A model generated the notes under the pieces. That model worked only from the letters and a program-made list of their open reading frames with translations. It searched no databases and was not told the origin of the DNA. From assembly GCA_017829075.1 (NCBI GenBank), contig JAGAJA010000117.1, forward strand, positions 1 through 44,590: a stretch of 44,590 nt of DNA, written 5' to 3'. How positions within the stretch are numbered: the stretch's first letter is position 1; every line of letters starts with the position of its first letter. The stretch comes from Oscillospiraceae bacterium (GTDB taxonomy: Bacteria > Bacillota_A > Clostridia > Oscillospirales > Ruminococcaceae). The position numbers were made by a program, and so were the translations under genes. Below are positions 1 to 44,590 of the stretch, one piece after another.

Positions 1-271
1 AAGGGGGGAACTAAGAAAATCCGACAAAAACCGGACGTTCCCCCCTTTCCCCTACGGTTTTCTCCTCAGACTCCTCTTCCCCTCTCCCCTTTCCCCCTTT
101 GTCCGGTTTTTCGCAGATACAAAGTGAAAGATACTTTGACTGGGGGAAGGTGCGCTGCCGACGGCATTCAGCCCCATTCCTGCGGTTAGGTTGTTTTGCG
201 AATAATCAAGGCTTTTTGGGGCTTTGCCCCTTGCCCCCTATTGCCCAACAAATTCCAATTTAACAAAAAAA
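1..271. other. Structured non-coding region at left edge
   Basis: No credible gene is visible. The stretch has long pyrimidine tracts on the plus strand (about 37-100) and several inverted repeats: 1-11 with 37-47 (G-run against C-run), AAAAACCGGAC at 26-36 with GTCCGGTTTTT at 101-111, and GGGGC/GCCCC at 218-230. The first two pairings overlap in part and could compete. This may be a structured intergenic repeat; its nature is unknown. Confidence 0.4.
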
Positions 272-298
272 CGCGCAGTACAAAAATTGCACTGCGCG
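272..298 (-). terminator. Terminator of the sugar ABC operon
   Basis: Perfect 8-bp stem CGCGCAGT (272-279) / ACTGCGCG (291-298). On the minus strand it is followed by a T-run (plus-strand aacaaaaaaa at 263-271). It lies just past the last permease gene, as expected for a rho-independent terminator. Confidence 0.8.
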
Positions 299-339
299 AA
301 AATGAAATTATCAATTATGTATAGAAAGGAGAAACGTTA

Positions 340-1236
340 TTATTCCTTTACTGATCCCGCAACAAGGTTGCTGTAAATAAACTTTTGCAGGAACAGGAAG
401 ATCACCAGCGAGGGTATGATACAAATTATAATACCCGCGAAAATTACCTCCCACTGCGCACTGTACGGGCCAATGAACTTGTACAGCGCTGTTGAAACAA
501 CCGCCAGATCATCGCTCGGCATATACAGGTTTGCTGTGTAGAAGTCATTGTAGATGCTTACAAACTTAATTACCAGAACCGTCGCGATAGCCGGACGAAG
601 CATCGGGAGAATTATGCTCCAGTATACCCGCGGATAAGACGCGCCGTCAAGGATCGCGCTCTCGTCCAGTGATACAGAAATATTATCAAGAAACTGAATG
701 AAAATGTAGATCGAAACGATATCAGTACCAATATACAAAATGCAGGGCGCCCATATCGTGTTGTACAGACCAAGCTTGCTTACGATCTGGAATACAGTTA
801 CCTGCATCGCTATATTCGGAAGCAGAGCCGCAAACAGGAACACCATCTTGACAGCACGGGTGAACAGCATTTTAAAACGCTGGAGCACAAAAGCCGTCAT
901 TGTACCGGTGATGATCGTACCAAAGCAGGATATCACCAGAATTATCGCGGTGTTGAGAAGTCCCTTCATTACGTTGCCGTTGATGAACGCCGTCACAAAG
1001 TTCTGGAACTGAGGCACCTCCGGCAGAGTGAATACGTTGGTAGTAATATATTCATCGTGGGTCTTGAAAGCGCCGATAAGCACAACCACTAGCGGAAGCA
1101 GTACTACCAGACAGCACATTACCAGAAAGCCGTAGGTCAGCACCTTAAACAGAATTTTTACTGATTTAGGCGTTTCGTTGAAGTGATAGTCCCTTATATC
1201 AAAGGGCTGATCTTTTTTTCTTGACAAACGGCTCAC
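340..1236 (-). CDS. Carbohydrate ABC transporter permease, MalG type
   Basis: Inner-membrane permease of a CUT1-type sugar importer, 298 aa. Six hydrophobic segments follow a short charged cytoplasmic N-terminus. The EAA loop that contacts the ATPase reads ESAILDGASYPRVYWSIILP, the usual ExxxxDGA...P pattern. The start is GTG at 1236, overlapping the stop of the upstream permease (GTGA), with a GGAAAGGA ribosome site, so the two are translationally coupled. It is the last gene of the operon. No ATP-binding subunit lies nearby; such importers often share an MsmK-like ATPase encoded elsewhere. Sugar specificity cannot be read from the sequence. Confidence 0.93.
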   Translation of the reverse strand: MSRLSRKKDQPFDIRDYHFNETPKSVKILFKVLTYGFLVMCCLVVLLPLVVVLIGAFKTHDEYITTNVFTLPEVPQFQNFVTAFINGNVMKGLLNTAIILVISCFGTIITGTMTAFVLQRFKMLFTRAVKMVFLFAALLPNIAMQVTVFQIVSKLGLYNTIWAPCILYIGTDIVSIYIFIQFLDNISVSLDESAILDGASYPRVYWSIILPMLRPAIATVLVIKFVSIYNDFYTANLYMPSDDLAVVSTALYKFIGPYSAQWEVIFAGIIICIIPSLVIFLFLQKFIYSNLVAGSVKE

Positions 1237-2159
1237 TTCCTTTCCCTGAAGAACGCCTTCTGTATTCCGGTAATGATAAGAATTATCGCCAGAAGAACTA
1301 TCGCCATCGCCGAAGCAAGACCTATCTTCTGATACTGGAAGGCTGTTTCTATCGTCTTTATTACAAACGTGCTTGTGCCGTTGCGTCCGCCGGTGATAAT
1401 ATACGGGATCTCAAATACCGATACGGCACCCTTGATCGCAAGAATGAGCTGCAATGCAACAATGGGTCGGATACTCGGAAAGACGATATACCAGAACCTC
1501 TGCCATGCGTTTGCACCGTCAAGGTCTGCGGCTTCATAAACGTCCGGAGATATAGACTGGATAGCTCCTATGTACATTATAATATCAAAACCGATATATC
1601 TCCAGATCGAAGCAAATACCAGACAGAAGTTTACAATATCCGGGTTGGAAAGCCATTTTACAGGGTCTGCTCCGAACATCATAAGAATGCTGTTCAGGGT
1701 ACCCTCGGTATTGGTTATGCCGTCGCCCTTCTGAAAGAACCGGCGGAAGATCAGTGATACCGCAACGCCGTTCATCATGTAAGGGAAGAACAGCACTCCC
1801 TTGAACACATTGGCGAACTTGATTTTGGAACAGAGGAGAGTCGCGATAAACAGTGCAAGTCCCTGCTGAATAAACGAACCCACCATATAGTAGATACTGT
1901 TTTGAAATGTGGACAAATAGCTGCTGTCAGTGAACAGACGCACATAGTTGTCAAATCCTACCCACTCAACGGAAACGCCAAGCTGGTCGCGCTTCTGAAA
2001 GCTGAATATACCCATATTCACCGCAGGTATCAGCGTAAACAGAATAAGCAGCACCAGCGGGATAAGCAGGAAAAGCACTGTTGTAATATATTTCTGCCCG
2101 GTATAGCCTTTTATCCACTGGATAAAAGTGCGCTTTTGTCTTACGGTTTCGGCAGCCAT
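1233..2159 (-). CDS. Carbohydrate ABC transporter permease, MalF/UgpA type
   Basis: Partner permease of the same CUT1 importer, 308 aa, six predicted membrane segments. The EAA loop reads EAADLDGANAWQRFWYIVFP, a canonical match for the first permease of this family. It starts at ATG 2159, about 200 bp after the binding-protein gene and beyond a strong intercistronic hairpin. Its stop overlaps the MalG-type gene. It should form a heterodimeric channel with that protein and receive sugar from the lipoprotein encoded upstream. Confidence 0.93.
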   Translation of the reverse strand: MAAETVRQKRTFIQWIKGYTGQKYITTVLFLLIPLVLLILFTLIPAVNMGIFSFQKRDQLGVSVEWVGFDNYVRLFTDSSYLSTFQNSIYYMVGSFIQQGLALFIATLLCSKIKFANVFKGVLFFPYMMNGVAVSLIFRRFFQKGDGITNTEGTLNSILMMFGADPVKWLSNPDIVNFCLVFASIWRYIGFDIIMYIGAIQSISPDVYEAADLDGANAWQRFWYIVFPSIRPIVALQLILAIKGAVSVFEIPYIITGGRNGTSTFVIKTIETAFQYQKIGLASAMAIVLLAIILIITGIQKAFFRERK

Positions 2160-2230
2160 AGATGCTTTTTCGCCGTCCTTTCTTGCGAAGTTATTGCAGA
2201 TCCATAAACAGATCTGCCCTTAGACAGCTA

Positions 2231-2257
2231 ATTCGGGAAGGGAGTTCCTTCCCGAAT
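2231..2257 (-). promoter_or_regulatory. Intercistronic hairpin after binding-protein gene
   Basis: Perfect 11-bp inverted repeat ATTCGGGAAGG (2231-2241) / CCTTCCCGAAT (2247-2257) with a 5-nt loop. No T-run follows on the minus strand, so it is unlikely to be a full terminator. In binding-protein-dependent operons such hairpins commonly protect the upstream mRNA from 3' decay or reduce read-through, which raises binding protein over permease. That role is inferred. Confidence 0.6.
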
Positions 2258-2356
2258 CGGCTTGGGAGAATTAAAGACGGCATTGTATCAAAGTATGAAC
2301 AAGTTCAAAGGAGGTCTTTGATCAAGCCGTTTTGAGAAAAGATGGTGTCAGATTGA

Positions 2357-3781
2357 TCAGCCGTTTGCTGCCAGATAAGCCTGGAAATCAGCGTTGGCAT
2401 CTCTTGTTGCATTCCACTTTGAGTTTGCGTCAGCAAGAATAGCATCGAATGCGTCATCGCCTTTGCCTGCGAATGCAGCCTCAGCGATCTGGATCTTGAA
2501 GTTAGCAGCGTCGCCCTGCCATGTACCAACCTCGGAGTCGTTGTTGATAGCGTCCCAAACGCCTACCAGACCCTCAGGAGCGGTTTCGGTTACGAAGAAC
2601 TCGCAGTCAGCGAAGTCGGTGAGGTAGTCAGGCATCTCAGAGCCTCTCAGTGCGCATACGGAACCTTCCTTCTGTGCAAAACCGGATTCCTCAACGAACC
2701 ATGTGATGTACTTCTTGCCAAGTTCCTTGATCTCTGCGCTTCTGTTCTTGTTGATACCGAGGCAGTAGTCAGCGGTGGACTCAGCATACTGCTTGCCGTT
2801 TACGCTGAACGGAGCAGGCATATAGCCGATATCATCAGCATTCTCGCCAGCTTCCTTGAACTGAGAAACAGCCCAGCTTCCCATTACCATGGTAGCGATC
2901 TTGCCGTCGTTGATAGCCTTCTTGCAGCCTTCCCAGTCAGATGTGCTGGGGTCTTCCTCATGGAGAGCGGGATCCTTGAATACGTCGAACATCAGCTTGT
3001 ATACTTCATAGTAAGCGTCGCCGGGAACGAACAGATCTCTCTGGCTGGTAAGAATGTCGGTTTCATATGTCTTGCTGCCGGAAGCGGAGTTTACGAGAGA
3101 AGCCCACTGTACCAGTGTCCAGTCTGCATTTGCAAAGTTGGTGTAGTAAGGAATAGCATCGGTGTTATCAGCGATCAGCTTGAGGTCTGCAACAAAATCC
3201 TCAGGAGTCTTGGGCAGTTCGGTGATGCCAGCTTCCTTCCAGATGCGCTTGTTGTAGCAGATACCACCTGCGATAGTACCGAGGTGAGCGATACCGTATA
3301 CGGTGTTGTCGTACATCTTCTTATCAGCCCACATGTACTTCTGGTTCATCTCATCGTATGTACCGAGCGGCTCGAAGAAGTTGGAGAGATCCTCTAGCTT
3401 TACTGTATCCGGGATCATAAGTACATCGCCGTACTCTGTGGTGTTCATCATTGTGGGAACATCGGTAGAATAATCTGTGAATGCCTGATATACAACTGTG
3501 CAGTTGTTAGCTTCCTCAAAGGACTTGGTCATCTCTGCGAGAGTGCCATCGTCCTTTCTGTCGGTACGGTGTGTGAGCACTGTAAGAGTGAGCTTGTCGC
3601 CGGAGCTGCTGTCGGTGCTTGTTGCGGTGCTGTTATCTGTGCTGGTGTTTGCATCAGAAGAACCGGTGTTAGAGCTGTTGGAAGCAGTGGAGCTGCTTTC
3701 AGTGTTGCCAGAGCTGCAGGCTGCAAGGCTTAACATTGTGCTTGCTGCAAGAAATCCTGCCATAAGCTTTCTGAGTTTCAT
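2357..3781 (-). CDS. Sugar ABC transporter substrate-binding lipoprotein
   Basis: Extracellular solute-binding protein, 474 aa, family 1. A signal peptide ends in the lipobox LSLAAC with Cys22 as lipidation site. A Ser/Thr/Asn-rich linker (about 23-62) precedes the bi-lobed binding fold, which begins LTLTVLTHRTD. GGGAGGAAAC just before the ATG supports the start. It is the first gene of a three-gene import operon with its own consensus promoter. It should capture an oligosaccharide at the cell surface and pass it to the two permeases; the ligand is unknown. Confidence 0.93.
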   Translation of the reverse strand: MKLRKLMAGFLAASTMLSLAACSSGNTESSSTASNSSNTGSSDANTSTDNSTATSTDSSSGDKLTLTVLTHRTDRKDDGTLAEMTKSFEEANNCTVVYQAFTDYSTDVPTMMNTTEYGDVLMIPDTVKLEDLSNFFEPLGTYDEMNQKYMWADKKMYDNTVYGIAHLGTIAGGICYNKRIWKEAGITELPKTPEDFVADLKLIADNTDAIPYYTNFANADWTLVQWASLVNSASGSKTYETDILTSQRDLFVPGDAYYEVYKLMFDVFKDPALHEEDPSTSDWEGCKKAINDGKIATMVMGSWAVSQFKEAGENADDIGYMPAPFSVNGKQYAESTADYCLGINKNRSAEIKELGKKYITWFVEESGFAQKEGSVCALRGSEMPDYLTDFADCEFFVTETAPEGLVGVWDAINNDSEVGTWQGDAANFKIQIAEAAFAGKGDDAFDAILADANSKWNATRDANADFQAYLAANG

Positions 3782-3819
3782 TGGTGTTTCCTCCCTAAAA
3801 ACTTTTTTTCAAATACATA

Positions 3820-3916
3820 GGTTAAATCCAGTTAAGAATAACTTAAACATTAGTTTATATTACCGCTTAACCTGTTTATATTATATTTATTTTTTGATTA
3901 ATTGTCAATAGGTTAA
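3820..3916 (-). promoter_or_regulatory. Promoter of sugar ABC operon with repeated TTAACC motifs
   Basis: On the minus strand TTGACA (3908-3903), a 17-bp spacer and TATAAT (3885-3880) form a perfect sigma-A promoter. Around it GGTTAA/TTAACC occurs at 3820-3825, 3867-3872 and 3911-3916, and TTAAG-AATAA-CTTAA makes a palindrome at 3832-3846. The repeats overlap or flank the start region and may be operators for a sugar-responsive repressor. The regulator is not in the window. Confidence 0.7.
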
Positions 3917-4144
3917 TATAAAGTTTATGAACTCATATAAAAATAAGTTAAAATTTTTGTGCGTTCTGCACACAAATTTTCCTTATTTTCTTGTAAACAC
4001 GTTACAATGCAAAAGAAAACCGATAATCCGGCTAAAATTAGCCAGATTTTACCGGAAATCTTGTTCAAAAATAAACTTAATCCCCGTTCCGAGAACAGCA
4101 GTTTCAGATATTTTCTCATTATGTAATATCAAACTGTATGAACA

Positions 4145-4177
4145 AACCCCCGAAACGCCGCTCAGCGTCCGGGGGTT
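4145..4177 (-). terminator. Hairpin downstream of the GNAT gene
   Basis: Inverted repeat AACCCCCG (4145-4152) / CGGGGGTT (4170-4177) downstream of the minus-strand acetyltransferase gene. On that strand it is followed by TTTGTTC, a weak T-tract, so it is a likely but imperfect terminator. Apart from this and the ABC promoter, 3920-4220 shows nothing else recognisable. Confidence 0.55.
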
Positions 4178-4221
4178 CAGAATTATATACTTTATTATAA
4201 TATAATAAACCACATATAAAT

Positions 4222-4719
4222 TTACTTTTTAATCTCGCTCTGCTGCAAAATAATCTCCATTTGCGTTTCTTTCACGAACATTCCCATTTTTTCATAGAAC
4301 GCCCGCGCAGAATCATTGCCTTCCCAAACGTTGAGGGTAACGTCATAGCAGCCCTGCTCCTTTGCGTACTGCTTAACGAATTCGAACAGGCTTCTCCCGA
4401 CATGCTGACCGCGGCAGCCCTCGTCCACGCACAGATCGTCGATGTAGAGCGTCCGGAATGCTTTCATATTTGTAGTGAACGGCTGCTGTTTAAATATGCA
4501 GAAAGCGTAGCCGACCACCTCTCCCGCCGGATCAGCAGCAACAAACACCGGAGTATCGTCATTGCCGAAAATCTCCTCCAGCTCCTGCGGAGTGTATTTC
4601 GTGGTTCCGGGAATGAAAATATCCGGTCGCAGCTTCGCATGAAGCTCCAGAACCTGGTTTAAAAGCATTATAACCTTGTCTATATCGCGGTTTTCCGCTC
4701 TCCTGATATTCAGCGACAT
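4222..4719 (-). CDS. GNAT family N-acetyltransferase
   Basis: Predicted cytoplasmic acetyl-CoA-dependent N-acetyltransferase, 165 aa. The acetyl-CoA loop is visible in LYIDDLCVDEGCRGQHVGRS, with a (Q/R)xxGxG/A-like turn, followed by LNVWEGNDSARAFYEKMGM typical of motif B. The start chosen is ATG 4719, preceded by AGAGG. The open frame continues upstream to 4836, but a TTGAAA-17-TATAAT promoter lies inside that extension. Substrate unknown. Confidence 0.85.
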   Translation of the reverse strand: MSLNIRRAENRDIDKVIMLLNQVLELHAKLRPDIFIPGTTKYTPQELEEIFGNDDTPVFVAADPAGEVVGYAFCIFKQQPFTTNMKAFRTLYIDDLCVDEGCRGQHVGRSLFEFVKQYAKEQGCYDVTLNVWEGNDSARAFYEKMGMFVKETQMEIILQQSEIKK

Positions 4720-4776
4720 TATTATTACCTCTTTTGCATTTTCATTTGTACAAAGGACAGAGCTTTGCGTAAACAT

Positions 4777-4805
4777 ATTATAGCATATAATCAGACGATT
4801 TTCAA
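4777..4805 (-). promoter_or_regulatory. Promoter of GNAT gene
   Basis: On the minus strand TTGAAA (4805-4800), 17-bp spacer, TATAAT (4782-4777). Transcription would begin near 4770, about 50 nt before the chosen ATG. Confidence 0.75.
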
Positions 4806-4871
4806 TTAAATCCGATATATTTGTAAAGTAAATCACTAGAGATCACGAAAACCTGTTTACTCTAATAACAG

Positions 4872-4900
4872 TTGCAATTCTCCGCAGAATGGTGTATAAT
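4872..4900 (+). promoter_or_regulatory. Promoter reading into hairpin repeat and lipoprotein gene
   Basis: TTGCAA (4872-4877), 17-bp spacer, TATAAT (4895-4900). The start site would fall near 4907, so the chained-hairpin repeat at 4913-5063 would be transcribed as the 5' leader of the downstream lipoprotein gene. Confidence 0.7.
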
Positions 4901-4912
4901 TATAAAGCACCT

Positions 4913-5063
4913 TATACTATTTCCTAATCAACCGCCATAGCGGTTGGAGCGGCGAAGCCGCAGGAAAGCCGTTCAATACTGATTCTGTCAAACCCTTTGG
5001 TTTTGACAAGCCGCCTTGCAGGCGGCTCACCTTATAGACTTTGTTTATAAGGTGATTAAGAAT
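4913..5063 (-). repeat. Chained-hairpin intergenic repeat, copy 1
   Basis: About 151 bp matching, in inverted orientation, the repeat at 26275-26455. It consists of consecutive hairpins: CACCTTATA/TATAAGGTG around the core gactttgttt (5028-5054), GCCGCC/GGCGGC, an imperfect GTCAAAACC/GGTTTTGAC pair, GCGGC/GCCGC, and CCAACCG/CGGTTGG. Compared with copy 2 it lacks one 30-bp hairpin module. It lies between a promoter and the ribosome site of the next gene. Confidence 0.85.
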
Positions 5064-5091
5064 CAATATTATAACCACATTGGAGAACGAT

Positions 5092-5742
5092 ATGAAAAAA
5101 ATGATCGCCGCAGCAGCGGCAATAATTCTTACAGCAGGGCTTTGCGGCTGCGCGGGAGGCTCCGGCACAGTCAGCGCAGTTATCACCGAAACCCAGGACG
5201 GGAGCAGCATTTCCGCCGCCGGTCTGAACATAACGCTGCCGCAGGACTGGGAAGCCTATGTCGGCAAAGATGTATACGAGAAGCTTTACGAGGGCAGCGA
5301 GGGCGGCTACGACAGCGCAGACGACCTGAAAAAAAGCTATGAGGACAACGGGACAAGCTACCTTGTATATGCCGTGAATTCTGAACAGACCGCCATGCTC
5401 AGCTTTTCCGCCCTGAAAATAACAACAGACGAAAACGGCGAGCGGCTTTCTGCGGAGGAGTTCGCACGCACCAACCATGACACCTCCGTTATCACCTTTC
5501 AGGCAAGTGGACTGAAAATAGCAAACAGCGGCTTCTCCGAGGAAAGCATTGGCGGAAGATCCGGTTACCTCTCGAAATATGAGGTATATTCAGACGAGGA
5601 AACATCGCAGCTTCTTATGGGACAGTCGGAATTCATTTTCGAACAGGACGGCAGCCTTTACTCTTTGCAGGGCTACTACCACTCGCCTGAAGCCGGTCAG
5701 CAGACCTCGGATATCCTGTCTGGGATCACCGCAGCAGAATGA
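5092..5742 (+). CDS. Predicted lipoprotein of unknown function
   Basis: 216 aa. The signal peptide MKKMIAAAAAIILTAGLCGC ends in a lipobox with Cys20, so it is probably anchored on the outer face of the membrane. The mature part is a mixed alpha/beta domain without motifs I recognise; it reads like the PsbP/DUF1795-type folds of small lipoproteins, but this is weak. Start at ATG 5092 with GGAGA upstream. Its stop overlaps the next gene (ATGA), so it is co-expressed with the HAD phosphatase. Its mRNA leader would contain the hairpin repeat. Confidence 0.8.
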   Translation: MKKMIAAAAAIILTAGLCGCAGGSGTVSAVITETQDGSSISAAGLNITLPQDWEAYVGKDVYEKLYEGSEGGYDSADDLKKSYEDNGTSYLVYAVNSEQTAMLSFSALKITTDENGERLSAEEFARTNHDTSVITFQASGLKIANSGFSEESIGGRSGYLSKYEVYSDEETSQLLMGQSEFIFEQDGSLYSLQGYYHSPEAGQQTSDILSGITAAE

Positions 5743-6398
5743 GAGCGCTAACCAATATCAAAGCCGCAGTATTTGACCTTGACGGAACTATCCTCGATTC
5801 CTCCGGCATCTGGGACGGGCTTGGAGAGCGGTTCTTGGCAAGCCGGAACATCACGCCTGAACCGGGACTTTCCGCCCGTCTGAACTGCATGGCGCTGCCG
5901 GAAAGCTGCGAATATCTCAAATCAGAATATCACCTGCCGGAAACCCCTGAGCAGATCCAGACGGAGATATGCGGCATTATCGCGTACTTTTACAGGAACG
6001 AATGCGGACTGAACCCCGGCGCAGCGGAGCTTTTAACGGAGCTTTCCCGCCGGGGGATCGCGCTTTCCATTGCAACCGCCGGGGATAAGGAATTATCGCG
6101 GGCGGCTCTGGAACGGCTGGGACTGCTGGATATGTTTTCAGGGGTCGCCACCTGCAATGAATGCGGCGGGAAAAACCACCCTGAGATATTTCTGAAAGCC
6201 GCTGAGCTTGCCGGAGGAACACCACAGAATACCGCAGTGTTCGAGGACTCACTCCACGCAGTAATTACAGCCAAAAACGCTGGATTTCTTACAGCGGCGG
6301 TCATGGATATGTCAGAACCGCAGCAGGCAGCGCTGAGAAACACCGCCGACTATTACCGCGAGGATCTCTCCGGTTATCTGGAATTATTCCGCGGCTAA
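5739..6398 (+). CDS. HAD-superfamily phosphatase (beta-PGM/Gph-like)
   Basis: Cytoplasmic HAD hydrolase, 219 aa. Motif I is FDLDGT with Asp13 as predicted nucleophile and Asp15 as acid/base. A helical cap follows, motif II is at SIATAG, and motif IV is VFEDSLHAVITAKNAG, the acidic Mg-binding loop. This arrangement fits the phosphoglycolate phosphatase/beta-phosphoglucomutase branch acting on small phosphorylated metabolites. The ATG overlaps the lipoprotein stop by 4 bases. Its 3' end overlaps convergent spoIIP by 15 bp. Confidence 0.88.
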   Translation: MRALTNIKAAVFDLDGTILDSSGIWDGLGERFLASRNITPEPGLSARLNCMALPESCEYLKSEYHLPETPEQIQTEICGIIAYFYRNECGLNPGAAELLTELSRRGIALSIATAGDKELSRAALERLGLLDMFSGVATCNECGGKNHPEIFLKAAELAGGTPQNTAVFEDSLHAVITAKNAGFLTAAVMDMSEPQQAALRNTADYYREDLSGYLELFRG

Positions 6399-7610
6399 CT
6401 GCTCAAGAGCCTTTGCAATGCTGTCGCCGAGAAGCTCTGCAGAATAAACTGCCTCGTCCAACGAATTCGCATGGCTTCCTATTTCGATCAGAAGCGACCC
6501 GGTGGAAATATGCTGATTATAGTTGCGGTAATCGAACAGTATCGGTCTTGCAAGCCCCGGATAAAGCGCCTCCGCGGAGCTTTGTATAAGGCAGGCGAGC
6601 CGGAAATTCTCCATGTATTCCGGCATATTCCCGAAGCGCCCGTCATCGCAGCCGGCGATTATCATGAACTGGGCGGCGCTTTTTCCGTTTATCTCAGCCA
6701 CCGGAGCAGTCCGGCTGCCGTCGGGATTTGCGATAGCGTCCCGGTGCAGGTCGATTATCACCCGGATAGAGGGGTACTGCTCCAGCGCAGCCCGGATAGT
6801 CGCTTCGCTGCGGTCGTATGCGCCGGAATATGCTGGATAGTCGTGTACCGTACCGTCATGCAGCACTGATATCCCATGCTCCGCCAGCCGCTGCGCCAGC
6901 GCCTCACCTACCCTCACCATGTTATGGCTTGGATCCCGCGTCCGGAACGGAAAACTGCTGTCATAGTAGCTGCGCTGGTATGGTTCGTAGCTTTCCGTGG
7001 TATGGGTATGTACGATAAGCACCTGCGGTTCTTCGGAATTAAGCTCTATATTAAGCTCCGGAAGCTCCTCCGCAGCCTGAGCAAGCGCTTCTGGGCTGTC
7101 GCTGGTGCAGTTCCACACCAGACCTCCTCCGGGCAGGATTATGTATTCTTCTCCCTGATAACCGCTGTAATGCTTTCGGTATATTATTCCGCTTTTGACG
7201 CCCTCTGCGGTGTAGTCAAGCTCATCGTCAAACTCTGTTATGTTCTGTGAGATAACTCTGGCGGAGGCTTCCGGCGCAGCGCCATCGGTATCAGGCGCAG
7301 TTATTACGGGCAGCTCCACTGTTGCCGGAGTCGTCGCGATATCAACTGCTCCGGTGTCCTCCGGCTTGTCCGAGGGCTGTTCATGCTCCTGCGGCGGATC
7401 TTCAGTCTCTTGCGGAGCAGCTTCGTCCGAGGATTTTATTTGCAATGCAGTCAGTGCTTCTTTATTCTCAGGCAGCTTTATCCCTGCGGCAAGGAAAGCG
7501 GTCTGCTGCGCAATGTCAATTGCCGTCTGGGGACTTGTCCCTCCCGCAGTAAAAATGGTAAACGCAGCGACAGCCACCGCAGCAGCTGCTATCATTCTTT
7601 TCTTATCCAT
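6384..7610 (-). CDS. spoIIP: Stage II sporulation protein P (engulfment peptidoglycan hydrolase)
   Basis: Amidase/endopeptidase that works with SpoIID and SpoIIM in thinning septal peptidoglycan and driving engulfment. 408 aa. An N-terminal membrane anchor (about 5-23) is followed by a Pro/Glu-rich linker (about 60-115) and the SpoIIP domain from about 195. Signature residues are visible in VLIVHTHTTESY (His201, His203, Glu206) and VIIDLHRDAI (His289). GGAGGGG precedes the ATG. Monocistronic here, with a candidate sigma-E promoter upstream; in Bacillus it follows gpr, which is not seen here. Confidence 0.93.
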   Translation of the reverse strand: MDKKRMIAAAAVAVAAFTIFTAGGTSPQTAIDIAQQTAFLAAGIKLPENKEALTALQIKSSDEAAPQETEDPPQEHEQPSDKPEDTGAVDIATTPATVELPVITAPDTDGAAPEASARVISQNITEFDDELDYTAEGVKSGIIYRKHYSGYQGEEYIILPGGGLVWNCTSDSPEALAQAAEELPELNIELNSEEPQVLIVHTHTTESYEPYQRSYYDSSFPFRTRDPSHNMVRVGEALAQRLAEHGISVLHDGTVHDYPAYSGAYDRSEATIRAALEQYPSIRVIIDLHRDAIANPDGSRTAPVAEINGKSAAQFMIIAGCDDGRFGNMPEYMENFRLACLIQSSAEALYPGLARPILFDYRNYNQHISTGSLLIEIGSHANSLDEAVYSAELLGDSIAKALEQLAAE

Positions 7611-7668
7611 AATATTTCCCCTCCGTTATGCGCATTAACAGGCAGAAATAATCTGCTTCTCAAATACA

Positions 7669-7698
7669 TATTTATGCGCGGGAAAAGAAAAATATTAC
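7669..7698 (-). promoter_or_regulatory. Candidate sigma-E promoter of spoIIP
   Basis: On the minus strand GTAATATT (7698-7691), 14-bp spacer, CATAAATA (7676-7669). This is close to the Bacillus sigma-E pattern KMATATT-N13-15-CATACANT, with mismatches in the last positions of the -10. Mother-cell expression would fit the known role of SpoIIP. Confidence 0.45.
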
Positions 7699-7761
7699 AT
7701 AAAATTAAGGACAAAAAACGCCGCATAACTGCATTAGGCGGCAGATAGGAGATGCTTTTTG

Positions 7762-8190
7762 ATGAAGATTTCCACAAAGGGAAGATATTCGCTGGTTTTC
7801 ATGCTTGATATGGCGCGGCATTTCGGCAGCGAGCCTGTCAAGGTCAAGGACATCTCCGCGCGCAGCGGAGTTTCGATGAAATACATGGAGCAGATAGTAT
7901 CTGTTCTGAACAAGGCGGGCTTTGTGCGCAGCGTCAGAGGCGCGCAGGGCGGGTATCTCCTCACCAGAAATCCGGAGGATTACACCGTCGGTCAGATACT
8001 GAGGCTGTCCGAGGGAAGCCTTGCGCCGGTGGCTTGCCTTGAGAACAACACCTGTGAGAAACGAGCTAAATGTGTATCCGTGCGGCTTTACGAGGAAATA
8101 AACAACGCTGTGAACGGCGTAGTAGACCGAATTACCCTTGCGGATATGCTGAACTGGGAAAAAGAAGATCAGGACGCCTCCGGCACTTGA
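7762..8190 (+). CDS. Rrf2-family regulator, IscR-like
   Basis: DNA-binding regulator of 142 aa. A winged-helix domain (about 1-75) contains the Rrf2 signature VRGAQGGYLL. Three cysteines at 92, 98 and 104 (CLENNTCEKRAKC) have the spacing expected for a 2Fe-2S ligand set as in IscR. It probably senses Fe-S status, redox or nitric oxide. ATG 7762 with AGGAGA upstream is preferred over the in-frame TTG just before. An imperfect inverted repeat GCCGC...GGCGGC lies near 7722-7742 and may be autoregulatory. No isc/suf genes adjoin it, so targets are unknown. Confidence 0.9.
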   Translation: MKISTKGRYSLVFMLDMARHFGSEPVKVKDISARSGVSMKYMEQIVSVLNKAGFVRSVRGAQGGYLLTRNPEDYTVGQILRLSEGSLAPVACLENNTCEKRAKCVSVRLYEEINNAVNGVVDRITLADMLNWEKEDQDASGT

Positions 8191-8215
8191 CAAGACAGGG
8201 CTTTTCTGATATAAT
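8187..8215 (+). promoter_or_regulatory. Consensus promoter of tRNA-Leu
   Basis: TTGACA (8187-8192), 17-bp spacer, TATAAT (8210-8215), a perfect sigma-A promoter. Its -35 overlaps the Rrf2 stop codon. It implies a leader of about 105 nt before the tRNA, with a small hairpin CAGCCC/GGGCTG near 8295-8317. Confidence 0.8.
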
Positions 8216-8326
8216 TATTAAAGTGTTCCGCTGATACTATCCAATCTTGAGCAGCACAAAAAATTGTGAATGATTGGGAGCAGATTAAAGCGGCAGCCCT
8301 GAAGCAAATACGGGCTGAAATATTAC

Positions 8327-8411
8327 GCGCCTGTGGTGAAATTGGCAGACACGATGGATTTAGGTTCCATTTCCGAGAGGAATGCAGGTTCAAGTCCTGT
8401 CAGGCGCACCA
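8327..8411 (+). tRNA. tRNA-Leu (anticodon UAG)
   Basis: Class II tRNA of 85 nt with encoded CCA. The acceptor stem GCGCCTG (8327-8333) pairs with CAGGCGC (8401-8407), followed by discriminator A and CCA (8409-8411). Anticodon stem ATGGA/TCCAT holds loop TTTAGGT, giving anticodon TAG (UAG), which reads CUN leucine codons. The long variable arm TTCC-GAGA-GGAA and the T-loop TTCAAGT are intact. Confidence 0.97.
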
Positions 8412-8456
8412 GCGTTTTGCCGCGGGAACAACCGCGGCAAAACATCCGATTTTTCT

Positions 8457-8486
8457 CGCCAGTCCCGGAGTGGGACTGGCGTTTTT
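8457..8486 (+). terminator. Terminator of tRNA-Leu transcript
   Basis: Stem CGCCAGTCCC (8457-8466) / GGGACTGGCG (8472-8481) followed by TTTTT (8482-8486). A clear rho-independent terminator inside the first tandem repeat unit. Confidence 0.85.
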
Positions 8487-8855
8487 GCTGTATATACCAG
8501 ATTTACTATCTCGCAGCAAACCGCCCGCAAAAAACGAAAAATCTCGTGCGCCATTACAGCGGTAACGTAGCTCTTTTCCGAAAATCTATTTTGTATACCA
8601 TAGACAAATTTTAGCCGCGCGAACAAGCGCGGCTAAAATTATCCGATTCGAGTTTGGCGCTTGAATATGGGGCTTCGCCCCTGCCGCGCCAAACCGTAAG
8701 TTCTCACCAGCCCCGGAGTGGGACGACTGTTTTGCTGTGTAAACTTTATTTTCGTTGACGCATGAAGCTGACCGCAAAAACCGAAAAATCTCGTGCGCCA
8801 TTACAGTGGTAATGTGGTTTTTCCGAAAATCTATTTTATATAGCATAGACAGTCG

Positions 8856-8899
8856 AGTGCCTCGACACGCATTTCGCGCATTGAGGCACTTTTGTTTTT
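8856..8899 (+). terminator. Terminator-like hairpin in the repeat region
   Basis: AGTGCCTC (8856-8863) / GAGGCACT (8883-8890) followed by TTTTGTTTTT. It resembles a rho-independent terminator but no gene ends just upstream. It sits between repeat units 2 and 3. Confidence 0.55.
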
Positions 8900-9117
8900 C
8901 AGGCTTTCTCCCGCGTTAATAAACTTTTTGTGTACCATAGACAGAGTTTTACCGCGGGAACAACCGCGTCAAACCGCAAGCTCTCGTAGTCCCAGAGGTA
9001 GACTGCAATTTTACTGTATGAAATTATTTCCCATTGTTCGTGAAACAAATTCCAAGATTGAGAAGTCTAAAACGATCATGAAAATTCCCTATTCGATCTG
9101 AAACTTTGAATACTAAA

Positions 9118-9151
9118 ATGCCTCCCCATATTGCCGGATATAGGGAGGCAT
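9118..9151. terminator. Terminator of the 9160-9705 lipoprotein gene
   Basis: Inverted repeat ATGCCTCCC (9118-9126) / GGGAGGCAT (9143-9151) immediately past the lipoprotein stop. On the minus strand it is followed by TTTTAG. It may act in both directions. Confidence 0.65.
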
Positions 9152-9159
9152 ATCTGTTT

Positions 9160-9705
9160 TCAGCTTAGTGTTTCACGGTGAGCTTTTACCGCCTCATTTA
9201 TTCCATAAGGCTTAATGATTTCTTTTATGGCAAGGTATGTTTCCCAGAATTCTTCTCCATCTGGCATATATCCTCCCTTTGAAATCATCTTTTGATCGTT
9301 CTCGTTATACAGAGTTATGTGATATGAGCTTCCGTCCTCTGCCTCGCCGTCCTTGACCTGAAGATTATAGATCTTCTCTTTGTCTGCGACCTCGGCAAGC
9401 TTCGCGTAATCCTCATCGGACATCTCAAATGAAGCGATTTCAACAATTGATTCGTAATCCGACGCTGCCATTAATACCTTAATTGTATGGTCGGTGTAAA
9501 TGAATATTTCCGCGTCCGTGCATTCAGCCATCGTTCCATATCCTGCCGCGCCGTTATTTATCGAAAAGAGAATGTTTTCGCTGAATTTTACGTCTTGTTG
9601 CTGTTCAGATGTGACCTGAGAGCCGTTTCCTGCGGATAAAGAATTACAGCCCGATAACGCGTTCAGCACTATTAACATGGATACTATTCCTGCAAATCTT
9701 TTCAT
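9160..9705 (-). CDS. Predicted lipoprotein of unknown function
   Basis: 181 aa. Signal peptide MKRFAGIVSMLIVLNALSGC with Cys20 as lipidation site, then a short Ser/Gln-rich linker and a compact domain beginning FSENILFSINNGAAGYG. No family recognised. It ends in a charged helix (NEAVKAHRETLS). Monocistronic, with its own terminator, and adjacent to an XRE regulator on the same strand 134 bp upstream. Its small size and location suggest an accessory envelope protein. Confidence 0.75.
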   Translation of the reverse strand: MKRFAGIVSMLIVLNALSGCNSLSAGNGSQVTSEQQQDVKFSENILFSINNGAAGYGTMAECTDAEIFIYTDHTIKVLMAASDYESIVEIASFEMSDEDYAKLAEVADKEKIYNLQVKDGEAEDGSSYHITLYNENDQKMISKGGYMPDGEEFWETYLAIKEIIKPYGINEAVKAHRETLS

Positions 9706-9839
9706 TTTTTCACCTTTCTATAAAACTTAATTCTTCACAGAGCCAAACCATGACTCTCCAATTTTTCACAGGTACTTGCGTTTTTTCAATAATTATACCA
9801 TACGCTATGCAAAAAATCAACTAAATTCAAATAATCTCA

Positions 9840-10169
9840 TTATTTCAGCGACCTCAGATAAACCGCCAAAAGTTCAAGAGCCGTTTCCTTTTGCTGTATG
9901 GTGCATTTGTCAAGTTCAGCAATCAATTCAGCCTGCTTTGCTGATAGATTAGGGTTATCATCAGTCAGCACCACATCAGGCGTAATATGCAGTGCCTCGC
10001 ATATTTTAAGGACAGTTTCAATACGCATATTGACCGTTCCACGTTCTATATCAGCATAAGTTCTGTCGGACAGGTTTGCCGCTTCCGCTACCTCGCTCTG
10101 AGTAAGCCCCGCCTTCTTTCGAATCGCTAACAGCTTGTTTCCAATGGCTCTGAAATCAAAAATAAGCAT
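9840..10169 (-). CDS. XRE-family transcriptional regulator
   Basis: 109 aa. An N-terminal helix-turn-helix (about 8-62) reads IGNKLLAIRKKAGLTQSEVAEAANLSDRTYADIERG, the classic Cro/CI-type fold. A short helical tail with YLRSLK follows. AGGAGG precedes the ATG. It is divergent from the lipoprotein gene at 10298, and the shared 128-bp gap contains four copies of TTCCTAT/ATAGGAA arranged as two inverted repeats over the lipoprotein promoter. It probably represses that gene and perhaps itself. Confidence 0.9.
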   Translation of the reverse strand: MLIFDFRAIGNKLLAIRKKAGLTQSEVAEAANLSDRTYADIERGTVNMRIETVLKICEALHITPDVVLTDDNPNLSAKQAELIAELDKCTIQQKETALELLAVYLRSLK

Positions 10170-10206
10170 TTTAGTTCCTCCTATATGCCTTATATAAGAA
10201 TTATAC

Positions 10207-10270
10207 TTCCTATTTTGCTTGACAAATAGGAAATATTGTGGTACAATTATAGGAAGAATAGTTCCTATTT
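10207..10270 (+). promoter_or_regulatory. Promoter and paired operators between XRE gene and lipoprotein
   Basis: Plus-strand promoter TTGACA (10219-10224), 17-bp spacer, TACAAT (10242-10247). Two inverted repeats overlap it: TTCCTATTT (10207-10215) with AAATAGGAA (10224-10232), covering the -35, and ATAGGAA (10249-10255) with TTCCTAT (10262-10268), covering the start site. This is a strong candidate operator array for the divergent XRE protein. Confidence 0.8.
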
Positions 10271-10297
10271 AAACAAAACATTCTAGGAGGGTAAATT

Positions 10298-10894
10298 ATG
10301 AAACCAAAAATACTCATTGCTGTGCTCTGTCTGTCCGCAGTACTTCTTTCCTTTTCTGCCTGTGGCAGCAAAAAGAGTGACAACGAAAAACCGACAAGCG
10401 AGAGTAAAAACAGTTCCGAATCAACAACGGAAAAAGATGAAAGTTCTTCTGAAACCGAAGAAGCAAAGACTGCTTCCAATGTTCAAGATGATGACCATGA
10501 AAACATTGTATCTACGGAAGATGTCAGCCAGAGCGAGATTGATGACGCGTCGTCAGACAAAGAAGTTGAAACTACTCCTTCTGCTGAAACAGAGGCTCCG
10601 GAGGAAGAAAAGCCTGAGGATAACTCTGTGGACGGAATACGCCCCGAATTTAAGGAAGCGCTTGACAGCTATGAGGAATTCTTTGACAAATACTGCGACT
10701 TTATGAAGAAGTATAATAACTCTCACGACGACTTGAGTCTGCTTGGAGAATATGTCGATTACATGGCACAATACTCCGAAACTATGGAAAAAATGGGTGA
10801 GCTAGGCGACGAAGAAATGAACGACGCAGAACTAAAATACTACCTCGAAGTAACTAACAGGATTAACAAGAAAATACTAGACGCTGCATTATAA
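10298..10894 (+). CDS. Predicted lipoprotein with acidic linker (possibly DUF6591-like)
   Basis: 198 aa. Signal peptide ends LLSFSAC (Cys22). A very Ser/Glu/Asp-rich stretch (about 24-110) probably spans the cell wall. A helical C-terminal domain begins GIRPEFKEALDSYEEFFDKYCDFMKKY, which recalls DUF6591, but I cannot confirm that. AGGAGGG precedes the ATG. Expression appears controlled by the divergent XRE regulator. No enzymatic motif is visible. Confidence 0.82.
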   Translation: MKPKILIAVLCLSAVLLSFSACGSKKSDNEKPTSESKNSSESTTEKDESSSETEEAKTASNVQDDDHENIVSTEDVSQSEIDDASSDKEVETTPSAETEAPEEEKPEDNSVDGIRPEFKEALDSYEEFFDKYCDFMKKYNNSHDDLSLLGEYVDYMAQYSETMEKMGELGDEEMNDAELKYYLEVTNRINKKILDAAL

Positions 10895-10899
10895 AAAAC

Positions 10900-10977
10900 A
10901 CTCCCTGTCATTAAATGAAAGGGAGTTACAGATCTGTGCAAAAAATCCCGTATCCAACCTAACCGTCGGATACGGGA
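10900..10977. terminator. Two hairpins: lipoprotein terminator and orphan ppdK-type terminator
   Basis: First hairpin ACTCCCT (10900-10906) / AGGGAGT (10920-10926) follows the lipoprotein stop. Second hairpin TCCCGTATCC (10946-10955) / GGATACGGGA (10968-10977) is followed by TTTTTT on the minus strand. The second closely resembles the present ppdK terminator (TCCCGCAC/GTGCGGGA at 12021-12046) and lies beyond the duplicated ppdK end, so it may be the original ppdK terminator. Confidence 0.65.
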
Positions 10978-11050
10978 CTTATTGTTATTTACCGAATTCA
11001 ATGCAGACAGCTATACGCTTATCCCGACATTGATATTCTCTGAAAAAGTC

Positions 11051-11112
11051 TTATCTGAGCGCAGCCTGAGCAGCAGCCAGTCTAGCGATCGGAACTCTGA
11101 CGGTGAGCAGGA
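11051..11112 (-). pseudogene. Detached duplicate of the ppdK 3' end
   Basis: 11051-11100 is identical to 12078-12127, the last codons of ppdK including the stop. After a 1-nt deletion the match continues to 11112, giving 62 of 63 positions. The homology begins exactly at the stop codon (TTA on the plus strand). The deletion shifts frame, so the remnant cannot encode protein. It is best explained as the displaced original gene end or as one attachment site of an inserted segment. Confidence 0.85.
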
Positions 11113-11239
11113 TACATACTATCAGCGTAATCGTCAAGACAAAAATGTGCTATATTTATCACAAATATATAATTTCTGCGGGATTTTTGCCCAGCTGTTG
11201 TGAAGTTCTACAAAAGTGACAATAATATCACAACTCCTA

Positions 11240-11286
11240 TTGACAATCCCACATTTATGTGATATACTTATCACACAAGGTGATAA
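11240..11286 (+). promoter_or_regulatory. Promoter and TGTGAT/ATCACA operators of membrane protein-XRE operon
   Basis: TTGACA (11240-11245), 17-bp spacer, TATACT (11263-11268). Overlapping inverted repeats TGTGAT-6-ATCACA (11258-11275) and TTATCAC-5-GTGATAA (11268-11286) cover the -10 and the start site, with further half-sites ATCAC nearby. Likely autoregulation by the XRE protein of the same operon. Confidence 0.75.
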
Positions 11287-11312
11287 ATAAATCACATGCG
11301 GAGGTAACGAAC

Positions 11313-11792
11313 ATGAAAAGTAAAGTTGAAAAGAAAATCATAACACTGGAAAAGTTCTACAAGGTCAAACTCATCGGTTCAGCGTGCGGCTTCGCGCTTG
11401 CTTTGATACTGGTGATATCCAACGGAATCCTGGGTACTGACACGCCGTTCTGGTTCCTACCGCTGGTAGCGGTGCTGACAATCCCGTTTTTCGTATGTTT
11501 CGTGCTGATAATAATATGGTCTGCAAGCAAATACGTTGAAAAGCATGATGAGCTTTCCATGCAGCTGCTTACAAAGGCGCATTCCCAGATATTCACTGGC
11601 TTCTCGGGACTGGTGGTGGTCGCAATTATCGTGTCCATGTTGTGGACAAACCCGGTGCAGGTAAATCTTGATGGAAACCTGTTATTCATAATCGTGCTGG
11701 GCTTATATGCGTTGTACAACGCCTGCGAAAGCGGTTTTTTCCTTGCGAATGAGAAAAAACTGAAAGCCGAAAGTGAGGGCAATGATGAGTGA
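11313..11792 (+). CDS. Four-helix membrane protein paired with XRE regulator
   Basis: 159 aa with four hydrophobic segments (about 18-38, 47-70, 93-112 and 122-142) and short charged ends. No catalytic motif. The start is ATG 11313 with GGAGG at 11300-11304; an upstream in-frame start lies inside the promoter. The stop overlaps the start of the XRE gene. Small membrane proteins followed by a compact XRE regulator are common in Firmicutes, but the function of this type is not established. It lies inside the segment bracketed by ppdK ends. Confidence 0.82.
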
Positions 11793-12000
11793 ACAGGAAT
11801 TCGTGCTGCACACGAAAATCAAGGAATACCGCGCCAAGCTGGACATAAAGCAGAGCGAGCTTGCCGAGAAAATAGGCGTCCGCCGGGAAACGATAGTGCG
11901 GCTGGAAAAGGGGCTGTACAACCCCTCGCTGAAGCTCGCGATGGACATTGCGAAATTCTTCGGAACGACAGTGGAGGAGCTGTTCGAGTTTGAGGAATAA
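11785..12000 (+). CDS. Compact XRE-family regulator
   Basis: About 72 aa, almost entirely a helix-turn-helix: [56 protein letters not shown]. This is the short YgzD/PF01381 type that acts as a dimeric repressor. ATG 11785 is favoured because GAGGG lies 5 nt upstream; ATG 11782 is equally in frame. It overlaps the membrane protein gene by 8 bp, so the two are coupled. The TGTGAT/ATCACA repeats over the operon promoter are its likely targets. Confidence 0.88.
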
Positions 12001-12020
12001 ACACACATACAACAAAAAAA

Positions 12021-12055
12021 TCCCGCACCTGATAACAAGTGCGGGACATTTTATA
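12021..12055. terminator. Bidirectional terminator between XRE gene and ppdK
   Basis: TCCCGCAC (12021-12028) / GTGCGGGA (12039-12046). The minus strand has TTTTTTT after the stem (for ppdK) and the plus strand has ATTTTATAT (for the XRE operon). It serves convergent transcripts. Confidence 0.85.
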
Positions 12056-12077
12056 TGCTTGTGTCAGCAGTTCCGAA

Positions 12078-14708
12078 TTATCTGAGCGCAGCCTGAGCAG
12101 CAGCCAGTCTAGCGATCGGAACTCTGAACGGTGAGCAGGAAACGTAGTCCAGACCGATCTCATGGCAGAACTCAACAGATGTCGGGTCGCCGCCGTGCTC
12201 GCCGCAGATACCGCAGTGGAGCTCAGGACGGGTCTTCTTACCAAGCTCGATAGCCATCTTCATGAGCTTGCCAACGCCAACCTGATCGAGCTTTGCAAAC
12301 GGATCGTTCTCGAAGATCTTAGCGTCGTAGTAAGCGCCGAGGAACTTGCCAGCGTCATCTCTGGAGAAGCCGTAGGTCATCTGAGTCAGGTCGTTAGTAC
12401 CGAAGCAGAAGAACTCAGCTTCCTTAGCGATATCGTCAGCGGTCAGAGCAGCACGCGGAATCTCGATCATTGTACCAACAGAGTACTTCAGATCAGCGCC
12501 AGCAGCAGCAATAACCTCGTCAGCAGTCTTAACAACTACGTCCTTAACGTACTTAAGCTCCTTAACTTCGCCAACCAGCGGGATCATGATCTCGGGAGCA
12601 ACGTTCCAGTCGGGGTGCATCTTCTTAACATTGATAGCAGCCTTGATAACAGCAGCTGTCTGCATCTTTGCAATCTCGGGGTAGGTAACAGCCAGACGGC
12701 AGCCACGGTGACCCATCATCGGGTTGAACTCGTGCAGAGAAGCAATGATGTTCTTGATAGTTTCAACAGACTTGCCCTGTGCCTTAGCAAGAGCCTCGAT
12801 GTCAGCCTCCTCAGTGGGAACGAATTCGTGCAGAGGCGGATCAAGGAATCTGATGGTAACAGGATTGCCCTCAAGAGCCTCATACAGAGCCTCGAAGTCA
12901 CCCTGCTGCATCGGCTCGATCTTAGCCAGAGCAGCTTCTCTCTCCTCAACAGTGTCGGAGCAGATCATCTCACGGAATGCCGCAATTCTGTCAGCCTCGA
13001 AGAACATGTGCTCGGTACGGCAAAGACCGATACCCTCAGCGCCCAGCTCTCTAGCCTTCTTAGCGTCAGCAGGAGTATCAGCGTTGGTTCTAACCTTGAG
13101 CTTTCTGTACTTGTCAGCCCAAGCCATTACTCTGCCGAACTCGCCAGCGATAGAAGCGTCAACAGTCGGGATAAGACCGTCATAGATGTTACCGGTTGTA
13201 CCGTCGATAGAGATGCAGTCGCCCTCGTGGTAGGTCTTGCCAGCCAGCTCGAACTTCTTGTTCTCCTCGTCCATCTTGATGTCGCCGCAGCCGGATACGC
13301 AGCAGGTACCCATACCACGAGCAACAACGGCAGCGTGAGAGGTCATACCACCGCGAACGGTCAGGATACCCTGAGATACCTTCATACCTGTGATATCCTC
13401 AGGAGAGGTCTCCAGACGAACCAGAACTACCTTCTCGCCTCTTGCAGCCCATGCCTCAGCGTCGTCAGCGGTGAATACGATCTTACCGCAAGCTGCTCCG
13501 GGAGAAGCGCCAAGGCCCTTGCCAACCGGTGTAGCAGACTTCAGAGCCTTTGCGTCGAACTGCGGGTGGAGCAGTGTGTCGAGGTTTCTGGGGTCGATCA
13601 TAAGAACAGCTTCCTGCTCGGTCTTGTGACCCTCGTCAACGAGGTCGCAAGCGATCTTGAGAGCAGCCTGAGCGGTTCTCTTACCATTACGGCACTGGAG
13701 CATATAGAGCTTCTTGTTCTCTACGGTGAACTCCATGTCCTGCATATCGTGATAGTGGTTCTCAAGAGTCTCGCAAACCTTGATGAACTCTGCGTAAGCC
13801 TCAGGGAACTCCTTCTCCATCTGTGCGATAGGCATAGGAGTACGAACGCCAGCAACAACGTCCTCGCCCTGTGCGTTGATCAGGAACTCGCCCATGAGCT
13901 TCTTCTCACCAGTAGCAGGGTCACGGGTGAATGCAACGCCTGTACCGGACTCGTTGTTCAGGTTACCGAATACCATCGGCATTACGTTTACTGCGGTACC
14001 CCAGCTATACGGGATATCGTTGTCGCGGCGGTATACGTTTGCACGAGGGTTGTCCCATGAACGGAATACAGCCTCAATAGCAAGCTTGAGCTGTACAACA
14101 GGATCAGACGGGAAGTCCTCGCCAAGCTGATTCTTATACTCAGCCTTGAACTGCTCAGCCAGCTCCTTAAGATCAGCAGCGGTCAGGTCGATATCGTACT
14201 GAACGCCCTTCTCTGCCTTCATCTTGTCGATGAGCTGCTCGAAGTACTTCTTGCCGACTTCCATAACTACATCAGAGAACATCTGAATGAAGCGTCTGTA
14301 AGAGTCGTAAACGAATCTCTCAAACTTAGGATCGGGGTTGCCTGCGATCATTGCTGCAACTACCTCGTCGTTAAGACCGAGGTTGAGAATGGTATCCATC
14401 ATGCCGGGCATAGATGCGCGTGCGCCGGAACGAACGGAAACGAGGAGCGGATTCTTGAGATCGCCGAACTTCTTGCCGTTGATCTCCTCCATCTTCTTAA
14501 CGCCCTCCATAGCCTGAGCCATGATCTCGTCGTTGATCTTGCGGCCGTCCTCATAGTACTGAGTGCAAGCCTCTGTCGTGATCGTGAAGCCCTGCGGAAC
14601 GGGAAGACCGATGCTGGTCATCTCGGCAAGGTTTGCGCCCTTACCGCCGAGGAGATTACGCATGGTCATGTCGCCTTCGCTGAACATATAGACCCACTTG
14701 TTTGCCAT
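12078..14708 (-). CDS. ppdK: Pyruvate, phosphate dikinase
   Basis: Interconverts pyruvate, ATP and phosphate with phosphoenolpyruvate, AMP and pyrophosphate, a central step of PPi-type glycolysis in many anaerobes. 876 aa, the usual family length. The nucleotide-binding N-terminus has LLGGKGANLAEM. The phosphohistidine domain has GGMTSHAAVVARG with His458 as phosphoryl carrier and Thr456 in the position of the regulatory threonine. The PEP-binding barrel ends CGICGEHGGDP with the catalytic cysteine. ATG 14708 has AGGAGGT; an upstream in-frame extension to 14813 is not family-like. The leader contains the hairpin GTCAGCG/CGCTGAC (14764-14789). Its 3' end is duplicated at 11051-11112. Confidence 0.97.
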   Translation of the reverse strand: MANKWVYMFSEGDMTMRNLLGGKGANLAEMTSIGLPVPQGFTITTEACTQYYEDGRKINDEIMAQAMEGVKKMEEINGKKFGDLKNPLLVSVRSGARASMPGMMDTILNLGLNDEVVAAMIAGNPDPKFERFVYDSYRRFIQMFSDVVMEVGKKYFEQLIDKMKAEKGVQYDIDLTAADLKELAEQFKAEYKNQLGEDFPSDPVVQLKLAIEAVFRSWDNPRANVYRRDNDIPYSWGTAVNVMPMVFGNLNNESGTGVAFTRDPATGEKKLMGEFLINAQGEDVVAGVRTPMPIAQMEKEFPEAYAEFIKVCETLENHYHDMQDMEFTVENKKLYMLQCRNGKRTAQAALKIACDLVDEGHKTEQEAVLMIDPRNLDTLLHPQFDAKALKSATPVGKGLGASPGAACGKIVFTADDAEAWAARGEKVVLVRLETSPEDITGMKVSQGILTVRGGMTSHAAVVARGMGTCCVSGCGDIKMDEENKKFELAGKTYHEGDCISIDGTTGNIYDGLIPTVDASIAGEFGRVMAWADKYRKLKVRTNADTPADAKKARELGAEGIGLCRTEHMFFEADRIAAFREMICSDTVEEREAALAKIEPMQQGDFEALYEALEGNPVTIRFLDPPLHEFVPTEEADIEALAKAQGKSVETIKNIIASLHEFNPMMGHRGCRLAVTYPEIAKMQTAAVIKAAINVKKMHPDWNVAPEIMIPLVGEVKELKYVKDVVVKTADEVIAAAGADLKYSVGTMIEIPRAALTADDIAKEAEFFCFGTNDLTQMTYGFSRDDAGKFLGAYYDAKIFENDPFAKLDQVGVGKLMKMAIELGKKTRPELHCGICGEHGGDPTSVEFCHEIGLDYVSCSPFRVPIARLAAAQAALR

Positions 14709-14934
14709 TGGTATATACCTCCTGAATTTGTATAATCGCTGAGCCGCCCGTGCACGAGCTGAGGTCAGCGTTTTTGATAATTCGCTGACAGAAAGTTCCA
14801 TTTGACGGAGCATACCCTGTCACATCTTCTATTATAACAGATATTCTTCAAAATTGCTAGATGTTTTTTTAATTTTTTCTGAAAAATTTCGCATTATGAC
14901 TAAGTTAATGCTGAATAAACGAAACGGAAGCCGC

Positions 14935-15882
14935 TCAGGCGACCGAAATGCCCTCTTTTGAGATAGTCACCACCGTATGCGAAAGGCTTGCGGAACGCTG
15001 AGCCTCCGCAGGCTCCTGCCAATTCAGGTCATGCAGATCCCGGAACGCCAGCCATTCCCTAAGCCTGTCTGCGGCAGCAGGCGATGCAGCGGTGAAGCTG
15101 TCCTTTCCGCATATCACCCTTGCCGAGCCGCCGTCGGCTATCAGCCGCTTTGCAAGGGCAAGAGCCTGCTCCGCGCAGCCTCCGTCAGCCCCCGGCGCCA
15201 GAATGATATCCGTACTCTCAGCGGCAGTGGTTTCGTCCTTTCTCACAAGCAATGTACGCTTTTTCGCGGACAGCTTGTAATTTATCCTGTGCGGGGAATC
15301 TCCGGGGACGTAATCCCGGTGCTCATACCCCGGCATACCGCCGGAAAGCAGTGACTGCTCTGCCTCCTCGTCATCATCCGAGGGAAAAAGACTGGGCGGC
15401 ACCTCCGGACCTTTGTAGTCAACTATTCCCGGCAGGACTGCCGCAGCGCACGGCTCCGGGCGCTGCGGAGATGAAAAATAGATCAGCCCCAAGAAATCCC
15501 GCAGGATTATCTCATCAATATTCAGCTTGTTCAGCCCGCACTCTGACGCTCTGAGCGATATTTTTACCGTCCCGTCCCGTCCGATGACCGAGCAGCGTGC
15601 CGTAAACGGCTTTCCCATAAAGCTGCCGTTCACAGTGATAAATGGCAGCATACAGAACCCATGCCCGGTGAATTTCAGCTCCGCAGTCACCGTATCGCCG
15701 ATCGCATACACCCCGGAAAATCCGGAGCAGCTCACTGTGAAATGCTTTCTTGAGATAAAGTAGATCACCACCGAGGCAGCAATCGCCGCGAGGATTGAAT
15801 ATATCAAAATCCAGCCGTATTCACCGTTTATGAATACCAGAAACACACCCGCAAAAGCAAGCGCTTCAATATATCCGCGCAT
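14935..15882 (-). CDS. DUF58-domain protein
   Basis: 315 aa. Two N-terminal hydrophobic segments (about 5-45) are followed by a beta-rich part and the DUF58 signature YEHRDYVPGDSPHRINYKLSAKKRTLLVRKDE (about 190-225), then a vWA-like Rossmann segment. DUF58 proteins usually form operons with a MoxR AAA+ ATPase and a transglutaminase-like membrane protein. Here the latter is directly upstream with start/stop overlap, but no MoxR gene is in the window. Probably involved in envelope protein maturation; role inferred. Confidence 0.85.
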   Translation of the reverse strand: MRGYIEALAFAGVFLVFINGEYGWILIYSILAAIAASVVIYFISRKHFTVSCSGFSGVYAIGDTVTAELKFTGHGFCMLPFITVNGSFMGKPFTARCSVIGRDGTVKISLRASECGLNKLNIDEIILRDFLGLIYFSSPQRPEPCAAAVLPGIVDYKGPEVPPSLFPSDDDEEAEQSLLSGGMPGYEHRDYVPGDSPHRINYKLSAKKRTLLVRKDETTAAESTDIILAPGADGGCAEQALALAKRLIADGGSARVICGKDSFTAASPAAADRLREWLAFRDLHDLNWQEPAEAQRSASLSHTVVTISKEGISVA

Positions 15883-18056
15883 TATTTCCTCAGCCTCCTT
15901 CTGCGTTTTCTCAGTGCTTTAAGATATTTCAGCAAATTCGGGTCGCATTCCGCGGTTTTTCCCGGAGAATAGAACAGCTCGTCCGCGGCGGAGCAGATGC
16001 TCTCCGCCTCCTGCGGCATAGACAGCCGCGCCGACAGGATATCCCTCACCTCTCCGCAGGAAAGATTGTTCTCCTCCATGCCGGAAATCCTTGCCGCCAG
16101 CCGCCTTGTGTAAATATATACCCGGCGTATCTTACCGGCTTTGCTTCTCATAGGATAGGTGATATTGAACCACAGCCAGCTCAGCGGCTTTCTGAACAGA
16201 AGGATCAGCAGCGCCGCAGCAACAACCCCTATCAGAATATATATCCACCCCGGAACCGTCGTTCCCTCTTCTCCAGCGTCTATTGCATACCGCGTTCCGT
16301 CAAAGTCTATCCACCCGCCGCCGGGTAAATAGATCTGAGTATAAGCATGAGCCTGCGCGTCGGTTATGTTGTACAGCCCGGTCTGCTCATCGTAGGTGCT
16401 TTCCGGAATAGCGTAACCCTCGCAGTACCTTGCTGGGATACCCGCAGCCCTAACAAGCAGCGTCATTGCGTTCGCGTAGTCGCTGCAAATTCCCCGGCGG
16501 CTCTCGAACAGGAAGTATTCAGCGCTGTTTTCCTCCGGAATGAACTCCAGATCGTAAACAAACCCCGCCTCGCCGAACCACCGCTCAATAGCCCGCGCCT
16601 TGTCGTAATCCGAAGCTATCCCAGCGGTTATCTCATCGGCAAGCTGCTGTATCTCCGGAGTTATCCCGTAATTTCCGACCGCCCTGTCGTACCGCTCGGC
16701 GTCCTCCATTTCATCAAGCAGATCATAGCCCTCGCCCCACGAAATGACATAGTTATCCATAGCGTCGTTTATCAGAGCCTCAAAACTGTCATGATCCAGC
16801 CTGCGCAGGAACTCCGCATTCTCGCTGTTTGTGTAGTGTCGGAGAGAATATGTAGCGTTCACCGGGAAAGCGAATTCCGTGAATATCTCCCCCCGCGGAT
16901 TTAGGTAAGTTCTGCCGCTTTTCTCCGGGATATACGCCTTGACCGTCCCGGAGGGGTGCATAACAACCCGCGTCGCCGAGCCGTCCTGTATTGATATAGT
17001 CATAAAGGAATATCGCGGCTCCTCTGCGGAAATTCCCTCCAGAATATCCCGGCTTTCCTCGGAAAGCTCCTCCTCATTCTCCTTCAGAGTTTTGAGCAGT
17101 TCAGAGGGGTTGCGGTTCACAGCGCCGGTTTCCCAGTTCGAATATCCCGTGTCGAAATCATAGCCGTCCGCGGAATAAACCACCCAGCCGCTTTCCACAC
17201 GGATATCAAAGCCCCAGCTCATCAAAATTCCGGGACTGTCGGTTTCCACCGTGAACAGCAGCTTCCCCTGCGGATCATTCAGACCGTAATTCACCGAAGA
17301 ATGGTTGGTGAAATTAGTAAGCCCGGAGTTGTAAAATCCACCGTTATTTTTCGGTACAAAGCTGTCGAGATAGCTTTGCAGCGGAGTTTCAGTGTTCTTC
17401 GGAAGAACAGCCACTATCAGCGTCAGCACCGCAGCAGCCGCACAGGATATTGCCGTGCGCCTCCTCCGCGTACTTTTTTCCTCGAACGACGCCATATTTT
17501 CCGGCGGACAGGGAACGGAAAGATTTGCGGAAGCAAAAATGAAGCACCCGGTCATTATCAGCATGAAATAAACCGGCAGTTCCCTTGCCGTCCTCGATGA
17601 AAGGATAGTCGGAATGAACATCAGCAGCATCAGGAAGCAGGGTCTAGGGCTTATCACCGAGAAATAACACCCGATAAACCCTATAACCAGCGCAAAGATG
17701 AACACCGCCGCCGAAGCGTAGATCAGATCAAAGCCCGCCGACGCGCTGAACAGGAAGTTCATGAAGCTGTCCTCCTCGGAAGGATACCACGAAGACGCGG
17801 CAGACCCCGCCAGCCACGCGGCAATGATCAGCGAGAAAATGCAGAGGGTCGTCGCAAGCGGGCGAAATCTCAGCTTGTAGAACAGCATGAATATCCCGGC
17901 GGTCAGAGCGGACATTATCAGAACGCTCGGCAGGAACTGGCTCCGGCATATCGTATACATCAGAGCCGCGCACACCGACAGCAGGTATAGGACTATCGGC
18001 AGCGGCGCAGCCCCGTCATATTTTACTCTTGCTTTTACTCTTTTTAAATTTTTCAT
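15882..18056 (-). CDS. Transglutaminase-like membrane protein (TgpA type)
   Basis: 724 aa. The N-terminal block has five to six hydrophobic helices (about 20-180) plus another near 200-220. A long extracytoplasmic region contains the transglutaminase core with the triad Cys524 (RRGICSDYAN), His570 (AQAHAYTQIY) and Asp584 (GWIDFDGT). A further membrane helix (about 603-622) leads to a cytoplasmic tail like DUF4129. The fold fits protein cross-linking or cysteine protease activity outside the membrane. It starts one base after the methyltransferase stop and overlaps DUF58, so all three are one operon. Confidence 0.88.
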   Translation of the reverse strand: MKNLKRVKARVKYDGAAPLPIVLYLLSVCAALMYTICRSQFLPSVLIMSALTAGIFMLFYKLRFRPLATTLCIFSLIIAAWLAGSAASSWYPSEEDSFMNFLFSASAGFDLIYASAAVFIFALVIGFIGCYFSVISPRPCFLMLLMFIPTILSSRTARELPVYFMLIMTGCFIFASANLSVPCPPENMASFEEKSTRRRRTAISCAAAAVLTLIVAVLPKNTETPLQSYLDSFVPKNNGGFYNSGLTNFTNHSSVNYGLNDPQGKLLFTVETDSPGILMSWGFDIRVESGWVVYSADGYDFDTGYSNWETGAVNRNPSELLKTLKENEEELSEESRDILEGISAEEPRYSFMTISIQDGSATRVVMHPSGTVKAYIPEKSGRTYLNPRGEIFTEFAFPVNATYSLRHYTNSENAEFLRRLDHDSFEALINDAMDNYVISWGEGYDLLDEMEDAERYDRAVGNYGITPEIQQLADEITAGIASDYDKARAIERWFGEAGFVYDLEFIPEENSAEYFLFESRRGICSDYANAMTLLVRAAGIPARYCEGYAIPESTYDEQTGLYNITDAQAHAYTQIYLPGGGWIDFDGTRYAIDAGEEGTTVPGWIYILIGVVAAALLILLFRKPLSWLWFNITYPMRSKAGKIRRVYIYTRRLAARISGMEENNLSCGEVRDILSARLSMPQEAESICSAADELFYSPGKTAECDPNLLKYLKALRKRRRRLRK

Positions 18057-18057
18057 T

Positions 18058-19176
18058 TCACTTAAAATAAGAATACAGACGGCACAGCATCATGCCGTTG
18101 TAAAGCTTGCGGTTCTTGTCCGCTTTCTGTCCGAAAATGTCCTCAAATTCCTCGTCCGGAGTGATAACATATAGCTGCGCACCGGAAAGCGGCAGCAGCC
18201 GTTCTCCCATGACCCGGTAGATCTCCCGCGCCTGCTCCACCTCAAGCATTCGCTCGCCGTATGGCGGGTTGGTAATTATCTTGAGTTCCTCCGCCGGAGG
18301 AGCGTAGTCCCTTATATCCCGGCGCTGAGCAGTAAGCTTTATCAGCGGCGAAGCCTTCTTCGCGTTGGAAAGAGTGAGGCTCACGCACTCTCCGTCATTG
18401 TCATAGCCAAAGGCGCGGAACTGAGCGTCCCTCTTTATCAGATCGGCGGCTTCCTCACGGGCTGCTCTCCACGCCTTGTCCGGAACAAGCCCCAGCCGCT
18501 CCGCTGCAAAGCTGCGGTTAAGTCCCGGCGCGATATTCAGCGCTTTCAGCCCTGCCTCTATCAGCAAAGTACCCGAACCGCAGAACGGATCGCATACCGT
18601 GTCGTTCTCACGCACTCTCGCAAGGTCGATTATCCCGGCGGCAAGGGTTTCCTTTATCGGCGCCGCGTTGGAGTCCCGGCGGTAGCCCCGCTTGTGCAGT
18701 CCCGCTCCGCTGGTGTCCAGCATCAGCGTTACCTCGTCCTTCATGATTGAGAAGCGGATCTGGGCGGTGGCTCCGGTTTCCGGCATGGTCTGCAATCCGT
18801 ATGCCTTGCAGAGGTTCACCGCCATTGCTTTTTTCACTATCTTCTGACAGGCTGGTATGCTTTTCAGCACGGAATTGAGCGAATGCCCGGTGTTCGGGAA
18901 TGCGTCGTATCTCCCGATATATTCCGACAGCGGCAGCGCCTTTATTCCCTCGAAAAGCTCGTCAAAGGTCTTGGCACGGAATTTCCCCAGAACTATACAG
19001 ACTCTTTCGGCTGTGGAAAGGAAGATATTTGCCTTTGCGCAAAGCTCCGGCGACCCGGTGAAGGTCACCCGCCCGTCCGAAACCGCAACGTCCTCCCCGC
19101 CTATCTTCTTAACTTCAAAGGACAGGGTCTTTTCTATCCCGAAGTGGCAGGGGGCAGTGTATGTTAATTTGGTCAT
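18058..19176 (-). CDS. THUMP-domain class I RNA methyltransferase (RlmL N-terminal/YpsC type)
   Basis: SAM-dependent guanine-N2 methyltransferase, probably of 23S rRNA, 372 aa. A THUMP RNA-binding domain (about 1-150) precedes the Rossmann methyltransferase. The latter has DPFCGSGTLLIEAGLKALNIAPG as SAM-binding motif and ITNPPYGERM as catalytic NPPY motif. AAGGG lies before the ATG. First gene of the operon with the TgpA-type and DUF58 genes, an odd functional mix. Confidence 0.92.
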   Translation of the reverse strand: MTKLTYTAPCHFGIEKTLSFEVKKIGGEDVAVSDGRVTFTGSPELCAKANIFLSTAERVCIVLGKFRAKTFDELFEGIKALPLSEYIGRYDAFPNTGHSLNSVLKSIPACQKIVKKAMAVNLCKAYGLQTMPETGATAQIRFSIMKDEVTLMLDTSGAGLHKRGYRRDSNAAPIKETLAAGIIDLARVRENDTVCDPFCGSGTLLIEAGLKALNIAPGLNRSFAAERLGLVPDKAWRAAREEAADLIKRDAQFRAFGYDNDGECVSLTLSNAKKASPLIKLTAQRRDIRDYAPPAEELKIITNPPYGERMLEVEQAREIYRVMGERLLPLSGAQLYVITPDEEFEDIFGQKADKNRKLYNGMMLCRLYSYFK

Positions 19177-19346
19177 TTATTATCCCTTTCTGAAAAAAAT
19201 ACTTCATATATATTGTAACATATAATTGCAATAATGTCCAATATTTCAGCGAAAATTTATACGATTATTTTTTGTGCACAATTACTATAAAATATACCGC
19301 GATTTAGGTTTGTTTGTCCAAATTCCACAGCTTGCCCGAAAACTTG

Positions 19347-19375
19347 TTGCAAAAAAATAAAATATAAGGTATAAT
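19347..19375 (+). promoter_or_regulatory. Promoter of pgi
   Basis: TTGCAA (19347-19352), 17-bp spacer, TATAAT (19370-19375), about 65 bp before the pgi start. The rest of 19177-19346 is AT-rich with nothing else recognisable. Confidence 0.75.
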
Positions 19376-19444
19376 AGAAATAGGCATAGCCGGCGCATAC
19401 AAAAATACAGATAATAATGCGCTGTGAAAGGAGAAAAAATTAAA

Positions 19445-20785
19445 ATGGGCATTAAACTAGACGACAAATATTTAAGCAGCTTCGTTGCGGAGCACGAGCT
19501 TACCGCTATCGCTCCCGCAGTCAAGGCAGCACACGACCAGCTTGTAAACAGAAACGGTCTTGGAAACGACTTCCTCGGCTGGATCGACCTGCCGGTAGAT
19601 TACGACAAGGAAGAATTTGAGAGGATCAAAAAGGCTGCCGCAAAAATCAAGAGCGACAGCGAGGTGCTTATCGTTATCGGTATCGGCGGCTCCTACCTCG
19701 GCGCAAGAGCAGTTATCGAGGCGATAAAGTCCAGCCTTTACAACAGCCTGAAAAAAGATACCCCCGACATCTACTTCATCGGAAACTCCATCAGCCCCAC
19801 CTACCTCAGCGAGGTAGTTTCTCTGGTAGAGGGCAGGGATTTCTCGGTAAATATAATCTCCAAGTCCGGCACTACCACCGAGCCGGCTCTGGCGTTCCGC
19901 GTATTCCGCGACCTGCTTGTTGAGCGCTACGGCGAGGACGGCGCAAAGGGCAGGATCTACGCCACCACTGACAAGGCAAAGGGCACCCTCAAGGAGCTTT
20001 CCGACAAGAAAGGCTATGAAACCTTCGTTGTTCCGGACGACGTTGGAGGACGCTTCTCCGTTCTCACCGCCGTGGGACTTCTCCCCATTGCCTGCGCAGG
20101 CTGCGACATCGACGCTCTGATGAAGGGCGCTGCCGACGCAAGAGAAGAATATTCCGTCTGCGACCTCGAAAAGAACAACAGCTACAAGTATGCTGCTCTC
20201 CGCAACATTCTCTACCGCAAGGGCAAGAGCGTTGAAATGCTCATCAGCTACGAGCCCAGCTTCGCAATGATGAACGAGTGGTACAAGCAGCTCTTCGGCG
20301 AGAGCGAGGGCAAGGACAACAAGGGCATCTACCCCTCCTCCGCAGTATTCTCCACCGACCTGCACTCCCTCGGTCAGTTCATTCAGGACGGCTCCAGAGT
20401 CATGTTTGAAACGGTGGTTCAGTTCGCAAAGCCCCAGAAGGAATTCTTCCTCAAGGACGACCCCACCAACGTTGACGGTCTGAACTTCCTGTCAAATCAG
20501 AATATGTCAGTCGTAAACCGCAAGGCTTTCGAGGGTACAGTTATCGCACATACCGAGGGCGGAGTTCCGAATATCGTGCTCGAAGTACCTGAGCTTAACG
20601 AATATGAGCTTGGATATATCATCTACTTCTTCGAAAAGGCGTGCGCAATAAGCGGCTATCTGCTCGGCGTAAATCCGTTCAACCAGCCCGGCGTAGAAAG
20701 CTACAAGAAGAATATGTTCGCGCTCCTCGGCAAGCCCGGCTATGAGAGCCAGAAGGCAGAGCTTGAAGCAAAGCTCGGTCTTTGA
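19445..20785 (+). CDS. pgi: Glucose-6-phosphate isomerase
   Basis: Interconverts glucose 6-phosphate and fructose 6-phosphate in glycolysis and gluconeogenesis. 446 aa, typical of the short Gram-positive form. Signatures: [35 protein letters not shown] (phosphate-binding SKSGTT) and [15 protein letters not shown] near the C-terminus. ATG 19445 follows AAAGGAG. Own promoter; the next gene is 75 bp downstream on the same strand. Confidence 0.97.
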
Positions 20786-20860
20786 TCAGCATTTCGGGAA
20801 AGAACCGCTCCGGCGGTTCTCTCCTCAGCAATATAAACTATACATTCATGGAGGTTCACT

Positions 20861-21265
20861 ATGATTAAGCTTATCACAGGCAAGAGAGGCACCGGCAAGA
20901 CCAAGATCCTTATCGACGCTATCCACGACGCAGAGAACAAGTCCAACGGCAACGTTGTAGCTATCCAGAAGGGTTCTTCTCTCAACACCGACATCACCCC
21001 CAAGGTTCGCCTCGTAAATATCGAGGATTATGCTATTGACGGAGTTGAGGCTTTCTACGGCTTCGTTGCAGGAATTCTTGCTTCCGACTATGACTGCACC
21101 GATATCTTTGTTGACGCTACTCTCAAGATCGTAGGCAGAGATTACGAAAAGGTCGGCGAAATGTTCGACAAGCTGGCTAAGATTTCAGCAGATACCACAA
21201 TTACCTGCACCATTTCCGCAGACAATTCTGAGCTTTCTGACAATATGAAGAAATATATTGTCTGA
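20861..21265 (+). CDS. Small P-loop NTPase-like protein
   Basis: 134 aa. Walker A GKRGTGKT begins at residue 7, right after MIKLIT. A Walker-B-like stretch is DCTDIFVDATL around 82-92. The protein is a minimal P-loop fold with no extra domain. GGAGGT precedes the ATG. It sits between pgi and rpmF. I do not recognise a characterised family; a nucleotide-binding role is supported by the motif, the biological process is unknown. Confidence 0.75.
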   Translation: MIKLITGKRGTGKTKILIDAIHDAENKSNGNVVAIQKGSSLNTDITPKVRLVNIEDYAIDGVEAFYGFVAGILASDYDCTDIFVDATLKIVGRDYEKVGEMFDKLAKISADTTITCTISADNSELSDNMKKYIV

Positions 21266-21280
21266 TTTTTCAGAAAACAC

Positions 21281-21309
21281 TTGACAAATCAAAAATAGCG
21301 TGTTATAAT
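21281..21309 (+). promoter_or_regulatory. Promoter of rpmF
   Basis: TTGACA (21281-21286), 17-bp spacer, TATAAT (21304-21309): a perfect sigma-A promoter about 75 bp before rpmF. Confidence 0.85.
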
Positions 21310-21384
21310 ATTAAGCGTGACTTTAAAAGAATTCGTTTGATCGGGTTCTTAGGAATGATTAATATTGTATAAGGGGGTGCAATA

Positions 21385-21567
21385 ATGGCAGTTCCGAAGA
21401 GAAAGGTATCTCGCGCAAGACGTGATAAAAGACGTTCACAGGTATGGAAGTTATCTGCACCTGCTTTCTCACGCTGCAAGCAGTGCGGTGAGCTGAAGCT
21501 CGCTCACAGAGTTTGCGGAAATTGCGGTTATTACAATGATAAGGTTGTTATCGCTAAGGAAGCGTAA
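21385..21567 (+). CDS. rpmF: 50S ribosomal protein L32
   Basis: 60 aa. It begins AVPKRKVSRARRDKRRSQVWKL and carries two CxxC pairs (CKQCGEL and CGNCGYY) that bind zinc, so this is the zinc-containing form. AAGGGGG precedes the ATG. In many bacteria rpmF follows a DUF177 (YceD) gene; here it has its own consensus promoter and follows a P-loop protein instead. Confidence 0.97.
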   Translation: MAVPKRKVSRARRDKRRSQVWKLSAPAFSRCKQCGELKLAHRVCGNCGYYNDKVVIAKEA

Positions 21568-21607
21568 TCACACAGCATTGAGTAACTAAACAACAGTTTA
21601 CGGGAAG

Positions 21608-21635
21608 TCCCTCCGGCAATGCCGGGGGGATTTTT
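21608..21635 (+). terminator. Terminator of rpmF
   Basis: TCCCTCCGGC (21608-21617) / GCCGGGGGGA (21621-21630), with G-T pairing at one position, loop AAT, followed by TTTTT. Confidence 0.85.
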
Positions 21636-21746
21636 GCTGATTTATGCTGATTTGTTGTGATTTACTTGAAATAATAGAGGAAATGTGTTATACTATTATT
21701 ATATTGTTTATAAAATATTTGACCGCAGTGAAAGTTGAGGTAATTT

Positions 21747-23063
21747 ATGCAGGTAGTAGCAATTGTGGGCAGACCGAACGTCGGAAAGTCCACGCTTTTC
21801 AATAAGCTCGTAGGACAGCGCCTGTCCATTGTTGACGACAAGCCGGGAGTCACCCGGGACAGAATTTACAGCCGCTGTGAATGGCTCGGCAAGGAGTTCA
21901 TGCTCATCGACACCGGCGGTATTGAGCCGAAAACTGATGACGTTATCCTCGCCCAGATGAGAGAGCAGGCAATGCTCGCGGTGGAGCGCGCAGACGCGAT
22001 AATTTTCGTCACCGACATCACCACCGGAGTCACCGCCAACGACAGTGACGTTGCCTCCATGCTGATAAAGAGCGGAAAGCCGGTTGTCCTCGCCGTAAAC
22101 AAGGTTGACGGCATCGGCGCCCCGCCCCCTGAGATCTATGAGTTCTATAACCTCGGACTCGGCGACCCGATCGCGGTTTCCTCCGTCCACGGTCACGGAA
22201 CAGGCGATCTGCTTGAGGCTGTTTTCAATAACCTCCCGCCGGAGGAGCCGGACGATTACGACGAGGACGCAATAAAGGTCGCAGTTATCGGCAAGCCAAA
22301 CGTCGGCAAGTCCTCCCTGATAAACCAGATTGCCGGTGAAGAGCGCTCCATAGTTTCCGACATCGCCGGAACCACCCGCGACGCGATAGACACCGAAATA
22401 ACCCGCGGCGATGACAAGTTCATCTTCATCGACACCGCCGGAATGCGCCGCAAAGCAAAGGTAACTGAGAACATCGAGCATTTCAGCGTGCTCCGCGCGC
22501 TTATGGCGGTAGACCGGGCGGACGTGTGCGTTATCGTGATAGACGCGACAGTCGGCTTCACAGAGCAGGACAGCAAGGTTGCCGGCTACGCCCACGACAA
22601 GGGCAAGGCATGTGTTATCGCCGTAAACAAGTGGGACGCAGTAGAGGACAAGACCGACAAGACCATGGAGGAATTCCGCAAAAAACTGGAGGTGGATTTC
22701 TCCTTTATGTCCTATGCGCCGTTTGTATTCATTTCCGCAAAGACCGGACAGCGCATCGACAAGCTGTTCGACCTGATAAAATACACCCACGAACAGCACA
22801 GCACCCGCATTTCCACCGGCGTACTCAATGATATGCTGAACTATGCTACCTCAAGAGTTCAGCCGCCGAGCGACAAGGGCAAGCGCCTGAAGCTCTACTA
22901 CATGACACAGGCTTCGGTATGCCCGCCTAATTTCGTTATCTTCTGCAACAGCCGGGAGCTTTTCCACTACTCCTATCAGCGGTATATCGAAAACCAGCTT
23001 CGGGAAACTTTCGGGCTTGACGCAACTCCTATAAAGATCACTATCCGCGAAAGAGGCGAATAA
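21747..23063 (+). CDS. der: Ribosome biogenesis GTPase Der
   Basis: Essential double-GTPase for 50S subunit assembly, 438 aa. G domain 1 starts with GRPNVGKST (residues 7-15) and G domain 2 with GKPNVGKSS near 184; each has its DxxG and NKxD motifs (DTGG, NKVD; DTAG, NKWD). The C-terminal KH-like domain is present and ends KITIRERGE. The stop overlaps the next start (TAATG), beginning a coupled der-membrane protein-plsY run. Confidence 0.97.
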   Translation: MQVVAIVGRPNVGKSTLFNKLVGQRLSIVDDKPGVTRDRIYSRCEWLGKEFMLIDTGGIEPKTDDVILAQMREQAMLAVERADAIIFVTDITTGVTANDSDVASMLIKSGKPVVLAVNKVDGIGAPPPEIYEFYNLGLGDPIAVSSVHGHGTGDLLEAVFNNLPPEEPDDYDEDAIKVAVIGKPNVGKSSLINQIAGEERSIVSDIAGTTRDAIDTEITRGDDKFIFIDTAGMRRKAKVTENIEHFSVLRALMAVDRADVCVIVIDATVGFTEQDSKVAGYAHDKGKACVIAVNKWDAVEDKTDKTMEEFRKKLEVDFSFMSYAPFVFISAKTGQRIDKLFDLIKYTHEQHSTRISTGVLNDMLNYATSRVQPPSDKGKRLKLYYMTQASVCPPNFVIFCNSRELFHYSYQRYIENQLRETFGLDATPIKITIRERGE

Positions 23064-23635
23064 TGGAGCGTATTCTGTCGGATTTCCGCCGAAAACGGGC
23101 GAAAATGCTTGTTATCTGCTCCGTTATCGCGGCGGCGGTATGCGCGGCGGTATGGCTGCCGCTGCTCTTCTCCGGCGGCTGGGCTGAATGGCTGAGATGG
23201 GTTTGCATATCTGCGGCGGGCATTATCTCCGGGGCAATGATAATCCTCCTCTCGAAAGCCTTCGCCGAAACCCTGATAATCGCCCCGAAAAAGCTCGCGG
23301 CGCAGATCTCCGCAATGCCGGAGCAGGAAAAATCAGAGGTTATCGCCGCGTATCCGCAGGCAAAAGCCCTCGGAGAACGCTGGTTCCTGCCGGAGCATAT
23401 TCTGTTCTACACAAACCGCCGGGCAGTTATTCTGCGTTATGATGCAATAAAGACGATCTCCCAGCAGAACGGCGACCTGCGGCTCGGCACCTCCTACGGA
23501 GATATGATAATGCCGGTAAGATCCGGAGAAAATCCCGGAATAATCTATGCGCTTCTCCGGGACAGAAACCCCGCGATAAAGCCCGAAAATTCCGGAGAAA
23601 ACAACAGCAAGTCGAAAGGACATAACAAACTATGA
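23063..23635 (+). CDS. Membrane protein of unknown function
   Basis: 190 aa. A basic N-terminus (MERILSDFRRKRAKM) precedes two membrane helices (about 15-37 and 46-66). A cytoplasmic domain of beta character follows (ILFYTNRRAVILRYDAIKTISQQNGDLRLGTSYG), somewhat like PH-type domains of small membrane proteins. The ATG overlaps the der stop, and its own stop overlaps plsY. The position suggests envelope or lipid biology, but nothing specific can be assigned. Confidence 0.78.
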   Translation: MERILSDFRRKRAKMLVICSVIAAAVCAAVWLPLLFSGGWAEWLRWVCISAAGIISGAMIILLSKAFAETLIIAPKKLAAQISAMPEQEKSEVIAAYPQAKALGERWFLPEHILFYTNRRAVILRYDAIKTISQQNGDLRLGTSYGDMIMPVRSGENPGIIYALLRDRNPAIKPENSGENNSKSKGHNKL

Positions 23636-24294
23636 TATGGATCTGCTATTTGATCATGCTTGTCGTACCCTATCTTCTGGGCGGCATAAACACCTCGATC
23701 ATCGTGACTAAGCTCCGCACCGGACAGGATATCCGCACCATGGGCAGCGGAAACGCAGGACTTACAAACTCCCTCAGAACTCAGGGAAAAGCGACTGCGG
23801 CTATCGTGCTTCTCGGCGACGTAGCTAAGGCGGTGCTTTCCGTCTGGATCGTGCGGATGTCGTTCCTGTTTATCGGCGGAGTTGACACCACCGTGCTTGA
23901 GAACAACATGAACTGGGTAGGCTACATGGCGGTATTTATGACGGTAGTTGGACACGTTTTCCCGGTTTATTACGGTTTCCGCGGAGGAAAGGGCGTTCTG
24001 GCGGCTATCTCGGCGATATTCACGCTGGACTGGCGCTCCGCCTGCATTCTGCTGGGAGTATTCATTGTAATTGTCGCAATAACACGCTATGTTTCCCTCG
24101 GTAGCTGCATTTCTTCCGCCCTGTTCGGATTTACCGCGCTGGGGTTTGATTATTTCCTCGACGGCGACCCGGCGGGAATTATCTGCGCGATAATAGGACT
24201 GTTCACCTCTGCGCTGATAATCTACAAGCACCATGCTAACATAAAAAGACTTATCTCCCACACTGAAAAGAAGCTCGGAGAAAAATCGAAGTAA
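23632..24294 (+). CDS. plsY: Acyl-phosphate:glycerol-3-phosphate acyltransferase PlsY
   Basis: Integral membrane enzyme transferring an acyl group from acyl phosphate to glycerol 3-phosphate, the first acylation of phospholipid synthesis. 220 aa with several membrane helices. PlsY motif 1 is IRTMGSGNAGLTNSLRTQG, motif 2 GHVFPVYYGFRGGKGVLA, and a motif-3-like segment is KHHANIKRL near the end. The insertion around VGGVDTTVLENNMNWV between helices makes it somewhat longer than the family norm. gpsA, which makes its substrate, follows. Confidence 0.93.
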   Translation: MIWICYLIMLVVPYLLGGINTSIIVTKLRTGQDIRTMGSGNAGLTNSLRTQGKATAAIVLLGDVAKAVLSVWIVRMSFLFIGGVDTTVLENNMNWVGYMAVFMTVVGHVFPVYYGFRGGKGVLAAISAIFTLDWRSACILLGVFIVIVAITRYVSLGSCISSALFGFTALGFDYFLDGDPAGIICAIIGLFTSALIIYKHHANIKRLISHTEKKLGEKSK

Positions 24295-24365
24295 AATCAC
24301 TCAGAACTAACCGATGATCATTTTTCAAGGACAATGAAACCAAAAATCTGGAGGTCTATCATATC

Positions 24366-25367
24366 ATGGCAAAGATAGCAATACTCGGCTGCGGCTATGG
24401 CACGGCTCTGGGAGTACTTTTCAGCACCTATGGACACGAGGTTGTCACATGGACAAAATTCGAGCAGGAAGCGGAACTTCTGCGCACCGAGCGCGAGCAC
24501 AAGCGGCTGCTCCCCGGAGTAAAGCTGCCGGATAATCTAGGAGTTACCACCGACGTTCGCTGCGTAAGCGGCGCGGATTTCGTGGTTGTCGCTATCCCCT
24601 CGCCGTTTTTTCGCGAGGCTGTGCAGGCGGTGAAGCCGTATATTGACAAATGCTCCGTTGTGATAAATGTCAGCAAGGGTCTTGAAGCCTCCACCGGCTA
24701 CCGCCTCTCCCAGATACTCACCGAAGAGCTGCCGGAAAATCCCGTGGGAGTTATCACCGGCCCCTGCCATGCCGAGGAAATAGCAAGGCTTGTCCCCACC
24801 ACCGAGGTCTGCTCCGGCTATCAGGACGGGATTGCCGAGTATATTCAGCGCACTCTCTCCAATGAGAGATACCGCATTTATGTCAACGACGACGTTCCCG
24901 GCTGCGAGCTTGGCGGAGTGCTGAAAAATCCCATCGCTCTTGGCTGCGGAATTGCCAGAGGAATGGGGCTTGGCGATAACACCGTCGCTGCACTCATGAC
25001 CCGCGGAATGACCGAGATAACCCGGCTCGGAGTTGCCCTCGGCGCAAACTGGAAAACCTTCACCGGAATGGCGGGAATAGGCGACCTTATCGTCACCTGC
25101 ACCTCCCTTCATTCCCGTAATTTCCGCGCCGGAAACCTCATCGGCAATGGAACACCCGCAGCAGAAGCAGTGGCGCAGGTCGGCACGGTAGAGGGCTACA
25201 CCAGCAGCAAAATAGCCTATAAGCTGGCGCAGGAGCGCGGAATAGACACTCCCATAATCGAGCAGATAGTGAAGATCTGCTATGAGGGAAGCGACCCCAA
25301 AGCAAGCATTTCCGCACTTATGACAAGAGAAACACGGCACGAGCGTGAGATATTCTGGACTGACTGA
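24366..25367 (+). CDS. gpsA: NAD(P)H-dependent glycerol-3-phosphate dehydrogenase
   Basis: Reduces dihydroxyacetone phosphate to glycerol 3-phosphate for phospholipid synthesis. 333 aa. The dinucleotide-binding motif is ILGCGYGTALGVLF (G-x-G-x2-(G/A)-like). The catalytic lysine region is GVLKNPIALGCGIARGMGLGDN and the C-terminal half has MAGIGDLIVTCTSLHSRN. Downstream of plsY with a good GGAGG site. Confidence 0.95.
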   Translation: MAKIAILGCGYGTALGVLFSTYGHEVVTWTKFEQEAELLRTEREHKRLLPGVKLPDNLGVTTDVRCVSGADFVVVAIPSPFFREAVQAVKPYIDKCSVVINVSKGLEASTGYRLSQILTEELPENPVGVITGPCHAEEIARLVPTTEVCSGYQDGIAEYIQRTLSNERYRIYVNDDVPGCELGGVLKNPIALGCGIARGMGLGDNTVAALMTRGMTEITRLGVALGANWKTFTGMAGIGDLIVTCTSLHSRNFRAGNLIGNGTPAAEAVAQVGTVEGYTSSKIAYKLAQERGIDTPIIEQIVKICYEGSDPKASISALMTRETRHEREIFWTD

Positions 25368-25390
25368 TCTGACCTGACTAAGGAGCTTCT

Positions 25391-26269
25391 ATGAACCAGA
25401 AAATTCCTGCAACCATAAGCGAACAAATAGCAAAGCTGCGGCAGCGCGGCTGTATTATAAACGACCAGAAGCTTGCTGAGGAAACGCTGAAATACATCAA
25501 CTATTTCCGGCTCTCCGACTATTTCACCCCATTCACCGTTTCAAAGGGAAAATATGAGGAAGGTACTACCTTTGAAAAGATACTCCGGGTATATGAGGCG
25601 GACAGAAAGCTCCGAAGCATTCTCCTCGCCTCCCTTGAGGAAACGGAAATCGCGATGCGGGCGGCGATATCCAACTACCACGCGCTGAAATACGGCGCGC
25701 TTGGATATCTCAACGCTTCCACCTTCGATTTCCGGCATAATCACCAGCAGTTCATGAACAAGGTGAAACACCTTATCGAAGTGAACGACGACCGGGAATT
25801 CGTGCGGCACTACAACTCGAAATACTGCGGCGCGTTCCCGCTCTGGGTGGTAATGGAGCTGTTCAGCTTCGGCACTCTCGCATTTTTCTACAAGGATATG
25901 CAGAATGCCGATAAAAAGGAGCTTGCCGACAAATATTACGGCTGCTCCAGCTCGGAGCTTGACAACTGGCTGTTCTGCCTGAACGAGCTTCGCAACTACT
26001 GCGCACACTACAACCGGCTTTACGGAAACACCTTCCCGGTAGAGCCGAAAACTCCCCGTAACATGGATATTGAACTAAAGCCGGACGTTTTCGGCTACAT
26101 CATAGTCATGAAGCAGCTTGCGCACAATCATTCCAACTGGAATGAACGGGTAGTTAAGCCCATTTCCCGCCTTATCCGGAAGAATTCCGACATTCTCCGG
26201 CTAAAGGATCTCGGATTTCCGGAGAACTGGGAAGTACTTATCGCATATACCGATATTGAGGATCAATAA
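25391..26269 (+). CDS. Abi_2 (AbiD/AbiF-type) family protein with HEPN motif
   Basis: 292 aa. It matches the abortive-infection Abi_2 pattern: an N-terminal SEQIAKLRQRGCIINDQKLAEETLKYINYFRLSDYF-type segment and a C-terminal LNELRNYCAHYNRLYG. The latter carries R201-x4-H206, the HEPN ribonuclease motif. Likely an RNA-targeting phage-defence effector, though phage resistance is known only for some members. It starts 23 bp after gpsA and may be co-transcribed with it. No antitoxin or partner is evident. Confidence 0.85.
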   Translation: MNQKIPATISEQIAKLRQRGCIINDQKLAEETLKYINYFRLSDYFTPFTVSKGKYEEGTTFEKILRVYEADRKLRSILLASLEETEIAMRAAISNYHALKYGALGYLNASTFDFRHNHQQFMNKVKHLIEVNDDREFVRHYNSKYCGAFPLWVVMELFSFGTLAFFYKDMQNADKKELADKYYGCSSSELDNWLFCLNELRNYCAHYNRLYGNTFPVEPKTPRNMDIELKPDVFGYIIVMKQLAHNHSNWNERVVKPISRLIRKNSDILRLKDLGFPENWEVLIAYTDIEDQ

Positions 26270-26274
26270 TACTA

Positions 26275-26455
26275 ATTCTTAATCACCTTATAGACTTTGT
26301 CTATAAGGTGAGCCGCCTGCAAGGCGGCTAGTCAAAACCTTTGGTTTTGACAGAATCAGTATTGAACGGCTTTCCTGCGGCTTCGCCGCTCCAACCGCCA
26401 TTGCGGTTGGTTCAACCTATAGACTTTGTCTATAGGTTGATCAGGAAATAGTATA
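26275..26455 (+). repeat. Chained-hairpin intergenic repeat, copy 2
   Basis: About 181 bp, the inverted counterpart of 4913-5063. Its hairpins in order: CACCTTATAG/CTATAAGGTG around acttt, GCCGCC/GGCGGC, GTCAAAACC/GGTTTTGAC, GCGGC/GCCGC, CCAACCG/CGGTTGG, and an extra module CAACCTATAG/CTATAGGTTG. The first and last hairpins share the AGACTTTGTCT core but have different matched arms. It fills the gap between the Abi gene and the TerB-domain gene. Confidence 0.88.
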
Positions 26456-26460
26456 AAACA

Positions 26461-26486
26461 AAACGGCGGAGTATTCTGCCGTTTTT
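26461..26486 (+). terminator. Terminator before the TerB-domain gene
   Basis: AAACGGC (26461-26467) / GCCGTTT (26478-26484), continuing into a T-run to 26486. It should end transcripts of the Abi gene and the repeat. Confidence 0.7.
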
Positions 26487-26507
26487 TCCGAAAAGAGGTG
26501 ACACGCC

Positions 26508-28472
26508 GTGGCTGACAAGTTTCGTCTGCTATTTGATAACAACGCCAAGTCGAAAAAGGATATCGCAAAGGAACTTAAACGCATAATCGACCTGAAAACC
26601 TCCGGGAAAAACAAGGCAGACAGTCCGCTTGACGATATCCGGGACGCTGTTTCCGGCGCAGTAAAAAAAGCGGTTCAGGACAAGATCAGCAGCATAGTCA
26701 GGGAAGCTCTTGAAAACGCTCAGGAGGAGCGCTCCCGCGAGCATTCCGGCGGCGAAAAGATACCTCCCCGCCCCCGCCGGGAGGATATAAGCTACCTCGG
26801 CGAAAACCAGCAAACACTCCAGCCGGACGAGCTTGCCTACGCGCCGTCAATGTACGAGGAGGACGACGAGGGCAGCGCAATCCGCATGAAGATAGAGGAA
26901 ATGCGCCGGCTAGGGCAGGTGTTCTACAACGGCTATATGCTTCGTCAGTGCGCCGAGGAGACCCTTGTGAAGCAGGGGGAATTCATGAAAGACGTAACCG
27001 ACAGCTTCAGCCGCAACTGCTTCTGCGGAATTGAGCGCCCTGTATACGGCGCAATGTCCACTGATCAGCTCCGCACCTACTTCACATGGCGGACAAAGGC
27101 GCGTCAGGGAATCTACGGAAAAGCCGACAAGCCATATATCCTGCTGTACTGCTTCGAGTTGCTGAACAAGATAGGAGTGCTTTCCTCCGAGGACGCGTAC
27201 AACCGCCTTATCGGAGTATGGCAGGGCTGCCGGGAATTCTGCCCGGCGCTTGATACGCTGCTCCCCCGCTGGCTTAAGGACTTCCGTGCCTATAACCGGA
27301 TAGACGGCGGGGATCTTCCCGGCGATGAACAGCTTCCGGCAAGTTACAGCGGCGATGACGCGGATATCCTTGACCGGGTATATTCCCATAAACTAGATTT
27401 CCTCATGAGCAGATCCTCATACAATCTAAAGGGCAGCATTTTCTTCACCGATGAGAACCGACCCTTGCTGGAGGGAGCGCTTGAAGCCGCCCTGACCGCG
27501 CTGGACGAGTATTTCTCGGACAAGAACGTTACCCTGTTCGAGCTGCTGTGCGGCAGGCTAAAAAAGGACTTCAACTGGACGCCGTTTGCCGGGGCATATG
27601 TTGACCTTGACCGTATGGACGGCTTCCACAGCCTGAAAATTAGCCCGATGGAGCAGTACTGCACCAAGCGAAGCCAGCCCTGCCTTGAAGTTTTCGAGCC
27701 TGCCCCCTACCGCAGCTTTGTGGGGTGGGTGCTTAAAAGCGTGGAGGCGGTTCTGAGGAAACGCACCGGCTTCCGTTACAGCATTTCCCCGAACATAACC
27801 CCGGTGCTTGATGATTTCGCAAACCGAGAGCGTCTGTTGCAGCCCGCCGGCGCTCCGGAGTTCACAGAAATAATTCCCACGGCGGTGAACAACTGGTGCG
27901 ATAAGCATGGTATCTACCCACCGAAAAAGCAGAAAAAACAGAAGCCCAGCTATAATTTTGACGAAATTCCGGACAGACCCGCCGGAAATTCCACCCCTGC
28001 CCCGGTGGAAATAGACATTTCAAAGCTTGCAAAGATCCGGGAGGAGTCGGACGAGATCACCGAAAAGCTGATAGTTGAGGAAGCGGACACCCTGCCCTCT
28101 GAGCAGATATCCGAAAAAATCACCGAGATAGAAAATGATGATTTTGAGGAGCAAACCGAGAATTTTGCACAAAGCTACTCTGAGTATAATATGTTAGATA
28201 ATATACCCTGCGGTGATTTCTCCGGACTTTCACCGGAATGGCGGGAGTTTGCACAAGCGCTCTCCGCCGAGGATATAACCCTGCTGGAAGCGCTTCTGGA
28301 CGGCTCTGCCGAGGCGCTATGCCGCAGCCGGGGTGTAATGCCGGAAACGGAGTACGACCGCATTAACTCCTCAGCAATGGAGCATATCGGCGATGTGCTT
28401 ATCGAAAACGGAGAAATAATCCCGGACTATCTGCCGGACGCGGAAAAAATAATATCCTGCGTAAAGGGGTAA
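26508..28472 (+). CDS. TerB N-/C-terminal domain protein
   Basis: 654 aa, cytoplasmic. A charged helical N-terminus (1-90) precedes a TerB-N-like domain, seen in YFTWRTKARQGIYG (191-204) and YILLYCFELLNKIG (210-223). A long middle region and an acidic linker (about 480-560) lead to a TerB-C-like end, SPEWREFAQALSAEDITLLEALLDG (about 574 onward). Family members are linked to tellurite-resistance-type stress and defence systems; the biochemistry is unclear. GTG start at 26508 with AGAGGTG. Followed within 6 bp by a small membrane protein gene. Confidence 0.8.
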   Translation: MADKFRLLFDNNAKSKKDIAKELKRIIDLKTSGKNKADSPLDDIRDAVSGAVKKAVQDKISSIVREALENAQEERSREHSGGEKIPPRPRREDISYLGENQQTLQPDELAYAPSMYEEDDEGSAIRMKIEEMRRLGQVFYNGYMLRQCAEETLVKQGEFMKDVTDSFSRNCFCGIERPVYGAMSTDQLRTYFTWRTKARQGIYGKADKPYILLYCFELLNKIGVLSSEDAYNRLIGVWQGCREFCPALDTLLPRWLKDFRAYNRIDGGDLPGDEQLPASYSGDDADILDRVYSHKLDFLMSRSSYNLKGSIFFTDENRPLLEGALEAALTALDEYFSDKNVTLFELLCGRLKKDFNWTPFAGAYVDLDRMDGFHSLKISPMEQYCTKRSQPCLEVFEPAPYRSFVGWVLKSVEAVLRKRTGFRYSISPNITPVLDDFANRERLLQPAGAPEFTEIIPTAVNNWCDKHGIYPPKKQKKQKPSYNFDEIPDRPAGNSTPAPVEIDISKLAKIREESDEITEKLIVEEADTLPSEQISEKITEIENDDFEEQTENFAQSYSEYNMLDNIPCGDFSGLSPEWREFAQALSAEDITLLEALLDGSAEALCRSRGVMPETEYDRINSSAMEHIGDVLIENGEIIPDYLPDAEKIISCVKG

Positions 28473-28477
28473 ATAAT

Positions 28478-28693
28478 ATGAAAAAAAGATATAAAATCGC
28501 AGCGATATGCTGCTTTTGCGGCTCTGCGGCAAGCCTTGTCGTTGGAGCGTCCTTTCACGGGCTGAGAATGCAGCCGGAAAACCCGGAGCTGTTTAATCTT
28601 GGCGTGACAATGGTAATATCCATGCTCGGACTATCGACCCTCTGTATTGTGGCGGGGATAGTACTGGTGGTTAAAGGAAAGAAAAGGCGGTAA
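28478..28693 (+). CDS. Small two-helix membrane protein
   Basis: 71 aa. Helices at about 6-25 and 41-64 with basic ends (MKKRYK and KGKKRR). AAAGGGG lies in the end of the TerB gene, 5 bp away, so it is translated from the same mRNA. No family recognised. Confidence 0.65.
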   Translation: MKKRYKIAAICCFCGSAASLVVGASFHGLRMQPENPELFNLGVTMVISMLGLSTLCIVAGIVLVVKGKKRR

Positions 28694-28695
28694 TT

Positions 28696-29124
28696 ATGGA
28701 CATTATCGAAGCCTTGCAGAGCAAAAACAACACTGAAGCCTACAACCTGCTTCTTAAGCTGGAAGCCCAATCCGCACAGTCCAACGAACTTTACGACTTT
28801 TTCGGGGATTTTGTGGATCTGCTTCAAAGCAAAAGCTCCTTTGTGAGAGTGCGTGGCTTTAGGCTTGCCTGCGCGCAGGCAAGGTGGGACACTGAAAACC
28901 GTATCGAAGCAAATCTCCCAGTACTGCTTTCCATGCTTGACGATGACAAACCGGCAGCGGTCAGGCAGTGCCTTGCGGCTCTCCACGGAGCACTGCTGTA
29001 CAAACCGGGACTGTCCAAAGCTATCAGCGGCAAGCTGGATAGAATGGACTTATCAAAGTACAAGGAGAGCATGAGCCACCTTATCAGCAAGGACATGGAG
29101 GAATTGCGTGATTATATGGGATAG
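28696..29124 (+). CDS. HEAT-repeat-like protein of unknown function
   Basis: 142 aa, all-helical. It reads like two to three HEAT-type repeats: SSFVRVRGFRLACAQARWD, LPVLLSMLDDDKPAAVRQCLAALHGAL. Similar short proteins are sometimes labelled SufBD-like without evidence. It starts 2 bp after the small membrane protein, closing a three-gene cluster with the TerB-domain protein. Probably a protein-binding scaffold; inferred only. Confidence 0.7.
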   Translation: MDIIEALQSKNNTEAYNLLLKLEAQSAQSNELYDFFGDFVDLLQSKSSFVRVRGFRLACAQARWDTENRIEANLPVLLSMLDDDKPAAVRQCLAALHGALLYKPGLSKAISGKLDRMDLSKYKESMSHLISKDMEELRDYMG

Positions 29125-29150
29125 CATTTCCAGCAGCGAAGTATAGCCAA

Positions 29151-29180
29151 AAGGCGGCAGACCATAAAGTCTGCCGCCTT
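29151..29180. terminator. Bidirectional terminator between HEAT-like gene and jag
   Basis: Perfect 12-bp stem AAGGCGGCAGAC (29151-29162) / GTCTGCCGCCTT (29169-29180). The plus strand continues AGTTATTTTT. It lies between convergent genes. Confidence 0.85.
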
Positions 29181-29188
29181 AGTTATTT

Positions 29189-30166
29189 TTAAAGCTCGAT
29201 CTTTCCGTACAGTGTCGCATTCTTCTCAGTGTCAACTGTTTCCTTTGAGAACTCTCCTGCGTCAGCGTTCTCGTCCGGTTCGTAGCTTCTGCGCTTGTAT
29301 TCACGCTCGAAGCTGGTGGAGAAGCCGCTTGACTGACGGTAGTTGCGGGTATTTCCGGAATGTCCCCCGCGCTCGCCCCTGTCGCCGCGTCGTGAACGGC
29401 GGTTGTCGAACTTCGGCTTGTCTGCGTAGATTACCACGCGTCTGTAAGGCTCAGTGCCGGTGGAGTGGCTGGAAACGCCCTCGATCTCCGCAACGCAGCT
29501 ATGGATAATTCTGCGCTCATAGGGGTTCATCGGCTCAAGAGCGATCTTTCTGCCCTGCTTGATGACCTTTGCGGAAGTCCTCTTTGCAAGGGACTCAAGA
29601 GTTTCACGGCGCTTGTCGCGATAGCCGTTGCAGTCAATGGAAATGCGGCAGTAGGACTCCTCTGTGCGGTTGCTTGCGAGAATAGTCAGATACTGTAAGC
29701 TGTCCAGAGTTTCACCGCGTCTGCCGATAACTACGCCCAGCTTTTCTCCGGTGATGTCCAGAACGATATTTCCGTCACGGCGAACTGCGTTGATCTCGAA
29801 GTTCTCAAGACCCAGCGCGTGCAGGACATCGGTCAGGTACTTCTTAGCTGCCTGAACCTTTGCGCTGCCCTCAATGTCAAAATCCGCAGGAAGCTCCGGA
29901 GCGTTCTCCGCCTCTTCTTCCTCAAAGGAAGCGGGAGCAGGCTCTTCTTCCGGAATACCAGCCTCTTCCTCCGCAGGCTCCGCCTTCTCAGGCTCAGCCG
30001 GAGCCTCATAGGAAGCCAAAACTCTTGCGTTGCCTTTCATTCCGAACAGTCCCTTACGCGGCTGCTCAAGGATATCGAAATCTATCTCCTCGGCGGAAAC
30101 GCCGAAATCAGCCGCTGCCAGCGCCTTTGCCTCGTCAACGGTCTTTGCTGTGAATTCCTTTTCCAT
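29189..30166 (-). CDS. jag: RNA-binding protein Jag/KhpB
   Basis: Single-stranded RNA-binding protein linked to cell division and envelope regulation, 325 aa. A Jag-N domain (1-50) is followed by an acidic Glu/Ala/Pro linker (about 53-105), a KH domain with GVVIGRRGETLDSLQYL, and an R3H domain with MNPYERRIIHSCVAEI. A basic Arg/Gly tail (RSRRGDRGERGGHSG) adds length beyond the core. It follows yidC by 23 bp in the conserved operon. Confidence 0.93.
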   Translation of the reverse strand: MEKEFTAKTVDEAKALAAADFGVSAEEIDFDILEQPRKGLFGMKGNARVLASYEAPAEPEKAEPAEEEAGIPEEEPAPASFEEEEAENAPELPADFDIEGSAKVQAAKKYLTDVLHALGLENFEINAVRRDGNIVLDITGEKLGVVIGRRGETLDSLQYLTILASNRTEESYCRISIDCNGYRDKRRETLESLAKRTSAKVIKQGRKIALEPMNPYERRIIHSCVAEIEGVSSHSTGTEPYRRVVIYADKPKFDNRRSRRGDRGERGGHSGNTRNYRQSSGFSTSFEREYKRRSYEPDENADAGEFSKETVDTEKNATLYGKIEL

Positions 30167-30189
30167 ATTAGTTCCCCTCCTCTGAAAAA

Positions 30190-31758
30190 TCAGTCGTTGT
30201 CATCGTCCTCGTTGTATTCCTCGCCGTATTTCAATGCGTCCGCCTTGCGGGCTTCTGCGAGCTTTCTGCGGTTGATCTCCTTCTGGGTGAGCTTTTCTCC
30301 CTTGTACTCAGCCACTGCGTTCTCGTCAGCCTCCTGACGCTTGCGCTTTTCTTCCTTTGCGGCAGCCTTCATACGTTCGTTGTACTCAGCCTCTGCCTGT
30401 GCGCGAAGCTTAGCCGGACTGTACAGCTTGTTCAGTATCAGCGTCTGCGCAATACCAAACGCATAGCTTATCGTCCAGTAGAAGCCGGCGCCGGCAGGTA
30501 CAGTGAATACCAGCACTACCGAGAAGATCGGCATGATGAACATAGTTGCCTTCATGCAGCCGGAATTCGTTCCGGGATTATTCATCTCCATGGTCTTGTT
30601 GGAGATAAGTGTCTGAGCCATAGAGAATACGAACGCAAGGATAGGAATAAGGATCATCGGCCAGCCCATGTTGCTTGCGGGATCCTGACCGAGCGGAATT
30701 CCGAGGAATTCCAGCTTGTCCTCAAGCTCGTTAAGATTATCCTTATCCGCCTGACTGATGTTGTAATAAGCGGACGCTGTCGGATCCTTTTCAATGACCT
30801 GACCATAGCACTCGATAGCGTAAAGCTCTCTCTGGAGAGTTGCCGCCTGAGTATAGGTTATTGTCACATCATCTCCGCTTGCAGAAGCCTTAACAGAGCC
30901 AAACTGACGCTGAACAGTTTCAACTGCGTTCTTTGTGGACGCGCTGAAGCTGTGAGATTGTCTGTATTCGTTTTTCTCGTTCTCGTCGCCGATCGCGTCT
31001 ATCTCTGCCTGCTCGGCGGTGGTGATCATATAGAGGTCGGTTTTGGTAAACAGATCGTTGCCGGAATCTGCCTTGAAGCTCTGTGTCATGCTGTCCTTGA
31101 TGACTGCTGTGACAAGCCTCTTGCTGTTCTTGTCAAGGCTGCTCCATACGCTTTCATCAACCTCGCCCTCGAACGTGTCAAGCTTGTAAACATCATTGAG
31201 ATAAAGCTTGTTGTCGTTGTAGTATTCAAGGATCTGCTTTGCGTCCCGGACGATATCATCGTGCTTTGTCAGCGCGTCGCCGGAAAGCTCCGCAGTGTTG
31301 TTGTATTCATCGACAAATATCTTCGTCATGGATACATAATAGGATTCCTGCATGATCTGTGTAGTGTTGCTCATGTGCTTGATATGAGTCATGGGCTTGT
31401 AAACTACGTCCAACACGCCGAAAAGAAGCAAGAAAGTAATAAGCATCGTGCCGCAGCCGCCCATCGGGCTGTAACCCTGCTGCTGAAGCTTTGCCAGCTC
31501 CTGCTGCTGCTTTTCCTGATTATTCTTGTATTTCTGCTGAATTTCCCTAACCTTCGGGGCAAAAATCGCGGATTTGGCGCTGTTTTTCTGCTGTCTTATC
31601 GCCAGAGGAAGCATTGCAAGCTTTACAAGAAATGTAAATATCAGAATAGCAATGCCTATGCTTGCGCCGGTATTTTTGCAGATAAGCTCATAAATACCCC
31701 AGAGGAGATATCCGAGCGGGTAGCCTATGATACTGTACAGGAACTCTATTGTGTCCAC
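30190..31758 (-). CDS. yidC: Membrane protein insertase YidC/OxaA with large extracytoplasmic insert
   Basis: Inserts and folds membrane proteins with or without Sec. 522 aa, about twice the usual Gram-positive size. The conserved core is present: helix 1 (about 33-53) with Arg55 at its end, a cytoplasmic coiled-coil loop (59-97), helix 2 (103-120), and later helices at about 365-385, 403-425 and 426-442. Between helix 2 and the next lies a polar insert of about 225 residues (about 130-358) predicted outside the cell. A basic Lys/Arg-rich C-terminal tail may bind ribosomes. No lipobox is seen at the N-terminus. Confidence 0.92.
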   Translation of the reverse strand: MDTIEFLYSIIGYPLGYLLWGIYELICKNTGASIGIAILIFTFLVKLAMLPLAIRQQKNSAKSAIFAPKVREIQQKYKNNQEKQQQELAKLQQQGYSPMGGCGTMLITFLLLFGVLDVVYKPMTHIKHMSNTTQIMQESYYVSMTKIFVDEYNNTAELSGDALTKHDDIVRDAKQILEYYNDNKLYLNDVYKLDTFEGEVDESVWSSLDKNSKRLVTAVIKDSMTQSFKADSGNDLFTKTDLYMITTAEQAEIDAIGDENEKNEYRQSHSFSASTKNAVETVQRQFGSVKASASGDDVTITYTQAATLQRELYAIECYGQVIEKDPTASAYYNISQADKDNLNELEDKLEFLGIPLGQDPASNMGWPMILIPILAFVFSMAQTLISNKTMEMNNPGTNSGCMKATMFIMPIFSVVLVFTVPAGAGFYWTISYAFGIAQTLILNKLYSPAKLRAQAEAEYNERMKAAAKEEKRKRQEADENAVAEYKGEKLTQKEINRRKLAEARKADALKYGEEYNEDDDND

Positions 31759-31889
31759 GTCCTTTCGTTCTGTGCAGCGCCGAGAATGAGAAGATGTTGC
31801 GCTGCGAAGCGTCCTCCGACCGGATAACCCGGCGGCATTTGAATGGTATATTAAAATGCGGCGCTTTCAGCCGCAGTTGTCTTCGCTTT

Positions 31890-32219
31890 TTATTCTTTAT
31901 CTGTAATGTACGAAGCCCTGATGTCCTTGCTGAGATAATCTGCGCTATCATCGTCCGGAATGCCGAAATCCGGCGGAACCGGGAGCCGCTCCGGGTGAAA
32001 GCAGAACTTCTGCGGCACCGGGTCAATCCCGCCCGCGCCGAACGGATTGCACCGCATAATTCTCCATAACGTCAAATAACCGCCCCTCACCGCACCAAAA
32101 CGCCGAATAGCGGTAAGCCCGTATTCGGAACAGCTTGGATAATAGCGGCAGCACGGCGGCAGAATTTTTGACAGCGTAAGTCTGTACAGCTTTATAATGC
32201 CAATAAACAAATACTTCAT
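31890..32219 (-). CDS. yidD: Membrane protein insertion efficiency factor YidD
   Basis: 109 aa. The signature CRYYPSCSEYGLTAIRRFGAVRGGYLTLWRIMRCNPFGAGGIDPVP is intact after a short amphipathic N-terminus. Assists YidC-dependent insertion. Its ATG overlaps the rnpA stop (ATGA), and yidC follows after 131 bp. The C-terminal tail is about 35 residues longer than the shortest members. Confidence 0.93.
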   Translation of the reverse strand: MKYLFIGIIKLYRLTLSKILPPCCRYYPSCSEYGLTAIRRFGAVRGGYLTLWRIMRCNPFGAGGIDPVPQKFCFHPERLPVPPDFGIPDDDSADYLSKDIRASYITDKE

Positions 32220-32569
32220 GACAGCTTAGACAGAATGTTCTTCATCATCAGGGAATAGATCTTAGTGGATTTAAGCTCCGGGGTCTTGCTCCTTGCGACA
32301 AAGACGAAATCATAACGCTTTTGTGTTTTTTCCTTTAAAACCGGCTCAAAAAGGCGGAAGGCTTCCCTTATGATCCGCCTTGAGCGATTTCGTTTAACCG
32401 CGTTCCCTACCTTTTTGCCGGTGACGATGCCAAGCCGGTTGCAGCGCCCGCGTCTTTCCCTGACGTAGCAGACAAAGGCGAAGGTAACGATGCTCTCTCC
32501 CTTTTTGAAAAGGAAGCTGAAATCGCGGTTATTTTTGATCACAATGTACTTCTTGCTGAAATCAGACAT
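32216..32569 (-). CDS. rnpA: Ribonuclease P protein component
   Basis: Protein subunit that helps the RNase P RNA process tRNA 5' ends. 117 aa. It begins SDFSKKYIVIKNNRDFSFLFKKGES and contains the RNR-type signature NRLGIVTGKKVGNAVKRNRSRRIIREAFR. ATG 32569 is preferred; an in-frame TTG at 32581 directly abuts rpmH. Neither has a clear Shine-Dalgarno, consistent with coupling to rpmH translation. Confidence 0.94.
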   Translation of the reverse strand: MSDFSKKYIVIKNNRDFSFLFKKGESIVTFAFVCYVRERRGRCNRLGIVTGKKVGNAVKRNRSRRIIREAFRLFEPVLKEKTQKRYDFVFVARSKTPELKSTKIYSLMMKNILSKLS

Positions 32570-32582
32570 AAATGCGATCAAA

Positions 32583-32717
32583 TCAGTAGGTCAGCTTTTT
32601 TCTGCCCTTTGCGCGGCGGCGAGCGAGAACCTTACGACCGTTCTTGGTAGCCATTCTCTTCATAAAGCCGTGCTCATGCTTTCTCTGAAGCTTCTTGGGC
32701 TGGTAAGTTCTTTTCAT
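32583..32717 (-). CDS. rpmH: 50S ribosomal protein L34
   Basis: 44 aa, typical length. It translates as [52 protein letters not shown] precedes the ATG. First gene of the rpmH-rnpA-yidD-yidC-jag operon. Confidence 0.97.
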
Positions 32718-32808
32718 TCTGATATACCCCCTTTAATATATGGTAGTATCGCTGAGTGTTTTTATCCGGAGATATAGTTTCTCCGCACACAGCCGTCAAC
32801 AATAATTA

Positions 32809-32837
32809 ATTATACCCTATTATAAAGCCGTTGTCAA
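32809..32837 (-). promoter_or_regulatory. Promoter of the rpmH operon
   Basis: On the minus strand TTGACA (32837-32832), 17-bp spacer, TATAAT (32814-32809): perfect sigma-A consensus, about 90 bp before rpmH. Confidence 0.85.
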
Positions 32838-32864
32838 GGGTTTTCTGAAATTTTCACGATTTTT

Positions 32865-32947
32865 TTGACATTTTTATACCTTTAGTAATATTATTGCCGG
32901 AATATACTAAATTACGACTTGTTTTTCTGTGAAATATTTGTTATACT
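32865..32947 (+). promoter_or_regulatory. Promoter(s) of VTC-DUF4956 operon
   Basis: Two candidates on the plus strand: TTGACA (32865-32870), 18-bp spacer, TATTAT (32889-32894); and TTGTTT (32919-32924), 17-bp spacer, TATACT (32942-32947). The gap 32718-33029 contains no DnaA boxes that I can see and no dnaA gene. Confidence 0.6.
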
Positions 32948-33029
32948 TTTATTTAGAACAGATAAAATATTGCGGAGGGAAACACGAACAGTGATCCGCC
33001 GCCCCATAAAACTCAGGAGGTAACGTAAA

Positions 33030-33839
33030 TTGCGGCTTCTGAAAACAACAAAGCTGCTGCCAAAGCTTAATTCCGAGGAAACAAAGCTGTTTCACCGGGA
33101 GCAGCGGGAAAAGCCGGACAGAACGGTACTTTCCGGCGGCAGACGGCTGAGGCATGAGCTGAAATACCTCATAAACGAGGGTACATACATTGCCCTGCGG
33201 AACCGTCTTATTCCTCTGATGACCCCGGACGGCAACGGCGAAAAGGGCGAATACCGCGTGACAAGTCTGTATTTCGACGATATCTACAATTCCGGCTACT
33301 GGCAGAAGATAAACGGCATGGAAACACGCCGAAAGTTCCGCGTCCGCGCCTATAACCTCGACCCCTCGGTGATAAAGCTTGAAGCAAAGCACAAGGACGA
33401 AAGCTACGTTTCAAAGCTCTCCCGGCGGCTGACAGAGGAACAATACCGCGCCCTGCTGAGCGGCGACTGTTCCTTTATGCGGGACAGCGACAGCGAGGAG
33501 GACGTTTTCGGGGAGTTTTACCGCTCCGATCTTATTACCCGCCTGCGCCCGCGTGTGATCGTGGACTATCAGCGGGAGGCGCTGATCTACCCCTTCGGAA
33601 ATGTCCGGATCACCTTTGACAAAAAGCTCTCGGTCTGCATGAACACACTGGATATGTTCTCGCCGGAAGCGCAGTACAGCCGGATATATGACAAAGAAAT
33701 TATACTTGAGGTAAAATTCGATAAATACATTCCTGAAAGTATACAGGCGGCAATACACGGAATAAACGCGCCGGTTCAGCCTGTATCAAAATATATGATC
33801 TGCACAGACAGAATGCTGGAGGTAAAGTCCTATGGTTAA
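33030..33839 (+). CDS. VTC-domain protein (polyphosphate polymerase-like)
   Basis: 269 aa. The VTC fold is recognisable from RHELKYLINEGTYIALRNRL, YRVTSLYFDDIYNSGYWQKINGMETRRKFRVRAYN, KLEAKHKDESYVSKLSR, and ILEVKFDKYIPESI near the end. These basic and acidic residues line the polyphosphate-synthesising tunnel in the yeast Vtc4 family. The TTG start at 33030 is 9 nt after AGGAGG. It overlaps the DUF4956 gene by 8 bp. In many Clostridia these two also sit with a CotH spore-coat kinase, which is not present here. Confidence 0.88.
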   Translation: MRLLKTTKLLPKLNSEETKLFHREQREKPDRTVLSGGRRLRHELKYLINEGTYIALRNRLIPLMTPDGNGEKGEYRVTSLYFDDIYNSGYWQKINGMETRRKFRVRAYNLDPSVIKLEAKHKDESYVSKLSRRLTEEQYRALLSGDCSFMRDSDSEEDVFGEFYRSDLITRLRPRVIVDYQREALIYPFGNVRITFDKKLSVCMNTLDMFSPEAQYSRIYDKEIILEVKFDKYIPESIQAAIHGINAPVQPVSKYMICTDRMLEVKSYG

Positions 33840-34536
33840 TGAATTACTGATAAGCGGCTCAAAAATAAGCGACGCCGCTTCGCTGCTCGGAGAAAGCTTT
33901 GACTTTTCATCGTCCCTCGCAAATCTCAGCGTCACCACTATTCTGTTTACGCTGCTGACAGCGGCGGTGTGCGGCGTGGTAATCTATCTGGTGTACCGCT
34001 TCTTCAACCGCAGCGTAATATATAATGAAAATTTCAACATTCTGATAATCCTGACGACAGTTGTCACATCGTTCATAATCATGACGATAAGTGCGAACGT
34101 TGTGCTGTCCCTCGGTATGGTGGGCGCATTGTCTATCGTCCGCTTCCGTGCCGCAGTCAAAGACCCGCTGGATATAGGCTTCCTGTTCTGGGGAATTGCC
34201 GCAGGAATTACCGCCGGAGCGCAGCTCTACTGGGTGGCCCTCATCGGAACGGCGATAATCGCGGTCATCTACATACTAATCACCATTTTCCGCAAGGAAA
34301 AGAAGAGCTACCTGCTGATAGTGCGCTACGCAGCTACCGCCGAAATGAATGTGAACGGCGTACTGAACGGCGTTAAATACCGTCTGAAGAACAAGACCCA
34401 GACCGGCAGCGGCGTAGAGCTTACCGTTGAGGTCAAAGTAAGACGCAACGACACCGCCTACCTCAGCCGCTTCAACGCGATCGAGGGAGTGGAGAGTGTA
34501 ACTCTTCTTGAATACAGCGGAGAGTACATGAACTGA
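33832..34536 (+). CDS. DUF4956 membrane protein
   Basis: 234 aa. Four hydrophobic segments (about 35-55, 67-90, 95-105 and 115-153) with the family hallmark MVGALSIVRFRAAVKDPLDIGFLFWGIAAGI. A soluble C-terminal domain (about 160-234) ends VEGVESVTLLEYSGEYMN. GGAGG lies in the end of the VTC gene. Probably the membrane partner of the VTC protein; function not established. Confidence 0.88.
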   Translation: MVNELLISGSKISDAASLLGESFDFSSSLANLSVTTILFTLLTAAVCGVVIYLVYRFFNRSVIYNENFNILIILTTVVTSFIIMTISANVVLSLGMVGALSIVRFRAAVKDPLDIGFLFWGIAAGITAGAQLYWVALIGTAIIAVIYILITIFRKEKKSYLLIVRYAATAEMNVNGVLNGVKYRLKNKTQTGSGVELTVEVKVRRNDTAYLSRFNAIEGVESVTLLEYSGEYMN

Positions 34537-34553
34537 TAAATCAAGCAAAAACC

Positions 34554-34585
34554 GCGCAGGCTGTTCATAATGAGCAGCCTGCGCT
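34554..34585 (+). repeat. Terminator hairpin, left copy flanking element A
   Basis: A 32-bp sequence with stem GCGCAGGCTG / CAGCCTGCGC, at the expected terminator position for the DUF4956 gene. It is repeated directly at 34776-34807 with 30 of 32 positions identical, the differences being in the loop. Confidence 0.8.
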
Positions 34586-34775
34586 CAGCTTGTCGAAAAA
34601 CTCAGTTTTGCCCGCGAAGCGGGCTTTTGAAATCCGTTTTTTGCCCCAGCTCTGCCGGGGCAAAAAACACTTCTATCCGCACAACTGTGCGAACTGACAG
34701 CTTTGCTGTCAGTGAGTGCGGGCGGTGCGGATGTTCGGCGAGAAAGTCCCTTTAGGGACTTTTTCGACGGTCTGC
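34586..34775 (+). mobile_element. Short inverted-end element A (MITE-like, about 190 bp)
   Basis: The ends are inverted: CAGCTTGTCGAAAAACTC at the left and, read from the right end, CAGACCGTCGAAAAAGTC. The interior holds hairpins such as GCCCGC/GCGGGC, TTTTTTGCCCC/GGGGCAAAAAA, GACAGC/GCTGTC and AGTCCC/GGGACT. No coding capacity. It is bracketed by direct copies of a terminator hairpin. A near-identical copy in the opposite orientation lies at 44417-44590. Confidence 0.75.
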
Positions 34776-34807
34776 GCGCAGGCTGTTCTTAGTGAGCAGC
34801 CTGCGCT
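34776..34807 (+). repeat. Terminator hairpin, right copy flanking element A
   Basis: Direct copy of 34554-34585, immediately after the right inverted end of element A and 13 bp before the end of convergent dprA. It probably still terminates dprA transcripts. Confidence 0.8.
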
Positions 34808-34820
34808 TATGTTACGAAGT

Positions 34821-36089
34821 TTATGTAAGCGAATACCTGCCCTCCGGCAGCAGTGAAATGTGTCCCAGAATTTCCAATTCCGTAAGCGCCTCCGCCGCCT
34901 GAGCATAGGGCAGTCCCGTCAGCTCTGTCAGCTCGTCCGGAGTGCGCTGCTGCTCTGCTATAAGCCTGAGCAGCTTTGCCTGAATTTCGTTCAGTTCTTC
35001 AAAAACCTTTTCGCTGACAGCTTTCGTATGCTCCGAAGCTGCGGAAGCTTTATGCAGCGCTTCGGAGTTTTCCGGAGTTGCTGCCGGCTGAGTTGCTGCC
35101 GGCTTTGCGGCTTTCATGGATTTATCCTGAGCCGCAGGCAGGTACTGCTTCTTCTGCTGCGGCTTGTGGTGAAGCCTGCCGCCGAGAACCTCCGGATCGA
35201 TCCTGTTGAAATAATGGTACATATATTCATGAACGATATCAAGGTAATCAAACACCGGTATCGCACCGTCCCTGAGATACGGAATAACTCCCGCGCAGCT
35301 TTCCTTTGTGATATCTCCCGGAGGTACGCAGAACAGATCACGACCCTGTTCAATAGCGTGGTTTGCGGTAAGCAGGCAGCCGCTCCGGGTAGAGGCTTCT
35401 ATCACCAGCGTTCCCAGCCCCAGACCGGAAATTATACGGTTTCTTTCGTGGAAATACGTTGCCGTAACCCCCGCATGAGGAAGCAGCTCGGAAATTACCG
35501 CTCCGCCGCCCTCTACGATCTTCCGTTTCAGCCCCTCGCTTTCACTTGGATAGTTCACAAGCTGCCCGCAGGCAAGCACGCCGATAGTCGGAACTCCGCA
35601 GTTCACGGCGCAGCTATGCGCCACCGTGTCGATCCCCACCGCAAGACCGCTCACCATTACCGTGCCGATCTGCGCAAGGCTCCCGCACAGCATTTTCGCG
35701 GCGCGCACCGCATATTCCGAGGGTCTGCGCGGACCTACCACCGCCAGCGGCACCTCCCCGTCAAGACAGGTGAGAGTCCCACGGACAAACAGCACGATAG
35801 GCGGCGAATAGATATTTTTCAGGAGAGAGGGGTATTCCGGATCATCAAGGGTTATTATGCGGATAGAGTTCGCGGCGCATTCCTCCATGATCTGACGGAC
35901 TTCGCGGGTACGGGTGTTCCGTGCGCGCTGCTTTTCCGCCTCGCTGAGATGACGGCATTCGCCGTCCCGGATAGCGCGGCACAAATCCTCCGCCGAGCCG
36001 TATTTCTCAAGCAGCTTTGCGGTTTTCGGATTGTGCGGGTTCATTACCAGAAGCAGCCACAGCCATACCTCAACTGACGAAGCCCTCAT
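34821..36089 (-). CDS. dprA: DNA-processing protein DprA
   Basis: Loads RecA on incoming single-stranded DNA in natural transformation. 422 aa. The Rossmann-like DprA core includes LAVVGPRRPSEYAVRAAKMLCG, MVSGLAVGIDTVAH and ERNRIISGLGLGTLVIEASTRSGCLLTANHAIEQGRDLFCVP. An Ala/Pro/Gln-rich linker (about 315-350) leads to a winged-helix C-terminus (DELTELTGLPYAQAAEALTELEILGHI). ATG 36089 has AAGGAG 8 nt upstream and is preferred to GTG 36098. Last gene of a run with GH13 and two membrane proteins. Confidence 0.94.
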   Translation of the reverse strand: MRASSVEVWLWLLLVMNPHNPKTAKLLEKYGSAEDLCRAIRDGECRHLSEAEKQRARNTRTREVRQIMEECAANSIRIITLDDPEYPSLLKNIYSPPIVLFVRGTLTCLDGEVPLAVVGPRRPSEYAVRAAKMLCGSLAQIGTVMVSGLAVGIDTVAHSCAVNCGVPTIGVLACGQLVNYPSESEGLKRKIVEGGGAVISELLPHAGVTATYFHERNRIISGLGLGTLVIEASTRSGCLLTANHAIEQGRDLFCVPPGDITKESCAGVIPYLRDGAIPVFDYLDIVHEYMYHYFNRIDPEVLGGRLHHKPQQKKQYLPAAQDKSMKAAKPAATQPAATPENSEALHKASAASEHTKAVSEKVFEELNEIQAKLLRLIAEQQRTPDELTELTGLPYAQAAEALTELEILGHISLLPEGRYSLT

Positions 36090-36094
36090 ACTTT

Positions 36095-36862
36095 TCACTC
36101 CTTATTATTGATATCTTTGTGCGTCCTGCGGCGGATAAGGGATTTTAGCATCAGTATCACTCCCAGTACCACTGCCGCCGGAAAGGAATAATAAAACGCT
36201 ATGGCGACAACGCTGTAACCGCCGCCGATAATAGTTTGTATCAGGAATAATATACCTGTTATTATTGCCGCCGGCGCTGCGGTAAGCGCCCAAAATTCAA
36301 AAGCAGGAATGCTCAGCTTACATTTGGTATATATCTGCGCGGCAACAAAAACAACTGCGTGGACAAGTCCCCATATAGCCGCATAATACGCTCCTGAAAG
36401 CAGACCGCACGTTCCTGTGGCGGCTGCGATCAGCCCTCCCAGAACAAAAAGCGGTTTGTTCCGACGGTGAACAAAGCACAAAACTATTCCCAGCACCAGC
36501 AGATACAATCCGGAATATATCAGACAGGAAACCGTAGACAGATATTCCCCAAGCCCCGCAAAAAATCCTCTAAAATAGCCAATGCCGTCGAGGTAGGTCA
36601 CAATCCCGAATCCCACCCCGGATATCGCCGCCGCAGGAACCGCTGCGCACAGCCAGAACCTCATCCCGGAGACACTCAAGTTACGGGAGTAGTTTTTTTC
36701 CAGCATGACCGCACCGTAAATATGTCCGGCAAGAATAAGCATACTCAGCACAATTCCAAACCAGAAAAGGGTCATTACCAGAAACATCGCTCCAAAGCCT
36801 GCCACAAACGTGACAAGAGTATTCCCGACTATCAGCAGAGCCAATGCCAGAGGCTTTTTCAT
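36095..36862 (-). CDS. Multi-pass membrane protein of unknown function
   Basis: 255 aa with seven to eight hydrophobic helices and a short basic tail (RRRTHKDINNKE). The N-terminal third (MKKPLALALLIVGNTLVTFVAGFGAMFL... FWLCAAVPAAAISGVGF) is clearly similar to the 99-aa protein encoded just upstream, including a shared FWLCxAxP motif, and the second half repeats the theme (FWALTAAPAAI). It thus looks like an internal duplication. AAAGGAG precedes the ATG. Stop is near the dprA start. Confidence 0.78.
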   Translation of the reverse strand: MKKPLALALLIVGNTLVTFVAGFGAMFLVMTLFWFGIVLSMLILAGHIYGAVMLEKNYSRNLSVSGMRFWLCAAVPAAAISGVGFGIVTYLDGIGYFRGFFAGLGEYLSTVSCLIYSGLYLLVLGIVLCFVHRRNKPLFVLGGLIAAATGTCGLLSGAYYAAIWGLVHAVVFVAAQIYTKCKLSIPAFEFWALTAAPAAIITGILFLIQTIIGGGYSVVAIAFYYSFPAAVVLGVILMLKSLIRRRTHKDINNKE

Positions 36863-36893
36863 AACGAACTCCTTTCGAAATTGTGTACTATGC

Positions 36894-37193
36894 TCAGGGA
36901 AGCGGCGGGCGGTTAGCGTTAATAATACAGATCACGGAAATAACTGCCGCCGCATAAACCAGCACCGGAGCAGCCCCGCACAGCCAGAATTTCCCCGGAG
37001 TAAGCCACCCCCGCTTTGAGTACAGCATCTCAAGCCGCACCTCTGCGGCGATTATCCCAACGGCAGCCACCAGCCAGATCACAATTCCGAACTGCTGAAG
37101 CCACAGAGCCAGAAAGAACGCCGCCGCTCCCATTGCGAGGGTAGCAAGTATGTCCCCGGCGATCAGCAGCGTAACCGCGATAGGCTTTTTCAT
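36894..37193 (-). CDS. Small membrane protein, half-size paralogue of neighbour
   Basis: 99 aa, three to four helices. It aligns with the first third of the 255-aa neighbour: both start MKKP(I/L)A, have xLLI(A/V)G and share FWLC(G/A)A(A/V)P. Located 5 bp after the GH13 gene and 31 bp before the larger paralogue. No function recognised. Confidence 0.72.
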   Translation of the reverse strand: MKKPIAVTLLIAGDILATLAMGAAAFFLALWLQQFGIVIWLVAAVGIIAAEVRLEMLYSKRGWLTPGKFWLCGAAPVLVYAAAVISVICIINANRPPLP

Positions 37194-37198
37194 AACGC

Positions 37199-38521
37199 TT
37201 ATATGCTGAAAACCGCGCTGGTGAAAGCAGGGAGAGTAAGTCCGCCCAGCTCCATTTCCTCCCCGGTCAGCAGGTCGGTCTTTCTGCCGCCCATGTTGAG
37301 GTTATAGGTGAACGGCTTTTCGTCCGCGTTGATAACGGTAAGCAGAGTTTCGCCCTCCCCGCTTCTGGAGAACGCATACTGCCGGTTTGTGAGCTGCACC
37401 TGCTTGTAGTCGCCCACAGAAGCCGCCGGGTGTTGCTTAACGATGTCCGCAAGGCTCCTGATGTGCGCGGTAAGGTCGCGAATCCCGGAGTTCTTCATCT
37501 GCTCAAGGTCAAATTCCGGACGAAGCATATCATCGCCACCGTGGTTCTTGTCACCCTCGATACCGAATTCGCTGCCGTAGTATACCGACGGAATGCCCGG
37601 CATCATGAACATAAGTGTGTAGATTTCCGGAAGATGCTCCTTGGTTTTCAGCATGGTGGCAATTCTGTTCACATCGTGGTTGTCAACGAATGTATACAGG
37701 TGCTTTCCTCTGTAAAGGCACCAGTTTTCGCTGCCGAACTGACGGTTGATCGAATGCGCGATCTCGAACATATTCATGTCGTTGAAGCTGGAGAACAAGC
37801 CCTTGTAGCACTCGTAATTCGTCACGCTGTCCAGCATTTCCGGGTTCATCCATTTATTGTAGTCCCCGTGCAGCGTTTCGCCCAGCAGGAAGAAATCCTC
37901 ACTCAGCCACTTGCAGTGCCCGTGCAGCTCCTTTAAGAAGTTCAGGTCAAGGCAGTAGGCAACGTCCAGCCGCAGTCCGTCAATGCCGAACTCGTTTTTC
38001 CAGCCTGTAATAACGTCCTTGAGGTAATTCTTCACATCCGGATTGTAGAGGTTGAGCTTAACCAGCTCATAGTGACCCTCCCAGCCCTCATAATAGAAGC
38101 CGTCGTTGTAGCAGGAATTACCCTCCCGAACATGGAACCAGTCCTTTTTATAGCTGCCAAGCTTATGCTCTCTCACGTCCCGGAATGCGCCGAATTCACG
38201 CCCCACATGGTTGAATACGCCGTCGAGCACAACCTTTATTCCGTTCTCGTGCAGCGCGTCGCATACCTTCTTGAAATCCTCGTTAGTGCCAAGACGGCGG
38301 TCGATCTTTGTGTAATCCGCCGTATCATATCCGTGAGCCGAGGACTCGAAAACCGGCCCGAAGTATATCGCATTGCAGCCAAGCTCCTTAATATGGGGAA
38401 TATCGTCGATAAGCTTCAGAATTTTGTGGGTCGGCTCGGACTGAAAATCATTCTGTCGGGGACAGCCGAAATAACCGATCGGGTAAATGTGATAAAATAC
38501 TGCATTTTCATACCATTTCAT
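37199..38521 (-). CDS. GH13 alpha-amylase-family enzyme
   Basis: 440 aa, no signal peptide, so probably a cytoplasmic maltodextrin- or cyclomaltodextrin-hydrolysing enzyme. The (beta/alpha)8 barrel has region I GVFNHVG (101-107), region II GLRLDVAYC with nucleophile Asp186, region III LLGETLHGD with acid/base Glu215, and region IV FVDNHDVNR with Asp283. A short C-terminal beta domain follows. GGAG lies before the ATG, with a consensus promoter further up. It could act on sugars brought in by an importer such as the one at 340-3781. Confidence 0.92.
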   Translation of the reverse strand: MKWYENAVFYHIYPIGYFGCPRQNDFQSEPTHKILKLIDDIPHIKELGCNAIYFGPVFESSAHGYDTADYTKIDRRLGTNEDFKKVCDALHENGIKVVLDGVFNHVGREFGAFRDVREHKLGSYKKDWFHVREGNSCYNDGFYYEGWEGHYELVKLNLYNPDVKNYLKDVITGWKNEFGIDGLRLDVAYCLDLNFLKELHGHCKWLSEDFFLLGETLHGDYNKWMNPEMLDSVTNYECYKGLFSSFNDMNMFEIAHSINRQFGSENWCLYRGKHLYTFVDNHDVNRIATMLKTKEHLPEIYTLMFMMPGIPSVYYGSEFGIEGDKNHGGDDMLRPEFDLEQMKNSGIRDLTAHIRSLADIVKQHPAASVGDYKQVQLTNRQYAFSRSGEGETLLTVINADEKPFTYNLNMGGRKTDLLTGEEMELGGLTLPAFTSAVFSI

Positions 38522-38626
38522 GAGGTGCTTCTCCTTGAATAATGAATTATTGTCGATTTGTGCGACATATCATCTCATGTCGAATATTCAGTCATATTGA
38601 CGAAAAACCCATAAGATTATATGCTA

Positions 38627-38655
38627 AGTATATCACAAATGTAACGATATGTCAA
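38627..38655 (-). promoter_or_regulatory. Promoter of GH13 gene
   Basis: On the minus strand TTGACA (38655-38650), 17-bp spacer, TATACT (38632-38627). About 105 bp before the start codon. Confidence 0.8.
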
Positions 38656-38678
38656 GTTTCTTGTGCAAAACTTACAAT

Positions 38679-38753
38679 TTTTTATACAAAAAATAGCTAT
38701 TGTATAAAAAATCATACAATGCTCTTGAAATTACAATTTCCATTTGCTATAAT
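38679..38753 (+). promoter_or_regulatory. Promoter of the EAL-receptor gene with upstream palindrome
   Basis: TTGAAA (38725-38730), 17-bp spacer, TATAAT (38748-38753) on the plus strand. An inverted repeat TTTTTATAC (38679-38687) / GTATAAAAA (38702-38710) lies between the two divergent promoters and could be a shared operator. Confidence 0.65.
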
Positions 38754-38831
38754 ATAAATAAGAGGCGAAATTTTATTTGTTAAATTTTTGAATAATTGTA
38801 ACCTATAATTTCCAATATTTAGAATAGATTG

Positions 38832-38875
38832 CCAGTGAGCGTCATATAATTCGGGACGCCACTGGGTCAGTTTTT
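38832..38875 (+). promoter_or_regulatory. Leader terminator/attenuator-like hairpin before the EAL-receptor gene
   Basis: CCAGTG-A-GCGTC (38832-38843) pairs with GACGC-CACTGG (38855-38865), then GTCAG and TTTTT (38871-38875). It lies in the leader about 25 bp before the start codon, downstream of the promoter, so it could attenuate transcription. No known riboswitch, including cyclic-di-GMP types, was recognised. Confidence 0.5.
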
Positions 38876-38900
38876 CCCTCATACAATCCGGAGGTGCTTT

Positions 38901-41900
38901 ATGAAAAGCAAGATCATCAATAAAATAATATCGCTGGCTGCAGCGCTTATGCTGACGCTCACGATCTGTCCGCCGGGCGCGTATGCCGCCTCCGGTGAAG
39001 AGGCAGTGGTCGTGGGAGTAAACCCCGACTACGGAATATTCTCCGTTGGCGGAAACTACTCCGGATTTGCTCTGGATTATCTGCGTGAGATCAAGAAGCG
39101 TACAGGACAGAACTTCACCTTCGTTGAAGGAACTGCGCCGGAGCTTGCGGCAATGCTGGCAAAGGGCGAGGTGGACATTATCCCCTGCGTAAGCGATAGA
39201 GAGCTTATCGCATGGCAGGCAATGACCTCTGCAAACTCGGACGAACCGGTGAGCCTTTCCCTGTCAGAGATATCTCTCTGGATAAAGCACACAGCGGTTT
39301 ACGCGCGCAATAAGGGAACCGATTCCATCAACTTCAACGACTTCGCAACGCTGAGAAAAAGCAGGATAGGCTACCTTAAAGAGGATTACAGCAAATATTT
39401 CATAAACGGCGCGTTCATCGGCGCAGATCTGCGCAAGGCGGATTTTGTTGGCTATGATACCGAAACCCAGATGAAGACCGACTTCGAGTCCGGCAAGATA
39501 GACGCGGTGGTAAAGGACTGCTTCCGCACATGGGAAAACGAGGTCATTGTATATCAGGTAACTACCGACGACTGCTTTTTCCTTGCTTCCTCTGACGATC
39601 AGGAGCTGCTGGATATGCTTGACGAGGGTGTTGGCAGCATTTTTATGACCGACAGCAGCTTCGCATACGGACTGTATGAGAAGCACGTCTGCAAATACGG
39701 CAGCCAGCGCTACTCCCTCACCGAAACGGAAAAGCATTATCTTGAAAAAAATCCGGAAATAACCGTTGCATTTAACCTCCAGTCCAGCTCAGCGGAATGC
39801 TACGACAGCAGCACTGAGCAGCTCACGGGAGCCACCGCCGAGATAATGGACCAGGTAAGCAGCATCAGTGGTCTGAAGCTCCGGTTCGTTGCCTACGACA
39901 ATCTGACGGACTGCATTTCCGCATTGAACAGCGGCAAGGTTCAGGCTGTCTGCGGAGGAGTAAACGCATACAGCACCGTGAATTATCAGGGTCTGCGTGT
40001 TTCCGCGCCCTATTCCAGAATTCCGATAGCCGCCGCCGGAAAACCCGGAAGCTCCGTCGGTTCGCGTTCAAGAATAGCCATTCCGGCAGGCGCAGACGAT
40101 ATTTCCCAGTATATATCCGAGTGCTACCCCAGCGCTCAGATACTGCACTACGAAAACGAGAAGAAGTGCTTTGAAGCTGTTAAGCGCGGCGAAGCGGACG
40201 CAGTTACCACCAACATATACGACCTTATCTATATGCTGAACAACGGATATGAGGATCTGGAGATCATTGATGTAAAATCCTCATTCCATTCTGAGTGCTT
40301 TGCTTTCGCAAAGGACAACGAAGAGCTGTTCCGCATTATCGGAAAGTCGCTTTTGTGTTACAGCAACAACAACGCACTCACCTCCGCTTTCACCAGCATT
40401 TCCGGCGGCAGCGGCACCACTGAAGCGAACAAGTTCGTTGAAAACTATCTTGTGTGGATCATCGGCGGAATCCTGATCATTCTGGGAGCAGTTTTCGTGG
40501 TGGTATGCCTTTCTTCGTTCCGAACCCGTCATGTTGCAGACATCGACCCGCTTACCGGCGGACGCAGCAAACGAAAGTTCTTTGAGGACGCAAAGAAGCT
40601 GCTCAAAAAGTCCGATCCCGAAAAATGGGCAGTGGTGCTTTTCGACATCGACAAGTTCAAGTACGTCAACGACCGCCTCGGCTATGACGAGGGCAACAGA
40701 ATGCTGGAGCGGCTCCATAAAACCGTTTCCGATCATCTTGACCGGGATGAGATCTTCGCCCGTATGTCCGATGACAATTTCGTAATGGCAGTAAAGAACG
40801 CCACCGACAACGAGCTTACCTCCCGGATCAACGATATTTTCACCGAGTTTGACCGCCGAAACAGCCTTTTTGTGAAATACCCGGTGGTTTTCAGCGCCGG
40901 CATCTGCCGCCTGAACCAGTGTATGCACGAAAGCCGTCACGGTGACGTTGACATCAATGCGGCAATTGACCGCTGCAAGATAGCCAAAAGCACTCTTAAA
41001 GGCACGCACTATTCCTCTATCGCATTCTATGACGGATCGATCCGGGATAAGGCGCTGCGTGAAAAGGACTACGAGAGCGTTATGCCCTCAGCCCTCAAGC
41101 GCCGCGAATTCCAGTGCTACCTCCAGCCGAAGTACGGTCTGCGCTCCCGCAACATTGAGGGTGCCGAGGCTCTGATACGCTGGAACAGCCCGGAATTTGG
41201 CTTTATCTCCCCCGGAGATTTTATCCCGATCGCCGAGAAGAACGGATTCGTGGTGGAGCTGGACTTCTTCATTCTTGAGGAGGTATGCCGCGCTATGCGC
41301 CACTGGCTGGACGAGGGAAAGAAACCGGTTGTGGTTTCTGTAAACCAGTCCAGACTTCACCTCAATTATGACGATTATATCTGGCGGCTTCGTGAAATTG
41401 TCGATAAATACGACATTCCCTATGAATACATCGAGCTGGAGCTTACGGAAAGCGTTTTCACAGAGAATGCCGAAAAGCTGCTCAAGATCATGCACAAGCT
41501 GCACGAGATAGGATTTAAGCTTTCTCTTGACGACTTCGGTTCGGGCTATTCCTCTCTGAATATGCTCAAGGATATCCCGGTTGACGTGGTGAAGATAGAC
41601 AAGGAATTCTTCAACGACACCATGAACACCCAGAAAGGACGTGCGGTTATTTCAACCGTTGTAGACCTCGCCAAAAACCTCGATATGGATGTAATATCCG
41701 AGGGCGTAGAAACCCGCGAGCAGGTGGACTTCCTCACAGAGATCCACTGCGCAATGGTTCAGGGCTACTATTTCGCAAAGCCCATGCCGATCAGCGAGTT
41801 TGAAAAGCTGTGGTACGAGGATCTGGAAGATATCCGCAGGAAAAAGGAACAGGCAGCAGCCCAGCAGCAAAGGCGGCTTAACGCAATGGAGCACAGTAAC

Positions 41901-41966
41901 GCAGATAACGGCTCTGACAGCTCCCGCACAGGCAGCTTACCAAACGGCACTGTTCAGCCGACCTGA
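38901..41966 (+). CDS. Membrane receptor: two SBP_bac_3 domains, degenerate GGDEF, EAL
   Basis: 1021 aa cyclic-di-GMP signalling protein. Signal peptide (1-30), two tandem extracellular amino-acid-type binding domains (about 33-275 and 285-500), membrane helix (516-537), GGDEF-like domain (548-710) and EAL domain (about 730-970). The GGDEF signature is replaced by SDDNF (623-627), so cyclase activity is unlikely. The EAL domain keeps Glu756, Asn815, Glu847, Asp877-Asp878, Lys898, Glu934 and Gln954, so it is probably an active phosphodiesterase. Ligand binding outside would control cyclic-di-GMP breakdown inside. Confidence 0.93.
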   Translation: MKSKIINKIISLAAALMLTLTICPPGAYAASGEEAVVVGVNPDYGIFSVGGNYSGFALDYLREIKKRTGQNFTFVEGTAPELAAMLAKGEVDIIPCVSDRELIAWQAMTSANSDEPVSLSLSEISLWIKHTAVYARNKGTDSINFNDFATLRKSRIGYLKEDYSKYFINGAFIGADLRKADFVGYDTETQMKTDFESGKIDAVVKDCFRTWENEVIVYQVTTDDCFFLASSDDQELLDMLDEGVGSIFMTDSSFAYGLYEKHVCKYGSQRYSLTETEKHYLEKNPEITVAFNLQSSSAECYDSSTEQLTGATAEIMDQVSSISGLKLRFVAYDNLTDCISALNSGKVQAVCGGVNAYSTVNYQGLRVSAPYSRIPIAAAGKPGSSVGSRSRIAIPAGADDISQYISECYPSAQILHYENEKKCFEAVKRGEADAVTTNIYDLIYMLNNGYEDLEIIDVKSSFHSECFAFAKDNEELFRIIGKSLLCYSNNNALTSAFTSISGGSGTTEANKFVENYLVWIIGGILIILGAVFVVVCLSSFRTRHVADIDPLTGGRSKRKFFEDAKKLLKKSDPEKWAVVLFDIDKFKYVNDRLGYDEGNRMLERLHKTVSDHLDRDEIFARMSDDNFVMAVKNATDNELTSRINDIFTEFDRRNSLFVKYPVVFSAGICRLNQCMHESRHGDVDINAAIDRCKIAKSTLKGTHYSSIAFYDGSIRDKALREKDYESVMPSALKRREFQCYLQPKYGLRSRNIEGAEALIRWNSPEFGFISPGDFIPIAEKNGFVVELDFFILEEVCRAMRHWLDEGKKPVVVSVNQSRLHLNYDDYIWRLREIVDKYDIPYEYIELELTESVFTENAEKLLKIMHKLHEIGFKLSLDDFGSGYSSLNMLKDIPVDVVKIDKEFFNDTMNTQKGRAVISTVVDLAKNLDMDVISEGVETREQVDFLTEIHCAMVQGYYFAKPMPISEFEKLWYEDLEDIRRKKEQAAAQQQRRLNAMEHSNADNGSDSSRTGSLPNGTVQPT

Positions 41967-41978
41967 CGCAGATTAAAA

Positions 41979-42007
41979 AAATGCGGAGGCACTGTCCTCC
42001 GCATTTT
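41979..42007 (+). terminator. Terminator of the EAL-receptor gene, left copy flanking element C
   Basis: AAATGCGGAGG (41979-41989) / CCTCCGCATTT (41996-42006) followed by T. The 27 bp 41980-42006 are repeated without mismatch at 42139-42165. Confidence 0.85.
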
Positions 42008-42138
42008 CAACTTGTAGAAAAAGTCTCTTTTCAGGGTGGCGAGAAGCCGTCAGATTCTAGGAACCCGCATAGCGGCTAGGCTTAGTACCTGCCGTTATGC
42101 GGGGTGACGACGAAGATGATGGTTTATCGACAGCCTGT
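42007..42138 (+). mobile_element. Short inverted-end element C (MITE-like, about 132 bp)
   Basis: The left end reads CAACTTGTAGAAAAAGTC and the right end, read inward, CAGGCTGTCGATAAACC. Both match the ends of element A. The interior differs from A and contains CCGCATAGCGG-like and GCATAACGG-like segments. No coding capacity. It sits between perfect 27-bp copies of a terminator hairpin. Confidence 0.65.
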
Positions 42139-42165
42139 AATGCGGAGGCACTGTCCTCCGCATTT
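42139..42165 (+). repeat. Terminator hairpin, right copy flanking element C
   Basis: Perfect 27-bp direct copy of 41980-42006, just before the ribosome site of the alpha/beta hydrolase gene. Its present position would hinder read-through into that gene. Confidence 0.85.
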
Positions 42166-42187
42166 CATTTCATATAAAGGAGCAGCC

Positions 42188-42937
42188 ATGACATCATATA
42201 TTATCAGGATCGGAGATATTCCGGTAAAAATCTATACAAACGGCGCGTCAGAGCGCACAATACTCGCGGTACACGGCTTCGGCGGCAGCAAGGACAGCCT
42301 TGCGATAGAGGGACTTGCACGGCGGCTGTGCAGCAAAGGCTTCCGTGTCGCAGCCCCGGATCTTCCCTGCCACGGAGAGCGCACCGAAAACGAAACCAAG
42401 CTCACCCCGGAACGCTGCGTTTCAGACATCATGACAGCGGAGGACTGGCTTGCGGAACAGTTCGGCGGCGAAATATCCGCGTTTGCGACAAGTTTCGGAG
42501 CCTGCTGTGTTCTTCGGCGGCTGGAGCTTCGCGAGAACCGCTTCCGCCGCATTGTGCTGAGAGTTCCGGCGGTGAACATGGCGGACTCCATGCTGCGCTG
42601 CATGAAGCTCTTTCAGCCGGATTTTACGCTGGAAAAAGCCCAAACCGAGGGATTTCATGTCAAAATGAGCCGTGAACTGCATATCCCTTTTTCATTCTAC
42701 GATCTGCTTCTCGCCATGAACGAGGTTCGGCACTGTGAAGCGTGGAACAGCCCGGATATCCTGACGATATATTCCGGAAAGGACGAGCTTGTCGCCCGCG
42801 CCGATACCGAGGAATTCCTCCGGCTCAATCCCTCGATTCAGAGAATGTGCCTTGAGGAAAGCGGCCACCGAATGGCGGAAAAGCCGGAATTCCTTGAAGC
42901 GGCGCTGGATCGTGCCGCAGAGTTCCTTTCTGAATAA
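42188..42937 (+). CDS. Alpha/beta hydrolase
   Basis: 249 aa, cytoplasmic, no signal peptide. The oxyanion-hole motif HGFGGSKDS is near 29, the nucleophile elbow is FATSFGACC with the predicted Ser in place of GxSxG (TSFG; first Gly replaced by Ala), Asp is in YSGKDELVARAD, and His in EESGHRMAE. It resembles serine esterases or acyl-peptide hydrolases; substrate unknown. ATG 42188 has AAAGGAG; an upstream in-frame extension would run into the repeat region. Confidence 0.85.
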   Translation: MTSYIIRIGDIPVKIYTNGASERTILAVHGFGGSKDSLAIEGLARRLCSKGFRVAAPDLPCHGERTENETKLTPERCVSDIMTAEDWLAEQFGGEISAFATSFGACCVLRRLELRENRFRRIVLRVPAVNMADSMLRCMKLFQPDFTLEKAQTEGFHVKMSRELHIPFSFYDLLLAMNEVRHCEAWNSPDILTIYSGKDELVARADTEEFLRLNPSIQRMCLEESGHRMAEKPEFLEAALDRAAEFLSE

Positions 42938-42940
42938 ACA

Positions 42941-42974
42941 AATCTGCCTCAGGAGTTTGTTCCCGAGGCAGATT
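42941..42974. terminator. Bidirectional terminator between hydrolase and BMP gene
   Basis: Perfect 10-bp stem AATCTGCCTC (42941-42950) / GAGGCAGATT (42965-42974) between convergent genes. Confidence 0.8.
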
Positions 42975-42989
42975 TCTTATACAATAATA

Positions 42990-44183
42990 TTACTTCTTAA
43001 TCACCAGTTCCGAGCTGTCCGGAGTGCTCTTCGACTCGATAAAGGAATCAAGAGAAAGGTCTACCCCCAGCACATACCAGTTGAGCGACAGAATATCGCT
43101 TGTCGCCATTGCGACTCCCTCCCGCTGCATGATCGTTCCATTCACGTCCTTGAGCTGATCGTTAAATATGTAAGCAGCGCCGCTCGCGACCTTAGGTATG
43201 AGCTTGTTCATGATATCCTGAGTGCCGTCCTTTGCGGCGGGAAGCGCGTCAGATACGTTGACAACTCCGTTTCCGAGAGTTCCCATGTAGGATTCCGGCT
43301 GCCATTCGCCAAGCTGCATTGATTTGTACTGTGACAGATAAAAGCTGTCCCGGGAAGAATAGAAATACATCAGCAGGTTCTCATAATCCCCGGCATTCTC
43401 GCTGTAATCAAGGTTTCCGATAACCTTAACACCCTTTTTGTTGCAGTATTCTACGGTTTCAGCGGACTCAGTATAACTGATGATTACATCGCAGCCCTTG
43501 TTTATCAGAGCGTCCACAGCCTTTCGGATCTCTCCGTCCTCTCTGGCGGTGGCAGTGACCAGCGTTGCCGATGAGTAAACTATCTGGGTGCCAAGCGCCG
43601 CAGCGTCCACCACCGGCACTGAATACAGCATAACCGGGTCAACAACTATTCCGATCTTCTCGCTCTCAGAGTTGAAAGCCGCAGCAACGCCAGCAACATA
43701 GGCTCCCTGATAAATGCTCTCCGTATATGCGAAGATGTTCACCGAACGGGTGCTTGAACCGTAATCAATGAAATTAATATTCATATAGCTCTGGGAAACC
43801 GGGTTGATAGCGTGGCTGAAAACCGGGCTGCCGGATACGATGTGAGTACAGCCGTCCTCCACCAGCAGCTTGACAGCCTTTTCAAAATCCGCCACGTTGA
43901 CGTTCTCTATGTATTCAGATTCAATATTCGAGTACTGCTGCGCCGCAATGCGCTGCTTGTTGCAGTCGCCGGTGAAGCTGAATTCGTCAACGCTGCCGTT
44001 GTATATGAAGCCAAGCTTTGCAACAGGCTCTGTATCCTCAACGCTCTCGGAAGATGTTTCCGAGGAGCTTTCCTCTGACCCGTCGGATTCTGTCGAACCG
44101 CTGCACGCAGACAGAGAGGTGAGCGTCATACATATCGCCATTGCCGCCGCAGCATATTTCAGCCATTTTATGCTCATTTTCAA
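42990..44183 (-). CDS. BMP-family substrate-binding lipoprotein
   Basis: 397 aa. The lipobox LTSLSAC gives Cys27 as lipidation site, followed by a Ser/Glu-rich linker (28-53) and a Bmp/PnrA-type periplasmic-binding fold: AKLGFIYNGSVDEFSFTGDCNKQR, YQGAYVAGVAAAFNSESEKIGIV, GCDVIISYTESAETVEYCNKKGVKVIGN. The family binds nucleosides or related ligands for ABC import. No permease or ATPase adjoins it, so it may be an orphan sensor or use a remote transporter. Confidence 0.9.
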   Translation of the reverse strand: MKMSIKWLKYAAAAMAICMTLTSLSACSGSTESDGSEESSSETSSESVEDTEPVAKLGFIYNGSVDEFSFTGDCNKQRIAAQQYSNIESEYIENVNVADFEKAVKLLVEDGCTHIVSGSPVFSHAINPVSQSYMNINFIDYGSSTRSVNIFAYTESIYQGAYVAGVAAAFNSESEKIGIVVDPVMLYSVPVVDAAALGTQIVYSSATLVTATAREDGEIRKAVDALINKGCDVIISYTESAETVEYCNKKGVKVIGNLDYSENAGDYENLLMYFYSSRDSFYLSQYKSMQLGEWQPESYMGTLGNGVVNVSDALPAAKDGTQDIMNKLIPKVASGAAYIFNDQLKDVNGTIMQREGVAMATSDILSLNWYVLGVDLSLDSFIESKSTPDSSELVIKK

Positions 44184-44223
44184 TACCTCCGGTATATTTT
44201 AGGCAGTAATATACTTGTTGTCT

Positions 44224-44252
44224 TTAATAATCCATACAATTTGCCTGTACAA
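44224..44252 (-). promoter_or_regulatory. Promoter of BMP gene
   Basis: On the minus strand TTGTAC (44252-44247), 17-bp spacer, TATTAA (44229-44224). About 40 bp before the start codon. Confidence 0.6.
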
Positions 44253-44350
44253 ATCCATTATACCATAATTTCGGAAAAAAATCATCACTTTTCAGAAATA
44301 TTTCACGATAGTTTTTAATTTTTTATATTTATTTTTTTTCGGAGTTATGC

Positions 44351-44415
44351 TATAATACTAATAGCAAATCTTCTTATAGACTTTGTCTATAAGAAGATGC
44401 CGCCGAATCGGCGGC
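44351..44415 (+). repeat. AGACTTTGTCT-core hairpin and GC hairpin at the right edge
   Basis: A -10-like TATAAT (44351-44356) precedes the hairpin ATCTTCTTATAG/CTATAAGAAGAT around the AGACTTTGTCT core (about 44368-44398). GCCGCC-GAATC-GGCGGC follows (44399-44415). The first hairpin shares its core with 5028-5054 and both end modules of 26275-26455 but has its own matched arms. Confidence 0.75.
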
Positions 44416-44416
44416 T

Positions 44417-44590
44417 GCAGACCGTCGAAAAAGTCCCTAAAGGGACTTTCTCGCCGAACATCCGCCCTGCCCGCGTAAGGCATAAGGCGTAAGCCGTTGC
44501 CAGTACACTTGTGCGGATAGAAGTGTTTTTTGCCCCGGCAGAGCTGGGGCAAAAAACGGATTTCAAAAGCCCGCTTCGCGGGCAAAACTG
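44417..44590 (-). mobile_element. Short inverted-end element B, truncated by window edge
   Basis: Near-identical, in opposite orientation, to element A (34586-34775): the end CAGACCGTCGAAAAAGTC (from 44418) is followed by AGTCCC/GGGACT, then TTTTTTGCCCC/GGGGCAAAAAA and the GCCCGC/GCGGGC hairpin. A middle segment of about 40 bp (about 44471-44508) differs from A. The second end would lie a few bases past the window. Confidence 0.75.

Follow-up and report, generated by a model that had tools for sequence, protein, structure and literature searches.

Small elements with IS1182-type ends lie between duplicated hairpins in an Oscillospiraceae bacterium and its relatives

The window, that is, the whole stretch of 44,590 nucleotides of Oscillospiraceae DNA analysed here, carries a gene for an SBP_bac_3-GGDEF-EAL protein followed by a gene for an alpha/beta hydrolase. 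The space between the two genes is occupied by a small element (element C) with a hairpin on each side. The features are as follows, L and G numbers denoting loci and genomes, respectively.

38901..41966, + strand: SBP_bac_3-GGDEF-EAL protein gene, upstream of element C; its product served as the query for relatives.
41980..42006, no strand: left hairpin copy, 27 bp; perfect direct repeat; fold of -18.1 kcal/mol; single copy at the orthologous site in L001.
42007..42138 (strict ends 42008-42137), + strand: element C, read as a non-autonomous IS1182-type element, without a transposase gene; 93% identity to L051.
42008..42025, + strand: left terminal repeat of element C, CAACTTGTAGAAAAAGTC; found by motif search and matching the end of L230.
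42121..42137, - strand: right terminal repeat of element C, CAGGCTGTCGATAAACC; found by motif search, with the same end in G001 copies.
42139..42165, no strand: right hairpin copy, 27 bp; perfect direct repeat and fold.
42188..42937, + strand: alpha/beta hydrolase gene, downstream of element C.

As the original prediction had stated, the 27-nt hairpin sequence is present twice without a mismatch, and 132 bp lie between the two copies. Their spacing is 159. By its CA...TG ends the element proper is 130 bp long, one additional T flanking it at each end. It starts with CAACTTGTAGAAAAAGTC and finishes as the reverse complement of CAGGCTGTCGATAAACC, it is 93% identical over its whole length to a 131-bp copy in G001 (L051), and no open reading frame of 25 or more amino acids lies wholly within it. 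The left hairpin copy follows the stop codon of the EAL/GGDEF gene by 13 nt, and the two copies fold at -18.1 and -17.1 kcal/mol, values matched in none of 200 shuffles. A simple terminator scan called neither copy a terminator, and the T-tract is short. The name terminator is therefore taken from the fold and from the place just behind the EAL gene, which together suggest that the hairpin is one. The claim that the terminator of this gene has been duplicated stands as regards a well-folding hairpin behind the stop codon, but it is not borne out by the terminator scan. Element C as a whole can adopt a long, imperfect hairpin fold (-57.7 kcal/mol, z -6.05; window 42008-42137). Upstream, the frame of the hydrolase gene stays open across the right hairpin copy and reaches a GTG within the element, at 42104 (window 42104-42937); the ATG at 42188, which is preceded by AAAGGAG, is the likelier start.

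A second element of this kind, element A, lies upstream in the window, and a further copy of its family is found at the window end.

34553..34585, no strand: left hairpin copy around element A, 33 bp, with 2 mismatches to the right copy; a single hairpin in L215.
34586..34774, + strand: element A, 189 bp; same kind of ends as element C, unrelated interior.
34775..34807, no strand: right hairpin copy around element A, 33 bp; by repeat comparison and fold.
44418..44590, - strand: second copy of element A's family, truncated by the end of the window; 88% identity to 34603-34775.

Two unrelated hairpins are thus duplicated around elements in the window, and the ends of C align with those of A, both as predicted. 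The left-end motif CAACTTGTAGAAAAAGTC of element C, at 42008, matches the left end of element A, at 34586, with 3 mismatches, whereas the interiors have nothing in common past a chance match of 8 bp (E 0.23). The left-end motif occurs 4 times in the window, where shuffles lead one to expect 0.04, and 2 of the 4 matches belong to a different repeat. The right-end motif does not reach significance in the window when taken alone, its single match being itself, and 12 of 100 shuffles contain at least one match. Element A is 79-83% identical to the three G003 copies with which it was compared. Its second copy lies 2 nt from a hairpin at 44399-44415, which lies at the edge of the third occurrence (44352-44404) of a separate repeat family with palindromes around TATAGACTTTGTCTATA. 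The first two occurrences of that family (4926-5072 and 26266-26412) are 90% identical and inverted, and the last two are 83% identical; the second copy of element A and this repeat may be nested. Other repeats in the window include several diverged intergenic ones at 8410-8973 (80-91% identity), directly behind a tRNA at 8327-8408, and a duplicated 3' end of a PPDK-type gene (69 bp, 96%; 11051-11118 and 12078-12146), the duplicate lying about 1 kb past the gene. At gathering thresholds, an Rfam scan of the window returned tRNA alone.

Relatives of the locus were collected with the EAL protein as the query in genome contigs, which yielded 18 loci. In the closest relative (L001, protein 91% identical), the site orthologous to that of element C has one hairpin, AATGCGGAGGCACGTCCTCCGCATT, and no element, and L002 and L009 also have one hairpin each at this site. 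The site orthologous to that of element A, in the same genome as L001 (L215), likewise has a single hairpin without an element, so that both A and C show target duplication and have an empty counterpart site. In L003/L083 the hairpin of the same orthologous gene holds a different element, of 304 bp, between two hairpin copies, an insertion independent of element C.

A census of small elements covered the window, G001 (the genome of L001), G003 (the genome of L003) and G144, a genome from the family sample whose end-pattern matches are on one contig of 2.69 Mb, nearly all of G144. The end pattern has more matches than its reversed control in G001 (80 vs 30) and G003 (52 vs 19), as does a similar pattern in G144 (165 vs 40). 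In G002 and G004 the end pattern is not clearly more frequent than the control, and the strict 18-base pattern is present in 5 of 297 family genomes, including G001. Twenty places each in G001 and G003 were taken from among the matches listed, contig-end matches there yielding no pair, and 32 regions of G144 were picked from the listed end-pattern matches without regard to their flanks. Both ends of a pair had to show at most 1 mismatch and to lie 50-650 bp apart, and elements with poorer ends, such as L072, are outside the count. Pairing by ends alone gave, among the matches listed, 73 candidates (window 2, G001 14, G003 15 and G144 42).

The original prediction held that copies gathered by their end consensus would be flanked by direct repeats that fold, and the census agrees with it. 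A whole hairpin of 21-33 bp is duplicated in 51 of the 73 candidates, and a long duplication with a weak hairpin is found in 3 more. Eight candidates have a duplication of 7-10 bp and no hairpin, and 11 have no duplication, one of the latter (L068) being a false pair in coding sequence. In the same duplication test, 1 of 720 flank pairs from different elements and 3 of 3000 random pairs were positive. A hairpin (score of at least 7) adjoins the left end in 55 of the 73, compared to 66 of 3000 random places. In 50 of the 51 whole-hairpin cases the stem foot and the edge of the duplication are at most 2 nt apart on both sides, and the length of the duplication follows that of the hairpin (r = 0.94).

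The C family has at least 12 complete copies of 130-131 bp in G001, and the A family has copies in G003 in addition to the two in the window. The count for the C family excludes a 64-bp derivative (L060:301-364), which has both ends and an 8-bp duplication, and so little beyond the ends may be enough for movement. Elements can also adjoin one another. In L128 there are two in a row with three hairpin copies. In L137 (2962-3419, G144) the loop of the element's right hairpin is the reverse complement of that of its left hairpin, and the element adjoins another with the same hairpin, making three copies, one of them inverted.

The elements had been proposed to target terminators, and the hairpins found are indeed mostly terminator-like. 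However, AT-rich weak palindromes of 15 and 19 bp are duplicated whole in L111 and L138, and eight copies have duplications of 7-10 bp without a hairpin. The target is therefore better described as a hairpin or palindrome than as a terminator as such. The same observations bear on the view that it is transcription that leads the transposase to terminators, through RNA polymerase, a termination factor or the hairpin of the nascent RNA, rather than the hairpin in DNA. T- or A-rich flanks, as at terminators, accompany 50 of the 51 duplicated hairpins but only 1287 of 5000 random places, as this view would have it. However, a tether of this kind would not be expected to place the edges of the duplication at the stem foot over sizes from 21 to 33 bp, nor to duplicate the weak palindromes of L111 and L138, and the second copy of element A sits beside a hairpin which is apparently part of another repeat. 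We consider guidance by transcription unlikely, and prefer recognition of the hairpin in DNA.

The enzyme that might recognize such hairpins is indicated by larger elements with the same ends. An end-pattern scan of viral contigs found L159, which carries a 1593-bp insertion sequence with the ends CAGACTGTCGAAAAAGTC and CAGACCGTAGAAAAACCC around a 490-aa protein. This protein is an IS1182 transposase (NCBIfam NF033551, 407 bits, cut-off 270) with the Pfam domains DDE_Tnp_1_6 and DUF772. A full-length parent with the same ends and a transposase, as foreseen in the original prediction, thus exists in the IS1182 family, in L159 and others. The IS1182 model was applied to the L159 protein alone; other genome copies were assigned by similarity, and five plasmid copies are annotated as IS1182. 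With the L159 protein as the query, matches, many of which are partial or distant, were obtained in 84 of 396 family genomes, and the viral contigs returned L159 itself alone. Twenty-one full-length copies were assembled from these sources: 13 of 30 genome loci, L159, two further copies in G350, and 5 of 6 plasmid loci. The other 17 genome loci (L199 among them) had a missing, cut or unconvincing end, and at the plasmid locus left out (L227) the right end alone is visible, next to a hairpin. L229 and L232 are repeats of L197 and L184 and were counted once. Distant relatives were not counted: L233, L234, L236 and L237 had no end pair, and L235 had a poor pair without duplication. In L196 and L207 the transposase frame contains stops.

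Some members of the IS1182 family have variable direct repeats and palindromic targets, and a hairpin target, as reported for such members, is seen in 20 of the 21 full-length copies, which have a hairpin at both ends. The hairpins are identical copies of 20-39 bp in 12 of the 20 and differ from each other in 8; the remaining full-length copy, L189, has an 8-bp duplication. Two of the 12 (on Peribacillus sp. R9-11 and Sutcliffiella horikoshii plasmids) and three of the 8 are from complete plasmids, the genera being Thermocaproicibacter, Exiguobacterium, Peribacillus and Sutcliffiella. Terminal inverted repeats are present at both ends of elements of about 1.5-1.8 kb in 20 copies, and their 40 ends are near-uniform, CAG..TGT.GA.AAA, in agreement with the ends of the small elements. 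Bases 1-20 of element C correspond to the end of L230, a full-length copy (95%, E 9e-4), and bases 171-189 of element A to that of L159 (95%, E 0.005). The occurrence of the same ends on unrelated interiors and on full-length insertion sequences supports the proposal that the ends are recognized by a common enzyme. Since the full-length IS1182 insertion sequences share both the ends and the hairpin flanks, elements A and C are taken to be non-autonomous elements of the IS1182 type.

The interiors of MITEs are commonly derived from the parent by deletion, although this is not required. When six small elements were compared with the 20 full-length copies, five matched at the ends only (inner matches of at most 20 bp, E of at least 0.45), and the sixth, the L083 element, had no match at E 1. 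These six are therefore not simple deletion products of those 20 copies, although small elements of this kind may derive from another parent. None of six element-bearing genomes (G001, G003, G144, G178, G041 and G301) has an IS1182 transposase above the cut-off; G144 and G301 have matches far below it, of 49 bits with a stop and of 60 bits, respectively. In a search of 12 window-related genomes for DDE_Tnp_1_6, two had matches, one of them over the cut-off, and the surroundings of the latter match were without the ends of A and C.

The copies with two different hairpins bear on another explanation, in which insertion removes the target hairpin and the hairpins at the flanks have some other origin. 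Deletion or replacement of the stem-loop, without target duplication, is reported for IS1272, a member of the family whose insertions have been compared (PMC5678879, PMC4923244, in the portions available), and two different hairpins flank 8 of the 21 full-length copies. However, relatives have one hairpin at the very place where the occupied site has two, and loss of the hairpin without duplication was found neither at the A and C sites nor at the loci traced in G219. These loci concern L187, the one of the eight different-hairpin copies that was traced. It has the structure left1-H1-IS-H2-right2, and two other G219 contigs, which end or begin in the same insertion sequence, have the reciprocal joins, left2-H2-IS and IS-H1-right1. 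Single hairpins without an insertion are present at the H1 locus in G037 and G149 and at the H2 locus in G037. L187 has the structure expected either if two copies, both with a duplicated hairpin of their own, had undergone an exchange, or if the assembler had made a misjoin; a misjoin is less likely for the three different-hairpin copies in complete plasmid records. Judging from this one copy of the eight, no separate mechanism would be needed for the different-hairpin class, and replacement of the hairpin is very improbable as an account of the elements described here.

Another possibility is that the small elements are moved by an enzyme of a different family, such as ISAs1, whose ends are similar by chance. 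A search of four genomes for DDE_Tnp_1 found a transposase with DDE_Tnp_1 and DDE_Tnp_1_assoc, which we take to be of the ISAs1 type, in the element-rich genome G003, and a broken one in G144. However, a CAG-like sequence beside the G003 gene is not the end of that element, whose copies show the terminal sequence CACGGCAACAGCATTTAC, different from the ends of A and C, and ends of the A/C type are on the 20 full-length IS1182 copies, in a comparison that covered a subset of transposase families. A parent from another family is thus extremely improbable. The hairpins could also have arisen by tandem duplication, belong to the element as a hairpin-element cassette or reflect an artefact of assembly, but this is scarcely credible: MAG assemblies do break at such repeats and some contigs end within elements, but the hairpins vary from copy to copy while the two sides match, flanks from different elements match in only 1 of 720 pairs, and the pattern recurs in the 2.69-Mb contig of G144 and in complete plasmids.

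The explanation we prefer is that A and C are very probably non-autonomous, MITE-like elements with terminal repeats of the IS1182 family, which are moved in trans by a hairpin-preferring enzyme, with the whole hairpin being copied upon insertion. Comparison of sequences establishes that the ends are shared, that insertion takes place at the foot of the stem with the whole hairpin duplicated, and that there are empty sites as well as full-length elements of the same ends and target. In flat DNA, it shows duplications of 7-10 bp instead. The steps of the transposition itself would be as follows. A transposase of the IS1182 type would be supplied in trans, with a preference for DNA hairpins, mostly terminator-like ones after genes. 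The target would be an extruded cruciform, in which the two feet of the palindrome come to lie next to each other, on opposite strands, and the transposase would join the 3' ends of the element to the 5' feet of the stem, on opposite strands. Repair of the gaps would then copy the entire hairpin, which would come to stand at each end of the element, an arrangement that would reduce the damage to neighbouring genes.

The target stagger of DDE transposases is normally regarded as fixed. We lean towards the view that here a DDE enzyme reads the structure of DNA, that it is the size of the target hairpin, not the enzyme, that determines how long the duplication becomes (15-39 bp seen, with about 8 bp in flat DNA), and that small elements with unrelated interiors exploit a niche in which terminators are copied. 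If this is true, insertions that copy a terminator leave a terminator hairpin on both sides, which offers a niche to many small elements: such a repeat can fill the spaces behind genes while a hairpin stays on each side. It may also account for the duplicated terminators and the contig breaks of such genomes. Target choice guided by structure is directly testable here, the elements being small and their ends well defined.

The comparison with known systems is based on the available portions of the papers cited. Elements of the IS1182 family that use hairpins have been described in several hosts. IS1272/TnSha1 of Staphylococcus inserts into stem-loops without sequence preference, several of them confirmed terminators (PMC5678879, PMC4923244), and both papers cite Siguier et al. 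for palindromic targets in the family. IS1272/TnSha1 is thus like elements A and C in family and in target, but the hairpin is lost there and is duplicated whole here. In Clostridium, all sites of ISCbo5 but one are hairpins at gene ends, as are the sites of A and C, the host being of another clostridial group; the portions available mention neither a duplication length nor small derivatives (PMC3098183). In a paper on an IS1182-type element of Thermoanaerobacter kivui, IS1182-related transposases are said to act with or without duplication and perhaps to recognize DNA structure, a general account in which, as far as it is available, hairpin duplication does not figure (PMC12056078). The ISMac2-related MITEs of Methanosarcina acetivorans (160-169 bp) are small and non-autonomous like A and C and are also of the IS1182 family (PMC3852290). 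Together with ISPse1 (PMC3281130) and ISCaa15 (PMC3196728), of the same family, they are listed with direct repeats of 4 or 0 bp (4 bp for ISPse1 and ISCaa15) and, unlike A and C, show no hairpin target in the text available.

Targeting of hairpins or terminators by the IS1182 family is therefore already published for IS1272 and ISCbo5, and the hairpin sites of ISCbo5 (PMC3098183), taken with the structure recognition considered for IS1182-related transposases (PMC12056078), mean that the use of terminators by this family was known before. Whole-hairpin duplication is drawn, without data, as the hypothetical pathway b for IS1272 (PMC5678879), and we saw no report of its occurrence with IS1182 elements in the open-access literature available. 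Duplication of the whole hairpin in quantity, together with families of small elements living on hairpins, appears to be new to that literature. Insertions of the A/C type correspond to pathway b: in 63 of them (51 small and 12 full-length) the duplication is the target hairpin, beside duplications of 7-10 bp in flat DNA, and they provide natural data for a pathway that the authors on IS1272 could only draw.
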